Below are positions 1 through 64,000 of a stretch of 64,000 nucleotides of DNA, one piece after another. Location: assembly GCF_019669965.1 (NCBI RefSeq), contig NZ_AP019781.1:2419092-2483091 (forward strand), written 5' to 3'. The notes under the pieces were generated by a model. The model ran no database searches. It saw nothing but the letters and a program-made list of their open reading frames with translations, and was not told the origin of the DNA. Every line of letters starts with the position of its first letter. Positions within the stretch are counted from its first letter, which is position 1. The translations under genes and the position numbers were made by a program. The DNA comes from Methanoculleus chikugoensis (lineage in GTDB: Archaea; Halobacteriota; Methanomicrobia; Methanomicrobiales; Methanoculleaceae).

Positions 1-851
1 AGGATCTTCTCGCCGACCTCCCCGGCCTGGCGCTGCTCGACGTCGCTGTAGTTCTCCATGAACCGGCCGATGACTTCCCGGGGGCCGCCGATCCCCTTGA
101 TCTCTCCGTTCTCAAGGAGAATTGCCCGGTCAGCCACGTCTTCGATGACGTTTGAGAAGTGGGAGGTGACAATCATACCCATATCGTTTACCCGGGCGCT
201 CTCGATGAGCATCCGGTGGACGAGCGTGGCGGTCTCCGGATCGAGCGTCCCGGTCGGTTCGTCCGCAAAGAGCATGAACGGGTTCTTCGCGAGCTGCCGG
301 GCGAGCACTACCCGCTGCTTCTCGCCGCCGGAGAGGTCGCGGGCGATATGCATCATCCGGTGGGAGAGCCTGACCTGGTCGATCAGGTCGGCGGCCCTGC
401 TGACGGCCTTCTCGCCCGGGTAGCCGACATCGTCGAGCGCCCGCAGGACGTTCTCGATCACCCGGTCGTCGCCGTAGAGTGCGAACGTCCGCTGGAACAT
501 GATGGCGGTTCTCCGCATGATCCGCCGTTTCATCGTCGCGTTCTCTTCGGCCCAGAGATCGATATCCGCCGGTTCCATCTTGCCCCCGCAGACAGGACAC
601 GGTTTTCCCACCTCGCTCGGGACACCGATGTAGTCGCATCCGCCGCAGACGGCGACATGATAGATGATTGCACCCTGTGTCGGAGGCTGGTCGACACCCC
701 GCATAAGGTGCATGAGAACGGTCTTGCCGGCGCCGCTTCTCCCGATGATACCGACGGTCTCTCCCTCGGCCACCTCAAAATTGATGTTTTTAAGCACGGC
801 AGTCCCGTTGAACTCCATGCAGAGATTCTTCACCGTAATAAGTGGGGTCAT
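1..851 (-). CDS. atwA: Methyl-coenzyme M reductase activation protein, component A2 (partial, C-terminus off the left edge)
   Basis: ATP-binding protein that takes part in the ATP-dependent reductive activation of methyl-coenzyme M reductase, the last enzyme of methanogenesis. The visible 283 residues are one ABC ATPase domain: Walker A GRSGAGKT at about residues 37-44, signature LSGGEKQR at 173-180, and Walker B with FADEP at about 195-199. Between Walker A and the signature is an insert with two Cys-X2-Cys pairs (residues 69/72 and 85/88), a likely zinc ribbon. Full AtwA proteins carry a second ABC domain, which would lie beyond base 1. The ATG at 849-851 opens directly into the typical N-terminus MTPLITVKNL. 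It is a cytoplasmic protein. The family call is strong because an ABC domain with this Cys insert is characteristic of A2 in methanogens. Confidence 0.9.
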   Translation of the reverse strand, partial: MTPLITVKNLCMEFNGTAVLKNINFEVAEGETVGIIGRSGAGKTVLMHLMRGVDQPPTQGAIIYHVAVCGGCDYIGVPSEVGKPCPVCGGKMEPADIDLWAEENATMKRRIMRRTAIMFQRTFALYGDDRVIENVLRALDDVGYPGEKAVSRAADLIDQVRLSHRMMHIARDLSGGEKQRVVLARQLAKNPFMLFADEPTGTLDPETATLVHRMLIESARVNDMGMIVTSHFSNVIEDVADRAILLENGEIKGIGGPREVIGRFMENYSDVEQRQAGEVGEKI

Positions 852-898
852 CTTGAGATCCTCGTTAAACTAATCTTCATCTGGGATCATATTAGGGT

Positions 899-1741
899 TT
901 ATATTGTTGCACTTTTCCCGGGCGCCGCGGTATCCGTGAGGAGTTCTGCCACGATACCGGGCACCTCGCTGACGTTGTGGATCACCCGATCCACGCTCGC
1001 ATAAAGGACGGCCGGTTTCCGGTCCGACTGCTGTTCGGTGAGCACCGCGAGATCTGCTTTCCGAAAGGCGTTCAGGTCGTTGATGGCATCTCCAACCATA
1101 ACAACTTTATCGTACTGCTCTTTGAGGTCTTCCACGATCCGGGCTTTCATCGAGGGCGTTGCGACACCGTAAACCCTCTCCCGGGGGATGCCGAGGTAGT
1201 CGCCCATCCGTTCGAGTTTTGCGACGCGGTCGCCGGATGCTATGTATGCGGGAACGCCCATCCGGTGCAGTTCGGTGATGGTCTCTTTCGCGCCCTCGAA
1301 CGGCCTTCCGCCGGTCGTCACGGTGAACTCGATGCCGGGGATGTCCATGTTCAGGATCACGCCGCTGTTCATGGTGACGATCGACTCTCTCTTGCAGCAA
1401 CTCCAGACCTGTCGGATGCATGCCTGCAGATCGCCGATGCGGGCGCGTTCGTCGTTGTAGAGGAGATTCCCGACCTCTTCGGCGGGGATGACCCGGCGGG
1501 AACAGGCCACCCCGAATCCGACCGACTGTTCCAGGAAGAACCTGGAGAGGCACTGCTCTTCCGGCGCCTCCATGACGTCCCGGGAGTGGAGGTGGAGGAC
1601 GACGAGCACTCGCGCATCCGACCCGAAGGTGATGGTCGTGGTCTCGACCTCGGTCAGCATCTCGTCGTTGAGGATGTCGCGCGCTACGCGGTAGGTCCGC
1701 AGAAGTGTGCCCGCACTATCAAAAACAACGGCTACCGACAT
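899..1741 (-). CDS. HAD-superfamily hydrolase, soluble P-type ATPase-like
   Basis: A 280-residue protein with HAD landmarks: an N-terminal FDSAGTLL with the presumed nucleophile Asp8, a Lys in MKARIVEDLK near residue 195, and the acidic motif GDAINDLNAFRKAD near 217. The +2 position after the nucleophile is Ala10, not the usual Asp, so the motif resembles DKTGT of P-type ATPases more than DxD phosphatases. About 100 residues lie between motif I and the first cap-like segment, including a Cys-rich stretch (VWSCCKRE). It ends about 48 bases from the start of atwA and reads the same way, so it may be co-transcribed with it. It is divergent from the R15P isomerase gene, with a 54-base shared intergenic region. 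Substrate is unknown. Confidence 0.75.
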   Translation of the reverse strand: MSVAVVFDSAGTLLRTYRVARDILNDEMLTEVETTTITFGSDARVLVVLHLHSRDVMEAPEEQCLSRFFLEQSVGFGVACSRRVIPAEEVGNLLYNDERARIGDLQACIRQVWSCCKRESIVTMNSGVILNMDIPGIEFTVTTGGRPFEGAKETITELHRMGVPAYIASGDRVAKLERMGDYLGIPRERVYGVATPSMKARIVEDLKEQYDKVVMVGDAINDLNAFRKADLAVLTEQQSDRKPAVLYASVDRVIHNVSEVPGIVAELLTDTAAPGKSATI

Positions 1742-1795
1742 ATTCTCACGTCAATAAGTCTATGTAGTCTCTTGCCCTCTCTTCAATGAAGACGT

Positions 1796-2725
1796 ATGGT
1801 ATTGAGTGAGACGGCAGCAAGCATAAAGAATATGGAGATCCGGGGCGCCGGCAGGATCGCCCGGGCAGCGGTGGACGCACTGGCCGATTATGCCCGAAAT
1901 CTCGATGCATCGGACCCCGATACGTTCAAGCAGGAGATGCAGAAGGCGGCCGATCTCCTCACCGGAACCCGGCCGACCGCCGTCTCGCTCCCGAACGCTG
2001 TGCGCTCCGTGATGCGGGCGCTCGACTCGTTCGACTCGGTGGAGGCCGCACGGGACGCGGTTCTTCTCCGCGCGGCGGAGTTCGTCGAGCACTCGGAGCA
2101 TGCAATCGAGCGGATAGCGGAGATCGGGGCACGCCACATCTCCGACGGCGACGTTCTCCTGACTCACTGCAACTCCGAGGCGGCGCTCGGGTGCATCCTG
2201 GAGGCCCACCGGCAGGGGAAGGAGATCGAGGTCTACGCGACGGAAGTTCGTCCCCGCGGCCAGGGGCTCATAACCATCAGGACGTTGAACGACGCCGGTA
2301 TCCGGACGAACTACATCGTCGATTCGGCGGTTCGCTACTTCATCAACGACGTCGATCTGGTCTTCGTCGGCGCCGACGCTATCGCGGTGAACGGCGCGGT
2401 GGTGAACAAGATCGGGACCGCCCAGATTGCGCATGCCGCGAACGAAGCCCGGACGAACGTCATCGTGGCGGCCGAGACCTACAAGTTCGCGCCGAGGACG
2501 ATCCTCGGGGAGCTGATCGAGATCGAGGAGCGGGATCCCGCCGAGGTGCTCCCCCGCGAGGTGGCGGAGAAACTTCCCTTCGTCCGGGTCAGGAACCCGG
2601 CCTTCGACGTGACGCCCGCGGAGTACGTCGACCTGATCGTCACCGAGCAGGGGGCGATCCCGCCGGGGCTCGCGTTCACGGTGATAAGGGATTATCTCGG
2701 GTGGAGGATCGAGGAGTTGCGGTAG
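1796..2725 (+). CDS. Ribose-1,5-bisphosphate isomerase
   Basis: Converts ribose 1,5-bisphosphate to ribulose 1,5-bisphosphate in the archaeal AMP (nucleoside) salvage pathway, upstream of type III RuBisCO. The 309 residues match the eIF2B-like isomerase family. LTHCNSEAA carries the expected catalytic Cys (about residue 125) and VGADAI carries the conserved Asp (about 194), followed by the usual NKIGT and AETYKF segments. Family length is about 310-320 residues. The ATG at 1796 is used; an alternative Met 13 codons in (MEIRGAGR) is possible. AMP phosphorylase and RuBisCO are not in the window, so the pathway role rests on family knowledge. It stands as a single gene, divergent from the HAD gene. 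Confidence 0.88.
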   Translation: MVLSETAASIKNMEIRGAGRIARAAVDALADYARNLDASDPDTFKQEMQKAADLLTGTRPTAVSLPNAVRSVMRALDSFDSVEAARDAVLLRAAEFVEHSEHAIERIAEIGARHISDGDVLLTHCNSEAALGCILEAHRQGKEIEVYATEVRPRGQGLITIRTLNDAGIRTNYIVDSAVRYFINDVDLVFVGADAIAVNGAVVNKIGTAQIAHAANEARTNVIVAAETYKFAPRTILGELIEIEERDPAEVLPREVAEKLPFVRVRNPAFDVTPAEYVDLIVTEQGAIPPGLAFTVIRDYLGWRIEELR

Positions 2726-2737
2726 GGCCCGGAACGC

Positions 2738-3655
2738 CTACCGGAGAGGTGAGTCGGCACGGCTTTCGGCACCCGTTCCGTTCCAGGGGAGGAGGGGCAC
2801 CATACCGTCTGCCGTCCCGTCGCGACCCCCGGAAGATGCCAGTGCCTCGCTGGTGAGTGCGTAGCGTACCGTCCGGCCGTCGCGATTCGTTTCGACGAGT
2901 CCGTCTGCGGCGAGCCGTCGCATGTGCCAGGCGGCTGTGGAACACGAGATGGTGATGATGTCGGCTATCTCCGACTGCGTGATGCCGGGTTTTTCAAGGA
3001 GAAGGGCAAAGATCTGCCGACGTGTGCCGTTCTGGAGGTGCAGGCATACGGCCTTCTCGGCCGTGTCATAGTCACCGTTTCTGAAGTAGCCCACCCTGCC
3101 GTCCCGATGCAGGATACTGACCAGACCGGCCTCCCGGAGGCGGGAGAGGTGGTAACGGATCGTTCCCCGGTTGATCCCGGTGATACGGGCGATCTCCGCG
3201 GGCGCGATCCCGGGGTGGTCCCGGATGCAGGCGTAGATCCGGGACCGTTTCTTGTTGTCCAGGAGACTGCGTGAGGTCCGGTAGCCGAGATAGGCCATGG
3301 CGCCGGCGGAATAGACGAGTTCGAAGGGTATCGCGAGAAGCGGGCAGTGGATGAGCAGGACGATAGTGAGGAATTCCAACGGTGAGTAGGCCTGCCAGAC
3401 CGGCACGAACACCTCGTCGTCGATGTAGGTCACATCCGTGGGGAGTTCGGCAGGGCCTGGTTCAACGATGATCTTTGCCGCTGCAGGGCTCCAGAGGAGG
3501 AGCAGGGCCAGGGATAGGACAATGAACAGGTCAGCCGCTCTGTGTATGGTCCGGCCCCCTATGAGGGGGCTGCACCGGGCAACGCCCCATTCTCCAAAGT
3601 GTGCACTGTGCTTTGTTATGCCCATGAACCCTATGCACAACGTCCGAACCCCCAA
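2738..3655 (-). CDS. Membrane-anchored winged-helix transcriptional regulator
   Basis: Up to 305 residues. The N-terminal part has a hydrophobic segment (FIVLSLALLLLW) followed by Ala-Ala, then a short external loop and a second hydrophobic segment (FLTIVLLIHCPLLAIPF). After this come two tandem winged-helix units: the first around PGIAPAEIARITGINRGTIR, the second around KPGITQSEIADIITISCSTA. The layout predicts a membrane-anchored DNA-binding protein with a short extracytoplasmic sensor loop. It is a paralogue of the protein at 8614-9504. The start is uncertain: in-frame Met codons at residues 1 and 11 precede the hydrophobic segment. No ligand or target is visible. The nearby secreted proteins are plausible targets, but that is inference. 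Confidence 0.75.
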   Translation of the reverse strand: MGVRTLCIGFMGITKHSAHFGEWGVARCSPLIGGRTIHRAADLFIVLSLALLLLWSPAAAKIIVEPGPAELPTDVTYIDDEVFVPVWQAYSPLEFLTIVLLIHCPLLAIPFELVYSAGAMAYLGYRTSRSLLDNKKRSRIYACIRDHPGIAPAEIARITGINRGTIRYHLSRLREAGLVSILHRDGRVGYFRNGDYDTAEKAVCLHLQNGTRRQIFALLLEKPGITQSEIADIITISCSTAAWHMRRLAADGLVETNRDGRTVRYALTSEALASSGGRDGTADGMVPLLPWNGTGAESRADSPLR

Positions 3656-3726
3656 CCTTAAACGTTCTGTGCTGACCCTCGAATTGTCATCGGGAATTTC
3701 CGAGTAACGCTTTCATCGAATCAGCG

Positions 3727-3942
3727 ATGGATATCGATAACACGGAAGAAATGGAGATTTTCCAGTGGAAGTCACCCCCGGACACAGTCCAGGAGGCTCA
3801 ACGGCGTTTAGAATCAATAACAGAGATACTCCCCGGAATGGCAAAACCCGGCAATATTATGGCCCTCCTCGGAAAATCCACCTCCGGCAAGGGGATTATG
3901 CGCGCCCTACGAGGAGACTGTAGCGCCGCTGGTTCTTCGTAA
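3727..3942 (+). CDS. Small hypothetical protein (doubtful)
   Basis: A 71-residue reading frame beginning with an acidic stretch (MDIDNTEEMEIF) and ending in GDCSAAGSS. It contains ALLGKSTSGKG, which resembles a P-loop but does not fit the Walker A spacing. I recognise no family. The base composition is less GC-rich at the start than in neighbouring core genes. It could be a gene remnant. Confidence 0.25.
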   Translation: MDIDNTEEMEIFQWKSPPDTVQEAQRRLESITEILPGMAKPGNIMALLGKSTSGKGIMRALRGDCSAAGSS

Positions 3943-4046
3943 CGAGCGACCATCACCGGAGTTCCGATCCCGGGTGGATCTACTGCACTCTCAACGGATC
4001 GACCAGCTCAACCCGGGTCACCAGGGGCGCTTTGTCCGGCCCGGTC

Positions 4047-4169
4047 CTACCGGGTAAACCTGCTGAGCATATCTGATAATTTACACGGGCGGACATCACG
4101 CGGTGCCTCGTAGGCCCGGTAACCCCGTAGGATCTTCCCGAGTACCGGAGTATCTGCAGAACTGATCAT
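4047..4169 (-). CDS. Possible 40-residue protein
   Basis: An ATG-to-TAG frame of 40 residues (begins MISSADTPVLGKIL, ends LSDMLSRFTR) in a stretch with no other gene. No Shine-Dalgarno is convincing and no family is recognised. It is listed because the composition is not obviously random, but it may be a fragment. Confidence 0.15.
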   Translation of the reverse strand: MISSADTPVLGKILRGYRAYEAPRDVRPCKLSDMLSRFTR

Positions 4170-4196
4170 ATTCGCTGTTTGGAGCCTTCAAACGCC

Positions 4197-4418
4197 TTGA
4201 CGTGTCGATGATTGGCACAGAAAAGGTATTAAGAGAAACAACAAAGCCTCAATCGAGGATACCGCACGTGGTATCTCGCGGGGGCCGGGTGTCTCGATTG
4301 GCGTCGTGTCCCGGAGCCCACAGCGTGCCCGGGGGCTGATGGTGCTGACGGCTGCGAACAGAGATAGCCGTTGCGGTTCCGCGGCCTCCTGGAGCATGCG
4401 TGAAAGGGGAATCGAATC
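4197..4418 (+). promoter_or_regulatory. Promoter plus long 5' leader, near-duplicate of the one at 8238-8447
   Basis: This stretch aligns, up to the start codon, with the reverse complement of 8238-8447. It begins with an identical 20-base block (4211-4230), which includes GGTATTAA, a plausible TATA element at about 4225-4233. Transcription from there would leave a leader of about 165 bases. Other conserved blocks include CTCGATTGGCGTCGT, CTGATGGTGCTG and GGTTCCGCGGCCTCC. The copy here has about 20 extra bases near 4317-4336. The two downstream proteins are unrelated, so the similarity is in the control region itself. Confidence 0.7.
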
Positions 4419-4982
4419 ATGAAACAGAGCAACATCTTCAGAATGTGCGCTGCAGCTGCCATCGGCCTGCTTCTGGCCTGCATGGCGGTGGTGCCGGTCA
4501 GCGCAGAGAACGATCCGACCCACATTATACCTGTCGATGGGAATTCGACACGCATCACGCCCGTAGATCCGGACCTGACCACCATCATGTCCGTTGGCGG
4601 GAACCTGACATGGGTCCACATCATACCCATCGACGGTGGTTCGCTCGTCATCGACGAAGGAGGAGGGACAGATTGCACCGCATATGCAGGCTCATGGTTC
4701 GTCGAGAACCATGTACCGGGATCGGTTTACCGGTTCATCGTGGAGTGCGAATACGCCGACACCAACCGTGCAATCGGAGAGACAGCCGAGTTCCGGCTGG
4801 AAGGGCCGGATGGTGCGGTAGATACATGGTCCATAAACGACACCCCGTTCTTCAACGACGACTGGAAAGGGGCGCTGTCGGTGGATTTCATGCCTGAGGA
4901 TTCCGGTGCGTACCACTGGGAGATCGCGTGCGATAAAGGCGGAGAGAGCGCTTCGTCGCGCGGGGATCTCATCTTCCGGTAG
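4419..4982 (+). CDS. Secreted hypothetical protein
   Basis: A 187-residue protein with a clear signal peptide: a basic start, a hydrophobic run (AAAAIGLLLACMAVVPV) and a probable cut after VSA near residue 29. The mature part begins with three short repeats of the form HIIPVDGN / ITPVDPDLT / HIIPIDGG. It continues into a beta-rich region with two Cys (near 86 and 110) and ends RGDLIFR. No catalytic motif or family is recognised. The start is fixed by the signal peptide and by the leader, whose similarity to the 8238-8447 copy ends at this ATG. It is probably expressed from that leader and is followed by another exported protein. Confidence 0.7.
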   Translation: MKQSNIFRMCAAAAIGLLLACMAVVPVSAENDPTHIIPVDGNSTRITPVDPDLTTIMSVGGNLTWVHIIPIDGGSLVIDEGGGTDCTAYAGSWFVENHVPGSVYRFIVECEYADTNRAIGETAEFRLEGPDGAVDTWSINDTPFFNDDWKGALSVDFMPEDSGAYHWEIACDKGGESASSRGDLIFR

Positions 4983-5104
4983 GAGATCATCCGAAAGAGA
5001 ATGAACCGTATAATCTCTGAAAAGTGCCCGGCGATATCTCATTTGATGTCCTTGAGGGGTGGCTCCTGTAGGGTGTAGCAATCTAATGAGCAGCAGGTAA
5101 CATC

Positions 5105-5512
5105 ATGGCCAGCATAAACGCGTTGACTGCCGGTATCGTAATACTGGCCTTCATAGCCGGAACCGGGGCCGGCTATCTCCTTACAGCACGGAATGAAGCC
5201 CCCACAGCAGGGGCTGAAGGGACGTGCCCGGCAGAGGTCACGTCCCTCAATATACTGACCGTGGCGCTTAATGACCCGAAGGTCATCGGATTGCTGGGCA
5301 ACAAAAGTATTGGGGCAATCGCGTTCTCACGAGGCACCTATAGCGAACAGGATATGAATTATACCCAGATCGTCTTTCGTCTCCAAGATCCTGACCCCGA
5401 CGACCACATGACCGCCTCGATGATTGTTGTTCAGATCAACGATTCCTGCAAGGTATACTCCGTCTATGAGACATATCCATCGTATATCCCCAAGATTGTC
5501 CCGGAGACGTAA
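5105..5512 (+). CDS. Membrane-anchored hypothetical protein
   Basis: A 135-residue protein with one N-terminal hydrophobic segment (AGIVILAFIAGTGAGYLL, about residues 9-26), which is either a membrane anchor or an uncleaved signal. The remainder is an extracytoplasmic domain with two Cys residues (near 41 and 117). A Shine-Dalgarno-like AGCAGCAGGT lies 7 bases before the ATG. No family is recognised. It lies 122 bases after the secreted protein at 4419-4982 on the same strand. Confidence 0.6.
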   Translation: MASINALTAGIVILAFIAGTGAGYLLTARNEAPTAGAEGTCPAEVTSLNILTVALNDPKVIGLLGNKSIGAIAFSRGTYSEQDMNYTQIVFRLQDPDPDDHMTASMIVVQINDSCKVYSVYETYPSYIPKIVPET

Positions 5513-5566
5513 GAGTGGTCACTTGAAGAATCTCAGAGCCAGAAGGGTCCGCACCCAGAGGAGGGC

Positions 5567-5857
5567 ATGAGGAATATGATGAGTAATAACCGGCCGTGTG
5601 GTCTCACCGAGGCAGCCCATCATCCATTTAAGGGCATTCCACGACCCCTAGCAATCCGGATAGGCGAGGAGATTGCATCACTCGCCGGCGAGACCGACCC
5701 GAAGAAGCATCTCAAACAATTGAAGGGAGCGAGCAATCCCCCGCTCTACTCGCTCCGAAGCGGGGACTACCGGGTGGTTCTCTCGATCATAGACGACCTC
5801 CTGGTGATCCACGTCATCGCAGTCGGACACCGGAGCAGGGTGTACCGCAGGTTCTGA
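5567..5857 (+). CDS. RelE/ParE-family toxin, orphan
   Basis: A 96-residue protein with the RelE/ParE pattern: PRPLAIRIGEEI helix, KQLKGASNPPLYSLRSGDYR, then VVLSIIDDLLVIHVIAVGHRSRVYRRF. These correspond to the LKG...YRLRVGDYRV and VLxVGHRxxVY cores of the family. Proteins of this type usually cleave ribosome-bound mRNA and are neutralised by a partner encoded next to them. A strong Shine-Dalgarno (GAGGAGGG, 5558-5565) fixes the start. No antitoxin-like gene lies on either side; the upstream gene is an exported protein and the next 300 bases downstream have no convincing gene. It is therefore an orphan or has a distant partner. The N-terminus (RPCGLTEAAHHPF) is divergent. Confidence 0.7.
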   Translation: MRNMMSNNRPCGLTEAAHHPFKGIPRPLAIRIGEEIASLAGETDPKKHLKQLKGASNPPLYSLRSGDYRVVLSIIDDLLVIHVIAVGHRSRVYRRF

Positions 5858-6175
5858 ACGGAGAGTCTCTGCAGGAGGGCGCCGGGCTTGCCTCAATCGT
5901 ACCCACCGGGAGCACGCCGGGACAGGGTGGGCCGGTTCCCTACTTCGACATCATCCCGGTTCATGAGTAATGTGGCCGACATTCAGTGGAAATCGAACCC
6001 GGCCGCCCCGGGTGTGGGGGCGTGCTTCGAACCGGAATTCGTACATCCTCCCTCCCATTCTAAGATCTTGCAATATTGTTGGCCCGCTTCCGAGATGACC
6101 GCACGACAGGAATTATGTGCGCGCGCACCTGCCTGCCGCACATGCGCATGTACTGAGTGAAACCCATCTCCGCCG
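5858..6175. other. Gap without a supportable gene
   Basis: About 320 bases between the toxin gene and the ABC permease. I see no coding frame with a convincing start or family signature. It holds small palindromes such as GTGCGCGCGCAC (about 6117-6128), which precedes an overlapping ATGCGCAT repeat. Confidence 0.5.
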
Positions 6176-7240
6176 TCATCGGATATCCATCCGCATGAAA
6201 CGGGTGTATGCCGCTCCGAAGAAGATTGCCGGAAGCGCAAGCATCGCGACGATCGGCTGCCGGATGAGAGCGATCAGGTCGGGAAGGTCGGGGAGCGGTT
6301 CTTCCCCGGGGTGGGGCGTTCTCAGGGCGAAGGGGTCCGGATTGATCCACATCGAGAACCGTGGATTGGTGATCGCTACCGAGAGTTCCTGGTAATTCCT
6401 TTGTGGCGAGAGGAGGCGGACGGTCGCTCCGATACGTTCCTGGTGTTCGAGGTAGGTTCGCTCCTCCTCCCGGTACTGCAGCCACTCCTCTTCGGTGAAT
6501 TGCGGGTCGCTCATGTCCACCGGTTCCGGGGGTGTTCCGGCAACCGCATCGGTAAGGATGCCGCCGAAGATCGGTACGATGGAGGATAAGACAAAGATAG
6601 CGACCAGCGACCAGACAAGAGCGCTCCCGCTATCGGCAACGACCGACGAGGCGAGGAGAGCGACCGAGAAGAACGTGAAGAGGTAGACCAGCGAAACGAA
6701 CCAGAAGACCAGGATCGCGCCGAGCTCGGCAGGCGACGGGACGATTGCAAAGAGCAGGAGGAGCGCGAGCGCGATGAGAATCGCGATGCTCATCGCCAGC
6801 GTCAGGGCGGCGAACCCCCCGAGCGCCTTGCCGGTGATCACCTCGTCGCGGAAAACCGGACGGGAAAGGAGGGTTTTGAGCGAGCCCGACCAGCGTTCCC
6901 GCGTGATCAGGTCGAACCCGGTCGCGATCGCAAGCAGCGGGCCGTAACTCGCGACCATCGAGGAGAGGTTGAGGAAGACCGTGAGGAGGGAGGGTTTCTC
7001 CGGCATCCAGCCGGGGTAACCCAGGAATTTCGGCACCGGCGCGGTACCGTCGGAGTATGCCGCGAGTTTCTCGCTGTAGTTCTCGACGCCCTCGTAGAGA
7101 GAGACGGAGCAGAGGATCAGGAAGAGGAGGAGGACAAGGGTGAACCGCCGGCTCGCGAGGTGGTCGGCAAACTCTTTTCCTGCCACGAGGAGCGTGCGGC
7201 TCGGATCGGATACCCGGTCTGCCATTCTCTCGTCTTCCAC
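6176..7240 (-). CDS. ABC-2 type transporter permease
   Basis: A 354-residue integral membrane protein. After a cytoplasmic N-terminus (LLVAGKEFADHLASRRF) there is a first membrane helix, then a large loop. The family motif LITRERWSGSLKTLLSRPVFRDEVITGK follows at about residues 110-137 (shown here only as the region), then a block of four helices and a long extracytoplasmic loop before the last helix near the C-terminus. This is the layout of ABC-2 or NosY-like permeases that export small molecules or proteins. Its start lies 7 bases after the stop of the lipoprotein gene at 7248-8237, so the two form an operon. No ATPase subunit is encoded beside it, so it must pair with one elsewhere. Confidence 0.82.
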   Translation of the reverse strand: MEDERMADRVSDPSRTLLVAGKEFADHLASRRFTLVLLLFLILCSVSLYEGVENYSEKLAAYSDGTAPVPKFLGYPGWMPEKPSLLTVFLNLSSMVASYGPLLAIATGFDLITRERWSGSLKTLLSRPVFRDEVITGKALGGFAALTLAMSIAILIALALLLLFAIVPSPAELGAILVFWFVSLVYLFTFFSVALLASSVVADSGSALVWSLVAIFVLSSIVPIFGGILTDAVAGTPPEPVDMSDPQFTEEEWLQYREEERTYLEHQERIGATVRLLSPQRNYQELSVAITNPRFSMWINPDPFALRTPHPGEEPLPDLPDLIALIRQPIVAMLALPAIFFGAAYTRFMRMDIR

Positions 7241-7247
7241 CGGACTA

Positions 7248-8237
7248 CTACCACCCCGGGTTATAATTTGCAGAAAGAACCTCTCCCGAATGGGCGTTCA
7301 TCCATATTTCAGCCGCCCGTGGCGGATCCTGCGAGCGGTGCCGCTCGTCGTCGAACGTGATGTGCCAGGCAAGAGGCACCGCGACCGGTTCCGTTGACGG
7401 GCGTTGCCGTGCGATCAGGTCGTACCACCGCAGCTCTGTCGACCGGATGGCGAACTCGCCGGGATCCTTGCCGTAGGTATCGTTGAGGTACGCCAGAACC
7501 CGTTCCTGTACCCCGTCTTCCGGGATCGAAGGTTCCGGATCGGCCATGGTGTCGTTGTTTGATACTTTCCAGAATTTAGAGTACGAGACGACGCGGCCGT
7601 TAATCGAATCGATCGCAAGGATGATCGTGTCGAACTGGCAGAGGACCCCGTCGATCGAGCGGTGATACACGAAATGGTACGGGCCGTTTCGCGAACCCAG
7701 CGGTGTATCTACCATAGAGAGTGCGGCGTCGGTCTTCACGACGTCCGAACGCTCGTTTCGCTCCCGGAGATATGCATCGGCAATCTTTTCCGCCGCATCG
7801 ATCGTGATTGCGGGATCGGCAGACCGGAAATAGTCACGGCCATCCTGGAAATGCACCATCTCCCTGTCGACAGCATCGATCCATACGGTGATATCGTCTG
7901 CAGGATCGCGGTCGTCTTCCGCTTTCACCCGGAACCGCCAGACGTCGCCATAGGTCTGCACGTCGTATGGCTCGGCAGTCATCCGTTCAATCCGGATCCC
8001 GGGGATCTCCCGTTCCAGTGCGGCCGCGGCAAGCGAACGCGCTTCCCCCTCGCCGATCAGGCCGTCCGGCGACGGTTGGGCCGGTGTCACCCCGGGTGAC
8101 GCTGTCGCCTCCGGCGACGTCGGTGCAGCCCGTCCGTTTCCACCGGCATCCGTCCCTACACAACCCGCCGACGCCGCCAAACAGGCAAGGAGGAGGACTG
8201 CTGCGAGTGTGTAACCGATTTTGTTGATAGGTCTCAT
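7248..8237 (-). CDS. Lipoprotein with PepSY/YcdB-like repeats
   Basis: A 329-residue exported protein. It starts with a lipoprotein signal (hydrophobic AAVLLLACLAASAGC, lipid-modified Cys at about residue 26), followed by a Pro/Thr/Ser-rich linker. The rest has two related segments, each with a helix beginning like EARSLAAAALEREIPG or DAAEKIADAYLRERN, followed by beta strands that include WRFRVKAED and YHFVYHRSIDG. That arrangement resembles PepSY/YcdB domains. It is anchored outside the membrane and may serve the permease gene that follows 7 bases later. The start is supported by the leader, whose near-duplicate before the gene at 4419 also ends at the ATG. Confidence 0.72.
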   Translation of the reverse strand: MRPINKIGYTLAAVLLLACLAASAGCVGTDAGGNGRAAPTSPEATASPGVTPAQPSPDGLIGEGEARSLAAAALEREIPGIRIERMTAEPYDVQTYGDVWRFRVKAEDDRDPADDITVWIDAVDREMVHFQDGRDYFRSADPAITIDAAEKIADAYLRERNERSDVVKTDAALSMVDTPLGSRNGPYHFVYHRSIDGVLCQFDTIILAIDSINGRVVSYSKFWKVSNNDTMADPEPSIPEDGVQERVLAYLNDTYGKDPGEFAIRSTELRWYDLIARQRPSTEPVAVPLAWHITFDDERHRSQDPPRAAEIWMNAHSGEVLSANYNPGW

Positions 8238-8447
8238 GGTTCTATCCTCATTTCACGCATGCCCCGGGAGGCCGCGGAACCGCAAGGGCTATCCCTGTTC
8301 ACAGCCGCCAGCACCATCAGCTCCCGGAAACGACGCCAATCGAGATTCCCCCTGCGGGATATCGCATGCGGCATCGTCAATCGAGACGTTGTTGCCCGTC
8401 TTTATACCTTTTCTGTGCCAATCGTCAATTCGACCTGATATTCGAAG
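8238..8447 (-). promoter_or_regulatory. Promoter plus long 5' leader, near-duplicate of the one at 4197-4418
   Basis: Read on the minus strand, this stretch matches 4197-4418 at roughly four bases in five up to the start codon. The plausible TATA element GGTATAAAG lies at 8400-8408, giving a leader of about 140 bases. CCGGGAG near the middle can pair with CTCCCGG about 60 bases later, and the short GCGG-TT-CCGC hairpin lies between. The pairing is only partly kept in the other copy. Confidence 0.7.
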
Positions 8448-8613
8448 GCCCCGGGCCGGGAACAGGATCCGTCCTGCAGATGCAGGAGCCTGATACTCCG
8501 GCACAATCCCCGAATACCGGCTGCAGGCCGATCGCGCACGTCTGCGCGGCGCCGGCGGGGACCGGAGATGTGTCGGACTGAAGGTGGAAAGAGCCTTCAT
8601 CCGCGAGACGGAC

Positions 8614-9504
8614 TCACCCGGTATCTTCCGCCGGAACCCGTGCGGGTTCGGGACTGTGGTCATGCACATACTCCGTCATCAGCATTCGAGCGTAGTTGTC
8701 GATGAGAGTATACCGCACATACCGTCCCTCCCTCTCGGACGTTACAATCCCCTGGCGTTCCAGATATTTTACGTGCGTATAGACTGTGGCTTTGGACAGA
8801 CTCGACTCTTCGGCGAGCTCTTCAGTGTGTGCACCCCCATTCAGGAAGATCTGTGTTATAATTCCCTGCCGGGCGTCATTATTCATAGTAATGATAAGAG
8901 TCTCTTTTTCAGCCGAATACGGCGAACCAGCGGCAAAATAGTGGATTCTCCCCCTCCTTTTGACCGCCCTCAACAGGCCTGCGGACTGCAGTCTTTCCAG
9001 ATGGTAACCAAGTGTCCCTCTCGTCAGGGACATCTCCTTCAGCAATTTCCTGAAATGCAACCCCGGGTTTGCCTTGATGAAACTAAGAATCTCAAGTCTC
9101 CGCGGACTGTCCAGAACATTCTTTCTGGAGATCCGTTTATAGCCAAGGTATCCAACGGCCTTCAGGGGAAGAAGGGTCTCGATCGGGGCTGTTGCTAGCT
9201 GGGGAACTATGCACAACAACAAGAAGAGCCAGAGCGGAATCGGATCGATCTCCTGCACAGTCTCGCCTGCCAAGGGTGTTCCGGGCTCCCTTCCAATGTT
9301 GTTCGAGGGCAGGATCGTGTATTCGGCGGCACTGCCGACCGAGACCAGCAGCAACATCGAAAGGAGGAACGTGAGGGAAAGCAGCCTCAGGAGCTCCCCC
9401 GACCTAAGAGTGCTGATAGACGTTGAGGGTGTATGATCTCCGGGAGGATACCTGCTCGCCGTATACATCGAACGTCCACGTTCCCCGGTCCACATAGTCG
9501 CCAT
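8614..9504 (-). CDS. Membrane-anchored winged-helix transcriptional regulator
   Basis: A paralogue of the protein at 2738-3655 with the same order of parts: signal-like hydrophobic segment (LLSLTFLLSMLLLVSV), an external loop of about 35 residues, a second hydrophobic segment (PLWLFLLLCIVPQLA), the shared motif LKAVGYLGYKR, and two winged-helix units (HFRKLLKEMSLTRGTLGYHL and TEELAEESSLSKATVYTHV). It is predicted to be membrane-bound and DNA-binding. The longest frame begins at 9504, but its first 100 bases overlap the end of a decayed secreted-protein gene. The functional start may therefore be further in, for example the Met at about residue 13 or an unseen start near 9404. Confidence 0.72.
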   Translation of the reverse strand: MATMWTGERGRSMYTASRYPPGDHTPSTSISTLRSGELLRLLSLTFLLSMLLLVSVGSAAEYTILPSNNIGREPGTPLAGETVQEIDPIPLWLFLLLCIVPQLATAPIETLLPLKAVGYLGYKRISRKNVLDSPRRLEILSFIKANPGLHFRKLLKEMSLTRGTLGYHLERLQSAGLLRAVKRRGRIHYFAAGSPYSAEKETLIITMNNDARQGIITQIFLNGGAHTEELAEESSLSKATVYTHVKYLERQGIVTSEREGRYVRYTLIDNYARMLMTEYVHDHSPEPARVPAEDTG

Positions 9505-9864
9505 TTGGGTCGATGTCTATATGAATCATGTCATTCGTCTGGCCATCGATAATATCGCGGAGCGTGCCAAGATTTCTCCACGAAGGAGTGTATATGGTCA
9601 ACGCCAGGGAGTCAGGGTTGGGGCTCGGACCCCAGTCCAGGTACACCTCAAGATACCTGACGCCGCTTCCGATGTAGAACTGGTGCCTGTTGGTCTCACC
9701 CTACCCAATGCTGCTTGACAGCCGCAGTGTTGTCACCGGATCGTCCGACGCCGAAGGACAAATCGTGTACCCGACATCCCCCTTTGCCGACACCGGGGGC
9801 ACGGCAAGGAGGCAATTACCAGCAGCAGGGCAAAAACCATGCATTTTCTCTTTGCTGATGCCAT
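9404..9864 (-). pseudogene. Secreted beta-sandwich-type protein, broken by a frameshift and an in-frame stop
   Basis: From ATG 9862-9864 the frame gives a signal peptide (MASAKRKCMVFALLLVIASL). The coding sense then continues in another frame (VSAKGDVGYTICPSASDDPV), so one or two bases were lost or gained near 9800. In that second frame a TAG at 9701-9703 interrupts SSSIG*GETNRHQFYIG, after which the same frame runs to the end (LALTIYTP, GTWTFDVYG, YTLNVYQHS). From memory of related methanogen proteins I expect a Gln here, so CAG to TAG is likely. Two lesions argue for a pseudogene, not amber decoding. The 22-bp inverted-repeat element begins 32 bases upstream of the start. Confidence 0.75.
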
Positions 9865-9895
9865 GAAGGAGGATTGTTATCCGCGTTTTATGAGT

Positions 9896-10240
9896 TTTAT
9901 GGGACAAACACCAATTCTATTCTCGCCTCCGCCCTCTTCCTTTCTTGGAGACGGACGTGTTTGAGGAGCAACAAGGCCGTACTGTGCCTGGAGCCACTAT
10001 ATCTGAAGAGATTGGTGCGGTGCGGGCGTAGCGGGACGGCCTGCGCGCAACGCACGGGGAGGGGACCCCAGCACCGAATCTCCCGGAACAATACTGCTCA
10101 TACCAGCCCTGCATTTTCCATCGGGAGGGAATTCTCCTGTGAGGGTCTCATGCAGGTGGAGTTGCCTATGGCGATCCCGGGGCGTTATCCCTGCTATTTT
10201 CCAGAAAAATCACGCGTTGAATTGGTGTTTGTCCCATAAA
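9896..10240. mobile_element. Short non-coding element with perfect 22-bp terminal inverted repeats (MITE-like)
   Basis: The ends are perfect inverted repeats of 22 bases: left 9896-9917 and right 10219-10240, with outer ends TTTATGGGACA... and ...TGTCCCATAAA. The 345-base unit has no convincing coding frame. No clear target-site duplication is seen. The size, perfect ends and lack of a transposase gene fit a miniature inverted-repeat element moved by a transposase elsewhere. It sits just upstream of the secreted-protein pseudogene and may have displaced its promoter. Confidence 0.6.
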
Positions 10241-10437
10241 CGGTTTATCTCAAAACTGACAAGTGAACACTTGTAGGTGCCGCAGGTGGTGCCTGCAACG
10301 ATGCGGAGGTCCACCCGGCCAGTAGCGAATCGGATGGGTGAACGTCCCGCGCGCCCGGAGGCAAAAGGAACGTGTGCTCTTCCCGTACTTGAAGGTATGC
10401 CTCTCCGCCCTCCGGGAAGTTACTGGAGGAATATGGA
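10241..10437. other. Intergenic region before the secreted-protein pair
   Basis: Nothing coding is supported here. It contains small inverted repeats (AGTGAACACT at about 10261-10270 and GGTGCC...GGTGCC repeats after it) and ends in a good Shine-Dalgarno (GGAGGAA) before the ATG at 10438. Confidence 0.4.
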
Positions 10438-11571
10438 ATGAACAGAAAAATTGGAATGCGGGCATTCTCCATGCTCCTGGCACTGCTGCTGGTGAGTGTG
10501 ATGATGATGCCGGTGATGGCCGCCGAACAAGTGTGGCAGTCTCAGGGTAATGAACAAAATGTGCGATATGACTTGGAAAAGTATACTGTACGTCTTGTTG
10601 ATTCTGAAATACCCAAGGATCTGATCGGCGCCAGGACTCAAGCAGCAATGAGTTCCTTTGAGGAAGAGTTTAAGAATATCCAACCGAGGTATGTCGGCGC
10701 AGCTGAAGTTGATATATCCGAAGACGAGAAAATCGTTGCTTACGTATTTCGGGTTCTTCCAAATGGAGAGAGTGTCTCTTATGTAGAGGTAGTTTCATCC
10801 AAAGATAACCTCTCGTTGGAGGAAATATCTTCTCATACAGATGCTTGGATCGATGGGCCGCTGAAGAACAAAACGGAGGAGTCCCTCAAAGAGGGTGATA
10901 TTGGGCTTCTTTCATATGGACCGACCCCGATTCATACAGCGACGATAAGCAGAACTTACACCGGTGTCGGGCGTGCGTACCTTACAACGACATGGTACTG
11001 GGATAATCAAGAAACTAACTCGAATCAGGATTATTTCTTCACAAAGACGACCTTGAGAACTGATCCGGGCATTGATATATCTGGTTATGAGCCATATAGA
11101 AACGCGCAGTTTGACGTGGAAATAGATTCTGACTATTCAGTCCCGGGTTATTATCAGCACTTGCCGAATGTTCAGGTAATCCAGAATGATCCACAGACTA
11201 CAAATGGGTATACGACTGTCGGGCTCTCTCTTGGTACTGGTGGGTGCGCTCTCCAGTGGTCAACAGCCATTCCCAGTACACATGTTGAGCTCCACAATCT
11301 GGGTGGCAACACCCTTTATTGGCACGAAGAATTTTTCCTCCTTGCCGGTTGCGCAGCCACTACATTTGAGTTCACCCCGGGTCAGCACTCATACTGTTCG
11401 CAGTCGTCTGCACGGAATGGCAACACATATGTTGTCTCCCGGGTGATGGCCGATGTTTCAGACGGATGGGGAAAAATAGTGGACGGTATCGCCTATTTCG
11501 CTCCTTCCGGAACAAACTCCTGGGGTCATCTCTGTAAGATTAAGTGGAGTGGGGGATACGTTCATACCTAA
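10438..11571 (+). CDS. Secreted protein, first of a paralogous pair
   Basis: A 377-residue protein with a signal peptide (basic MNRKIGMR, then MLLALLLVSVMMMPV, cut after VMA near residue 28). The middle contains VFRVLPNGESVSYVEVV followed by an acidic helix ending AWIDGP, which recurs in the next gene as ARVLPDGVALSYAEV...WISGG. The C-terminal half is beta-rich and Cys-containing (GTGGC, LLAGC, YCSQS), ending WGHLCKIKW. The neighbour ends SLPWGHLVFIRK, so the two share a fold. No family or enzyme motif is recognised. Base composition is more AT-rich than in the conserved genes, suggesting transfer. A GGAGGAA ribosome site lies just upstream. Confidence 0.7.
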   Translation: MNRKIGMRAFSMLLALLLVSVMMMPVMAAEQVWQSQGNEQNVRYDLEKYTVRLVDSEIPKDLIGARTQAAMSSFEEEFKNIQPRYVGAAEVDISEDEKIVAYVFRVLPNGESVSYVEVVSSKDNLSLEEISSHTDAWIDGPLKNKTEESLKEGDIGLLSYGPTPIHTATISRTYTGVGRAYLTTTWYWDNQETNSNQDYFFTKTTLRTDPGIDISGYEPYRNAQFDVEIDSDYSVPGYYQHLPNVQVIQNDPQTTNGYTTVGLSLGTGGCALQWSTAIPSTHVELHNLGGNTLYWHEEFFLLAGCAATTFEFTPGQHSYCSQSSARNGNTYVVSRVMADVSDGWGKIVDGIAYFAPSGTNSWGHLCKIKWSGGYVHT

Positions 11572-11584
11572 CTGGAGATAGCCT

Positions 11585-12706
11585 GTGTCGACATCACCAA
11601 CATTTCTCTTCTTTTTAATGCCTGAACCGAAGGAACAGACTCGGATCGAATGCTTGTCGTTTATAGTGCTATTTTGCGCCTTCGTTACAATGATCGATGT
11701 GGCCTGTGCGCTTCCCGGGAACTCGTCTTATGACGATTTCAACGGTTTGAATACCGATTCGCTCTACCTTTCTCATGAAAATCTCTCGCCGCGCGAAGTA
11801 ACGGACTGGATGGATCGCATGTCCGGTATCTCCTCCGTCCCTTCGAATCCGGATCTCTCTTTCCGGTATGAGGCGATCTTCTTCCCGGATCTCCCCCCTG
11901 GCGCGGAACTCGTCGGATACTACGCTCGTGTCCTCCCCGACGGTGTCGCGCTATCCTACGCCGAGGTGACTGACAGAGCAAACCTGGCACCGGACGGTTT
12001 TCCGGCCCGGGCGGAAGACTGGATATCCGGCGGGGAAGCCTGTACAGTGCGTGAGCGGCTCCGTGATGCGGCCGGTTTGTCCGATGAGTATGTCGAGGTT
12101 GCACGCCACACAACTGTCCGGGTGTCCCCGGGCGTCGGGCAGATGATCGCAACAACGGCACTTTACCAGCATTCCAATGACTATGATCAGGGACACGAGT
12201 ATTTCTGTCTCGGATCTCACATCGCCATGACACCGGAGGATGACTGGAGAAACTCGGGATTTCGCGTAAGTTACGATCTGGACACGGCGTATTACTCCTT
12301 GAAGCCTCTTGGTGGATTTTTCGGCCAATCCGGCCCCCAAACATCTCCGCGATACACGGAGTCCCCGGGAGACGTTGTCGGTAAACTCCTGAACACCTTC
12401 GATACCTTCGGCATATTCTCCGGGTTGTTCGGCCACCGGGTCGAGTTTCATGCTCACGACACGACAGGTGTCGCCTGGACTACTGAATGCGGATACTTTG
12501 CCTCAGGTGCCACCGGTGTGCTCAACCTGACTCCGATCTCGGATGTCGTGGGAAAACAGCCCTCCGCAGACGATGCCGCGTGGCACGTTCTGGCGGGCAT
12601 CGAGATCGATACGGAACCCGGCTGGTCACGGCCCGGGGAACTACCGGCGTCCTCCCTCCCCTGGGGTCACCTCGTCTTCATCCGTAAAGCGACGGGAGCG
12701 GCCTGA
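11585..12706 (+). CDS. Secreted protein, second of a paralogous pair
   Basis: A 373-residue exported protein, a distant paralogue of the upstream gene (shared RVLPDG-SYAEV segment, WISGG, and a C-terminal WGHL). The GTG at 11585 follows a GGAG about 8 bases upstream; the Met at 11618 is an alternative. The signal sequence is LSFIVLFCAFVTMIDVACA with cleavage near residue 43. The gap to the upstream gene is 13 bases, so they are an operon. Unlike its partner it is GC-rich, so the pair diverged long ago or came from different sources. Function is unknown. Confidence 0.68.
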   Translation: MSTSPTFLFFLMPEPKEQTRIECLSFIVLFCAFVTMIDVACALPGNSSYDDFNGLNTDSLYLSHENLSPREVTDWMDRMSGISSVPSNPDLSFRYEAIFFPDLPPGAELVGYYARVLPDGVALSYAEVTDRANLAPDGFPARAEDWISGGEACTVRERLRDAAGLSDEYVEVARHTTVRVSPGVGQMIATTALYQHSNDYDQGHEYFCLGSHIAMTPEDDWRNSGFRVSYDLDTAYYSLKPLGGFFGQSGPQTSPRYTESPGDVVGKLLNTFDTFGIFSGLFGHRVEFHAHDTTGVAWTTECGYFASGATGVLNLTPISDVVGKQPSADDAAWHVLAGIEIDTEPGWSRPGELPASSLPWGHLVFIRKATGAA

Positions 12707-12892
12707 TGCCGGAGGGTCGGGCGGCGGTCCCTCTCCACATGGAATACAAAAGTTTCGGGACGCCCATGAGTGTCGATCTGGAACCCTGGTATTCAACCAA
12801 CGTTCCCTACGAGATCATGCGGTATTGCTGGGTCGACATCATTCAGAATCCAACACGAGTACGACTTAACACCTATAATTGATGGTGGCCGG

Positions 12893-13498
12893 ATGAAAGA
12901 AACGATTTTCATTTTTTGTGTGTTAACTCTTCTGTTGCTCGGATCAGGCTGTACTGAAAGCATCAATAGGAATTCCCCAGTGGATGAAGGCCCTGCGGTA
13001 ATTCTGCGTTATGAAAGCGGAAACCTGTCGATCCCCATTGACACCTCGCAGATCGAAGTTATAGATCCGGACAACTCCACGGCGAACGTCACGCCGATCG
13101 TTGCCATTCTCCTTGATGATCAGCGAACCGGGATCCTGCTCGAAAATGGATGGAAGATCACAACTGCTTCTAAGAAAACAGACGAACATGACCCGAACCT
13201 GGCGTATGTCGACGTGGAATTTGAAAAAGAAGGGTTATCATTCTTCATCAAAGTCGATGAAACGGCGAACAGAACGCTTGAAGGACATTCGGGGGCCAAA
13301 CTATGGGTTACGGATCGCATCTCAGGCCCTCGTCCCGAAGATTACCACCAGTGGAAAAGGTTTGACGAAAATTCCTCGATGATTTATACCATATTCGACC
13401 ATAAAACCGATAGAACGGTTATGATCTATAACAAAACAATGATCTTCTATCTTTACCCGTCATATGCGACCATCGATATCGAGGGGCTGAATGATTGA
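12893..13498 (+). CDS. Lipoprotein, hypothetical
   Basis: A 201-residue protein with a lipoprotein signal: MKETIFIFCVLTLLLLGSGC, lipid-modified Cys at residue 20. The mature part is hydrophilic and beta-rich with several N-glycosylation-type sites (NLS, NST, NRT, NSS, NKT). A longer frame from 12770 exists, but the lipobox makes the ATG at 12893 the clear start. It is less GC-rich than its neighbours. No family is recognised. Confidence 0.68.
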   Translation: MKETIFIFCVLTLLLLGSGCTESINRNSPVDEGPAVILRYESGNLSIPIDTSQIEVIDPDNSTANVTPIVAILLDDQRTGILLENGWKITTASKKTDEHDPNLAYVDVEFEKEGLSFFIKVDETANRTLEGHSGAKLWVTDRISGPRPEDYHQWKRFDENSSMIYTIFDHKTDRTVMIYNKTMIFYLYPSYATIDIEGLND

Positions 13499-13638
13499 GA
13501 TGGCAGCCTTGGAAATGTGCCACCCCGGCTTCTCCGGCCCCTTCTGCCGGGTGGTTCAAGTCCGATCCCACGATGTTGCGGTTATCTCAGTGATCTCCGA
13601 ATACGGGGCCTATTCAAGGGTATGGTCATCAAAGCAAA

Positions 13639-13694
13639 TTACCGGAGGGATATGAAATGAACGGAAAAATGGAACGCAGGCATTCTCCAGCCTG
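13639..13694 (+). pseudogene. Remnant of the 5' end of a gene like the one at 10438
   Basis: About 56 bases align with 10419-10475, covering the ribosome site (GGAGGGATATG versus GGAGGAATATG) and the first dozen codons (ATGAACGGAAAAATGGAA...GGCATTCTCCA). One base is missing relative to the intact copy, and the frame stops right after residue 11. It is a trace of a duplicated and lost secreted-protein gene. Confidence 0.6.
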
Positions 13695-13738
13695 ACACGT
13701 GCCACGCGCGTCGATGTGAGCTTGACCCTCCCGCCCCC

Positions 13739-14467
13739 CTACTCCCAGCAGAACGTCTCCATGTCGTACCCGGCGTGCGGCATCCCCGGCGGGACCATGT
13801 GACTCATGTGGACGCACCGGTAATCCCTCGCCCCGACGTCGCGGGCGAACCTGACCGCCTCGGCGTAGTTCATGTGTTTGGTGATATTGTAACTCTCGGG
13901 AGCGATGGCGTCGACGAAGAGGAGATCGATATCGGTATTTTTGAGGAGATCCATGCTCTTCTCCGGGATATCCTCCCGCGTGTCGGCGGTGTAGGCGATC
14001 GTCGCGCCGTCGTGCTCGATAAGGAGCCCGCAGGTGTAGACCGGCGGGTGGTTCACCTCAAAAAACGTGAAGGTCACGCCGAAGAGGCCAAACGGTTCGT
14101 AGACCGGGACCGGGTGCTTCTCGAACGGGAGGAAGTGGAGATATCGCGAGCAGTAGTCCATCACCGGCGGCGGCGCGTAGGCCGCCGGCATCTTCTGCAC
14201 CCGGTAGAACTCCCCGAACCCGATGAAGTGGTCGTAGTGGCCGTGCGACCAGAGGACGGCGTCGATGTGGGGTGAACAGGCCCGGAGGAGCTGCTGGCGG
14301 AGATCCGGGGACGACTCGATGAGGATGTGCTTCCCATCCGTCTCGATGAGGAGGGACGTCCGGAGTCTCGACCGCCCCGCCGCGACCATCGCCCGGCAGT
14401 TCTCGCAGTCGCACCCCACCTTCGGCGTCCCGATGGCGTCCCCGGTCCCGAGCAGCGTGATCTGCAT
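13739..14467 (-). CDS. MBL-fold metal-dependent hydrolase, PhnP-like
   Basis: A 242-residue metallo-beta-lactamase-fold protein. It has the N-terminal GTGDAIGTPKVGCDCENCR (Cys cluster as in PhnP-type phosphoribosyl cyclic phosphodiesterases), the metal motif SHGHYDH near residue 96, EVNHPPVYTCG, YTADTRED (metal Asp) and a late His in HMSHMVPPG. Enzymes of this group hydrolyse cyclic phosphate or phosphodiester bonds. The substrate here is unknown. Its start lies one base after the stop of the AAA ATPase gene, so the two are translationally coupled and probably act in one process. Confidence 0.82.
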   Translation of the reverse strand: MQITLLGTGDAIGTPKVGCDCENCRAMVAAGRSRLRTSLLIETDGKHILIESSPDLRQQLLRACSPHIDAVLWSHGHYDHFIGFGEFYRVQKMPAAYAPPPVMDYCSRYLHFLPFEKHPVPVYEPFGLFGVTFTFFEVNHPPVYTCGLLIEHDGATIAYTADTREDIPEKSMDLLKNTDIDLLFVDAIAPESYNITKHMNYAEAVRFARDVGARDYRCVHMSHMVPPGMPHAGYDMETFCWE

Positions 14468-14468
14468 C

Positions 14469-15755
14469 TCAGCGCCCGGTCCGGATGACGTTCCTCTCCT
14501 CCGCCCGAAGGAGCCCCTGCTCGATGTCCACCGGGTCGACCCGGTGCCGGTCTTCCATCAGCGCCGACATCACCGCCTCTTTCATCATCATCCGCAGATC
14601 GGAGCCCGAAAACCCCTCCGTCCGGGCGGCAAGGTCCGCGAAGTCGCAGTCGCACTCGATCGTGGCGGCGACCTTCTCGAGGATCGCCTGCCGCATCGCC
14701 TGGTCGGGGAGCGGGAACTCCACCACCTCATCGAACCGCCGCCAGGCCGCCTCGTCGAGGATACGGGGGTGGTTCGTCGCCCCGATGAGGAGGACGCCGT
14801 TCTTGACGAAACTGATCTGGTCGATGTTCTTGAGGAGCATGTTCACCGCGCGCTTCATCGCGCCGTGATCGTCGCTGACCCGGGTCTTCGCGACGAAGTC
14901 GAACTCGTCGATGAAGAGGATGCAGGGGGTGAGTTTCTTCGCGAGGTCGAAGATCCGGTCGATGTTCTTCGAGGTCTCGCCGAGATACTGGGAGGTGACC
15001 ATCGCGAGACGGACCTCGAGAACCGGCATGTGGAGTTCCCGCGACATCGCGAGCGCAAGCGAGGTCTTCCCGGTTCCGGGCGGGCCGACGAAGAGGAGCC
15101 GGCCGAACTCGTAGATGCCGTGCCGCTTTAAGAAGTCGCGGTGCTCCAGGGCGACGGCGATCTTTTTGATCGTCTCCTCCTGGCGCGGGGTGCAGACCAG
15201 TTTTGCAAGCGAGAACTCGACCTCGTCCGGCGCGCTGATGATGATGAGGTCGCGGGCCTCCCGCATCTCCTCGCTCTCTCCGATGATCCGGGAGACTCTC
15301 GCCTCCACGTACTCCTTCGTATCCTCGAACCGGCGGTTCTTCACCCGGACATCGCGATACCGGACTTCGATGCCGTCTTTCCCGTCGAAGAAGTACGCGA
15401 GAACGGGGTTCTCTCCGACCCTCTCCTTCCCGCCCTTCTTGAGGAACCATCCCGCCGCAGTATCAAGCGAAGGGAGGTTCAGCCGCTGGCCGAACTCATC
15501 GTAGCCGACGAACGGGTTTGCGCGAACGGCCTGGCAGGCGGCGTCCGGGGTGCCGAACACCTTCCTGATCGCTCCCTCGCTCACGATCAAGGGCCGCTTC
15601 ACCTCGGGGTTTCCGCCGCTCCCGGCACCGAAGAAACCCCGGCAGCGCGGGCTAAGGTCGTTGATATCGAGTTCCTCGTTCCGGTTGAATATCTCCGCGG
15701 TGAGCAGGAGTTCCATGACGGCGAGGACGTCACGTGTACCAGTGTCGCCGGTCAT
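14469..15755 (-). CDS. AAA-family ATPase (proteasomal ATPase-like)
   Basis: A 428-residue protein. The N-terminal 190 residues are unlike known domains to my eye. The AAA module follows with Walker A GPPGTGKTS (about residue 229), Walker B ILFIDEFD (about 286), sensor 1 GATNHP, the arginine-finger region AWRRFDEVVEFPLPD, and sensor 2 EGFSGSDLRMMMKEA. It is predicted to be a ring-forming ATPase that remodels or unfolds a substrate. It is coupled to the MBL hydrolase downstream (1-base gap). No membrane segment is present. Confidence 0.85.
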   Translation of the reverse strand: MTGDTGTRDVLAVMELLLTAEIFNRNEELDINDLSPRCRGFFGAGSGGNPEVKRPLIVSEGAIRKVFGTPDAACQAVRANPFVGYDEFGQRLNLPSLDTAAGWFLKKGGKERVGENPVLAYFFDGKDGIEVRYRDVRVKNRRFEDTKEYVEARVSRIIGESEEMREARDLIIISAPDEVEFSLAKLVCTPRQEETIKKIAVALEHRDFLKRHGIYEFGRLLFVGPPGTGKTSLALAMSRELHMPVLEVRLAMVTSQYLGETSKNIDRIFDLAKKLTPCILFIDEFDFVAKTRVSDDHGAMKRAVNMLLKNIDQISFVKNGVLLIGATNHPRILDEAAWRRFDEVVEFPLPDQAMRQAILEKVAATIECDCDFADLAARTEGFSGSDLRMMMKEAVMSALMEDRHRVDPVDIEQGLLRAEERNVIRTGR

Positions 15756-15799
15756 ATCTATGAGCAGACATATTTGCGCGCGGCATCAATAAGCGTAAC

Positions 15800-16681
15800 T
15801 CACCGGGTGGTGACCTCGCACCCCTCTTCGGTGACGATCATGGTGTGCTCCGCCTGCGAGACGAACGAGCCCGGGACGTCGTGCAGCATCGGGAAGGGAT
15901 GAAGAATCCCGTTCCGCACAAGGGTGGAGAGCCCGATCTCGATCTTGTCTCCCGGAACCCAGCGGCGGGAGAAGGGTAACCCCCTGCGCGGCCGGGCGGT
16001 CTCAAGGATCCGTTTTGCCGACGGGAGGCGTGCGGGCCGGGCTGCGATCTGCTTGTAGATCTCCACCCTCGACGCCTCGGTGACCTTTCCCGACCCCGTT
16101 GTCGCGAAGGGCTCGATTGCAAAGACCATCCCCTCTTCGATGACGGTGCCGCCGTTCATCGCGACGTTCGGGATCATGGGCTTCCCGTGGAGGTCGTAGC
16201 GGTCGAGGCCGTGTCCGGTGAGGTTTCCTATCGGTTTGTAGCCGTGCTCCTCGATCGCCGCCTGGATGATCGCCCCGAGTTCCCCGGTGACGACACCCGG
16301 CCGGACGGCCCCGATCGCCGCCTCGAGGGCCGCACGGGACGCCTCGACGAGCGGGCCGTGGTCGCCGAGGTCGACGGTCATGGCGGTGTCGGCGATGTAG
16401 CCGTCGACATGGATCCCGAGATCGACCTTGACGAGGTCGCCCCGGGAAAATATCCGCTCGTCGCCGGGCATGGCGGTGTCATGCGCCGCGGCCTCGTTGA
16501 AGGAGACGTTCAGGGGAAAAGCAAGCAGCGCTCCCTGCTCGGCTACCATATTCTCCGTCTCTTCGACCATATCGAGGAGGGCCGCCCCCTCTTTCACGAG
16601 CCCCGCACCCCGGCGGAGCACCTTCCGTGCCAGCGCCCCTGCTTCCCGGTAGGCGTCGTAAACTTCGTCATCCATGATCAT
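15800..16681 (-). CDS. map: Methionine aminopeptidase, type II
   Basis: Removes the N-terminal Met from new proteins in the cytoplasm. The 293 residues have the five metal ligands in order: Asp in VKVDLGIHVD, Asp in ADTAMTVD, His in LTGHGLD, Glu in AIEPFAT and Glu in SQAEHTMIV. The insert of about 60 residues between the last two ligands marks type II. Its ATG overlaps the stop of the upstream M24 peptidase gene (ATGA), indicating coupling. The first codons read MIMDDEV, so either Met could be used. Confidence 0.93.
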   Translation of the reverse strand: MIMDDEVYDAYREAGALARKVLRRGAGLVKEGAALLDMVEETENMVAEQGALLAFPLNVSFNEAAAHDTAMPGDERIFSRGDLVKVDLGIHVDGYIADTAMTVDLGDHGPLVEASRAALEAAIGAVRPGVVTGELGAIIQAAIEEHGYKPIGNLTGHGLDRYDLHGKPMIPNVAMNGGTVIEEGMVFAIEPFATTGSGKVTEASRVEIYKQIAARPARLPSAKRILETARPRRGLPFSRRWVPGDKIEIGLSTLVRNGILHPFPMLHDVPGSFVSQAEHTMIVTEEGCEVTTR

Positions 16682-17808
16682 AGCGTGAGCTCCTCTCTGT
16701 ATTGGGTGAACCGGTCAAACCCGGTCTCTGTCACCGCGCCCATATCCTCCAACCGGACGCCGCCGGTTCCGGGGTAGTAGAGCCCCGGCTCGATCGTGAC
16801 GACGTTTCCGGGGACGAGTTCCCCGCCCTGCGGCCCGAGCGACGGCTCTTCGTGCACCTCGAGCCCGACGCCGTGGCCGAGGCTGTGGGTGAACCCCTGC
16901 GTGTTGCTCTCGTAGCCGCGGTCGCGGAAGAACTCGACCGTCGCGCGGTAGAGATCGGCGCCGACGGCACCGGCACGGAGCATCGATACCGCGTGGGATT
17001 TTGCGTCCCTGACGGCTTCGTACATCTCCCGGATCGCGGGAGAGGGCTCGCCTTTTACGACCGTCCGGGTCATATCGGCGTGGTATCCGGTCAGTTCGTC
17101 CTGCGGGTAGATGTCGATGACGATCGGTTCGTTCTCCCGGAGCGGTCCCACGCCGGGGCTGTGCGGAAGGGCGGTGTCGGGACCGCAGGAGACGATGGTG
17201 TCGACCCCGCGGTAGCCGTGGGCGAGGAGGTAGGCGTGCATCTCGGCGCGGACGGTTTCGGAGGTGAGGGGCGCGCCGTCCCGGTAAAGGACGCCCCCTT
17301 TCGGGACGGATGACCGGATGAGCGCGATCCCGCGCTCTATCGCGCCCTCGGTGGCCCGCTGGACCGAGCGTATCCGCTCGATCTCCTCCGGCGTCTTGAC
17401 CGCCCGCATCGCCTCGACCGCCCCCCGCTCATCGAGGACGACCGGCTGGAACGATTCGAGTTCCCGTGCGAGGGCGAGCGGGAAGTTCGCGGGGACGAGG
17501 ACGGGGCCGCCGGCGAGGTCGGCGAGCATGTGGGCGGTCGCACGCCAGCGCGGCTCTCCGGCCTTGATGTAATCGAGGTAGCCTGCGTGAGCGCGGGTGA
17601 CGACCGCCGCCGTCGATTCGCGGACGGCACGTTCATGCTCCATCTGCGGAACGACGATCATCCCGCGCTCGCCCGGCTTCTGGACGTAGACCACGGGGTC
17701 GGTGGTGCGGAACCGGGTCAGGTAGCGCACGTTGGCATCTATGGACGAGCCGTAGGCCGCGTATGCCGCTGCACCTCTCTCCCGGATAGCCGAATCCAGT
17801 CCGTTCAT
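16678..17808 (-). CDS. M24-family Xaa-Pro aminopeptidase/prolidase
   Basis: Releases amino acids or dipeptides next to proline. It has an N-terminal creatinase-like domain (residues 1-130) and a pita-bread domain with ligands Asp in IVIDIYPQ, Asp in ADMTRT, His in HSLGHGVGL, Glu in VTIEPGLYY and Glu in VRLEDMG. I start at the ATG at 17806-17808 (376 residues), because the longer frame from 17880 would run through the start of the divergent gene at 17868. It is followed by map with a 4-base overlap. Two M24 enzymes in one operon suggest a shared peptide-processing job. Confidence 0.87.
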   Translation of the reverse strand: MNGLDSAIRERGAAAYAAYGSSIDANVRYLTRFRTTDPVVYVQKPGERGMIVVPQMEHERAVRESTAAVVTRAHAGYLDYIKAGEPRWRATAHMLADLAGGPVLVPANFPLALARELESFQPVVLDERGAVEAMRAVKTPEEIERIRSVQRATEGAIERGIALIRSSVPKGGVLYRDGAPLTSETVRAEMHAYLLAHGYRGVDTIVSCGPDTALPHSPGVGPLRENEPIVIDIYPQDELTGYHADMTRTVVKGEPSPAIREMYEAVRDAKSHAVSMLRAGAVGADLYRATVEFFRDRGYESNTQGFTHSLGHGVGLEVHEEPSLGPQGGELVPGNVVTIEPGLYYPGTGGVRLEDMGAVTETGFDRFTQYREELTL

Positions 17809-17867
17809 TCTATCAACTCTTCCGCTGAAACCACAAGTACTTTTACCCCAGCGTTCAAGTATGAATA

Positions 17868-18101
17868 ATGGATGAGGCAACCAAACAGGTCTTCAAGGCA
17901 AAGTTCGTCATGCTGACGGTCATGCTCAACGTCATCGTCCTCTGCTTCGCCATAGGTGTCTTCGTCCTCTTCCGGTTCGCGCCCGAGGGGACCACCGGCC
18001 TTGCGATCGGTCTTCTCCTCCTCGCGGTAGGGGCAATCTTCTCCCTATCGTTCCGGAAGCAGTATGCCCGGACGAAGGTCTGGCTGCACGAACAACCATA
18101 A
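17868..18101 (+). CDS. Small two-helix membrane protein
   Basis: A 77-residue protein with two hydrophobic segments (MLTVMLNVIVLCFAIGVFVL and GLAIGLLLLAVGAIFSL) and charged ends. Both ends are predicted to be cytoplasmic. No family is recognised. It is divergent from the peptidase operon and followed after 34 bases by an HTH protein on the same strand. Confidence 0.7.
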   Translation: MDEATKQVFKAKFVMLTVMLNVIVLCFAIGVFVLFRFAPEGTTGLAIGLLLLAVGAIFSLSFRKQYARTKVWLHEQP

Positions 18102-18135
18102 TAATAGTGCGCGCGGCACTCGCGCAGGCAAACCC

Positions 18136-18435
18136 ATGCTGACAAAGATCAAATCCGAGATTGAACTCGTCTCAAGGCACCTGGAGGTGATCCGGGCGGT
18201 CGTGGAGTACCAGCCCATCGGCATCATGAAACTCGCCGACATCCTGGATCTCCCCTACCACCGGGTCCGCTACTCGCTGCGGATCCTGGAGCAGGAGGGC
18301 TACATCCGCGCCTCGCCGGCAGGCGCGGTGGCGACGCCGCTCGCGGACGACCTTCTTTCCACTCTGGACGCCGAAGTCGACGAATTGATCGGTCTTCTTC
18401 TGGTTATCCGGAAAGAGAATTCCCGTAACGTTTAA
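18136..18435 (+). CDS. Small winged-helix DNA-binding protein
   Basis: A 99-residue protein with a helix-turn-helix core: VEYQPIGIMKLADILDLPYH, then RVRYSLRILEQEGYIRAS as recognition helix and wing. The rest is a helical tail. An earlier in-frame ATG at 18064 lies within the upstream gene and was rejected. It is predicted to be a transcriptional regulator; target unknown. It is 34 bases after the small membrane protein gene, so they may share a transcript. Confidence 0.75.
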   Translation: MLTKIKSEIELVSRHLEVIRAVVEYQPIGIMKLADILDLPYHRVRYSLRILEQEGYIRASPAGAVATPLADDLLSTLDAEVDELIGLLLVIRKENSRNV

Positions 18436-18474
18436 TACGATTCAGTCAAGACATTATAGAGCACTTGTTTCAGT

Positions 18475-18547
18475 GCCGCCATAACTCAGTTGGTAGAGTG
18501 GCTGGCTGTTAACCAGCATGTCACAGGTTCGAGTCCTGTTGGCGGCG
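18475..18547 (+). tRNA. tRNA-Asn (GTT)
   Basis: A 73-base cloverleaf. The acceptor GCCGCCA pairs with TGGCGGC, with G as discriminator base. The anticodon stem GCTGG/CCAGC encloses the loop CTGTTAA, with anticodon GTT at 18508-18510. The T arm is ACAGG-TTCGAGT-CCTGT. CCA is not encoded. A possible TATA element (ATTATAGA, about 18453-18460) lies upstream. Confidence 0.96.
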
Positions 18548-18761
18548 TACCAACTTTTGCCCTTGTTCTTTCTCAATTCCTCGTTACTCCCCGCAATGGC
18601 AGTAAGGGTTATCGACCGAATCGGGATATGCCGCGGCGGGCACGACCCGGGATTGCATGCTGCAACGTCGGCCCCGCACCAGAGCCGTCACTCTTCGACG
18701 GTGAATGCCGTTTTGCACCGTTACACATAATCCCGTGCGAGGCGGATCCTGTCCGGCAGGG

Positions 18762-18947
18762 TCACCTGCTCCAGGGGGATCGGCCCGAGACCAGGACTCT
18801 CTCCGGCCGGCGCCCATCTTTCCCGATCTCCTGCTTCGCCGCCGCTTCCAGGCATTCAACGCTGCAATATGGCACGCTTCCGCTTGCGGTTTGCTCCTTC
18901 AGCAAGAACTCCCGCCCGCAGTATCCGCAATACGCTGATTTTGGCAT
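18762..18947 (-). CDS. Small Cys-rich, zinc-finger-like protein
   Basis: A 61-residue frame with two Cys pairs: CGYC near residues 7-10 and CSVEC near 28-32 (YCGYCGREF, then YCSVECLEAAAKQE). This spacing fits a small treble-clef or zinc-ribbon unit. The C-terminus is Arg-rich. No partner is visible. The Cys pattern supports a real gene, but the short length keeps the confidence moderate. Confidence 0.5.
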   Translation of the reverse strand: MPKSAYCGYCGREFLLKEQTASGSVPYCSVECLEAAAKQEIGKDGRRPERVLVSGRSPWSR

Positions 18948-18974
18948 CCGAACTCACCTGAAGAGAGAGGAGGC

Positions 18975-19202
18975 ATGTCAGAGGATAAACCTTTCCTCAT
19001 ACTCCGGAAGACCGGCATCTGCCGATCCGACGTGGTTCATTCGAATGCCGACCGATATCATGCTCAGCCGGATAGGCGGCTCTTCGTTCAGGGCCGTCAG
19101 CTACTGCGAGGAGCGGGCCTCTCCCTCGCTTGCGCCGGACCGGGGGGCGACACCACGGGCGATGAAACCGGGAAGAGCGACCCCGAAAGGAAACGTTCGT
19201 AA
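18975..19202 (+). CDS. Hypothetical protein, possibly damaged
   Basis: A 75-residue frame preceded by a strong Shine-Dalgarno (GAGAGGAGG immediately upstream of ATG 18975). The start (MSEDKPFLILRKTG) looks like protein, but the C-terminal half is Arg/Gly/Asp-rich and looks out of frame. The other plus-strand frame over the same DNA reads WFIRMPTDIMLSRIGG. It may be a short gene that has been frameshifted. Confidence 0.3.
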   Translation: MSEDKPFLILRKTGICRSDVVHSNADRYHAQPDRRLFVQGRQLLRGAGLSLACAGPGGDTTGDETGKSDPERKRS

Positions 19203-19242
19203 CCCCCAAAGTCGAGCTCCATGCATCGATGGAGCGATCGAG

Positions 19243-19389
19243 ATGCCGAGGCTGGTACTGATCGATACGGCGACGGGGGCGCGGGTCCGCCACCGTATCA
19301 GGAGCTGGAAACAGGCTTTGAAACAGCAGGAATGGTACGAGACGAAACTCGGGCGGCGCGTGCGGATCGAGAAGGTCTTCGAACGGTAG
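19243..19389 (+). CDS. Small basic protein
   Basis: A 48-residue protein, MPRLVLIDTATGARVRHRI at the start and ending KLGRRVRIEKVFER, rich in Arg and Lys. The pattern (beta strand, helix, beta strand) is coherent and the codon usage is like the neighbours. The function is unknown. Longer frames that include it run back through tRNA-Asn and are not real. Confidence 0.45.
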   Translation: MPRLVLIDTATGARVRHRIRSWKQALKQQEWYETKLGRRVRIEKVFER

Positions 19390-19444
19390 CGCCGCTCCGG
19401 GCGCCGGGAAAGAATGATAGCCCCGCCGGGCGTACCTGACAATC

Positions 19445-19852
19445 ATGCACAGCGATGCGGCGGAACCGGTCTCGCTCAGGGACGCTATGGCGGCGGCAGA
19501 GGTCTCCCGCCGGGAGAAGAAGAAAAACCCGGCGTTTGCGGCAGGGCTTTCGCTCCTCTTCAACGGCCTCGGGCAGGCCTACAACGGACAGTTCATGAGA
19601 GGCGTTCTGGTGCTGCTCGGGAGCCTCTTCGGTCTCTTCATCCTGATCGTTCCGGGCGTGGCGATCTGGGCCTGGGGCGTCTACGATGCCTATCGGACGG
19701 CGAAAGGGATGAACGAGGGGCTCGTCCCCTACCGGGAGACGAGTCCGCTCGCGGTCGTCGGGTTCGTGGTCGTCTGGGCGGTGACGATCTTTCTGCTCTC
19801 GGCGGCGTCGGCGATGCTGCTCGTCGCGATGGGGTTGCAGGGGATGCTGTAA
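19445..19852 (+). CDS. TM2-domain-like membrane protein
   Basis: A 135-residue protein. After a charged N-terminus (SRREKKKNPAFAAG) comes a pair of helices with the TM2-like pattern LLFNGLGQAYNGQFMRG ... VAIWAWGVYDAYRTAKGMN, then a third helix (VVGFVVVWAVTIFLLSAA). The Asp in the WGVYDAY segment is typical of TM2-type proteins. No further function can be stated. Confidence 0.7.
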   Translation: MHSDAAEPVSLRDAMAAAEVSRREKKKNPAFAAGLSLLFNGLGQAYNGQFMRGVLVLLGSLFGLFILIVPGVAIWAWGVYDAYRTAKGMNEGLVPYRETSPLAVVGFVVVWAVTIFLLSAASAMLLVAMGLQGML

Positions 19853-19880
19853 TGAGGCCCTGCATGCAACATTCTCAGCA

Positions 19881-20264
19881 ATGAGACGAAAGGATGAGGA
19901 GATCGCCAACCCTGCCCTGCTCGCCGCGGATCTTCGCGAAGCGTCCGTCTGCAGGCTCGGCCTCGCCGACGGAGACCAGCGTGGAACTCGTGCGCTCGGA
20001 GAGAGCATGTGATTTCGGGGTCCGGTACATCTCCGTCATCGGCACCGGCACCGCGTCGATTGTAGTGAATCCTGCCGAGAAGAGCCGGATCTGTGGCCTC
20101 TTCATGGAGAAGTACGCCGGAGGCGGAGGGTGGTCAACCCCGAGGCGGCGCTCCGTGCGGCGACCGTGATCCGCGTCGACGTGGAGACGCTGACCGGAAA
20201 AGTGTCCGGCTATATCGAAGAGGAGGTGAGCCGCCTTCTTGCCGGTGAATCGACGGGTTTGTAA
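19881..20264 (+). pseudogene. Pyridoxamine 5'-phosphate oxidase-like (flavin-binding) protein, internally deleted and frameshifted
   Basis: Three pieces of one protein lie in order but in different frames. MRRKDEEIANPALLAADLRE...CRLGLADGD starts at 19881. VELVRSERACDFGVRYISVIGTGTAS...EKSRICGLFMEKYAGG follows in a second frame. VVNPEAALRAATVIRVDVE...TGKVSGY ends at the TAA at 20262-20264 in a third. The pieces match the start and end of the NimA-like flavin-binding family. The middle (about 50 residues) is missing at about 19980, and a second shift occurs near 20128. It cannot give a functional product. Confidence 0.75.
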
Positions 20265-20366
20265 ACAGAGAGGAGGCGAACGACCTGTTATTTCCGGAGG
20301 AGAGCGATGCCTGCTCAAACGCGCCGGGTTACAGGCACTAGGTTGTCGGCGTTGCGGTTACGTAAC

Positions 20367-20465
20367 GTTTATATCCTCTTCTGCATTGTATGTATATAGT
20401 GAGTAAGTCCTTCCCGAAACGGATGAGGCTACCTTGAGGTAGGTGGGACAAAGTAGGGAAGGGTT
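20367..20465 (+). ncRNA. Candidate structured RNA beside the DUF3800 gene
   Basis: The sequence between a TATA-like GTTTATATCC (20367-20376) and the DUF3800 stop codon can fold. The outer stem is CCTTCCC (20409-20415) with GGGAAGG (20456-20462). The inner hairpin is CTACC-TTGA-GGTAG (20429-20442). Spacer bases between them include GAAACGGATGAGG and GTGGGACAAAGTA. DUF3800 genes are known to be neighboured by several classes of candidate RNA (DUF3800-associated motifs found by comparative genomics). Strand is uncertain: the TATA favours plus, but the same DNA would also be the 3' untranslated region of the minus-strand gene. Confidence 0.45.
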
Positions 20466-20472
20466 CACCATT

Positions 20473-21120
20473 CTACTTCTGGCGACCCTTAAAAAAATCG
20501 AGCGCAATTGTCATTTTAGGTTCGATGATAGTATAGTAGATTTCATTGTTTTCCCGATACCGCTGGTGGACTGCACCCGCCGCAAAGTCTGCGGCCTGTA
20601 TGCAGGGTTCTGTTCGATAATCAACGTGTTCGATGACGAGCTGGTCAAGTGGTGTCGCACAGGGAACGCCATTATCGAACATACGGTACGCGAGATAATC
20701 GTCAAAATGGTCACGTTGAAGGCTGTACATCGATTTGTCCATGCAGACGTAAATACATCCTTCGATCGCGTACTGGTTGGCAATCCTGGATATGAGGGAC
20801 CCGGTGAGATAATTATAGACGATCTGCTGTTTATCCCTCAGCCTGCTGTACACCTGATCCTTCCGGAGCACCGCGTAGGCGATGTCGAGATCACAATCGG
20901 CTATGCACTGTAAAATACGATTCTTGATCAGCCCTTTTGTGTTGTTATACTTGAACTCAGGGAGATCCCTGAATGATTTCTTGAGTTTTCTCTGGCGGAT
21001 CCTTTTAAAACAGCGCCGAATCGTCTGCTCATCCCGGACTATAAGGGCCGCAAGGACAAAATAACGAGACGCCCTTGGTCCAAATCCGAGATCTCCAGAT
21101 TCATCGACGTATATTTTCAC
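20473..21120 (-). CDS. DUF3800 domain protein
   Basis: A 215-residue protein that begins KIYVDESGDLGFG, the acidic RNase H-like signature of DUF3800. It continues with FKYNNTKGLIKNRIL and the C-terminal acidic motif PCIQAADFAAGAVHQRYREN, where an Asp completes the presumed metal site. The family's biochemical function is not established. It is frequent in defence and mobile regions. Base composition is less GC-rich than the neighbours. It stands alone except for the candidate RNA 8 bases after its stop. Confidence 0.82.
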   Translation of the reverse strand: MKIYVDESGDLGFGPRASRYFVLAALIVRDEQTIRRCFKRIRQRKLKKSFRDLPEFKYNNTKGLIKNRILQCIADCDLDIAYAVLRKDQVYSRLRDKQQIVYNYLTGSLISRIANQYAIEGCIYVCMDKSMYSLQRDHFDDYLAYRMFDNGVPCATPLDQLVIEHVDYRTEPCIQAADFAAGAVHQRYRENNEIYYTIIEPKMTIALDFFKGRQK

Positions 21121-21237
21121 GCAATAAATAATAGAACGTACTCGTCATAAAGACTGCGAGGATTCCGGCATCCTCCCGCCTCGCACCGGTGTGTCCTGCG
21201 GTGCGTCTCTCCACCCGGGCCGTCATCCCGATATACT

Positions 21238-21258
21238 TCTGAAGACCCGATCTTCAGA
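21238..21258. promoter_or_regulatory. Perfect 8-bp inverted repeat upstream of the ABC importer operon
   Basis: TCTGAAGA and TCTTCAGA are separated by 5 bases and preceded by ATATACT, a possible TATA element (21231-21237). The dyad ends 54 bases before the start of the operon's first gene. It could be an operator for a metal-responsive repressor. It lacks a T-run, so a terminator is less likely. Confidence 0.4.
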
Positions 21259-21311
21259 CTTGTTAGCACAATAAGAAACATTCATATTACCTGATCGACA
21301 AACGAGAACCC

Positions 21312-21827
21312 ATGATAGGTCTCCCGGCAAACCGTCTTTGCTGCCTCCTTCTTCTGTTTCTCTTCGTCCCGGCCGTGGTCTGCGGCGCACCGGTCACCCG
21401 GACGCTCTCGACCGTGGAGCCCGGGGCGGGGGAGGTCTTCACCGTCTCGCTCTCGCTCGACGGCATCGACCTCGGCGGGGTGGTCGAGACGCTACCGGCA
21501 GGCTACGCCTTCGCGGGAACCGATCACCCGGATGACCGGGTCGTCGTCCGGGGGCAGAAGATCGGGTTTGCCGTGATGAACGAGACCCGCATAACCTACT
21601 CCGTCACCGCCCCCGCCTCCGGGAGCGGGGATATCACCGGGACGTGGGAGGACTTCCTCGGTGAGTCGGACGGGGAGATAGCCGCCTCACACGTCGCGGT
21701 GGACGGCATCGAGACGGAGCCGGAGAGCGGCGTGGAGAAACCTGCCGCACAGGAGGCCGCATCGCCGTTCGCGGTTCTTGCAGCGGTTGCCGCCCTCCTC
21801 ATCGCCGGACGGGGTGGTCGGCGGTGA
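21312..21827 (+). CDS. Secreted, membrane-anchored protein of the ABC importer operon
   Basis: A 171-residue protein with a signal peptide (RLCCLLLLFLFVPAVVCG), an all-beta domain (TRTLSTVEPGAGEVFTVSLS, with LPAGYAF and ITYSVTAP) and a C-terminal hydrophobic anchor (FAVLAAVAALLIAG) followed by RGGRR. The beta domain resembles archaeal surface repeat domains that carry a conserved GE(x)FTV start. It overlaps the next gene by 4 bases and is the first gene of the importer operon, so it may assist substrate capture at the surface. Confidence 0.7.
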   Translation: MIGLPANRLCCLLLLFLFVPAVVCGAPVTRTLSTVEPGAGEVFTVSLSLDGIDLGGVVETLPAGYAFAGTDHPDDRVVVRGQKIGFAVMNETRITYSVTAPASGSGDITGTWEDFLGESDGEIAASHVAVDGIETEPESGVEKPAAQEAASPFAVLAAVAALLIAGRGGRR

Positions 21828-23038
21828 AGCGGCGGCTCCTCCCCGTCCTCGCGCTCCTCCTGCTCCTCGCCGTCCCGGCATCGGCGGCAGAGGGGATCCC
21901 CGGGGACGCCGACGGCGACGGGGTGCTTGCCTCCGGTGAATACGCCTCGGCGGCCCTTGCCTACCTCGATACCGCCTATATGGGCGGTACGGGAGACCTC
22001 GACCGGGACGACATCCGCGACGCCGCCTGGGTCTACGCCCGCTGGGACGGAAAGCCCCGCGAGGTCGTCGATTCGTCGGGGCAGACCGTGACGTTCTATC
22101 GTCCCCTGCGCCGGGTCGTGACCTTCAGCGGCGAGTCCCTGGAGACCCTCCGCTCGCTCGGGTTCGATATGGACAGGGTCGTCGCCGTCGATAAGTACAG
22201 CCACGAGAAGAGCACCTTCTTCCCCGAGTGCCAAAACAAGGCGAACGTCGGGTCGATCTGGTCACCCGACATGGAGAAGGTCATCTCCGTGCAGCCGGAC
22301 ACGGTCTTCCTCTACGCGACGATCAGCACCGCGGCCTGCGACGACATCCAGAAGAGGCTCGAGGCGAGCAGCCCCGGTATCCGGGTGCTGCGGTTCGACT
22401 GCTTCAAGCCCGCCACCTACGCGACCGAGATCCGCACCATCGCCTCGATCGTCGACGAGACCGAACGGGGAGAGGAGTTCGCTTCCTTCTACAGCACGAC
22501 GATGGACCAGATCCGGGACGGCACGGCGGGGATCCCGGACGACGAGAAGGCCCGGGTCTACTTCGAGTACTGGTTCGACTACACGACCGTTGCCGCCAGC
22601 GCGGGCTACAACGAAAAGACCGAACTCGCCGGCGGGAAGAACCCCTTCGCCGTCGGGACCGCGGAGTACCCCGTCGTCGACCCCGAGGCGATCATCGTCG
22701 CGGACCCCGAGGTCGTCGTCAAACTGGCCGGACAGGGCCTGGCCGTCGGCGGATACGCGGGCCACGCCCCCGAAGCGCTCGATGCGATCCGGTCGGCGCT
22801 CGTTGAGCGGCCCGGGTGGTCGAAGATCTCCGCGGTGAAAGACGGCCGCGTCCACGTCATCCACTCCGACATCCTCGGCGGCGCCCAGCACTTCATCGGG
22901 ACGGCCTACCTCGCGAAGTGGTTCTACCCCGACCGGTTCGCCGACCTCGACCCGCACGCCGTCCACCAGCGTTACCTCACCGGGTTCCAGGGCATCGACT
23001 TCGACCTCGCGTCCGAGGGGACGTTCGTCTATCCGTGA
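21824..23038 (+). CDS. ABC transporter substrate-binding protein (iron/corrinoid type)
   Basis: Extracytoplasmic binding protein of an importer for iron complexes, corrinoids or similar. The 404 residues begin at a GTG overlapping the upstream stop, with signal peptide LLPVLALLLLLAVPASA. A calcium-binding, dockerin-like segment comes next (GDADGDGVLASGEY and GTGDLDRDD). From about residue 85 it has the helical-backbone binding fold (RRVVTFSGESLETLRSLG, VGSIWSPDMEKVISVQPD, VIVADPEVVVKL, GWSKISAVKDGRVHVI). The order is binding protein, permease, ATPase. The dockerin-like segment could stabilise it or mediate assembly (inference). Confidence 0.87.
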   Translation: MKRRLLPVLALLLLLAVPASAAEGIPGDADGDGVLASGEYASAALAYLDTAYMGGTGDLDRDDIRDAAWVYARWDGKPREVVDSSGQTVTFYRPLRRVVTFSGESLETLRSLGFDMDRVVAVDKYSHEKSTFFPECQNKANVGSIWSPDMEKVISVQPDTVFLYATISTAACDDIQKRLEASSPGIRVLRFDCFKPATYATEIRTIASIVDETERGEEFASFYSTTMDQIRDGTAGIPDDEKARVYFEYWFDYTTVAASAGYNEKTELAGGKNPFAVGTAEYPVVDPEAIIVADPEVVVKLAGQGLAVGGYAGHAPEALDAIRSALVERPGWSKISAVKDGRVHVIHSDILGGAQHFIGTAYLAKWFYPDRFADLDPHAVHQRYLTGFQGIDFDLASEGTFVYP

Positions 23039-23049
23039 CCGGTGCAGAG

Positions 23050-24102
23050 ATGGAGCAGAGCATCACCATCCAGACAGGGTATGCCCGGCTGAAGAAAAAC
23101 CGGGCGCTCTTCATCGGCGGACTCCTCGCCGCCCTCGTCATCCTCATCGGCGTCGCGGTCACGCTCGGGTCGGCCGACTTCACCGTGGCCGAGTCCTACC
23201 TCGCGATCCTTGCCGGGCTCTTCCCCGGCACATTCACCGCCCCGGATATGGCCGGGATCATCATCTGGGACTACCGGCTCCACCGGGTGCTCTTCGCGGT
23301 CTGTGCCGGGTTCGGGCTCGCGGTGGCGGGGTCGGTCATGCAGGGGATCCTCCGAAACCCGCTCGCGAGCCCCTTCACCCTCGGGATCGCCTCGGCGGCC
23401 ACCACCGGCGCCTCGATCGCGATCGTCCTCGGCGCCGGGGTCGTCGGAGGGGATTACCTCGTCATCGGCAACGCCTTTCTCTTCGCCCTGCTTGCGGCGC
23501 TCGCCATCTACGGGATGGCCCGTTACCGGGGGATCGGTTCCGAGACGATGGTCCTTGCCGGTATCGCCATCATGTACCTCTTCTCCGCGGTGACGTCGCT
23601 GCTGCAGTACGTCGGCAGCGCCGAACAGCTCCGTGCGGTGGTCTTCTGGACGTTCGGTTCGGTCGACAAGTCCACCTGGCCCAAACTCGCTATCGTCAGC
23701 CTCGTCCTCGCCTGCACCATACCCTACCTCCTCTACCGCTCCTGGGACCTCAACGCCCTCGCGGAAGGAGACGAGGTGGCGGCCGGTCTCGGGGTGCCCG
23801 TGGAGCGCTCGATGATCGTCTTCATGATGATCGCCTCCCTGATCACCGCAGTGATCATCTGCTTCACCGGAACGATCGGGTTTATCGGACTCGTCGCCCC
23901 GCACATCACCCGGATGGCGATAGGAGGTGACTTCCGCACGCTCCTCCCCGCCTCCGGCCTGGTGGGGGCTCTCCTCCTCCTCGGTGCGGACAGCATCGCG
24001 CGGAGCGTCCTTGCGCCGCAGGTCCTCCCCGTCGGTATCGTGACCGCGTTCCTCGGGGTGCCGTTCTTCATCTACCTCTTCATGCACCGGAGGAATGCCT
24101 GA
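23050..24102 (+). CDS. ABC importer permease, FecCD family
   Basis: Membrane subunit of the importer. From the ATG at 23050 it has 350 residues, the usual length for this family, with about ten hydrophobic segments. Family hallmarks are WDYRLHRVLFAVCAGFGLAVAG, GSVMQGILRNPLASPF (as two adjacent parts), the ATPase-coupling region LALGE-like (here EGDEVAAGLGV), and GFIGLVAPHITRM. GTG at 23035 is an alternative start that would sit in the upstream stop region. Its stop overlaps the ATPase start (TGATG). Confidence 0.9.
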   Translation: MEQSITIQTGYARLKKNRALFIGGLLAALVILIGVAVTLGSADFTVAESYLAILAGLFPGTFTAPDMAGIIIWDYRLHRVLFAVCAGFGLAVAGSVMQGILRNPLASPFTLGIASAATTGASIAIVLGAGVVGGDYLVIGNAFLFALLAALAIYGMARYRGIGSETMVLAGIAIMYLFSAVTSLLQYVGSAEQLRAVVFWTFGSVDKSTWPKLAIVSLVLACTIPYLLYRSWDLNALAEGDEVAAGLGVPVERSMIVFMMIASLITAVIICFTGTIGFIGLVAPHITRMAIGGDFRTLLPASGLVGALLLLGADSIARSVLAPQVLPVGIVTAFLGVPFFIYLFMHRRNA

Positions 24103-24890
24103 TGCCCCGGCTCTCGGTCGAAGACCTCTCGTTCTCCTACCGTGACCGCCGGGTGCTCCACGGGATCACCTTCTCGGTCGACGCGGGCGAGGTTCTCGGG
24201 CTCGTGGGGCCGAACGGGTGCGGAAAGACGACGCTTATCAGGTGCGTCGACGGGATGCTCACCCCCGGCGGGGGAACAGTGATGCTCGACGGGCGGGAGG
24301 TCCGCACGATGCACCGGCGGGAGGTCGCGCAGGCGATGGCCTACGTGCCGCAGTCGGCCGGGAACCGGACCGCGGCGACGGTCTTTGAGACCGTCCTGAT
24401 GGGAAGGCGGCCCTACCTGAACTGGACGGTGAACAGGGCCGACGAGGAGAAGGTGGTTGCCGCGCTCGATGCCCTCGACCTCGGGGATCTCGCGCTCCGC
24501 AAGGTCGGCGAACTCTCCGGCGGGGAACGCCAGCGGGTGATGATCGCCCGGGCGCTCGTGCAGGAGACCGGCGCGATCCTCCTCGACGAACCGACGAGCA
24601 ACCTGGACGTCTGCCACCAGATGGGGGTCATGGAGGTCCTCCGCGGGCTTGCCGAGGAGAAGGGCCTTTCGATCGTCATCGCGCTCCACGACCTGAACCT
24701 CGCCGCCACCTACTGCCACCGCCTCATGGTGATGAAGGCCGGGGGGGTCTACGGCTACGGGGCTCCGGACGAGGTGCTCACCGAGGAGATGCTCAGGGCG
24801 GTCTACGGCATCGAAGCGGTGGTGAAACGGGATCTTGCAGCGCCCTACATGGTTCCGGTCAGGTCGGGCAGCCTCCGGGGAGGGGCGTGA
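24102..24890 (+). CDS. ABC importer ATP-binding protein
   Basis: ATPase subunit of the importer, 262 residues. Walker A GPNGCGKTT is at about 37-45, the Q-loop at YVPQSAG, the signature LSGGERQR at about 138-145, Walker B AILLDEPTS at about 160-168, and the switch His in IVIALHDLNL. These features match the FepC/BtuD-like group. The start overlaps the permease stop. Confidence 0.92.
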   Translation: MPRLSVEDLSFSYRDRRVLHGITFSVDAGEVLGLVGPNGCGKTTLIRCVDGMLTPGGGTVMLDGREVRTMHRREVAQAMAYVPQSAGNRTAATVFETVLMGRRPYLNWTVNRADEEKVVAALDALDLGDLALRKVGELSGGERQRVMIARALVQETGAILLDEPTSNLDVCHQMGVMEVLRGLAEEKGLSIVIALHDLNLAATYCHRLMVMKAGGVYGYGAPDEVLTEEMLRAVYGIEAVVKRDLAAPYMVPVRSGSLRGGA

Positions 24891-24896
24891 GGGCCC

Positions 24897-25157
24897 CTAC
24901 CTCCCCAGGTGCTTCAGCGCCTCCTTCGCCTCCATGACCGGGTGCATCTCGGTGTAGCCGAGATCGCCCCAGGGATAACCGGCTTTCAGGAGTGCTACGG
25001 AATCCTCCACCTCGACCAGCCGGAAGACCGTGTTGCTGCCGAGATCGAGCCACTCGTTGATGACGATCATCCCGTCAGGGGTCTTCTCCACGGCCCGCAT
25101 CTCCATGACCTCGCCGGTTCTCCCGGGCTCCCAGGTGAAGATACTCATGAACTGCAT
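24897..25157 (-). CDS. DUF3303-like small protein
   Basis: An 86-residue protein beginning MQFMSIFTWEPGRTGEV and containing MIVINEWLDLGSNTVFRLVEVED, consistent with the DUF3303 family of small ferredoxin-fold proteins. The ATG at 25155-25157 gives the family start; the upstream 19 codons are not conserved-looking. It is convergent with the ABC operon, with 6 bases between stop codons. No function is known for the family. Confidence 0.65.
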   Translation of the reverse strand: MQFMSIFTWEPGRTGEVMEMRAVEKTPDGMIVINEWLDLGSNTVFRLVEVEDSVALLKAGYPWGDLGYTEMHPVMEAKEALKHLGR

Positions 25158-25256
25158 GGCAAACCACCCACTCCGTCTCCCGCCCGGCACGCCGGAACGG
25201 GCAGGTGACGTCAACGGGCCGCGGGTATAAATACCTGGTGCAGGGCGGGTCGCCCG

Positions 25257-26525
25257 TTACGCCGGCCGCTCCTTAACGGCGGCAGCGATGACCATGGCGG
25301 TGACGGCGGAGATCACGAGGAGGACGACCGTGTACTGGTCGGCCGTCCCTACGACCGCGACCAGGAGGATGGAGGTCAGGGGCGCCCCGAGGGCGAGGGT
25401 GAGGGCCGCGGCCTCGATGCAGAGGACGAAGATGCCGACCGGGATGCCGGGGAATACGAGGTGCAGGGCAAGCCCGATCAGCGTCGACGAGAAGATGATG
25501 GGAAAGAGGGGGCCGCCGATGTACCCGCTCTTGAACGAGAGCGCGAGCAGGATGATTTTCAGGATCGCTACGCCGAGCAGCATCCCGACCCCGAGCCGGG
25601 CCGGGTCGGCGATGATCCCGTGCAACTGGCCCTCCCCGGAGAAGAGCACCTCCGGGACGAAGTAGCCGGCGCACGCGATGACCGCCCCGGCGGCGAGGAC
25701 GCGGGCGACGACTGCATCTCCGAACACCCTGTCCATGATCGTCTCGACGGTCTGCATGGCGACTCCCGCAAAGACCGCGAGGAGCGAGCCGAGGATGCCC
25801 AGGGTGATCGCGTAGAGGATGTAGCCGGGATACAGCCCGCCGATCGGCTCGAACGGGATGCTCCGCGCAAAGGAGGGGAGCCCCAGGAGCAGGTAGAAGA
25901 GGTAGCCGACGGTGCCGGCGAGCAGGTTCCAGGTGAGGAACCGGAAGGCGTTTTTGTTTCCGCCGACCTGGAACTCGGTGGCGAACACCCCGGTAAAGAG
26001 CACGTTGCCGACGATCCCGTTGAACGCCGATGCCAGGGCGGCGACGTCGAGCCCGAGCGCGGCCCCGGGCGACTCGATCCTGAGCCGGTCGCGGACGTAG
26101 GAGGAGACGTAGCCGATGAGAACGGTGATGGTTCCTTCCGGCCCGACACTTGCCCCGGAGAGGAGCGAGAAGAGCGACGAGAGGAGGGCGCCGGGAAACG
26201 TCCGGTAATCGGGTTTCTCGCCTCCGCCTTTGAGCGAGTCGGTGAACCCGCCGTGGATGACGGTCGGTGCGTTCAGATACCTGCGGCAGAGGCCGACGAG
26301 CAGCGAAAAGAGCAGCACCCCGGCCGGAACCGCCCAGGGGGCGCCGTGCATGAAGCCGCTCTCGGACCAGACGGCGTTGTCGAGCAACCCGTAGAGACCC
26401 AGGTAGGCGACCGTGAACGCGATCGCGATCACGGCGATGAGGACAACCTGCCGGAGGGGCGCTGTTCGTTCCCGGCCGCCGGCTCGCGTTCCCGAACTGT
26501 CTACAGAGACAGGCATCGCAGGCAC
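25257..26525 (-). CDS. ClC-family chloride channel/transporter
   Basis: A 422-residue membrane protein with about ten hydrophobic segments. The pore-region motifs are SGASVGPEGTITVLIGY near residue 123 (the GPEG form of the anion-binding motif, with the presumed gating Glu) and SGYIGGPLFPIIFSS near residue 330 (helix start of the C-terminal half). The inverted repeat of ClC proteins fits. It may be a channel or a proton-coupled exchanger. It stands as a single gene, divergent from none, 99 bases after the start of the DUF3303-like gene. Confidence 0.85.
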   Translation of the reverse strand: MPAMPVSVDSSGTRAGGRERTAPLRQVVLIAVIAIAFTVAYLGLYGLLDNAVWSESGFMHGAPWAVPAGVLLFSLLVGLCRRYLNAPTVIHGGFTDSLKGGGEKPDYRTFPGALLSSLFSLLSGASVGPEGTITVLIGYVSSYVRDRLRIESPGAALGLDVAALASAFNGIVGNVLFTGVFATEFQVGGNKNAFRFLTWNLLAGTVGYLFYLLLGLPSFARSIPFEPIGGLYPGYILYAITLGILGSLLAVFAGVAMQTVETIMDRVFGDAVVARVLAAGAVIACAGYFVPEVLFSGEGQLHGIIADPARLGVGMLLGVAILKIILLALSFKSGYIGGPLFPIIFSSTLIGLALHLVFPGIPVGIFVLCIEAAALTLALGAPLTSILLVAVVGTADQYTVVLLVISAVTAMVIAAAVKERPA

Positions 26526-26609
26526 GGCATCACCGTTCCGGGCAATCGTGCGGCCGGTTCCAACCGTCCGCCGAAAAAAACAGCCGTTCCCCGGACCTGC
26601 TGTCCGGGG

Positions 26610-27101
26610 TTACCTCCGCCGGGGCCGCGTCTCGACCCGCTCGGTCGTCACGACATCGGGCGGCGGAGTCTCCTCACGCCGCATGGCTTCCGCCTCCTCG
26701 CGGGTCGGCGGGGTCATGGTCCCGGCCGACTGGATGAGGCTGTAGTCCGCTTCCCGGGGCCAGTGGTCCTCGTCGAAGCCCGGCAGGTCGTCCAGCCGCT
26801 GCTTGTCGATGTTCACGACAAAGTTGTCGTCGCCGGGGCGGTAGATCACGGCTTCCGGCGGGATGGCGAACCTCTTTGCCGCCATGCCGAGCACGCCGCC
26901 GTACCTGAGCACCAGGTACTGCACCTTGCCCTCGGGGAACCCGATCCGCATATCCGAGATCTCCCCGAGGTCGTCTCCCTGCGGGTTGATCACGTTTTTG
27001 TCCAGGATGTCGTCGGCCGACATGAACCACTCCTCGCCGGCCGTCCGCGTCCTGCGTTCGAGAATTACCTCCGATCTCTCCTGCATCTCCTTCATCTCCA
27101 T
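26610..27101 (-). CDS. PRC-barrel domain protein
   Basis: A 163-residue protein. The domain starts near residue 25 (MSADDILDKNVINPQGDDLG, then EISDMRIGFPEGKVQYLVLRYGG), with the short beta barrel and the helix at VVNIDKQRLDDLPGF. The C-terminal 30 residues are acidic and basic and probably disordered (TPPTREEAEAMRRE...RRR). The ATG at 27099-27101 is preferred over longer frames, because those run through the gene at 27288 on the other strand. PRC-barrel proteins bind RNA or other proteins; the role here is unknown. Confidence 0.75.
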   Translation of the reverse strand: MEMKEMQERSEVILERRTRTAGEEWFMSADDILDKNVINPQGDDLGEISDMRIGFPEGKVQYLVLRYGGVLGMAAKRFAIPPEAVIYRPGDDNFVVNIDKQRLDDLPGFDEDHWPREADYSLIQSAGTMTPPTREEAEAMRREETPPPDVVTTERVETRPRRR

Positions 27102-27287
27102 CGCCCCCGTATCCAGGGGGACACGCCCCACACCGGGGGCGTGCACTGAGTGCCGGGAGTCCTTAAAATGATTTGCACACCGCGACCGGGAGGCAGCCCG
27201 ACCTCCGGGGAGGGGTGCCCCCTGCCGGAATAGGCGCCGGATTGCCGCCTTTACTCCGGAATAAGCCTCATCCTGGGCCTGAGTGAA

Positions 27288-27620
27288 ATGGATGAAGTTA
27301 TTACGGGGTGCGACAATCCCCTCTTCATGGGGCCTACTGTCAAACTGGATCTCACCACGATCCTCCAGGCAACAGGCGAGTTGCAGCACTTTCTGGACCT
27401 GGGCGCTGCCCGCCTGCGAGCGGAAGGGACGTTGCCGGAAGAGGCATCCGAGGAGTTGATATTTTCCATGGCCGACGAACTCGAGGAACACCTGCAGACG
27501 ATGCGCGACCGGCAGGGGTCCGCGAGCATCGGCGATCTCCGGGTCTGGACCCGGGCCTGGATCGACGATCGGCAGGAGAGTCTCGCCCGGAATCCGTCGC
27601 GGGGCGGAGATCGGGGATGA
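27288..27620 (+). CDS. Hypothetical helical protein
   Basis: A 110-residue protein, mostly helical and acidic (LQATGELQHFLDLGAARLRAE, SMADELEEHLQTMRDR). A second possible start is Met14 (27327). It has no membrane segment or known motif. It ends about 100 bases before the putative metallopeptidase on the same strand. The low Lys and high Asp/Glu content matches other cytoplasmic proteins in the window. Confidence 0.5.
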   Translation: MDEVITGCDNPLFMGPTVKLDLTTILQATGELQHFLDLGAARLRAEGTLPEEASEELIFSMADELEEHLQTMRDRQGSASIGDLRVWTRAWIDDRQESLARNPSRGGDRG

Positions 27621-27726
27621 CCGGCCGGCGAGTATCCCCGGAAGGCGGGCGGTGCCCGGCGGCTTCGCCGGGGCTGCTCCCGGAGAGACCCCACGATTTA
27701 TCAGCACGCGCACCCATGCGCACCCG

Positions 27727-28221
27727 ATGCCTCACTTCGACCTCTTCTTCAAGACCGAAGATCTGCGGCGGAGGCTTGAGCCGCACCTGAACCTCATCCT
27801 GCCATTCTTCGAGTTCACCGTCCGGACGGGCACCCCGGAGGTCCGCTACTTCGACCAGAAGGACCCAATGTGGAAGGAGTTCCCGTTCCCGGTCCCTGAC
27901 GGAACCGTCTACGTCTTCGACGACGAGATCCCCGCCCGGGCGCTCGGGGGTGGGATGCAGAACCGGGCGAGCATCCGGGTCACACGCGAAGACACGGACG
28001 ACGAAGCGCTCGTCCTCCGCATCTGGCACGAGATCCTGCACGCGATCGGGCAGCCGGCGGACGATATGGCCAGGCGGACCGGTGAATGGCAGAGTGTCTC
28101 CGAACGGCTCGTGTGGGCGGCATGGCAGTCGCTCTCCCGACCGCTCGACGTGCCGTTCTGGCACCGGAAGTTTTATGCCTGGCTGACGGAGCGGGCGGCG
28201 AGCGGGGTGGGGGGAAGGTAG
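27727..28221 (+). CDS. Putative zinc metallopeptidase-like protein (HExxH)
   Basis: A 164-residue protein with HEILH at about residues 101-105 (RIWHEILHAIGQPADDMARR), fitting HExxH. No signal peptide is present. The N-terminal half (PHFDLFFKTEDLRRRL ... FFEFTVRTGTPEVRYFDQKD) is compact and globular. The C-terminus ends WHRKFYAWLTERAASG. The ATG at 27727 is chosen because the longer frame from 27652 adds a low-complexity Gly/Ala/Pro stretch. A third zinc ligand cannot be assigned, so the activity is a suggestion only. Confidence 0.55.
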   Translation: MPHFDLFFKTEDLRRRLEPHLNLILPFFEFTVRTGTPEVRYFDQKDPMWKEFPFPVPDGTVYVFDDEIPARALGGGMQNRASIRVTREDTDDEALVLRIWHEILHAIGQPADDMARRTGEWQSVSERLVWAAWQSLSRPLDVPFWHRKFYAWLTERAASGVGGR

Positions 28222-28307
28222 AATTGCGGGCAGGAACGGAGCCCCTGCGGCCATCGGGGACTACACCTGCCGCAAATAATATCAGCAGGCGAAACTGATC
28301 TGAGAGA

Positions 28308-29225
28308 ATGAGATCTCTCGCGATTTCATTCACTGTCCTGCTTGCTCTCGGCCTGTCTCTGATCTCAGCCGGTTGCATGCAGAGCGATTCCAGTACCGCT
28401 GTCCCGACACCGGAGAGCACTACCGTACCGCAGGCACAGTATACCTCGAATGAGACGCTCGTCGCCTTCGTCGAGAGTGCGGTTGCCTATGTGCAAGAAA
28501 ACGGCAAGAAGACCGCCCTTGCCGAGTTTAACGACCCGAACGGAGCGTTTGTCCGGGGTGAACTCTATATCTACGCGTATGACTTCAACGGCACCACCCT
28601 CGCCCACCCGGTCAACCCGGAAAAGGTCGGTGTCAACCGCCTGAATGAGACCGAGGGGGGTGTTGGGACGTTCCTCCGGGAGATGAACGATGCTGTCAGG
28701 AACGGGGACGGTTTCGGTCGGATTGCCTACATCAACCCCACGCGTGGCCGGACGCTTGAGTCGAAACTGGCGTACGGGGTGCAGGTGGACGAGGACTGGT
28801 GGCTTGGCTCCGGGATCTACACGGGGTCCGCCGATCTGCCCGCGGCAGCAAACCCGACGATCCGGGCCGATTACCCTGCGATGGTCGGCGTCTGGAGAGC
28901 GGACGACGGCACCGTGTACTTCCTGAACGACACGATCGACAAGATGCCCGCCGGAGAGAACAGATGGGTGGTCACCGCGCAGGACGACCGGGTCATCAGC
29001 GGGTTCAAGATATTCTCCCTGCCGGACGGAACGGTGGAGAACCAGACGTTTGTAGGCATATTTAACCCGGACGGAGAGACCATCTCGTTCATCGACCGGC
29101 CGGGAGAATGGGCGACGGGATCCCTGGCCGATCAGAACACCCTCTTCATCGCCTGGACGAACCCGGGCGATGATACGGCAACGATGGCGGGCTCCCTGAT
29201 CCTGCATCGGGATATCACAGCGTGA
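28308..29225 (+). CDS. Lipoprotein with a Cache-like sensor domain
   Basis: A 305-residue exported protein. Signal TVLLALGLSLISAGC has the lipid-modified Cys near residue 23, followed by a Thr/Pro/Ser linker. The folded part begins VAFVESAVAYVQENGKKTAL and contains GELYIYAYDFNGTTLAHPV, then YGVQVDEDWWLGSGIYTG. This is the single-Cache domain pattern that binds small ligands outside the cell. The final segment is another beta domain (RVISGFKIFSLPDGTVENQT). No signalling domain is attached, so it could be a ligand-binding partner for a separate receptor (inference). Confidence 0.75.
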   Translation: MRSLAISFTVLLALGLSLISAGCMQSDSSTAVPTPESTTVPQAQYTSNETLVAFVESAVAYVQENGKKTALAEFNDPNGAFVRGELYIYAYDFNGTTLAHPVNPEKVGVNRLNETEGGVGTFLREMNDAVRNGDGFGRIAYINPTRGRTLESKLAYGVQVDEDWWLGSGIYTGSADLPAAANPTIRADYPAMVGVWRADDGTVYFLNDTIDKMPAGENRWVVTAQDDRVISGFKIFSLPDGTVENQTFVGIFNPDGETISFIDRPGEWATGSLADQNTLFIAWTNPGDDTATMAGSLILHRDITA

Positions 29226-29401
29226 ACGACCCCTCCGCTTGCGCAGAGGGTCTTCCCGCGCGTGCCGCCGCCGGGCCATGCGCGGACACATTTCTCCCCT
29301 TTTTGATGCGGGCCGGATGATCGGGGACATCCTCGCCTTCGATCCGGAATCTCCCCGTCACACCCGCATTTTTATGAATAACCCCGGAGAAATTATGATC
29401 G

Positions 29402-30664
29402 ATGAAACTGCCGTACGGGAGCCGGTCCGGGAAGGGTAGCGGGGCAGGAGTCCCGGCGATCTCACCGGGCGAGTTCTCGCAGAGACTTGCGTCCACCCGG
29501 ATCGAGGCGGAGAAGATCCTCAATGCGGCAGAGAACGACCTCGCAACCCTCACCGGGATGAAGTGGAGTCTTGAGTACACGTCGCCCATCCTCGGAGCGG
29601 CGATCCTGATCAACCTGGGGCTCCTGTTCACATACACCGGGGAGTATTACCTCTACTGGATCATGGCGTCCTTCATATTCCTGATGATAAACCCCTTCCT
29701 CCTTCTCCTCCCGACCGATACGGGGGATCTGAAGTCCTACGTCCGGTATTTCAACGATCTCAGGAATCGTGAGAGAACGGGCTTCGAGGAGATCATCTCG
29801 TGGGAGAGTCTCGAAAAGGGCGCCGCCGTTCCTGCCGAGGCGATAGAGGCAGTCAAACGGCTCACGCAGCAGAGGAGATCCCTCTATGAACTCGGGTGGA
29901 ACCTCTTCTTCATCAACTGCCAGCCGCTCGCCCCGGGCTTTCTCGTGCTCTTCGCCCTCTCCTCGGTGTTCGCACTTGCAGGCTGGCTCGTGAACGGCGA
30001 GTTCGAGACGTACTCCGCCGTGATCGTCGTCATCCAGTCCGCCGCAATCATCGTCTTCTACGTCGCGATCGTGTATGTGCAGCCGTACTCGCGGGGCTTT
30101 TTTGCAGGGATACTCGGTATGCAGTCCCGCATCAAAGCACGGTATAACGAGGCCTGGACCCAGGGGTTGAAGTATGCGCTCACCGCCGCCGTCGTGACGA
30201 CCGTTGCCGGCCTCATCTCCATCGCGGCGATCGTCCTCCCCGGGGTGACCTACAACAGTTTCATCTCGGCCGAGGCCGATATCGAGCTCGGGGCCGGCAT
30301 GTTCGCCCTCATCTTTCTGACGCAGATGATCGTCGTGCGGCACCTGCAGGGTGGTTACAGCCGCACACTCGTCGAATCCCTCCTGTCATCCAGGATCGAG
30401 ACGATCCGCGAGGAGGTGCTTCCGGCCGTCGAAGACCTCGTCCCGGCGTCGCTCGGCGATGGGGTGACTCCCCGGATGGCGGAAGACCTCGAGAGGATAA
30501 CCCTCGATCTCGCCCGGTACCGGGCGCTCAAGATCGACTACGCGTCGCTCTTCGACTATTTCCCCGTCTGTATGGTGACGCCTGACGTCGGTGCCATCAT
30601 GCATTTCGCCGGGACGGTGGATGGCGGCCGCGGAAGAACCCCGACCGACAGGGCGACAGCGTAG
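29402..30664 (+). CDS. Hypothetical multi-helix membrane protein
   Basis: A 420-residue protein. A 50-residue helical N-terminus (SRLASTRIEAEKILNAAEND region) precedes two membrane helices (PILGAAILINLGLLFTYTG and YWIMASFIFLMINPFLLLLP). A soluble helical segment follows, then two or more further helices between residues 175 and 310. The C-terminus after residue 330 is soluble. No known family is recognised. The start overlaps no neighbour. Its role is unknown. Confidence 0.65.
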   Translation: MKLPYGSRSGKGSGAGVPAISPGEFSQRLASTRIEAEKILNAAENDLATLTGMKWSLEYTSPILGAAILINLGLLFTYTGEYYLYWIMASFIFLMINPFLLLLPTDTGDLKSYVRYFNDLRNRERTGFEEIISWESLEKGAAVPAEAIEAVKRLTQQRRSLYELGWNLFFINCQPLAPGFLVLFALSSVFALAGWLVNGEFETYSAVIVVIQSAAIIVFYVAIVYVQPYSRGFFAGILGMQSRIKARYNEAWTQGLKYALTAAVVTTVAGLISIAAIVLPGVTYNSFISAEADIELGAGMFALIFLTQMIVVRHLQGGYSRTLVESLLSSRIETIREEVLPAVEDLVPASLGDGVTPRMAEDLERITLDLARYRALKIDYASLFDYFPVCMVTPDVGAIMHFAGTVDGGRGRTPTDRATA

Positions 30665-31006
30665 TCGGGTTGTCCGGGCACGAAGTCCGTGGGTGCCTAC
30701 GGGGTTCCCGGCAGTTCTCCGTCCGGTAATTCGGGAGCCGACCGGTCCTCATCAGCGTCCGCGATGCCGTCCCGCCATAACCGGCTCCGCTGTTTGAGCG
30801 AACCATATCCGCCCGTTTCTGTATTGCCTTCCGGCAGGATCCGGGAGAGAGCCCAACGTTTCGCTCGCTCGCGTGCATCCGGCCCTTATTCCTGGAACCA
30901 CCGCGTGAGATGGATAGAAAGGGGAAACCTGCTCGAACGATGCGAGGATATGTATATGAAGGAAAACGATGAATAGAACCAGTCAAAGAAGAAACTGGGT
31001 ACCTGT
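30665..31006. other. Gap without a supportable gene
   Basis: About 340 bases with no convincing gene. Near the end there is TATGTATATG (about 30950-30959), a possible TATA element for the small basic protein gene that starts at 31007. Confidence 0.4.
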
Positions 31007-31144
31007 ATGCCGACGAGCAAGAAACAGATGGAGAAACTGAACCGGGCAAAGAAGGCCAAGGCAGAAGAACTCGCGCAGCAGGCGGCCGGGGGCAGCGAAG
31101 CCGCCAAGAAGAAACTCAAGAAACTCCAGAAGAAGATCAAGTGA
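31007..31144 (+). CDS. Small Lys-rich basic protein
   Basis: A 45-residue protein (MPTSKKQMEKLNRAKKAKAE at the start, ending KKLKKLQKKIK). More than a third of the residues are Lys, and the sequence is predicted to form one long amphipathic helix with an Ala/Gly break in the middle. It has a TATA-like element 50 bases upstream and a T-rich stretch after its stop. It could be a nucleic acid-binding peptide. Confidence 0.55.
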   Translation: MPTSKKQMEKLNRAKKAKAEELAQQAAGGSEAAKKKLKKLQKKIK

Positions 31145-31157
31145 TCTTCACGGGATA

Positions 31158-31175
31158 GCCACTTTTTTATCGCTT
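31158..31175 (+). terminator. Probable terminator (T-run)
   Basis: CACTTTTTTATCGCTTTAT begins 14 bases after the stop of the small basic protein gene. Archaeal termination commonly occurs at such T-runs. Confidence 0.35.
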
Positions 31176-31382
31176 TATATGGGTTAATTGAGAGAATAGA
31201 TCCCTCTCAGCCGCAGAATGCCCGGTCGAGACCGCCATCGCTCTCGAAGGGGGCCGAGGGAATACTCCAGGAAACGGCCGGGAGGAAGCGCGGCGGGGCT
31301 GCGGCTTGATTGCCCCGAGTCCTGAACGACGGACGTTGCGGCGGATCACAACCCTTATTCCCGCAAAAAGAACACCCTCCAT

Positions 31383-33428
31383 GTGAAACACGTCCTTCTG
31401 ACCGTTCTCCTTATCGCCGTTCTCGCCTGCGCGGGGTGCTCCGCCCCGGCCGGGACGGCGACCCCCGATCCCGTATCGCAGTCACCCGAGAGTGAGTTCG
31501 CCCTCAATGAATCCGTCCATCCGGGCGACGACTTCTATGCATACGTGAACGATGCATGGATGGCGGGGCACCCTATCCCGGCCGATAAGCAGTATTACGC
31601 GACGTTCACCGAGATGCGGGACCGGGTGGATAATGACCTCCATGCCCTCTTCCTGAACGCTTCGGCCGTCCCGGCCGGGGATGCGGACCGGAACATCACC
31701 CTCATCGGTCGGTTCTACCTGTCGGGGGTGGATAACGGGACGATCGATCGGGAAGGGCTCTCCGGGATCTCCGATCTCCTTCTAGCGATCGATGGGATCG
31801 ATTCCCGTGCCGATCTGACCGCGACCACGATCGTTCTTCTGGAGCAGGGCTTTTCCCCGGCGTACTACTACTGGGCCGGGGTTAACCCCGAGGACAGCAC
31901 CGAGGTTGTCCCGGCCCTTTACCAGGGCGGGCTCGGGCTGCCGGACCGGGACTACTACCTCCGAAACGACATCGGGAGCGTGGAACTCCAGGATGCCTAC
32001 CGGGAGCACATAGCCCGGGTGCTGATGCTGGCAGGAGAGACCGCCGGGCGGGCCGCCACCGACGCAGAGACCGTCTATGCGATGGAAAAGGCCCTTGCGG
32101 CGGCCCATCTCGGTGCGGAGGAGAACCGCGACCCGCAGAAGACCACGAACATTTACACGCTTGCCGAACTGGAAGAAGAGTTCCCGGCGATCGGGTGGGG
32201 GACCCTTGCCGCCATCCCGGGCTCCGGGCCGGTCGGCGAGGTACACGTCTACCAGCCGGGCTACGTGGAGGGACTCGACTCCCTGCTCGCGACCGCTCCG
32301 CTCAAAGACTGGAAGGTCTACCTGCGCTACCGGCTGATCGACCAGGCGTCTCCCTACCTTGGGGCGTCGTTCGAGGAGGAGCACTTCGCCTTCTACAAGA
32401 CGACGCTCTACGGTGTCCCGGAGATGAAGCCCCGGTGGCAGCGTGTCGTCAATACGGAGAGCGAACTCCTCGGCGACCTGGTGGGCCGGGCGTACGTCGA
32501 CCGGTACGTCGACCCCCGGACCCGGGATATGGTATCGGGGATGGTCGCTGCCATCCGCGAGACCTTCGACGAACGGATAGCGGACCTCGCCTGGATGAGC
32601 GAGCCCACGAAGGCCGCGGCCCACGAGAAACTTGCTGCCATGGGGGAGAAGATCGCGTATCCCGACCAATGGACGGACTACTCCGGGCTGAACCTCTCGG
32701 ACTCGTACGTGGCAAACGTCCGTGCCGCAAAGGCCCACTCCTTCATCCACGGTCCCGAAGGGCTTGAGAAGGTCGGCGGCCCGGTCGACCGGAGCATCTG
32801 GTTCGTCCCCCCGCAGACGGTGAACGCCTTCTACGACCCGACCGGAAACGAGATGGTCTTCCCCGCGGCCGTCCTCCAGCCGCCGCTATTCGACCCCGAT
32901 GCGGATCCCGCCTTCAACTACGCGGCGCTCGGCTGGGTGATCGGGCACGAGATGACGCACGGCTTCGACGACCAGGGAAGGCAGTACGATAAAGACGGGA
33001 ACCTGAAGGACTGGTGGACGGAGGAGGACGCCGCGAACTTCAACGACCGGACGGCCCTGCTCGTCGCCGAGTACAACGCTTTCGAGGCGCTTCCCGGCCT
33101 TTACGTCAACGGGAACCTCACCCTCGGGGAGAACATCGCCGACTTCGGCGGCCTGACCATAGCCTACCACGCCTGGAAGAAGGCGGAGAACGGGTCGGCC
33201 GATCCGGCAGCGGACCGGCGGTTCTTCCTCGCGGCCCCAATCATCTGGAGGGCGAACGACCGGGAGGATTCGCTCCGGAACCTGGTGCTGACCGACCCCC
33301 ATTCCCCGGAGAAGTTCCGGGTGAACGGCGCCCTCTTCAACATCCCGGAGTTCTACGACGCTTTCCCGGAGATCCAGCCCGGCGACGTCCTCTACCGGGA
33401 CGCCGAGGTGAGGCCCGTCATCTGGTGA
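31383..33428 (+). CDS. M13-family metallopeptidase (neprilysin-like), lipoprotein
   Basis: A 681-residue zinc endopeptidase anchored outside the cell. A GTG start gives the lipoprotein signal VLLTVLLIAVLACAGC, with the Cys at residue 19. The chain then follows the M13 pattern: PGDDFYAYVNDAWM at the start of the mature domain, AYYYW-type and NPEDS segments, and the active site VIGHEMTHGFDDQGRQYDKD near residue 523. The second metal-site motif GENIADFGGL lies near residue 580, followed by the family C-terminus RVNGALFNIPEFYDAF and YRDAEVRPVIW. The length fits the family (about 650-700). A T-run follows the stop at about 33447-33452. It probably digests extracellular peptides. Confidence 0.93.
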   Translation: MKHVLLTVLLIAVLACAGCSAPAGTATPDPVSQSPESEFALNESVHPGDDFYAYVNDAWMAGHPIPADKQYYATFTEMRDRVDNDLHALFLNASAVPAGDADRNITLIGRFYLSGVDNGTIDREGLSGISDLLLAIDGIDSRADLTATTIVLLEQGFSPAYYYWAGVNPEDSTEVVPALYQGGLGLPDRDYYLRNDIGSVELQDAYREHIARVLMLAGETAGRAATDAETVYAMEKALAAAHLGAEENRDPQKTTNIYTLAELEEEFPAIGWGTLAAIPGSGPVGEVHVYQPGYVEGLDSLLATAPLKDWKVYLRYRLIDQASPYLGASFEEEHFAFYKTTLYGVPEMKPRWQRVVNTESELLGDLVGRAYVDRYVDPRTRDMVSGMVAAIRETFDERIADLAWMSEPTKAAAHEKLAAMGEKIAYPDQWTDYSGLNLSDSYVANVRAAKAHSFIHGPEGLEKVGGPVDRSIWFVPPQTVNAFYDPTGNEMVFPAAVLQPPLFDPDADPAFNYAALGWVIGHEMTHGFDDQGRQYDKDGNLKDWWTEEDAANFNDRTALLVAEYNAFEALPGLYVNGNLTLGENIADFGGLTIAYHAWKKAENGSADPAADRRFFLAAPIIWRANDREDSLRNLVLTDPHSPEKFRVNGALFNIPEFYDAFPEIQPGDVLYRDAEVRPVIW

Positions 33429-33443
33429 CGGGCGTTATCATAC

Positions 33444-33456
33444 ACCTTTTTTCATC
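33444..33456 (+). terminator. Probable terminator (T-run)
   Basis: ACACCTTTTTTCATC follows the stop of the M13 peptidase gene by about 15 bases. Confidence 0.3.
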
Positions 33457-33478
33457 TCCCGAACCGCCCGATCATGAT

Positions 33479-33691
33479 TCAGAGGAGTCCGGGCGCTCGC
33501 CGGCGATCAATCTCCGGCAGGATGTATCCGCAGTAGACCAGGTACAGCAGGAGAACCGAGAAAAGTGCGAGCGATGTTTCCAGGAACTCCATTGCTATAC
33601 CAAAGAGAAGGAACATCCCGACTGCTATCGCTATCAGCCGGGCTGCAACAGTAAGATTGTTTCCACCCTTTCCGGCCATACGGCCCCTCAC
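33479..33691 (-). CDS. Small two-helix membrane protein
   Basis: A 70-residue protein with two hydrophobic segments (TVAARLIAIAVGMFLLFGIAM and LALFSVLLLYLVYCGYILP). Met5 (33679) is an alternative start. It is convergent with the M13 peptidase gene. No family is recognised. Confidence 0.5.
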   Translation of the reverse strand: MRGRMAGKGGNNLTVAARLIAIAVGMFLLFGIAMEFLETSLALFSVLLLYLVYCGYILPEIDRRRAPGLL

Positions 33692-33954
33692 AAAGAGTAA
33701 AAAAGCCCGGCGGCCGGATTAATCTTCTGAAACATATCCCGCGGCAGAACGGGGAGGCGCGCCCGGGTTCCGACCCGGGCAAGGTCTCCATCCTCGCGCC
33801 CGACCGAAACATTTAGGATATATTAAATAGGGTCACGGCGATGACATGATATTTACCTTTCAGAAATATCCCGGATTCTACCGCACCATGGAATCTGAAG
33901 GATACTAATTGGATAATCCCGGAACAGGCGAGTTTCCAGGAGTGTCGGTTAATA

Positions 33955-34962
33955 ATGGCAGACGGCGACAAGGTGAACGATATTTTTGGCAGGGCCGGGG
34001 AGATTGCATCCGGCGCTGCTGATAAGGCAACCGTGATGATCGACTCTGCAGCGGCCAGGGTCTCAGCGGGTGTCACGGAGATGCGCGAGGAGTCCAGAGC
34101 ATCTCCCCGTATAGACGACGGCAACTATGCACGGGACGGCGACGCTCACGCAGCTGCGGAGGCGGGCGAGCACGTCCTCTCCGGTGAACTCTCCGTCTCC
34201 GACACGGCAGACGATGCAGCGGCGGAGATTGCGGTCAACCATTCTGCAGGCGGGGTCGTGAAAGGATGCGTGCAGAAGAGGATCGACGGCTTCAAGAGCG
34301 GTCTAACGAATAAGAAACTCCTGATCACCGCGGGAGTCATGGCCCTGGTCTGGTTTGCCCTGACCATCCTCCCGGCCCTGGGATTCAACCCGGCGGCGGT
34401 CCAGTCCCTCTCCTTCCTGACCTTCGCGCGGGGCGGGCTCTCCGGCGGGGTGCCCGGGTTCATCGGCGGCCTCATCGGGAAGGGCCTGATCGCCTACTTC
34501 GTGACGCTACTCATCGTCGGCGGGATCTCCGGCGAGAGCATCGTCGCAAGCATCCGGTCTTTTGCCGCACAGTTCTCCGGGAAACGGTGGGATATCACAT
34601 CGATCGCCCCTCTTCTCATCGGCGGCGGCGCGGCCCTCTTCGTCTACAATTTCCTTGCGGGAACATCGTCGATCATGAACTGCATGGTGGGGATCGTGGC
34701 GTTCCTCATCGCGGCCCGTGCTCTGGCGAACCGGGCGGGCTGCGTGCGGCAGGTCGTTGCCGCAGCCTTTGCAAAAGAGGGCAGGGTCGACTCCGGGCTG
34801 GTCACGAAGGTGATGATGGGGTGGGCAGGAGGGTTTGCTCTCGGGGTCGTCCTCTCCGTCTTCGGGGGGTACACCTGTTACATCGCCGGGTTCAGCCTCC
34901 TCGTGGCCGGCGTCGTCCTCATGGTCACCGTTCAGAAGCAGGCAGGGGGTGTCCCGGCATGA
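33955..34962 (+). CDS. Multi-helix membrane protein, first gene of a two-gene operon
   Basis: A 335-residue protein. The N-terminal 110 residues are acidic, Ala-rich and predicted to be mostly disordered or helical (IASGAADKATVMIDSAAARV and following). After that come about seven hydrophobic segments, among them LLITAGVMALVWFALTILPAL, GGVPGFIGGLIGKGLIAYF and YTCYIAGFSLLVAGVVLM. No family is recognised. It overlaps the next gene by 4 bases (ATGA) and so probably works with that large secreted protein. Confidence 0.68.
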   Translation: MADGDKVNDIFGRAGEIASGAADKATVMIDSAAARVSAGVTEMREESRASPRIDDGNYARDGDAHAAAEAGEHVLSGELSVSDTADDAAAEIAVNHSAGGVVKGCVQKRIDGFKSGLTNKKLLITAGVMALVWFALTILPALGFNPAAVQSLSFLTFARGGLSGGVPGFIGGLIGKGLIAYFVTLLIVGGISGESIVASIRSFAAQFSGKRWDITSIAPLLIGGGAALFVYNFLAGTSSIMNCMVGIVAFLIAARALANRAGCVRQVVAAAFAKEGRVDSGLVTKVMMGWAGGFALGVVLSVFGGYTCYIAGFSLLVAGVVLMVTVQKQAGGVPA

Positions 34963-37900
34963 GGCCGATGGCGAGACTGCTGCTTGTCCTCCTTGCAGCC
35001 TCACTCCTCTCCGGAACCGCGGCTGCAAGCTACTCGCTCACCGATACCAACAGTTACGACTACAAACTGGCGAGCAAGTACATCCACAGCATGGAAGACG
35101 AGGGGTTCGTCGTCGAGATGCCGGTCGGCGTCTACAAGAAAGGGACGGACGAACTCCTTGCGACCGAGAACACGCTGCTGATCATCGGCAACCTCGGGAA
35201 GGTAGATCCCGAGGCGGAACGGCTTGTCCTGACCGAGATTCCGACAGATGTCTACAGTTACACCTACCAGGGCGACGCAGGCGGCGGCGAGATCAGGCAG
35301 ATTACGGGAAAAGTCACCGCCGGTCGCTACATATTCACCGAGTTCGGCCTCACCACGAAGTACAAGACGGTGGGCGAGTATGCCGGCTACTTACAGACCG
35401 TTCTCGAAGAATCGGTCAAGAGTTCCAGTGCTGAGATCGAGTACGTGGATACGACCATAAACGGACACCGCGTCGTCGGCGTGCGCGAGTTGACGGACGA
35501 TCTCAACTGGGCGGCCGGCGGCAACGTCGCGGACAACCACCTGGAGAACACGTTCACCTACTACGTGATCCGTGAGGACTTCTACCCGGCGGGCTCAGGG
35601 CTTACCTACATCAGGATACGCGGTCATGTCGGTCTCGAGCATGACAATGGCAGGAGTTTGACGTATGATCCGTATCCCTCGGAGAGCCAGGTGGGTACGG
35701 CACGCTCCGAGATGAGGAAGGCGTACGAGGATGCGAACAAGGTCGTGGACTCGATTATCGCCGATGCGGCGAATGCAAAGGGAACGCTCATCGTCGGGAA
35801 CTACGATGAGGTCTTCGGCGGCTACGGCGGCGGCATCTTCTCCATCGATACCCCGGGCGGGGGCGCCGGTGAGAGCGATTACGGCATACCGCTTGCGGTT
35901 ATAACCGGGATCGGTGCCGCGGGAGCCGCGGTTGCGGGCGCTGCAGCGGCGGCCGGTGGCGGCAAAGGCGGCAGCGAGACGGAGCGCACCAGCACCTACC
36001 GGATGCGGATCCGCAAGGACTTTGAGGATTACATCGTCTGCGGGAAGAGTCCCGAGACTATATACGCCCAGATGATCGAGATCACCGCGGAAGGCGAGAC
36101 GATTGAGCGGGACGACCTCACCGCGACGCTCTCGATAACCTCCGGCGGCGGCCTCCGGGTCGAGGATCCGACGTTCACCGGCGGCTACATGGGAGCGTTC
36201 GTATCTGCGGACGAGAACGAACTCGCGGAGGAAGGCATCGTCAGGGTGGCCTACTCTGGAAAGGGCGGGTCGTTCACGAACAACATCCACTTCCGGATCA
36301 TCGGCGAGCCGAGAGTCACGTTCCCCGAGCAGGGGAAGGCCATGGACCTGCGGCTGAACGTCCTCTACGGCGACGGCAAGACCTACGACGTCGAGGTCGA
36401 ACTCGTCGACTTCATCGAGCCGCCGAAGGAGGTCACGATCACCCAACTCGACGAGGCGCCGTTCACGAGCTCGTTAGAGAAGATCGACGAGACGCACTAC
36501 GTCGCAAAGATCGTCAACACGAGCGCGCTCCCGGAGAAGGGAGCCCCGGTGACGAGATACGGCGCCCGGGTCATCGCCACCTGCGAGGATGACGTGGTCG
36601 TCGAGGAGGCGTTCACGGTGATCTTCTACCCCGAGGGCATCAGCGTCACCGACGTCGTCTACGACGACGAGGGGCACGCCCGGTTTGCGGCCTACGACGA
36701 TCTCGACACGGAAGAGGACGATGTTGCAGCGACCGGCTTTGTCGTGAACCTCGCCGTCAGGGTGACCGAGAACGGAAAGGAAGTTGTGAAACTCCTGGAC
36801 GGGACGGAGTACACGCCCGAGTTCGGCGAGCTCAAGGGAACCGACCAGAGGACGGAGGTCCTTGCCTCGAGGTTCAAGTACACCATCGAGAAGAAGCCGG
36901 ACAACACCAACAAGGCCTACAAGTTCACCCCCGCCCAGCAGATCGGCGAGGACGAGCAGAACCCCTACTACCTGAAGCTCCCGATCACCTGCGAGTACGG
37001 CGACGAGACCTACGAACTCGATCTCCCCGTCCGCCTCATCGGCGACAAACTCGGGGTGCGCAAGGACCGCGAAACCGAACTCGCCCTCTTAAAGAAGAGG
37101 ATCCAGAAGTTCGGCATCAACCCCGACACCGCCCGGTTCCTGCGGGAGAACGTGCAGAACTTCACTGCCGCCGAGCTCCGCCTGATGAGCAAGAAGATCG
37201 TCTACGACTCGATCGTCTACTACACCCAGGAGTCGGCGGACTTCATGGAGACCGCCGAGACCATGGACGACTGGATAACCTTCCTCTCCGTCGTGAAGTG
37301 GTTCGGCGACCAGGCGTTCTCCTACCTTATGACCATTTACACGGGGCCTGCGGGAGAGGCGATCCTCACCCCCACAAAGGAGCTTACGGTCGAACTGATC
37401 GGCGAGCTCTCGGCCGACCTCTTCATGGGCAACGGGGTGAACTGGGACGAGATCAAGGTCGGTGTGCACATCTCCGAGATGATCGAGAACTACACCAAGT
37501 CGTGCTTCGAGGATATCGGCAAAGCGAACCCGAAGAAACTCGCCCAGGTGATCGCGGGGCTCTGCGTCTTCAACCTGGTGCGCCACTACACCTTCGATCT
37601 CGACGAGAACGGGAAACGCAGCCTGTACAACGCAATCATCTCGTCGTTCTCCGACATATCTCTCGAGTTCTTCTCGAACAAGTTCGGCGATTTCCTCAAG
37701 GGCAAGGTCAACGACCCGAAATCGGGCCTCTCCAAGCTCCTGAACTCGTCGGCGGCTAAAATGCTCGAGGATATGATGCCCGAGGGCAAACTCGCGGTTC
37801 CGGGCGTGAACACCCTCACGGAAGACGTAGCGGTAGGCCCCATCCTCCAGAAGTACGTCGAGGGGCTGTTCGGCTTCGGTGCGTCCTACGTGACGGAGGA

Positions 37901-38141
37901 GTTTGGAAAGGCGGCCGCCGAGACCCTCTATGTGAAGGTGACGGTGGATGTCCCCGGTTCGGAGCGGGAGCTCGACTGGTATGTCGTCATAGACCCGATT
38001 AAAGCGGCCGACAAACTCCTGGATTACATCTTCACGTCGCTCTACGAGAAGTTCCCGTTCCCGACCGCGGAGCCCGGAGAAGCCTCCGAAATGCGCGACC
38101 CGCTCTACATGGATCCGAAGACCAACCAGCGGATCGGATAA
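34959..38141 (+). CDS. Large (1060-residue) secreted/surface protein of unknown family
   Basis: The protein begins with a signal peptide (MARLLLVLLAASLLSGTAAA). Residues about 27-290 form a mixed domain (YSLTDTNSYDYKL ... VGEYAGYLQTVLEESV). A Gly/Ala-rich hydrophobic stretch at about 315-340 (GIPLAVITGIGAAGAAVAGA) is followed by several Ig-like beta segments (DLTATLSITSGGGLRVEDP, VIFYPEGISVTDVVYDDEG). The last 400 residues are helical (DTARFLRENVQNFTAAELRL, VVKWFGDQAFSYLMTIYTG). No enzymatic motif or Cys framework is evident. A longer frame reaching back to 34587 is only the overlap with the upstream gene. A T-run follows the stop. Confidence 0.72.
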   Translation: MRPMARLLLVLLAASLLSGTAAASYSLTDTNSYDYKLASKYIHSMEDEGFVVEMPVGVYKKGTDELLATENTLLIIGNLGKVDPEAERLVLTEIPTDVYSYTYQGDAGGGEIRQITGKVTAGRYIFTEFGLTTKYKTVGEYAGYLQTVLEESVKSSSAEIEYVDTTINGHRVVGVRELTDDLNWAAGGNVADNHLENTFTYYVIREDFYPAGSGLTYIRIRGHVGLEHDNGRSLTYDPYPSESQVGTARSEMRKAYEDANKVVDSIIADAANAKGTLIVGNYDEVFGGYGGGIFSIDTPGGGAGESDYGIPLAVITGIGAAGAAVAGAAAAAGGGKGGSETERTSTYRMRIRKDFEDYIVCGKSPETIYAQMIEITAEGETIERDDLTATLSITSGGGLRVEDPTFTGGYMGAFVSADENELAEEGIVRVAYSGKGGSFTNNIHFRIIGEPRVTFPEQGKAMDLRLNVLYGDGKTYDVEVELVDFIEPPKEVTITQLDEAPFTSSLEKIDETHYVAKIVNTSALPEKGAPVTRYGARVIATCEDDVVVEEAFTVIFYPEGISVTDVVYDDEGHARFAAYDDLDTEEDDVAATGFVVNLAVRVTENGKEVVKLLDGTEYTPEFGELKGTDQRTEVLASRFKYTIEKKPDNTNKAYKFTPAQQIGEDEQNPYYLKLPITCEYGDETYELDLPVRLIGDKLGVRKDRETELALLKKRIQKFGINPDTARFLRENVQNFTAAELRLMSKKIVYDSIVYYTQESADFMETAETMDDWITFLSVVKWFGDQAFSYLMTIYTGPAGEAILTPTKELTVELIGELSADLFMGNGVNWDEIKVGVHISEMIENYTKSCFEDIGKANPKKLAQVIAGLCVFNLVRHYTFDLDENGKRSLYNAIISSFSDISLEFFSNKFGDFLKGKVNDPKSGLSKLLNSSAAKMLEDMMPEGKLAVPGVNTLTEDVAVGPILQKYVEGLFGFGASYVTEEFGKAAAETLYVKVTVDVPGSERELDWYVVIDPIKAADKLLDYIFTSLYEKFPFPTAEPGEASEMRDPLYMDPKTNQRIG

Positions 38142-38156
38142 TCTTCTTTTTTTGAG
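38142..38156 (+). terminator. Probable terminator (T-run)
   Basis: ATCTTCTTTTTTTGAG immediately follows the stop codon of the large secreted protein gene. Confidence 0.4.
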
Positions 38157-38293
38157 TGGTTGCCCGGTCCCCGGCGGATCCGGCTGCGCGGCAGTATATT
38201 GGCCGGATGTTTGAGAAGATCCGGAATCTTCGATTTTGAGATGCTGGCGGCGAGTTGGTGAAAAAGATGGCATGTCGTGGAGTTGGGGCCGGT

Positions 38294-38955
38294 CTAATTC
38301 TTCCCCTGGTTTGCATCCTTTCCAACATTGAAATAGACGAAGATGGTGCTGATTGCGGTTATTATGTAGCCTACCAGCAAGGTGGAGATGATCGTTCCTT
38401 CCCCGAGGCCTTCCAATGTTCCGATGGAAAAATATGAGATTAGCCCCGCGGTGCAGCAGAGCGTCGTATCAAACACAATCTTTGTGGGGCCGAATCTTTT
38501 CCCGATTTTATCGGCAATCACCTTCACAACCGCATCGCCGGGGTAGACGAACGTTTTTGAGGATATCTCAAGGTATACTCCCAGGGCTAAAACGACGCAG
38601 CCGGCTAATAGCGTGACGATTCTTGCGGCATAGAAGGCGGGATCCACAAAGGAGAGCAGGTGCATCCCGAAATCGATAGAGGCGCCCAGGAGCACGCCCA
38701 CGAAGATCTGCAGAACCTGTATCTTCGGAAAGTCCTTCCCCAGTATCAGAATCTCGATGAGCAGGAAGAAGACCCCCAGCAGGAATGCGAATGTTCCGAA
38801 GGAGATAGGGAATATCAGGCACAGGACGTAGGGGATGCTTGAGATCGGCGATGTCCCGAGATATGATTTCGTAATGAGGCTGATTCCAAGGCCCATGAAA
38901 AACAGCCCGGCGGTCAGGAGAGCATATTTTTTAATTAACGTCGTATCTGTCATGG
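38294..38955 (-). CDS. YitT/YczE-like integral membrane protein
   Basis: A 219-residue membrane protein starting MTDTTLIKKYALLTAGLFFMG. It has six likely hydrophobic segments and the motifs MGLGISLITKSYLGTSPISS and FVYPGDAVVKVIADKIGKRFG. These are the G-x-S and GD-containing features of the YczE/YitT-type permease-like family. No substrate is known. The shorter start at 38953-38955 is chosen because the upstream part of the longest frame covers a broken HEPN gene. Confidence 0.72.
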
Positions 38956-39129
38956 TCTGAGGTACTATTAATGGGGTTTTGTCGACGATATACCCCGTAG
39001 TTATACCGGAAAAGCCGATGAGGGATGGAGTAACTCCTTTCTTCGTAGCACGGGTGCGGCCTGAACCTACCCCGGCGACTGCATCGTCCTCCCGGTGGCG
39101 AGACGGCCGGCGAAGGTATCCCCGCTCCC

Positions 39130-39463
39130 GGTGTGCCGGGGACGTTCCCGGCCGGGAGCGGTTCTTCAAGCCCGGAGAGGTGGTTTTCCGGGCAGGGAGC
39201 GGGGGCCTCCCGTGCGATCTTCGCTCTCTGGAGGTCGGAGACAATTGCTGGAGGCAGCACACCTCCGTCAACGAACAACTCTTCGATGGCGGCTATACGG
39301 CACTCATGGATCTTCTCGACGTACCCGGCACTAAACAGAAGCGATTTGCAGGCGTGGAACAGGAGTATGCCTTGACAATGGTCCACTTGAAATCCGATTC
39401 GAGGAGGGAGTCCGTCGCCGAATCGAGATCTCTTCTCGCTTCGGTTAACTCCTTCTCGACCAT
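39130..39463 (-). pseudogene. HEPN-domain protein, frameshifted
   Basis: From ATG 39461-39463 the frame reads MVEKELTEARRDLDSATDSL and SDFKWTIVKAYS. The protein sense then continues in another frame: FHACKSLLFSAGYVEKIHEC, AAIEELFVDGGVLPPAI, RAKIAREA. A one-base deletion at about 39360 explains this: TCCTGTTCCAC in place of TCCATGTTCCAC would restore SMFHACKSLLFS. The C-terminal part after AKIAREA is also scrambled. HEPN proteins are often toxins or nucleases paired with MNT antitoxins; no MNT partner is seen. The family call rests on the KAYS-FHACKSLLFSAG helix and the LFVDGG segment. Confidence 0.65.
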
Positions 39464-39706
39464 CGCCCTCCTTGCGGGCCGTTTGACCACACCTAGTTGA
39501 GGAATCGGGCTCCTTGAGCCGGCTCCCCGAAAGATCGCCCCCGACCTCAGGAGGAGCGCCAGCACGGATCGGGAAGAGGGCATTACTGTATGAGATCATC
39601 CCGGATGCTCCGGGGCAACCTCTCGCCTCGTTTATAATATCTATCAAAATGTAACAAACTGATAGATAATGATAATAAGGATCGAAGCAATAGATGAAAT
39701 TTAACC

Positions 39707-40987
39707 ATGAAACGCCCTCGCACTCCCAAATACTCTCCGGCAGATGTAAAAAGGGCCTGGGAGTATGCGGATACCAGAGATGTGATCGGCGCGGTCTTCA
39801 ACTACAACAAATGGTACCTGCACTGGGAAGAGCTCAAACGGCGCGATCTTCCGGTAGACCCCCTCTACGTCTGGATACTGATGAAGACCTTCAGAGAGAG
39901 GGATATGAAATATGTCTCGTTCGACGATCTTCAGCTGAAATATAACCTTCTGGACAATTTCCTCGAAAAACTTCATTTTCTTGACAAGTCGGCAGCGGGA
40001 AGCATTTCATCCGGCCTCGATTCGCTGCCCCACGAACGGAATCAGTTCATCATCAACTCCCTGATGGAAGAGGCGATTGCATCGAGCCAGATCGAGGGAG
40101 CCGCAGTCACCAGGACAATTGCGAAAAAGATGCTCCGTGAAAAAAGGAAGCCTGCCACGAAAGACGAGAGGATGATCCTGAATAACTACATCGCGATGAA
40201 GAGGATCACTCAGATAAAAGACGAAGAACTGACCCCGGAGCTGATTCTGGAGACCCACAAGACCATCACCAGGGATACGCTCGAAGACCCGAACGATGAA
40301 GGTAGGTTCAGGGACAATAACGAGATCAGGGTTTTTGATTTCAGAGGCAATGTCCTGCACACACCTCCCGATTTCGCGTCGATCGAAGGACTCATCGGGG
40401 AACTCTGCGCCTTTGCAAACAACGACGACGGGCAGTTCATCCATCCGGTGATCAAAGGCATCATCCTGCACTTTTTGATGGGATACATCCATCCGTTCAA
40501 TGACGGGAACGGTCGGACTGCACGGAGTATCTTTTACTGGTACATGCTCCGGAAGGACTACTGGCTGTTCGAATACATGGCGGTATCCAGAGCGATAAAA
40601 GATACGGAGGGGCAATATAAACTCGCATACCTCTACACCGAGAGCGACGAAAACGACCTCACGTATTTCATCCGCTACAGTCTCGCGGCAGTAAAGACCG
40701 CGGTCGACAATATCCAGAAGTACATCGAGAAGAAGCAGAAAGAGAGCAAACAGACAGTAACCATCCTCCAGAAGAACGAAGGATTGAGCCTTCGCCAGGC
40801 AGAGATCGTCAAATCCCTCATCAAACACCCGGATAAGCCGATCACGATCAAGGAGATCGTCGAGACATACCATGTGGCATATGGAACGGCGAGAAACGAT
40901 CTCTTCCGCCTCGAAGAATTGGGGTACCTGGCGAAGCGGAAGTCGGGCAAGGAGTACATCTTCATATTCAGGGGTTTGAAAGAGTGA
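39707..40987 (+). CDS. Fic-domain protein with N-terminal inhibitory motif
   Basis: A 426-residue protein, probably an AMP-transferase acting on a protein. The Fic active site is HPFNDGNGRTAR (about residues 262-273), an exact match to HxFx(D/E)GNGRxxR. The autoinhibitory motif SSQIEG is at about 126-131 in the (S/T)xxxE(G/N) form, so it is a class II Fic protein with internal control. The C-terminal 80 residues contain a winged-helix unit (NEGLSLRQAEIVKSLIKHP ... YHVAYGTARNDLFRLEELGYL). It may therefore act on or regulate its own expression. It is less GC-rich than core genes and neighbours a HEPN remnant, fitting an accessory region. Confidence 0.88.
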   Translation: MKRPRTPKYSPADVKRAWEYADTRDVIGAVFNYNKWYLHWEELKRRDLPVDPLYVWILMKTFRERDMKYVSFDDLQLKYNLLDNFLEKLHFLDKSAAGSISSGLDSLPHERNQFIINSLMEEAIASSQIEGAAVTRTIAKKMLREKRKPATKDERMILNNYIAMKRITQIKDEELTPELILETHKTITRDTLEDPNDEGRFRDNNEIRVFDFRGNVLHTPPDFASIEGLIGELCAFANNDDGQFIHPVIKGIILHFLMGYIHPFNDGNGRTARSIFYWYMLRKDYWLFEYMAVSRAIKDTEGQYKLAYLYTESDENDLTYFIRYSLAAVKTAVDNIQKYIEKKQKESKQTVTILQKNEGLSLRQAEIVKSLIKHPDKPITIKEIVETYHVAYGTARNDLFRLEELGYLAKRKSGKEYIFIFRGLKE

Positions 40988-41024
40988 ACTCCTGATGTCG
41001 TTCAGATATCTATGGTAATCGGAG

Positions 41025-41168
41025 TTACTCCTGCTCGGCCAGCCGAACCGCTATCCGCATCATCTCACGCCCGCGTTGCGGCAGCTCTTCGTGGCCTTCC
41101 ATGTACCGGTGAAAGCGTAGCGCATCTTCTCCGGTCAGTTCCAGCCCAAGTTTCAGCGGCTTCGTCAT
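41025..41168 (-). CDS. Small 47-residue hypothetical protein
   Basis: ATG 41166-41168 to TAA 41025-41027 encodes MTKPLKLGLELTGEDALRFH, continuing through RYMEGHEELPQRGREMMRIA and ending AVRLAEQE. The GLELTGEDALRFHRYM segment resembles the short helix-turn-helix or ribbon-helix proteins common beside accessory genes. It lies convergent with the Fic gene, 38 bases after its stop. Good codon usage supports a real gene. Confidence 0.5.
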   Translation of the reverse strand: MTKPLKLGLELTGEDALRFHRYMEGHEELPQRGREMMRIAVRLAEQE

Positions 41169-41317
41169 GGTTCTAACGCCTCCTCACGGGACAGTCATAA
41201 TATAGTCAATGGGTCATTCGTCTGTTTGAAAAATACCGTGCTTCACCCGCTGCCAACATGCCTGCTGTTAGTTTTCGGGCATATATGTTTTGAGTCGGCA
41301 TAAAAGACACCACTTTC

Positions 41318-42082
41318 TCATGCATTCTGGTTATTATCTGCTTTCTGGATAATCCTATGGGCAAATTCCAAATGTTCTATACGTTCCTTGAGGAACGGAT
41401 GGGTGAAACCAAAGAAATAAACGACAATGTATTCTATCCCAGATAAAACGGCCTTAATTAGATTGGGGCGACCGTCTTCGGTTCTAATGTGATTATACAT
41501 CTTGAAAAGTGCATTCTCCAATCCTTGTGCGTTTCCAATGTGCATAACAGCATCTCTGTCCGCAATTATTTCGAGATTCAACTTTATCCAATTAATTACT
41601 CTCATCCCAAAGATGAACGCTATCAATGTTACAATGGTCATTAGACCATAAACAAGGGACGTTGGGTTAAGGGAAAACTGCATCCAAAAATACATCATAG
41701 GGATAAAAAACACCATAAGAACAGTCATTATTGTACTGCTATCCCGGTTATACAAATGACTGAATTCGTGAGCGATTACAGCATCTAATTCATCTTGATT
41801 AAGCGTTTCGAGCAGTTTTCGGGTAATAATTATGCGGCTACCGAATAGGGATATGGCAAAAGCGTTAAATCCACGTTTTGGAATAGATACACGAATATTT
41901 TTGAAACCATACTTTTCCATCATTCTCTCAATTATTGGATACAAAACGGGATTACTGTCTTTTTCAATCCCCCTAATTTGAATAGTATCATTGCTTGCCA
42001 TTGCTGAGAAGTAATCGACATTTGTATATATACATTCCTTTTGCGCAGCGAAAGTGAATTCGGATGCTTCATAAAATTGCAC
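41318..42082 (-). CDS. M48-family (HtpX-like) membrane metallopeptidase
   Basis: A 254-residue zinc peptidase. The active-site helix is AVIAHEFSHLYNRD (about residues 102-115), with a probable third ligand Glu in NLEIIADRDAVMHIG. Two membrane segments lie between (STIMTVLMVFFIPMMYFW and YGLMTIVTLIAFIFGM), the HtpX arrangement, and the C-terminus ends FTHPFLKERIEHL. HtpX-like enzymes degrade membrane proteins. The gene is clearly AT-richer than most of the window, which suggests horizontal origin. The N-terminus starts MQFYEASEF, and the presence of HEFSH and the downstream DAVMH motif make the family firm. Confidence 0.85.
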   Translation of the reverse strand: MQFYEASEFTFAAQKECIYTNVDYFSAMASNDTIQIRGIEKDSNPVLYPIIERMMEKYGFKNIRVSIPKRGFNAFAISLFGSRIIITRKLLETLNQDELDAVIAHEFSHLYNRDSSTIMTVLMVFFIPMMYFWMQFSLNPTSLVYGLMTIVTLIAFIFGMRVINWIKLNLEIIADRDAVMHIGNAQGLENALFKMYNHIRTEDGRPNLIKAVLSGIEYIVVYFFGFTHPFLKERIEHLEFAHRIIQKADNNQNA

Positions 42083-42190
42083 TCATTAATGGCACCGAGG
42101 AGAATTATAACGGCCTGTATGTGGTATTCCATTTCACGGTGAGTAATCCAACTGTGCTCAATTGGTTCAAACTCTGAATGAAGGGAAAGA

Positions 42191-42687
42191 ATGGAAAAGA
42201 TGGATCAAGCCGTTCAATTTCTATCTTTTAAAGTCCAGACCGAGAACGGTGTGCCGATCAAGCCGATATCGCCGTTCTCCAGAGACCCGCGGACCATCGT
42301 TCATCGGGAGTTCATCGATTATCAGTCCAGGGAGGTGAAGCGAGGGTCGCACTACTTCAAGCCGCTTAGCCAGATCATTCTCGAATACGCCAACCATCCA
42401 GAATCCAAGTTTGCGGGGAAAATCGACCTGCTTGAGAGGCGCACTTTGTGGTCGCTGATATCGTTCACATCGGGAAGGAGGTGAACAACATCGATGATCA
42501 GGCGCAGGATATCCGGAAGGCGCAGATGTTCAAGGACAAGAATACCGAATGTCAAAAGATCCTCGCCATCCAGCAATGTGATGCAGAAAAAGTAGGGTTG
42601 ATCGAAAGACCTTCCAACGAATCAAAGCACGGATACAGAAGAGTGGGACGATCAACATCAAGACTAGGGCGGTTAGGCAGCTCTTGA
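42191..42687 (+). pseudogene. Broken hypothetical gene with one frameshift
   Basis: The frame from 42191 gives a coherent protein (TENGVPIKPISPFSRDPRTI, then HPESKFAGKIDLLERR). After about 42440 the sense continues in the next frame as HFVVADIVHIGKEVNNIDDQ and runs to 42687. Losing one base near GAGAGGCGCACTT explains it. I do not recognise the family. Confidence 0.6.
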
Positions 42688-42747
42688 CGATGTGCTGAAA
42701 ATGGGATGTTATAGGGGTTTATGGAGGGCAATGATCTACCTTAGTGC

Positions 42748-42933
42748 ATGGATAAAGATTATTTTGCGGATCTTCGAAAGGAACTCCTTCTTCATGATTT
42801 TATGATATCTATTCTCCAAGATGAGCAGAACAAACGAAGAGAGGAATTAAATGAACTTGAATGCAAAATGAAGGAAATAGAGAAAATCTTCGGAGAATTA
42901 AAGCAACGTGCTAAGGTTAATAAAACGAAATAA
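42748..42933 (+). CDS. Small coiled-coil protein
   Basis: A 61-residue, highly charged helical protein (DFMISILQDEQNKRREELNE, KEIEKIFGELKQRAKV). It lies in the AT-rich island upstream of the SIR2-like gene and on the same strand, 123 bases apart. It has no hydrophobic segment. It may serve as a partner or antitoxin-like protein for that gene, but nothing in the sequence proves it. Confidence 0.5.
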   Translation: MDKDYFADLRKELLLHDFMISILQDEQNKRREELNELECKMKEIEKIFGELKQRAKVNKTK

Positions 42934-43056
42934 CAGAATTTTCAAGCGCGGTAGAACTTATCATCAGACCCTGTTAACTCTTGATATGCTAAAAAAATAG
43001 ATTTTTTTCAGATCCTTAATATATCAAGAGGTTTCAAATGGAAATACTGTGAATCA

Positions 43057-44094
43057 ATGTCTTTAGAAGATATTTGCGTGAGTGTTGATGAGGAAGTTCA
43101 GCATGTTGAGGCGGGACGTCCGCATTTGGTAATATTGGGGGCAGGTGCTAGCAGGGCAGCATTTCCAAATGGAGAGGCCGCAGGAAAAAAAATTCCCCTA
43201 ATGGAGGATTTTGTTGACTTAGTTCCAATAAAATCACTTCTTGAAACAAATGGGATTAGTCATCAAGGTCTCAATTTTGAAGAGATTTACAGTAATCTTT
43301 CAACAGATCCATCAATGAAATCTGTTTGCAATGAATTACAAACAATAATTTATGGTTATTTCTCTACATTATCGCTTCCACAAAACCCCACGCTCTATGA
43401 TCATTTGATCTTATCATTGCGTGACAAAGATGTAATTGCAACATTCAATTGGGATCCATTTCTAATTCAAGCCTATCGTAGGAATCACAAGACGGTTAAG
43501 TCTCTTCCAAAAATCGTATTTCTTCATGGAAATGTACTTAGTGGATATTGTAGGCGCGATAATATTCATGGAACTAAAAATGGTCGTTGCGCAAAATGTG
43601 GCCAACCCTATACGCCATCGCAACTTCTCTACCCCATTAAAACGAAGGATTATAATTCCGATCCGGAAATTTCCAGTCAATGGGAATTTCTTAAAGACGT
43701 ATTGAAACATGCTCTAGTTGTCACTATCTTTGGGTATGGAGCACCCGCTTCTGATGCTGCGGCCATCGATATTTTATCTCAAGCATGGGGGAAACCTAAA
43801 GTTCGCGAATTTGAACAAATTGAGATTATCGATATCAAAAATGACGAAACCTTACGGAATAATTGGGCGCGATTTATCCACACCCATCATTATGAAACGC
43901 ATAACGATTTTTATGAATCATGGATTGCAAATCATCCCCGCCGCACAATTGAGGCATTTAGTAATGAAAAATATGCTGCAAGATTTATTGAACCTCATCC
44001 AATCCCAAAGGATGTTTCCTTCACCGAGTTATGGAGTTGGTATAGTCCACTTATTGAAGCAGAAAAACGTGCTAATGATTTAAAGGGTTCTTAG
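43057..44094 (+). CDS. SIR2-like domain protein
   Basis: A 345-residue protein with NAD-binding motifs of the SIR2 superfamily: HLVILGAGASRAAFPNG (about 24-40), ATFNWDPFL (about 130-138) and FLHGNVLSGYC (about 155-165), followed by CRRD...CAKCGQ, a likely zinc-binding pair. The C-terminal third is helical. Many SIR2-like proteins with this GAGAS/TFNWD core act in antiphage defence by depleting NAD or as effectors. The gene is AT-rich and stands in an island next to a tRNA. No signal peptide is present. Whether it forms a system with the small coiled-coil gene upstream is open. Confidence 0.78.
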   Translation: MSLEDICVSVDEEVQHVEAGRPHLVILGAGASRAAFPNGEAAGKKIPLMEDFVDLVPIKSLLETNGISHQGLNFEEIYSNLSTDPSMKSVCNELQTIIYGYFSTLSLPQNPTLYDHLILSLRDKDVIATFNWDPFLIQAYRRNHKTVKSLPKIVFLHGNVLSGYCRRDNIHGTKNGRCAKCGQPYTPSQLLYPIKTKDYNSDPEISSQWEFLKDVLKHALVVTIFGYGAPASDAAAIDILSQAWGKPKVREFEQIEIIDIKNDETLRNNWARFIHTHHYETHNDFYESWIANHPRRTIEAFSNEKYAARFIEPHPIPKDVSFTELWSWYSPLIEAEKRANDLKGS

Positions 44095-44197
44095 TAACTT
44101 GTCAAAACTGTGCAGCACAGTCGAAGCCATTGCTATTAAGTGAAACAGTCTTACAAGAGTGGCATTTTTTCGAGATAACGATAACCCAAAGTTAGGA

Positions 44198-44280
44198 TGC
44201 GAGTGGCAGGATTCGAACCTGCGAACTCCTTCGAGAATCGATCTTGAGTCGATCACCTTTGGCCGCTCGGTAACACTCGC
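44198..44280 (-). tRNA. tRNA-Leu (CAA)
   Basis: An 83-base cloverleaf with acceptor GCGAGTG/CACTCGC and A as discriminator base. The anticodon stem ATCGA/TCGAT encloses CTCAAGA with anticodon CAA. The long variable arm is TCTCGAAGGAGTTC, and the T arm GCAGG-TTCGAAT-CCTGC. CCA is not encoded. It marks the right end of the AT-rich accessory island. Confidence 0.95.
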
Positions 44281-44380
44281 GCCTGTACCTCTTGAACCTC
44301 AAAAGTAATGAGCTTGCTGGCGGCCGGCCCCGCCGGACGAAGACCGATCCCCGGACGGCCTCCGGCGCCCTCCAGCCCCT

Positions 44381-47300
44381 CTACATGAAATCCGCGAGCC
44401 CGAGCTGCTTCTCCGGGGGCTCGCCGAAGGTCGACTCGATCTGCATGAAGAGCACCTCCACCCGCTGCTTCGTGTACTCCGTTATCGCGTAGGTCGCGCA
44501 GATGTTGCGCGACATCTCCAGGTACTTCTTCACCGAGCCCTCGTGGACGGTCGGAATGACGTTGCTGCCGCAGCGGGTGCACTTCCCCGCAAGTGGCATC
44601 CGCCGGTACTTCGCGTTGCACTTCGTGCACCGGACCTTCTGCTTTGAGAACGCGTTCAGGTTCCCCTGGAGGTCGCGGATGAAATGGGTGTTCAAAACCC
44701 TCTCCGCGACGTCGTCTTCGTCCACCGCCCGGATCCTCTTCGCGAGGTCGAGCTCCGCATCGAGTTTGTCGAGCATCGACCCGAGTTTCGTGTAGGTCGA
44801 CTCGAGCGGCCCCGCCGAGATGTTCGAGGTCGGGTGGGTGAAGGAGAACCCCTCGACCTGCGCCGGGGTGCCGAGCCGCCGCTCCACCCGGTCGACGTAT
44901 TTGTCGAGATCCTTCGGGTGGGCGTAGGCGAGACAGCCGTTGTAGACCTCGATCGGGTAGTGGTCGCAGACGTCGACGTTGTGACTCTCCTTGTCGACCT
45001 CCGCCGGGTCGATCCGGGTCGTCAGGACGAGCGGAGCGTCCATCGTCCCGCCCCGGGTCTCGGGGAGGTAGGCGCGGGAGAAGTTGATCAGCCCGTCGAG
45101 GAGGAGCATCACGCAGTCCTCGTCGCCGTCGCACTGCCCGCAGAAGATCCCGTTCGCGACCAGGGTGTGGTTGTCGGCGACCGTCAGGCAGTAGACCCGG
45201 TCGTCGAGCGCCTGCACCGTCTCGCGGGAGACGATCTCGTCCGCCACGACGAGCCCGCCCTCCTCCACCGGGACGCGGGCGCCGATCGCGACCTCGAGCG
45301 CCCGGATCTTCCGGAGGTAGTCCGTGTCCCAGACCAGCATCGCGTGATCGGGCGTCACTGTGAGGACCTTCCCCCGCCCTGTTACGAACCGGACGAGGTG
45401 CGCCGGGGCGCGGTGGACGGAGACGGACGTCACTTTCTTCAGGCTCGTCTTCCCCTGCGGGTCGATGCTCCGGACGTAGAACGGCTGCCGGGGATCCGAA
45501 TAGAACGTTCCCACGTGGTCGATCCCCGGCTTCGAGAGATCGAAGTTCTCCGTCACGAACTGCCGGATCGGCATCGTCGTCCACCGCCGCCCGTCGGAGA
45601 CGGCGATCTCCGTATCGCCTGCAAAACAGTTCCGCCGTTTCGCCGCGTGGAAGAACGGGTGGCCGTAGCCGACCGGCGCCTTCGAGAACCCGAGCAGTCG
45701 GACGAGAACCCCGGCGCTCGTGTGCGGGGCAAGCCCCATCAGGAGCTGACCGACGAGGTCGAGGGGTTTCTCCGCATTATAGAAGGGTTCGAGCCCGTAG
45801 ACCCGCACCAGAAGGTCGTCGACGAACTTCGCCACCCGGACGAGCCACTCGCCGCAGTCCTCCGAGACCAGGATGTCCTGGTGGCGAAGCTCCAGCACCT
45901 GGTCGTCCGAGACGAGTTCCCGGCCGTAGGTGTCGTGGGTGTAGCCGAGTTCCCGGAGCCGCTCGATCGGAACACCGACCTCATCCGGCCGGAAATGGGT
46001 CAGGGGAAGGTCGATCATGTCGTAGCGGACGGTGCCGTCCTTGAAGACATAAAGGTTCTGCAGCGCCCGGAGGATCCCCTTCTCGATCGGTTCCACCGGC
46101 CGTTCGCGCGAGATCAGGCCCTTCACGCCCTTTAAGAGCGCGACCGAGGACTCGCGCACCCCGAGCCGCTCCATCGCCGCCAGGTACTCGCTCTTGACGT
46201 TGATCGTGACCTTCTGGAGGCAGACCGTCGGCACGTTGCACCGGGGGCAGACCTCCTGCCCGACGTCCTTGCTGCACTTTGGGCACCGGAAGACCGGGTT
46301 CGTGTGCGCCCCGCACTCGCAGAGGTTCTTGTAGGTGAAGGCGCCGCAGGCGGGGCACTGCCGCTCCCCGACCTCCGCCTCGATGATTCCACCGTCGGTG
46401 TTCGACCGCGGCTTTGAGGCGCAGGCCGCCTGGAACGACCGGCGGGCGCCGCCCTCGTCGCCTATCGGAAAGAGCGAATGGGGCGGCGGGCGCATCTCCC
46501 GCGGCTTCGACTTCCCCGGCCGCCCCATTCGGCCGCCGATACGGGTTCCCGCCCGCGAGCGCACCCGGAAGCCCGAGAGGTGCATCACGAGGTCGAGCGA
46601 GTTCTCCATCGGCGCGTCCTGCCACGCCGGCCGCTTTTCAAGCTGCAGCGTCAGGCCGAGGCAGGCGAGGAACACCAGGTGCTCGGGAATCGCCAGCCGA
46701 TCCCCCGAGAGGTGGTGGGGCACCAGGAGTTCCTCGAGGATCGCCTTCGCCTCCGGGGTGTTCGGGATCATCAGCATCCCGTCCTCGATCGTCCCGGCGG
46801 TGCCGACCGCATCCGCAAGGCGGGCGATATCGGCCGGGGGGACGTCGTCCCACATATAGGTGTAGTCGGGGTGAAGCGGTGCGCCGTCGAGCGCGAACTC
46901 GATCGCCTCGAGCTCGTTCTCCGGGTGGCGGGTACCGCCCTCGAGCATCCACCACTCCTCGCAGTAGGCCGGCGGCATCAGCGGGTGGTTGTTCTCCATG
47001 AACTCCCCGAAACTGACCAGCATCTCGCCGACGTCCAGGATCTCGTCCACCTGCCCCGCGAGCCGCCGGGCCTCCGCCGCGTCGTCCACCCGGCGCACCT
47101 CCCCGCTCCGGAGCTTGACCGTCGGCCCCTGGATCGAGTCCACCGGCACGATCCCCGCCGCCTTCCCCGGCCGCTCGACCTTCATCTGCGTCCCGACCGC
47201 AAGGAAGTCCCCGAGGATGTGCAGCGTCGCGGGATTCAGGCCCGCGGCCGCAAACCCGGTGTTCCTTGACCGGCCGAGGCGCAGCCGGAATCCGCCCTTC

Positions 47301-48235
47301 CGCATCGGGTAGGAAAAGACCGGCCGGCCGCCGATCAGGTCGCGGATGTACTTGTCTTTCGGCTTGATCGCGGCGCTTGCGTCGTCGTCGCTCTTCGGGC
47401 CGCCGCTGATCAGCTCCTCGATCCAGTCCCAGCCCTGCATCTTCATCTTGCGGACGTTTTTAAGGACTTTCGGGGCTTTCAGCGCCATTCCTTCCGCGAC
47501 GACCAGCGCCATCCCGCCCCGGACGGTGTTCGTCTCCACCCGCTCCAGGTTCCGGTAGCCGCTCACCTCCTGCTGCTCCGTCGGTTCGCCGTCGATGCAG
47601 ACCGGGCAGTTCTCGATGATCATCCGGAGCTCCTTCTCGCTCGGGAGGTACTGGAGACTCATGATGTTGTTGTACTGTCGGATCTCCTCGATGTAGCGCT
47701 CCACTTCCTCGGTCCGGGGGATATAGCGGTTGATCCCGAGCGCCTGGCGGACATAGTCGCCCACCAGCACCGAGAGCGCCTGCGCCGTCCCGCCCGCGCT
47801 CCGGATGGGGCCCGCGTAGTAGATCTTCAGGTAGTCCGTCCCGTCGTCGTTCTTCCCGAGACTGACCTTCCCGATCCCCTCCGTCGGGGCGGCCACCACT
47901 CCTTCAGTCAGGAGCGCCATCGCTGCCCGGATGGCGTGGTCGAGGATCTCCTCCTGCGTGGTCTCGCCGAACTTTCGGGCCACAAAATCGTCGCCGATGC
48001 GGAGCGCCGCCTCTTCACGGGACATCTCCTGCTCGAGTTCCCGTATCCGGGCCGCGATCCCTTTGTAGCCGAGAAGCGCCTCAACACGGTCGGCGAGGTC
48101 GCTTGCCACCGGGATCTCGATCTCCGTTCTCGGATCGAGCCCCCGGGCGCGTGCGGCGGCGGCGAGTTGCATCGCGGCCTCGAGCCCTGATTCGATCTCG
48201 TCGAAGTACCGGGCGATAGCAGGCGAGACCTCCAT
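44381..48235 (-). CDS. polC: DNA polymerase D large subunit (DP2) with an intein
   Basis: Catalytic subunit of the archaeal replicative polymerase PolD. The 1284-residue precursor contains a 165-residue intein; the spliced protein is 1119 residues, normal for DP2. The N-terminal part includes [20 protein letters not shown] and [10 protein letters not shown]. The central section holds double-psi-barrel features and a zinc ribbon (CPACGAF ... [18 protein letters not shown] ... CPRC). The catalytic loop is CDGDED, directly after the intein, preceded by HAAKRRN. The C-terminus has a second Cys cluster (CTKC...CTRC). The ATG at 48233-48235 gives the expected [11 protein letters not shown]. The partner subunit DP1 is not in the window. 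Confidence 0.94.
45134..45628 (-). other. Mini-intein in the PolD large subunit
   Basis: A 165-residue protein insert that must be spliced out. It begins with Cys ([10 protein letters not shown], block A), has block B as [10 protein letters not shown] with the conserved His, and ends [18 protein letters not shown] then CGQ. The next host residue is Cys (C-extein CDGDED). The last residue is Gln, not the usual Asn, and the penultimate is Gly, not His. Gln-terminated inteins are known for archaeal PolII (DP2). No homing-endonuclease domain is present. The insertion lies at the catalytic loop, between RRN and CDGDED. Confidence 0.9.
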
Positions 48236-48321
48236 ACATGAAGTATGGGCCCTTCACGCATTTAGAGCAGTCGTTCGGGTTCGCCGGCCCGGTTCCGGCA
48301 GGCTGCAAAAAAGGCTGAGCG

Positions 48322-48915
48322 TCAGAGGATCCCGGCAAACCGGATGAGATTCTCGCGGATCCCTTCCGGCGAGAGCATCTGGTCCACCCGCCCGGTCGCG
48401 AACGCGGCACGGGGCATGTAGTGGATGGCGCATGTCCGGAGGGCCTGCGCGAGGGTGGTCCCCCCGATGGACTTGATGTAGCGGATCCCTTCGGCGCCGT
48501 CGCTTCCCATCCCCGAGAGGATCACCCCGGCAAACCGGTCGCTGCCGCGCCGCGTAAGCGACATCATGGCGACATCGATCGAGGGCCTGACATACTGCAC
48601 CTTCGCGTCGTCGAAGAGGCTGATCGTCCGGTTTTCGACGAGTTTCAGGTGAAGGTCGCTCGGTGCAACGTAGACCTTGCCGTGCTCGATCGCTTCACCG
48701 TCCTCTGCGATCCCGGTCTCCATGAACGAGATCTCTTCGATATGCCGGCAAAGCGCGTTGTTCATCGAGTACGGCATGTGCTGGACGAGGATGACGGCGG
48801 CATCGACGAGTGGGAACTGGGAAAAGATGACTTCCAGGGTTCGCGCCCCTCCGGTCGACGAACCGATGACGACGATCGTCCGCCCATCGCGGGGAAGAGA
48901 TGAGGAATGCTCCAT
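48322..48915 (-). CDS. CheB-type methylesterase domain protein
   Basis: A 197-residue protein that is only the catalytic domain of CheB. The triad is Ser in VVIGSSTGGARTLE, His in ILVQHMPYSMNN and Asp in GMGSDGAEGIRYIK. Full CheB has a receiver domain in front; here that is missing, but a separate receiver protein is encoded directly upstream in the same operon, ending 12 bases before this start. Substrate methyl groups would be on a chemoreceptor-like protein. No CheR is in the window. Confidence 0.85.
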   Translation of the reverse strand: MEHSSSLPRDGRTIVVIGSSTGGARTLEVIFSQFPLVDAAVILVQHMPYSMNNALCRHIEEISFMETGIAEDGEAIEHGKVYVAPSDLHLKLVENRTISLFDDAKVQYVRPSIDVAMMSLTRRGSDRFAGVILSGMGSDGAEGIRYIKSIGGTTLAQALRTCAIHYMPRAAFATGRVDQMLSPEGIRENLIRFAGIL

Positions 48916-48927
48916 GTACTCTCCCCC

Positions 48928-49314
48928 TCACGGCAGGTAATTGAGGTACCCCTTCACGAGGGCCACAATCTCGTCCGCTTCGAACGGTTTCGTGATGTAG
49001 TCGATGACGTGCTCCTTGAGGCAGTCCAGTTCCGCGTCCGGGATGTCCTTTGCGGTGAGCATCGCGACGACGTTCCCCTCTATGAGATCGCGGTCGATCA
49101 TCTCCTGGATCGTCTCCCACCCGTCCTTTCTGGGCATCATGATGTCCATCAGGATGACGCCCCGAAACCCGTTCGCGAGCTCCGCAATACACTCATCGCC
49201 GCTCTCCGCGGCGACGACCCCGATCCCCTCCGGTTCGAGGAGTTCCTCCATCACCTCGAGGATGAAGACGTCGTCGTCAACGACCATAATCCGCCGGCAC
49301 GATTCCTCCGCCAT
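48928..49314 (-). CDS. Response regulator (CheY-like receiver)
   Basis: A 128-residue single receiver domain. Acidic pair RIMVVDDD (about 9-16), phosphate-accepting Asp in GVILMDIMMPRKDG (about residue 58), Thr/Ala position in VAMLTAKD and Lys in YITKPFE. No output domain. It lies between the histidine kinase (76 bases upstream) and the CheB-like gene (12 bases downstream), so it is the likely phospho-acceptor of the kinase. Confidence 0.92.
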   Translation of the reverse strand: MAEESCRRIMVVDDDVFILEVMEELLEPEGIGVVAAESGDECIAELANGFRGVILMDIMMPRKDGWETIQEMIDRDLIEGNVVAMLTAKDIPDAELDCLKEHVIDYITKPFEADEIVALVKGYLNYLP

Positions 49315-49390
49315 CTGTTTCCTCCCCGGGACCCACCGGGCTGTTAAATAACATCTCTCACCCGGACCAGTATATAACCCTGCGGATTTC

Positions 49391-51256
49391 TCACGCGGCG
49401 TCTACCGCCTCGAGGGTGAACATGATCATCGACCCCTTCCCCTCCCCGGCGCTCTCGGCCCATATCCGCCCCCCGTGCCGCTCCACGATCCGCCGGCAGA
49501 TCGTGAGGCCGAGGCCCGGCGAGTCGAGGTCGTGCCGGGAGGCGTCGGCCTTGTAGAACTCGGCAAACGCCTTCTCGAGCTGCTCGCGGGTCATGCCGAT
49601 CCCGGTATCCCTGACCGAGACGACCACGACCTCCTGCTCGCGGGCGGCGTCGATGGTGATCGTCCCTTTCTCACCCTCGATGTACTTGACGGCGTTGGCG
49701 ATCAGGTTGTTGAAGATCTCCCCGAGGAGAACCCGGTCGGCCCTGACGGTGGTTCCGGGGGGGATGTTGTTCTTAAGCGAGATGGCCTTCGTCTTGAAGA
49801 GGACGGCGTAGTTCCGGAGCGTGTTGTCGAGTTCCGTCTTCAGGTCGAGGGGCTCGAGATCGAGCTCGACGTAGAGGGAGTTCATCCGGGCGAGCTGCAG
49901 GGTCTTCTGGACGAGATCCTTCATGTAGGTGACGTTGTGGCCGGCGATCTCGAGGAGGCGCCGGAGATCCGGGTTCTGCTCGCGCTCGATGACCCTCGGC
50001 ATGAGCGCGACCAGCGGCGTCAAGGGCGTCTTGAGGTCGTGACCGAGCTGCGATATGAACTCATCCTTCTGGGCGAGGAGTTTCTCCACGTCGGCGGTCC
50101 GTTCCCGGACCGTCGCGTCGAGTTCCTGGTTGATGACGGAGAGCTGGCTCCGGAGCGTCTCCAGCTCCCGGTTCTTTGCCTGGAGGTTCCCGGCAAACCC
50201 TTTGAGCGCCTCTTCCGCCTGCACCCGCTGGGTGATGTCGATCCCGAGCTGCAGCATCAGGGGCGCCCCGTCCGTATCGGTGAACGGGTAGGCGTGAACC
50301 TCGTAGGTCTTCCCGTTCGTGTGGTCCCACTCCCACTGCTGCGGGCTCCGGAGGGTGAAGACCATCGCCCCCTTGCAGGGTTTGCAGGGTCTCCGGGAGC
50401 CCCGCTGCACCTCGTAGCAGAGCCCGCCCTCCGGGTCGCCGAAGGTCTCCCGGAACGCCCTGTTGGCGAACCGGACGGTGTGATCCTCCCCCTGCAGGGT
50501 GACATACGCGGGGAGGGTATCCAGGATCGCGAAGAGACGACGGCGTTCGGCGTTCAGGGACGCTTCCGCCTCCTTGTACCGGGTGATCTCCGAAACCCGG
50601 CAGGTGATGACGACGTCTTCGAGGCACCGCCCCCAGAGGACGAGCCAGCGTGTTCTGCCGTCCCGGCCGAGGAACTGCGTCTCGACGACCGCGTTGCCTG
50701 AGCCCGGTTGTGCCTGCGCGAAGAACCGCTCGCGGTCGTCGCCGTAAGGCCAGATCTTCGATACCGGCAGGTTCGCGAGATCTCTCCTCGCGTAGCCGAG
50801 GAGTTCCGCGAAGTCGTGGTTTGCGTCCGCTATCGTCCCGTCCTCCCGCCTGAGAAGAAACGCGCCGCCGGGAGCCCGTTCCATGGCCTCGCGGTAGTGG
50901 ATCTGCTCCCGGGTCGAGTAGCCGACCGTCGAGGCGAGCGACGCAAGGGCGACCATGGCGACGAAGGGAAGGAATATGCTCGGGCTCGGAGGGTAGGCGC
51001 GCCCTGCCGTGACGCCGAGATAGACGAGCCCGAGCACGGTGGCGGCAACGATTCCCTTCTCGCGGTAGAGGTAGCCGACCGCCGCGGCGGGGACGAAGAG
51101 CAGCGCCCAGAGGATGAGGTTGGTGCCGGGCGGCTCCACGAGAGAGGCGGCAAGGATTGCCGTACCGAAAGCACCGGCTACCAGAACGTTCCCGGGTTCA
51201 CGGAGATCGCCCTCCTGCAGGAACCGGAGGAGACCCCCCGCCGTACGAGATGCCAT
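49391..51256 (-). CDS. Sensor histidine kinase with PAS domains
   Basis: A 621-residue protein. The N-terminal 110 residues hold about four membrane segments (TAILAASLVEPPGTNLILWA and others). Two PAS-type regions follow (ERAPGGAFLLRREDGTIADA, and LFAILDTLPAYVTLQGEDHT with the Cys pair CKPCKG inside). A coiled coil leads to the phosphoacceptor KDEFISQLGHDLKTPLTPLV near residue 400 (His after LG). The ATPase domain has the N-box NLIANAVKYI, DTGIGM and GLGLTICRRI. It is the first gene of a kinase-receiver-CheB operon. The Cys-x2-Cys in the second PAS could bind metal or sense redox state. Confidence 0.9.
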   Translation of the reverse strand: MASRTAGGLLRFLQEGDLREPGNVLVAGAFGTAILAASLVEPPGTNLILWALLFVPAAAVGYLYREKGIVAATVLGLVYLGVTAGRAYPPSPSIFLPFVAMVALASLASTVGYSTREQIHYREAMERAPGGAFLLRREDGTIADANHDFAELLGYARRDLANLPVSKIWPYGDDRERFFAQAQPGSGNAVVETQFLGRDGRTRWLVLWGRCLEDVVITCRVSEITRYKEAEASLNAERRRLFAILDTLPAYVTLQGEDHTVRFANRAFRETFGDPEGGLCYEVQRGSRRPCKPCKGAMVFTLRSPQQWEWDHTNGKTYEVHAYPFTDTDGAPLMLQLGIDITQRVQAEEALKGFAGNLQAKNRELETLRSQLSVINQELDATVRERTADVEKLLAQKDEFISQLGHDLKTPLTPLVALMPRVIEREQNPDLRRLLEIAGHNVTYMKDLVQKTLQLARMNSLYVELDLEPLDLKTELDNTLRNYAVLFKTKAISLKNNIPPGTTVRADRVLLGEIFNNLIANAVKYIEGEKGTITIDAAREQEVVVVSVRDTGIGMTREQLEKAFAEFYKADASRHDLDSPGLGLTICRRIVERHGGRIWAESAGEGKGSMIMFTLEAVDAA

Positions 51257-51285
51257 CAGACCTTAACGATCTGAAGGCGTCGCGA

Positions 51286-51828
51286 TCATTTATTGTTCGC
51301 GGATTGGCCTCTCCCTTCCAGCGCCTCGGTGAGCGGGACGGCGCCCGTCTCCCCCATCTTCCAGAGGAGAAGAGCGGCGCGCTCCTGCGTCTTCGCATCA
51401 GGGCTCTCCATCAGGCGGAGGAGCGGTGCGACCGCCGGTTCCCCGATCCGGCAGAGGGCCATCGCGGCAAACGGCTGGAGGTCGGCATCGGCGTTCTCGA
51501 TGACGGCAACGAGAGGTTCGACGGCGGCGGCGCCGATCCCCGCGAGAGCCGCCGTGGCGTATCGCCGGAAGTCGCAGTCGCACGCGGCACGCATCGCCGC
51601 GAGGAGGGGGGCGATCGCCGGCTCCCCAATCTGCACCAGCGCGCGGGCGGCATACCACCGGACGTCGTTGTTTTCGGCCTGCATCGCGAAAATGAGCGGT
51701 TCTACGGCCGCTTCTCCGCTCGCACCGAGCTCGGCGGTCGCCGCCCGGCGCGTCGCGAGAGGGCTGTCCCGGAGATCGGCGATCAGTTCCTCGATCCGGG
51801 TTCTGTCAGTCATAGCGTTCAGGTGCAC
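51286..51828 (-). CDS. HEAT-repeat protein
   Basis: A 180-residue helical-repeat protein of four to five HEAT units, each with the core A-V-E-P-L-I-x-A (AAVEPLIFAMQAENNDVRWYAA, then PAIAPLLAAMRAACDCDFRRYA). No signal peptide or membrane segment. Such units bind other proteins, and the PBS-lyase-type subgroup is common in methanogens. It follows the larger HEAT-repeat gene by 11 bases on the same strand. Confidence 0.85.
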   Translation of the reverse strand: MHLNAMTDRTRIEELIADLRDSPLATRRAATAELGASGEAAVEPLIFAMQAENNDVRWYAARALVQIGEPAIAPLLAAMRAACDCDFRRYATAALAGIGAAAVEPLVAVIENADADLQPFAAMALCRIGEPAVAPLLRLMESPDAKTQERAALLLWKMGETGAVPLTEALEGRGQSANNK

Positions 51829-51839
51829 CCTTGCTGTTG

Positions 51840-53042
51840 TTATGTCTTCCTGATGCCGGCGAGCGCCTCCCGGGCAGCCTCGCGCACCTCCTCCCGCTCG
51901 TCTTCGAGCGCCCGGATCAGGATATCGGCCGACCTGCGATCGCCGATCTCCCCGAGGGCGTGGATGGCTCCCGCGGGAACGCGCCGGTCGTCACCGTGCC
52001 GGAGCGCCATGGCGAGCGCGGGGACGGCGGGCTTTCCGACGAGGCCGAGGGCGGCGATCGCCCCGCGCCGGAGGAGTTCGTTCTCCGTCCCGAGCGCCTC
52101 GATGAGAGGCTGGACGGCGGGCTCGCCGATATCGCCGAGCGCAGCGCAGGCACGCTGCCGCACCCCCCCATCCGGGTCGCGGAGCGTTTCGACGAGCGCT
52201 TCGACGACTCTCTCACCGCCGATGCTCCCGAGCGCAATCGCCGCTCCCCGCCTGACGCGTGTGTTCCCGTCAGAGAGAGCGGCGGCGACCTCTTCCCGGG
52301 CGGGCTCGCCGATCGCGCCGAGTGCGAGAGCCGCCCTGCTCCGGACGTAGGCGTCCTCGTCGTCGAGCGCAGCCATCAGCGCCGGGATTGCCGCGGGAGC
52401 GCCGATCTCCCCGAGAGCGACCGCGGCCATCCAGCGGACGTCGACGTTCTCGCTCCTGAGGCTCGCCGTGAGCGGCCTGACGGCAGGAGTTCCCAGTCTT
52501 CCGAGCGACTCCGTCGCCTTCCAGCGGACGCCGACCTCGGGGTCCTCGAGGAGGGCGGCGAGCGGTTCGACCGCCGCGGGGTTGCCCGCGTCGCCGAGGC
52601 ACCCGGCCGCCCGGTAGCGGGTATCGGGGTCGCGGCTCGAGAGCCGGGCGATCAGCCGTCTCGTGTCCCGGTCGCACGCGGCCCCGCCGGCCTCATCGAT
52701 ATGGAAGTGGAGGCCGCCGGCACGCCTGCCCGCTATCTCGAAGAGGTAGCCGAGGAGGTATGCGGCGACGACAAAGGCGGCCGCATTTACGAGAATGCCG
52801 GCGTCCGGGGTGCCGTAGAGGATGCTCCCGACGGTGACGTGAGCCATGGCGAGCAGAATCCCGACGACGATCGCACGCCTCCGGTACCAGAACGCGGCGA
52901 TGATGAGCACCAGGTAGAAGAGGTGGGTGTACGCAATCATGCCGAAGGTGAGATCCAGGAGAACGGCAAGGGCCGTGACGAGGACAATGACTGCAGGCCT
53001 GCCCCATGCCTCTGCGCTCTTCGACGGACCTGCAGGACTCAT
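51840..53042 (-). CDS. Membrane-anchored HEAT-repeat protein
   Basis: A 400-residue protein with four N-terminal membrane segments (residues about 18-110, e.g. AVIVLVTALAVLLDLTFGMIA and FVVAAYLLGYLFEIA). Eight HEAT repeats fill the rest, each of about 31 residues with the core AVALGEIGAPAAIPALMAAL. The domain combination suggests a membrane-bound scaffold. It is followed 11 bases later by the small HEAT-repeat gene. Confidence 0.83.
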   Translation of the reverse strand: MSPAGPSKSAEAWGRPAVIVLVTALAVLLDLTFGMIAYTHLFYLVLIIAAFWYRRRAIVVGILLAMAHVTVGSILYGTPDAGILVNAAAFVVAAYLLGYLFEIAGRRAGGLHFHIDEAGGAACDRDTRRLIARLSSRDPDTRYRAAGCLGDAGNPAAVEPLAALLEDPEVGVRWKATESLGRLGTPAVRPLTASLRSENVDVRWMAAVALGEIGAPAAIPALMAALDDEDAYVRSRAALALGAIGEPAREEVAAALSDGNTRVRRGAAIALGSIGGERVVEALVETLRDPDGGVRQRACAALGDIGEPAVQPLIEALGTENELLRRGAIAALGLVGKPAVPALAMALRHGDDRRVPAGAIHALGEIGDRRSADILIRALEDEREEVREAAREALAGIRKT

Positions 53043-53099
53043 CCTGAAGAGGGGGTGCGGGCCGCATCCATAAAGAGTTTATGCGGTGCGGCTTCCGCC

Positions 53100-53654
53100 T
53101 CACCGCTGCCCTGCGGCCGCAGCCCGGGCCTCCTGCCCGGAAGCCTCCTCGAGTTTCGCGAGCGATGCCCTGATGAACGCCGGAATGTCGTCCGGCTGCC
53201 TGCTTGAGACAATGTTGCCGTCGACGACCACTTCCCGGTCGACGTACTCCGCGCCGGCGTTCCTGATATCCTGTGCGACGGACTTCCAGCCGGCAATCTT
53301 CCGCCCGCGGAGCACCTGCGCGGTGATCATGAGCTGGGGCGCGTGGCATATGGAGAGAACCGGTTTGGCGCTCTCGACGAAGCGGCGCACGAACTCGACG
53401 GGCGCTTCGTGAGCCCGGAGTTTGTCGGGCGAGTAGCCGCCCGGAATGAAGAGCGCGTCGAAGTCGTCCGGCGAGACATCCGATACGCTCCGGTCGATGG
53501 TGACCGGTGTTTGGTCCGCCTTCCCGTGGACGGTCTCCCCCGCGGAGAGGCCGACGTGGACGAGATCGTGGCCGGTCTCCCGGAATGCCTCCGCAGGCTC
53601 CGTATACTCGACATCCTCGAACATATCCGTGATCAGGACTGCTATTCTGCTCAT
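53100..53654 (-). CDS. DJ-1/PfpI-family protein
   Basis: A 184-residue protein of the type 1 glutamine amidotransferase-like fold. The nucleophile Cys is in LSICHAPQLMI (about residue 102) with the following His, and the acidic Glu is in MFEDVEYTEP. The segment FIPGGYSPDKLR is typical. Related archaeal enzymes act as proteases or deglycases; which holds here is unknown. It is a single gene, divergent from the P-type ATPase. Confidence 0.88.
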   Translation of the reverse strand: MSRIAVLITDMFEDVEYTEPAEAFRETGHDLVHVGLSAGETVHGKADQTPVTIDRSVSDVSPDDFDALFIPGGYSPDKLRAHEAPVEFVRRFVESAKPVLSICHAPQLMITAQVLRGRKIAGWKSVAQDIRNAGAEYVDREVVVDGNIVSSRQPDDIPAFIRASLAKLEEASGQEARAAAAGQR

Positions 53655-53828
53655 CGTCGTTCCTCCCCGGACCGGTCGCCCGGCCCGGCACCGGATCGGT
53701 TCGCCCGGAAGATATAATCCTGCCGGAGGGACAACGGATCAGGGACGAAGCGGCCACAAATACAGCGGTTTCGCGGCTGGGGGAGCGATTTCTATACCTT
53801 TTTATACCTCGGCGCGAAACCCGGACAT

Positions 53829-56540
<2,712 letters not shown>

Positions 56541-56750
56541 ATGGGCCCCTCCCCCCGCCGTCGCGCCCCTGCTGGTCTCAAACATTGAGTACCGGAATCA
56601 CCGGACTCTTTCTTCCCAACGGGCGATAGATATCGGCATAATTATAGACGGGTTACGCTAAACAGAATCCTACTATCTGTATTCAGGGATCCCATGACTG
56701 TCAGAACCCTTCGTGTAGCACAGACCGCCACAGATCATCCCAGCCGTCGT

Positions 56751-56779
56751 CGGGGTGACGGAAGATGATCGTCACCCCG
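56751..56779 (+). promoter_or_regulatory. 10-bp hairpin over the permease start codon
   Basis: CGGGGTGACG (56751-56760) and CGTCACCCCG (56770-56779) are perfect complements, with a 9-base loop GAAGATGAT that contains the ATG (56765-56767). The GGGTGA in the 5' arm is the best Shine-Dalgarno candidate. If transcribed, this hairpin would hide the ribosome site. The 3' arm codes for residues 2-5 (IVTP). Confidence 0.7.
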
Positions 56780-58048
56780 GAACTGATCGCCGTCGTGGTC
56801 TTCATCATCACCTACGCGCTCATCATCGATGAGCGGATTCACCGCGCGGTGGTCGCGATGGTCGGCGCCTCGGTCGTCGTCTTCCTCCACATCGTCCCCT
56901 GGGATATGATCCCGGAGTACATCGACCTCGGCACTATCTTCCTCCTGATCGGGATGATGATCATCGTCAACACCGCCCGCGGCAGCGGTCTCTTCGAGTA
57001 CATCGCCATCAAGACGGCGAAACTTGCAAAAGGGAGCCCGATGCGGGTGCTATTGCTCTTCTCACTCGTGACCGGCATCACGAGCGCTTTCCTCGACAAC
57101 GTCACCACCGTCCTCCTGATCACCCCGATGCTCCTCTACGTCGCGAGCGTCATGAAAGTCAATCCCATTCCCTTCCTCATCGCCGAGATCTTCGCCTCCA
57201 ACATCGGTGGGGCGGCGACGCTCATCGGCGACCCCCCGAACATCATGATCGGTTCGGCCGCCGGCCTGACGTTCAATGAGTTCATCGTCAACATGACGCC
57301 GATGATGGTGATCAACCTGGTTGTCGTCCTCGGGATGCTTGCCCTCATCTATAGAAAGGAACTCCACGTCTCGCCCGACGAACGGGAGGGGATCGAGAGG
57401 ACGTTCGCGGAGTTGAAGGAGCGGGAGGCGATCCGCGACTGGCCACTCTTCAAGAAGTCGGTCATCGTCATCGCGCTCGTCATCGGGATGTTCTTCATCC
57501 ATGCTCAGCTCGACCTGGAACCCGCCCTCGTCGCCCTGATCGGTGCATCGATCCTCCTCTTCTGGAGCAGACAGTCCCCGGAGGAGATCTTTGAGAAGAT
57601 CGAGTGGCCGGCCCTCTTCTTCTTCGGCGGGCTCTTCGTCGTCGTCGGCGCCCTCGTCGAGACCGGGGTTATCGCGAGCGTCGCGGAGTTCGTGGTCGAG
57701 AACGTCCACTCGGAGGGAGAGGCCATCCTGATCATCGCCTGGTTCTCGGCGTTCGCCTCGGCGATCGTGGACAATATTCCCCTCACCGCCACCCTGATCC
57801 CCCTGATCCAGGGTATGAGCGGGTCGATGGACATCTACCCGCTCTGGTGGGCGCTCTCGCTCGGTGCATGCCTCGGCGGGAACGGCACAGTCATCGGCGC
57901 GTCGGCAAACGTCGTCGTGCTCGGGATAGCCGCACGAAACGGTTTCACGATATCGTTCGTGGAGTTCCTGAAGATAGGGATGCTCGTGCTCCTCGTCACG
58001 GTCGGGATCGGCACAGCCATCCTCTGGCTCAACTTCGTCGTCCTGTAG
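56765..58048 (+). CDS. ArsB/NhaD-type ion transporter
   Basis: A 427-residue transporter with about eleven membrane segments. It has an N-terminal half with LIGMMIIVNTARGSGLFEYI, SAFLDNVTTVLLITP (DNVT motif) and NIGGAATLIGDPPNIMIGSA, and a C-terminal half with SAIVDNIPLTATLIPLI and LGACLGGNGTVIGASANVV. These are the paired half-motifs of the ion transporter superfamily (arsenite or Na+/H+ type). The start codon lies in the loop of a perfect hairpin. The P-type ATPase gene precedes it on the same strand, 224 bases away. Confidence 0.9.
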   Translation: MIVTPELIAVVVFIITYALIIDERIHRAVVAMVGASVVVFLHIVPWDMIPEYIDLGTIFLLIGMMIIVNTARGSGLFEYIAIKTAKLAKGSPMRVLLLFSLVTGITSAFLDNVTTVLLITPMLLYVASVMKVNPIPFLIAEIFASNIGGAATLIGDPPNIMIGSAAGLTFNEFIVNMTPMMVINLVVVLGMLALIYRKELHVSPDEREGIERTFAELKEREAIRDWPLFKKSVIVIALVIGMFFIHAQLDLEPALVALIGASILLFWSRQSPEEIFEKIEWPALFFFGGLFVVVGALVETGVIASVAEFVVENVHSEGEAILIIAWFSAFASAIVDNIPLTATLIPLIQGMSGSMDIYPLWWALSLGACLGGNGTVIGASANVVVLGIAARNGFTISFVEFLKIGMLVLLVTVGIGTAILWLNFVVL

Positions 58049-58055
58049 GCCGGTG

Positions 58056-58310
58056 CTATCGGGTCGCCTCGACCTCCTGGATCCGGCCGACGACCCACTT
58101 ATACGCGGTCGCGGCCGCCTCCCGGACCGAGGCGCTCGGGTCCTCGTCCCTCACCCTCGCGAGCGGTTCCTGCGCTTTCGGGTCGGCGAGCGTCCCGAGC
58201 GAGAGGGCCGCCTGCGACCGGACGAACTCGTCCGGGTCGGCGAGCGCCCGGATCAGCCCGTCGACGTCCCGGGCGTCACGCATGGTATCGACCTCATCGA
58301 TTGTCGCCAT
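58056..58310 (-). CDS. HEAT-repeat protein, small
   Basis: An 84-residue protein of about two HEAT repeats (DVDGLIRALADPDEFVRSQA, EPLARVRDEDPSASVREAAA). The ATG at 58308-58310 gives MATIDEVDTMRDARDVDGL; the preceding longer frame is not supported. It is a partner of the similar gene at 58375-58647, with both starting near (I)DTMRxxRD. Confidence 0.75.
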   Translation of the reverse strand: MATIDEVDTMRDARDVDGLIRALADPDEFVRSQAALSLGTLADPKAQEPLARVRDEDPSASVREAAATAYKWVVGRIQEVEATR

Positions 58311-58374
58311 GGCAATCTTCCTGATCGTCTTCGCGTAGACGTCCCGGGGATATATATGCCTTACCGCGTGCGGG

Positions 58375-58647
58375 CTACAGTTCGCGGGGGATCCCCTCCG
58401 CCGCCTTCCGGGCTGCAAGCCTCGCGGCCACCTGGGCGTGCGCGACCGACGCGGCCCGCCGGACACCCGCATCAGAATCCGAGAACTTCAACTGCTCGAG
58501 CGGCTCGAGCGCTCGTTCATCGCCGACGAGGCCGAGGGCTTCGGCAGCGGTCAGCCGCACGATCTCTTCGGGCTCGGAAAGTGCTGCAATCAGGCCGTCG
58601 ATATCCCGGCGCCTTCGCATGGTGTCGATATCCTTTCTCTGCGTCAT
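58375..58647 (-). CDS. HEAT-repeat protein, small
   Basis: A 90-residue protein of about two HEAT repeats (DIDGLIAALSEPEEIVRLTA, EPLEQLKFSDSDAGVRRAAS). Start MTQRKDIDTMRRRRDID; the first ten residues of the longer frame are not needed. It is a close paralogue of the gene at 58056-58310, 64 bases downstream on the same strand. Confidence 0.75.
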   Translation of the reverse strand: MTQRKDIDTMRRRRDIDGLIAALSEPEEIVRLTAAEALGLVGDERALEPLEQLKFSDSDAGVRRAASVAHAQVAARLAARKAAEGIPREL

Positions 58648-58734
58648 GTGTCTTCCCTGTTCGGCCGATAAGCGCATCTATGCGCTTTAGGGGATATGAA
58701 CGTTCCTGCGGCGGCCGGATTTGCGACAGTCGCA

Positions 58735-58840
58735 CTTGAGCAGCCGGGGGTGCCCGAACTCGGTTCCTACGGAACCTCGCTGCTTGCACCTGCGGTGCTC
58801 TAGCTCCGTTCCGTTGGAACATCGCACCCTTCGGCCCGTC
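58735..58840. repeat. Short palindromic intergenic repeats
   Basis: Two related units lie here, CTCGGTTCCTACGGAACCTCG and CTCCGTTCCGTTGGAACATCG, each near palindromic (GGTTCC...GGAACC), separated by TGCACCTGCGGTGCT, itself a small palindrome. They occur between the HEAT-repeat gene and glnA and look like dispersed intergenic repeats. Confidence 0.5.
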
Positions 58841-58858
58841 GCTTTCACAAAAAAGAGT

Positions 58859-60187
58859 TCAGTAGGTCGCCAGGTACCGGTCGAGTTCCCAGGGGTGAAC
58901 CGTCGTCCGGTAGGCATCCCACTCGATCTGGGCAACGCTCGTGAGCGCCTCGACGACATGGGGGCCGAGCGCCCTGCAGATGAGGTCGTCGGCGAGGAGG
59001 GCGGAGTGAGCCTCGTGGAGGTCTCCGGGCAGCGTCTCGATCCCGTTTTGGCCCCGCTCGTCGGCCGTCATGTGGAAGATGTTCTTGTGAGCATCATCCG
59101 GCGGCTCGATCCCCTGCCGGACGCCCTCCATCCCGGCGGCGAGCATCGCCGTGAAGGCAAGGTAAGGGTTGCAGGTCGGGTCGGGGCTGCGGAACTCGAC
59201 CCGGGTGCTGTTGCCGCGGGGCGCCGGAACCCGGACGAGGGCCGAGCGGTTGCTCGCGCTCCAGCTGACGTAGCAGGGCGCTTCGTAGCCGGGGACGAGC
59301 CGCTTGTAGGAGTTGATCGTTGGGTTCGCGACCCGGGTGATGGCCTTTGCGTGGCGAAGCAGCCCGCCGATGAAGTGCATGCAGGTCGTCGAGAGCTGCC
59401 GCGGGGCATCCGGGTCGTAGAAGGCGTTCACCCCGTCCTTTGCGAGGGAGCAGTTGGTATGCATCCCGCTCCCGTTGATCCCGTGGATCGGCTTCGCCAT
59501 GAAGGATGCGTGCAGGCCGCGCATCAGCGCCATCGTCTTGACTGCGAACTTGAACGTGATGACATTGTCGGCGGTGTGGAGCGCGTCGCTGTACTTGAAG
59601 TCGATCTCATGCTGGCTCTCGGCGACCTCGTGGTGCGAGGCCTCGATATCGAACCCCATCTCGGTGAGCGTGAGGATCGCCTCGCGCCGGAGGTCCTCCG
59701 CGAGATCGGTCGGCGCGAGGTCGAAGTAGCCGCCGACGTCCTGGAACTGCGTGGTCGGACGGCCGTCGAGCATCTTGAAGAGGAAGAACTCCAGTTCAGG
59801 GCCGGTGTTGAAGACGTAGCCGTCCTTCGCGGCATCCTCCATCGCCCGCCGGAGCACGTAGCGCGGGTCGCCCTCGAACGGCGTGCCGTCCGGCTTGCAG
59901 ACGTCGCAGATGAACCGGGCAACGCTCTTCTCCCGGGGCCGCCATGGGAGGAGGGTGTAGGTCGAGAGGTCGGGCTTGAGCACCATGTCGGACTCCTCGA
60001 TCCGGACGAATCCCTCGATCGACGACCCGTCGAACCCGATACCGTCGGTCAGCGCTTTCCCGACCTGCTTCGCCGGGATGGAGACGTTCTTGGGCATGCC
60101 CAAGAGATCGGTGAACTGAAGCCGGAGGAACCGGACGTTGTCCTGCTCGATGCGCTCGAGCATCGCCGAGATGTTGTCGCCAGACAT
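58859..60187 (-). CDS. glnA: Glutamine synthetase, type I
   Basis: Makes glutamine from glutamate, ammonia and ATP. The 442 residues have GFDGSSIEGFV, the ammonia/glutamate site around GPELEFFLF, the loop NPTINSYKRLVPGYEAPCYV and RVPAPRGNSTRVE, and the C-terminal EWDAYRTTVHPWELDRYL. No tyrosine adenylylation loop of the bacterial GSI-beta kind is seen, so the alpha type fits. A T-run lies past the stop. Its promoter holds two overlapping GGAA-N6-TTCC sites, so it is probably repressed by NrpR when nitrogen is in excess. The glutamate synthase genes lie divergently. Confidence 0.95.
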   Translation of the reverse strand: MSGDNISAMLERIEQDNVRFLRLQFTDLLGMPKNVSIPAKQVGKALTDGIGFDGSSIEGFVRIEESDMVLKPDLSTYTLLPWRPREKSVARFICDVCKPDGTPFEGDPRYVLRRAMEDAAKDGYVFNTGPELEFFLFKMLDGRPTTQFQDVGGYFDLAPTDLAEDLRREAILTLTEMGFDIEASHHEVAESQHEIDFKYSDALHTADNVITFKFAVKTMALMRGLHASFMAKPIHGINGSGMHTNCSLAKDGVNAFYDPDAPRQLSTTCMHFIGGLLRHAKAITRVANPTINSYKRLVPGYEAPCYVSWSASNRSALVRVPAPRGNSTRVEFRSPDPTCNPYLAFTAMLAAGMEGVRQGIEPPDDAHKNIFHMTADERGQNGIETLPGDLHEAHSALLADDLICRALGPHVVEALTSVAQIEWDAYRTTVHPWELDRYLATY

Positions 60188-60188
60188 A

Positions 60189-60221
60189 CGGAAGGAAACT
60201 TCCTTCCGATGTTATTTATAC
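60189..60221 (-). promoter_or_regulatory. glnA promoter with overlapping NrpR-type operators
   Basis: CGGAAGGAA (60189-60197) and TTCCTTCCG (60200-60208) form a perfect 9-bp dyad. Within it, GGAA-N6-TTCC occurs twice, overlapping by 10 bases (60190-60203 and 60194-60207). The TATA element TATAAATA reads on the minus strand at about 60213-60220. The dyad lies between the TATA box and the glnA ATG, 1 base from it. GGAA-N6-TTCC is the operator of the methanogen nitrogen repressor NrpR. Confidence 0.75.
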
Positions 60222-60294
60222 TTGACGCATCTACATCTATCAGAGCGTTCCCCGACCACCCCGGGTGGAGGGGAGCGGGTCGACCGTGATGGGT

Positions 60295-61350
60295 ATGTGC
60301 GGCATAATTGGCGTAATGGACAGATCCCGCCGGACGATGGACGGTTCCGGCATCCGGCAGGCCCTCTCCATGATGAACGAGCGCGGCAGCGGCGAGGGGG
60401 CGGGGTACGCAGCCTACGGCATCTATCCCGATTACCGGGACTGCTACGCCCTCCACGTCTTCTTCGACAACGTCCGCGAGAACAAGCCGCTCCTCGATTC
60501 GACGCTCGCGCAGTGGGGGACGATCGAGCACGACGAGGCGATCCCCACCTACGGGCGGCCGAACCTCCGGGCGGTTCACACCCCTTGGCGCTACTTCTTC
60601 AAGCCCGACCCTTCCCTCGCGCTCGCCGGCAGCACGACGCCGGAGGACGATATCGTGAGCGCCCTCGTGATGCAGGTCAACGCCGCCCGCCGCGGCGCGC
60701 TCATCTTCTCCTCCGGCAAGGACCTCGGGGTGTTTAAGGCCGGAGGGTGGCCCGAGGACGTCGCGGACTTCTACCGGATCGAGGACTACGAGGGCTACAT
60801 CTGGCTCGCGCACAACCGTTACCCGACGAACACCCCCGGGTGGTGGGGCGGCGCGCACCCGTTCAACCTCCTCGGCTGGAGCGTCGTGCACAACGGCGAG
60901 ATCACCTCCTACGGGACGAACCGGCGCTACATCGAGAGTTACGGCTACACCTGCACGATGTATACCGACACCGAGGTCGTCGCATACTTAGTCGACCTCC
61001 TGGTGCGGCGACACGGCCTTGACGTCGATATCGCGGTCCGGGCGCTCGCCCCGCCCTACTGGGAGGAGATCGACCGGATGCCCGACGCGGAGCGGGAGTG
61101 GAACGGAGCCCTCCGGCTCGCCTACGCGCCGGCGATGATGAACGGGCCGTTCGCCATCGTGGCCGCGAACCGCGACATGATGGTCGGGTTCACCGACCGG
61201 GGCAAGCTCCGGCCGATGGTCGTCGGCGAGTGCGGCGACCGGCTCTACATCTCGAGCGAAGAGGCTGCAATCCGGGCGATGGAACCACGGGTCGAATCGA
61301 TCCGGATGCCGGCCGCGTGCGAGCCGGTGATCGGGAGGGTCGTCGCATGA
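60295..61350 (+). CDS. Glutamate synthase, glutamine amidotransferase subunit (class II)
   Basis: Releases ammonia from glutamine for glutamate synthesis. Starting at the ATG at 60295 the second residue is the catalytic Cys (MCGIIGVMDRS), which fixes this start over earlier in-frame Met codons. Further class II GATase motifs are LAHNRYPTNTPG and WSVVHNGEITSYGTNRRY. The chain is 351 residues and carries this domain alone. The stop overlaps the next gene (ATGA). It is divergent from glnA and shares its regulatory region, so the two may be controlled together. Confidence 0.9.
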   Translation: MCGIIGVMDRSRRTMDGSGIRQALSMMNERGSGEGAGYAAYGIYPDYRDCYALHVFFDNVRENKPLLDSTLAQWGTIEHDEAIPTYGRPNLRAVHTPWRYFFKPDPSLALAGSTTPEDDIVSALVMQVNAARRGALIFSSGKDLGVFKAGGWPEDVADFYRIEDYEGYIWLAHNRYPTNTPGWWGGAHPFNLLGWSVVHNGEITSYGTNRRYIESYGYTCTMYTDTEVVAYLVDLLVRRHGLDVDIAVRALAPPYWEEIDRMPDAEREWNGALRLAYAPAMMNGPFAIVAANRDMMVGFTDRGKLRPMVVGECGDRLYISSEEAAIRAMEPRVESIRMPAACEPVIGRVVA

Positions 61351-62855
61351 TCGGGAGCCTCCCCTCACGCTACCGGATCGGCATCGACCCCGTCCGGTGC
61401 ATGGAGTGCGGACGGTGCATCGAGAACTGCTCCTACGGCGTCTTCTCACGGGACGGAGACCGGATACAGGTCAACTCCCGCAACTGCACCGCATGCCACC
61501 GCTGTATCGCCTGCTGCCCCCGGGACGCCATCAGCCTCGAGGAGCATCCCTGCGACTACCGGAGCCACCCGCTCTGGACACGGGAAGCACGGGAGGCGAT
61601 CTACAACCAGGCCCGGACGGGCAAGATCATCCTCGCGGGGATGGGCAACGCCCTCGATTACCCGGTCATCTTCGACCGCCTGGTGCTGGACGCCTGCCAG
61701 GTCACGAACCCGAGCCTCGACCCGCTCCGCGAGCCGATCGAACTGACGACCCACCTCGGGAAGAGGCCGGCGCGGCTCGATCTCCGGCGCCGGGAGGGCG
61801 GCGACATCGAGCTCCGGACACGCCTCACCCCGAACCTCAGGATCGAGACCCCGGTGATGATCGGGCACATGAGTTACGGGGCGATCAGCCTCAACGCCCA
61901 GGTGGCCATGGCCCGGGCGGCAAAAAAGACCGGGACGTTCATGGGCACCGGGGAAGGCGGGCTGCACGCCGCCCTCCACCCCTACCAGGACCGGATGATC
62001 GTCCAGGTCGCGTCCGGGCGGTTCGGCGTGAACATCGATTACCTGGAGCGCGGCGCCGCGATCGAGATCAAGATCGGGCAGGGGGCGAAGCCCGGCATCG
62101 GCGGGCACCTCCCGGGGGAGAAGGTCTGCGCGGATATCTCCCGGACAAGGATGATCCCGGAGGGGAGCGACGCGATCAGCCCCGCGCCGCACCACGACAT
62201 CTACAGCATCGAGGACCTCGCCCAGCTCGTCCGGGGGCTCAAAGAGGCGACGGAATGGAAGAAGCCGGTCTTCGTAAAGATCGCCGCCGTCCACAACGTC
62301 GCGGCCATCGCCGCCGGCATCGCCCGCTCGCCGGCCGATGCGGTCGTCGTCGACGGGTTCCGCGGGGGCACCGGCGCGGCGCCGACGGTCTTCCGCGACC
62401 ACGTAGGGATCCCGATCGAGGCGGCAATCGCGAGCGTGGATAAAAAACTCCGCGACCAGGGGATCAGAAACGAGATATCCGTCATCGCGAGCGGGGGTAT
62501 CCGGGGGAGCGCCGACGTCGCGAAGGCGATCGCCCTCGGGGCGGACGCGGTCTACATCGGCACCGCGGCACTCGCGGCGATGGGCTGCCGGGTCTGCGGG
62601 AACTGTTACCGCGGCCTCTGCCCCTGGGGGATCGCCACCCAGCGGCCCGACCTCGTGGCGCGGCTCGACCCCGACGAGGGGTCGGAACAGGTGGCGAACC
62701 TGATCCGGGCGTGGACGCTCGAACTCGCCGAACTCCTGGGTGCCGCCGGGATCAACAGCATCGAGAGCCTGCGGGGCAACCGCGACCGGCTCCGGGGCTA
62801 CATGCTCGACGAGGGGCTGATGCAGGTGCTCGACGTGAAGCCGGTTGGGGCGTGA
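61347..62855 (+). CDS. Glutamate synthase, FMN/Fe-S (synthase) subunit, archaeal type
   Basis: Makes glutamate from 2-oxoglutarate and ammonia. The 502 residues begin with two ferredoxin-like clusters (CMECGRCIENC and CTACHRCIACCP). The FMN/synthase barrel follows: PVMIGHMSYGAISLNAQVAM, GEGGLHAALHP, GQGAKPGIGGHLPGEKV, DGFRGGTGAAPTV, IASGGIRGSADVAKA, and the Fe-S cluster region GCRVCGNCYRGLCPWGIA. It overlaps the amidotransferase gene by 4 bases. The third (GXGXG) piece of archaeal glutamate synthases is not seen after it. Confidence 0.93.
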   Translation: MIGSLPSRYRIGIDPVRCMECGRCIENCSYGVFSRDGDRIQVNSRNCTACHRCIACCPRDAISLEEHPCDYRSHPLWTREAREAIYNQARTGKIILAGMGNALDYPVIFDRLVLDACQVTNPSLDPLREPIELTTHLGKRPARLDLRRREGGDIELRTRLTPNLRIETPVMIGHMSYGAISLNAQVAMARAAKKTGTFMGTGEGGLHAALHPYQDRMIVQVASGRFGVNIDYLERGAAIEIKIGQGAKPGIGGHLPGEKVCADISRTRMIPEGSDAISPAPHHDIYSIEDLAQLVRGLKEATEWKKPVFVKIAAVHNVAAIAAGIARSPADAVVVDGFRGGTGAAPTVFRDHVGIPIEAAIASVDKKLRDQGIRNEISVIASGGIRGSADVAKAIALGADAVYIGTAALAAMGCRVCGNCYRGLCPWGIATQRPDLVARLDPDEGSEQVANLIRAWTLELAELLGAAGINSIESLRGNRDRLRGYMLDEGLMQVLDVKPVGA

Positions 62856-62923
62856 GCTGACCTGTTCGGACAACGGTAGATTTCGGGTGGAGGCGCGAAG
62901 GAAGTCGCCGGCACACGTATGCC

Positions 62924-63065
62924 GAACTTCGCGTCCTTCGCGGCTCGTCGCGTGAGTTTTTCGGTACAGGGAACAGTACAATCTCACGCGAAGAACGCGA
63001 AGCCGCGAAGAGGTGTTACCCGCCCCCATTCACTGAACTTCGCGCCCTCCGCGGCTTCGGGTGAG
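62924..63065. repeat. Three GC-rich inverted/direct repeat copies
   Basis: The motif with core GAACTTCGCG...CGCGGCT appears at 62924-62956, inverted at 62983-63010, and again directly at 63035-63065. The first two form a long hairpin with a loop of about 26 bases. This lies between the glutamate synthase and phosphomevalonate dehydratase genes, which converge here. It may work as a terminator or be a dispersed repeat. Confidence 0.6.
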
Positions 63066-63092
63066 GGAATTGGTGAGGATAACGGCATGCCC

Positions 63093-63998
63093 TCACGACG
63101 TCGCGACCTCGACGCACTCCCTCCGCGTTCCGATCCGGGCGAGCGCGCCGCACATCCCGGGAACGTAGGCGAGGGCTTTGCCCGAGTCGACCATGATCGA
63201 GCCGAACTCGTCCATCCGGGGCGAGACAACCATGCAGGTGTCCGGGATCACCCGGGCGCCGCTCCGCTCGATGACGCTCACGAGGTCGGGGTTCGCCGCT
63301 GCAACCCCCTTTGCAGCAAAGACGTAGAAGGGTTTCGTCGTCGTCTTCCCCCGGAGGAGCTCCGCGAGTTCCCGGAGCTCGTCGGCGGAGCAGTGCGGGC
63401 ACCCGACCGCGACCGCTTCGACCTCGGTCTCGGTAAAGAGGGCCTCGACCTCGGCCTCGGTCACCGTCACCCGGTCGAGGTCGCCGGTGTCGAACGAGAA
63501 GACCCGGGTCTCCGGGGTGATCTTCTCGACGTGGAAGAGGGCGACCGCCCCGGTCGCCGCCATCGCGGCGCCGAGAGCTTTGAGCTGGTCGCGGTTCGGC
63601 CGAATCCCCTGGAATATCGGGATCCGGTTCCCCACCTTCTTCCCGGCAACGTGACCGATGCCGCCCCAATGGTTGGCATACGGGCCCGTGCCGTTCTCGA
63701 CCTCGACGACGACCTGCGGTCGCCGGTTCTCGACGACGTGGAGGCCGTAATAGGGGGTCTTTCCGATGATCGCCGCCGCAAGGGCGCTCGGCCCGCCTTC
63801 CCGGTTCGTCCGGGCACCGAGAGCCGAGTTTGCATAGGCGACCGCCGAGGACTCCGACCAGGCCAGGTGCTCCCCGTACTCCGTGATCCGGAGGTAATAG
63901 GGCGTGCAGGTGCACTCCACCCGGATCCCGAGCTTCCGGTAGGCCTCGACGACCTCCGCCTGACGGCGGGCGAACTCCTCGCCGATCCCGAACTCCTG
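63093..63998 (-). CDS. Aconitase X catalytic domain, phosphomevalonate dehydratase large subunit (partial, N-terminus off the right edge)
   Basis: Dehydrates (R)-5-phosphomevalonate in the archaeal mevalonate pathway to isoprenoids. The visible part is 302 residues: QEFGIGEEFARRQAEVVEAY at the edge, VECTCTPYYLRITEYGEHLAWSESSAV, AYANSALGARTNREGGPSAL, the catalytic region around VGCPHCSADEL with the Cys residues, and PDTCMVVSPRM. The frame is open to the edge, so the visible GTG within it is not the start. The Fe-S ligand Cys appear to be in CTCTP, GCPHC and PDTC. The small subunit is not in the window. Confidence 0.9.
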   Translation of the reverse strand, partial: QEFGIGEEFARRQAEVVEAYRKLGIRVECTCTPYYLRITEYGEHLAWSESSAVAYANSALGARTNREGGPSALAAAIIGKTPYYGLHVVENRRPQVVVEVENGTGPYANHWGGIGHVAGKKVGNRIPIFQGIRPNRDQLKALGAAMAATGAVALFHVEKITPETRVFSFDTGDLDRVTVTEAEVEALFTETEVEAVAVGCPHCSADELRELAELLRGKTTTKPFYVFAAKGVAAANPDLVSVIERSGARVIPDTCMVVSPRMDEFGSIMVDSGKALAYVPGMCGALARIGTRRECVEVATS

Positions 63999-64000
63999 CC

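Follow-up and report, generated by a model that had tools for sequence, protein, structure and literature searches.

The glnA gene of Methanoculleus chikugoensis was examined within a window of 64,000 nucleotides (the whole stretch of DNA analysed), which forms part of a complete chromosome of 2.62 Mb with 62% GC. The genome was assembled from sequence stretches and genes were called with a simple codon model, the start codons being approximate. glnA, the target gene, occupies positions 58859-60187 on the minus strand and encodes a type I glutamine synthetase of 442 aa (Pfam Gln-synt_N/C; TIGR00653 above cut-off) that is 94% identical to its counterpart in Methanoculleus sp. MH98A. Divergently oriented on the plus strand are a glutamate synthase glutaminase-domain gene (60295-61350; Pfam GATase_2), whose product starts MCGII with a cysteine at position 2 and which is a possible second target, and, downstream in the same divergent operon, a glutamate synthase FMN/ferredoxin-domain gene (61347-62855; Pfam Glu_synthase, 1.7e-139). 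A duplicate of the window segment 58859-62855, with the same divergent layout, is found at C1:430354-436145; its glnA copy (glnA2) is 87% identical to that of the window (glnA1).

Upstream of glnA, the sequence reads as a 20-bp inverted repeat, CGGAAGGAAACTTCCTTCCG (60189-60208), with perfect 9-bp arms and a 2-bp centre (CGGAAGGAA-AC-TTCCTTCCG on the plus strand). In the direction of glnA, on the minus strand, the TATA element TATAAATA (60221-60214) is followed by five bases, the 18-base core GGAAGGAAGTTTCCTTCC, 2 bases and the ATG (60187-60185); the TATA start lies 17 bp from the operator and 33 bp from the ATG, a placement fit to block the TATA element or the start of transcription. A pattern search of the window returned two exact GGAA-N6-TTCC matches in the dyad, overlapping with a 4-bp offset. 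These are an ATG-proximal register at 60190-60203 (minus strand; GGAAGTTTCCTTCC on the glnA strand), which is the register common to other families of the order, and a TATA-proximal register at 60194-60207 (minus strand; GGAAGGAAGTTTCC on the glnA strand), whose half-sites have been added in Methanoculleus glnA1. The original prediction had placed two overlapping GGAA-N6-TTCC operators between the TATA box and the glnA start, and both registers, the TATA element and the ATG were confirmed at their positions; as for there being two operators, both registers are present, but they form one interleaved element, a putative double NrpR-type operator, of which only 60190-60203 is common across the order.

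Perfect palindromes with 9-bp arms and a 2-bp spacer number about 80 in the genome and are mainly GC-rich and terminator-like or coding; palindromy by itself is therefore not special, whereas the sequence and position of the dyad are. A perfect palindrome of this kind immediately upstream of the ATG might fold into a hairpin and mask the start codon, and the dyad might thus act as RNA in the glnA leader, on translation or termination. This reading is regarded as extremely improbable, since in nearly all relatives the distance between the TATA start and the ATG is 33 bp and transcription should begin at or after most of the dyad, the left arm across the order is often AGAA against TTCC, changing without pairing compensation, and the same element lies upstream of nifH and amtB, where the downstream contexts differ. 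Given the TATA-to-ATG distance of 33 bp and a transcription start placed by archaeal promoter geometry, the glnA mRNA is probably leaderless or nearly so, with the dyad mostly outside the transcript.

NrpR has so far been studied chiefly in Methanococcus and Methanosarcina. The operator consensus of Methanococcus maripaludis NrpR is GGAAN6TTCC (PMC2723118), in agreement with the earlier identification of the motif as the published Methanococcus operator, and the intergenic NrpR sites of this species include nif, glnK-amtB, glnA and two molybdate-transporter operons (PMC2723118). According to PMC11957540, NrpR is released by 2-oxoglutarate. In the genome studied here, a profile search identified exactly two genes with the NrpR domain (PF01995), namely an NrpRI candidate of 321 aa with HTH_12 and NRD1_2 domains (C1:669199-670164; PF08461, 7.1e-19; PF01995, 2.6e-66) and an NRD-only protein of 249 aa (C1:596009-596758; PF01995, no HTH). 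The NRD of the former matches the M. jannaschii NrpR-like protein MJ0159 (PDB 3nek). A 2010 paper on Methanosarcina mazei is said to describe separate NrpR-domain proteins, NrpRI and NrpRII, and the pair found here, one HTH+NRD protein and one NRD-only protein, is alike in domain content. The sampled Methanosarcinaceae glnA genes showed no GGAA dyad within 130 bp of upstream sequence. A literature search gave nothing relevant on NrpR in Methanoculleus. New here are the operator, the target list and the promoter geometry for the whole order Methanomicrobiales, although the novelty is modest and lies in the interleaved double form and the extension to the entire order.

The doubled element, GGAAGGAANNTTCCTTCC, occurs in two copies in the 2.62 Mb genome, at glnA and at amtB-glnK, where 0.0004 (base composition) to 0.0019 (second-order Markov) would be expected. 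The second copy is located 45-49 bp upstream of an ammonium transporter gene (PF00909), which is followed by a P-II gene (PF00543), and a third site, GGAAGGAANNTTCC, retaining three of the four half-sites, lies 96 bp upstream of a Glu_synthase-domain gene. A TATA-like element is found just upstream of the site in all three cases (glnA, amtB-glnK and the Glu_synthase-domain gene). A position weight matrix trained on other genera only and run on this genome ranked glnA2 first and glnA1 third. The single GGAAN6TTCC pattern taken alone constitutes weak evidence: the genome holds 63 such sites and 38 matches to the reversed control, and the window holds 5 where 1.6 would be expected. As a means of finding the regulon it was discarded, most of the 63 genome sites being inside genes or far from starts.

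Within the genus, GGAAGGAANNTTCC gave 63 strand-counted matches in 35 genomes, compared to 4 for the reversed control. The matches were collapsed by hand to 45 distinct sites, at least 36 of which are directly upstream of glnA, amt, nifH or a glutamate-synthase-like gene, while 3 examined ones are at other places and 6 fall outside the examined set. No nifD above the curated cut-off was found in the M. chikugoensis genome, and only 2 of the 35 genus genomes have one; both carry the doubled dyad 62 bp upstream of nifH, and this is the strongest single test. About half of the amtB-bearing members of the genus are without the exact doubled dyad at amtB. A recurrence of the dyad at other nitrogen genes (amt, nif) had been put forward as a check on the NrpR reading, and it is found at amtB-glnK in the genome itself and at nifH in relatives. 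As a separate observation, a short ORF, MNDENSLWVSRGPGHD* (C1:849734-849785; L140:9734-9785), starts about 1 nt past the amtB operator and overlaps the amtB start out of frame; it is kept in 8 of 11 relatives as MN(D/G)(E/K)N(T/S)(L/S)W(V/L)..R and possibly encodes a small protein or a leader peptide on an amtB transcript that is leaderless.

Conservation extends across the order, which was sampled through 70 glnA 5' regions from about 25 genera. RGAA-N6-TTCC (R = A/G) is present within 60 bp around the glnA start in 47 of the 70, against 0.09 (maximum 2) in dinucleotide shuffles, and the geometry of these 47 promoters is nearly rigid, the TATA start lying 33 (32-37) bp and the operator 2-3 bp ahead of the ATG. 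The TATA start precedes the operator by 17 bp order-wide, or by 13 bp where the match is only in the outer register. A composite pattern of TATA and operator, searched in 150 genomes of the order, gave 83 sites. For 59 of them, a glnA homologue follows on the same strand within 250 bp; among the remainder, two more are glnA and several are upstream of ammonium-transporter operons.

NrpR domains occur in 118 of the 150 genomes, with at least two NRD genes per genome in nearly all that bear NrpR. Site and NrpR co-occur across the order, the exception being the glnA copies of family f2. In genus g20 of family f6, NrpR is absent throughout and the composite site is present in 0 of 24 genomes; three glnA upstream regions of this genus were inspected and the dyad was not found in them. 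In addition, genome G053, which is 98% complete and gave no NRD match, carries AGAAATTTTTTTAA at the position of AGAAGCTATTTTCC in its NrpR-bearing congener G063, a decay of TTCC to TTAA. The sampled genomes are related, and the co-loss therefore amounts to two or so independent events, not dozens. Three glnA2 copies (in G025, G014 and G009) have decayed sites despite the presence of NrpR. What the analysis shows directly is the site with its spacing and conservation, the genes of its regulon, the presence of NrpR genes, and the joint loss of NrpR and site.

In several genera of family f2, nrpR adjoins a glnA that is without the dyad, and in part of the f2 genomes the site stands at amt or at a second glnA operon instead. 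The presence of NrpR in several f2 genomes with no dyad at glnA, together with the reported response of a Sulfolobus Lrp-type protein to glutamine, could be taken to mean that the dyad is bound by another nitrogen or amino-acid regulator, e.g. of the Lrp/AsnC family, NrpR co-occurring only by descent. Such a regulator is considered very improbable, as the dyad sequence equals the published NrpR consensus and its targets fit the known NrpR regulon (PMC2723118), and as the site is gone in the NrpR-less genus and, independently, in G053. On the sequence evidence, the dyad is thus read with high confidence as the operator of the euryarchaeal nitrogen repressor NrpR, controlling glnA. The original prediction had proposed this reading and made it depend on an nrpR homologue in the genome and on conservation of the dyad upstream of glnA in relatives; the HTH+NRD and NRD-only proteins provide the former, the dyad stands at fixed spacing in close and distant relatives, and the reading is further supported by the match to the regulon and by the co-loss of site and NrpR.

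Some further observations concern the arrangement of nrpR and glnA. NrpR-domain genes lie directly beside a dyad-less glnA in G070, G035, G060, G040, G045 and L046 (Methanomicrobium mobile), and nrpR also follows glnA in Methanoperedens (L053, L058). A changed NrpR specificity in f2 was entertained and found unsupported: the HTH of the glnA-adjacent NrpRI of M. mobile (L046) is nearly identical to that of M. chikugoensis, and changed specificity is therefore unlikely; the presence of the site at amt operons in part of the f2 genomes also speaks against it.

The two registers of the glnA1 dyad raise the issue of whether both are functional. In 15 of 15 glnA1 promoters sampled from the genus, the four half-sites persist as GGAAGGAANNTTCCTTCY. 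These promoters were obtained by protein search and assigned to glnA1 by carrying the doubled site itself; 12 of the 15 also rank as the closest homologues when protein identity is compared (at least 90%, with glnA2 copies at 85-88%). It could be argued that only the register at 60190-60203 works as an NrpR operator and that the second is a chance by-product of repetitive GGAA sequence, as glnA outside Methanoculleus has one register only, at the same distances to TATA and ATG, and so does the genome's own glnA2. This is thought rather unlikely in view of the retention of the four half-sites in those promoters, where the N6 of the first register is almost invariant (GTTTCC, with one GATTCC and one ACTTCC), whereas the single register of the glnA2 paralogue has a variable N6 (GTAGAC, GTTGAT, GTAACC, GAAGAC). 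Furthermore, in five species the ATG-proximal end of the glnA1 site is now TTCT while the second register is intact, and the doubled form recurs at the unlinked amtB and nifH promoters. The comparison of these promoters suggests that the second register is a Methanoculleus elaboration and not a by-product, and the dyad is read as an interleaved double operator. The protein might occupy it as a single dimer on the outer dyad, as two dimers in alternative positions, or as a tetramer.

By analogy with the known systems, we infer the following course of binding, repression and release by 2-oxoglutarate, together with a part for NrpRII and a consequence of operator doubling. Under ample nitrogen, with 2-oxoglutarate low, NrpRI (HTH+NRD) would bind the 20-bp element between the glnA TATA and the start codon, probably helped by the NRD-only partner (putative NrpRII), which may contact TBP/TFB. 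Bound NrpR would keep the TBP/TFB/RNA polymerase complex from assembling or from escaping. Under nitrogen shortage, 2-oxoglutarate would rise and NrpR would let go, allowing glnA to be transcribed; amtB-glnK, the glutamate-synthase-like gene and, where present, the nif genes would be derepressed together with it. In Methanoculleus, the operator of glnA1 and amtB appears to have been doubled by interleaving registers 4 bp apart, probably for tighter binding than at the single operator of glnA2. It is tentatively suggested, as a possibility that we hold to be somewhat doubtful, that Methanoculleus reads nitrogen through this interleaved double operator, a pair of repressor dimers or a single NrpRI-NrpRII assembly binding cooperatively to the two NrpR registers 4 bp apart on an 18-20 bp palindrome, with a steeper 2-oxoglutarate switch at glnA1, amtB and nif than at the single-operator glnA2 as the consequence. 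If this holds, gene duplication would have left one glutamine synthetase copy under tight control and the other under loose control. The occurrence of glnA1 (double operator) and glnA2 (single operator) in one cell offers a clean natural comparison for operator doubling and repression.

Compared with M. maripaludis, the consensus is the same and the targets again include glnA, the ammonium transporter with P-II, and nif; a molybdate-transporter promoter with GGAAN6TTCC is likewise found in the M. chikugoensis genome. The system differs from that of M. maripaludis in that the glnA1, amtB and nifH operators each combine two registers, interleaved with a 4-bp offset, in a single palindrome of 18-20 bp. 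It also differs in the left half-site at glnA, which is frequently AGAA across the order, in the gene order of Amt and P-II (Amt comes first in the M. chikugoensis genome) and in the inclusion of a glutamate-synthase-like gene in the regulon. Lie et al. reportedly described two operators at M. maripaludis nif in 2005; these are reported to be separate from each other. The molybdate-transporter site mentioned above, GGAAGGATGCTTCC (C1:2216893-2216906; L208:16893-16906), lies 43 bp upstream of an MFS_MOT1 molybdate transporter gene, in a genome with no nifD above the cut-off.

The dyad may plausibly be shared with the divergent glutamate synthase operon. The true start of the glutaminase-domain gene is probably 60295 (MCGII...), 87 bp from the dyad. 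The near-palindromic TATTTATA, which adjoins the dyad and is conserved in 12 species, is the only intergenic sequence that clearly resembles a TATA element. With regard to the duplicated locus, the glutaminase and FMN-domain genes are present in the window copy, but the two ORFs that follow further downstream in the C1:430354-436145 copy are missing next to them. Lastly, 12 Methanoculleus species show strong conservation of the stretch around ATCTATCAGAGCGTTCCCC (window positions 60229-60250), which belongs to neither the TATA element nor the dyad and is possibly the promoter or leader of the glutamate synthase operon.
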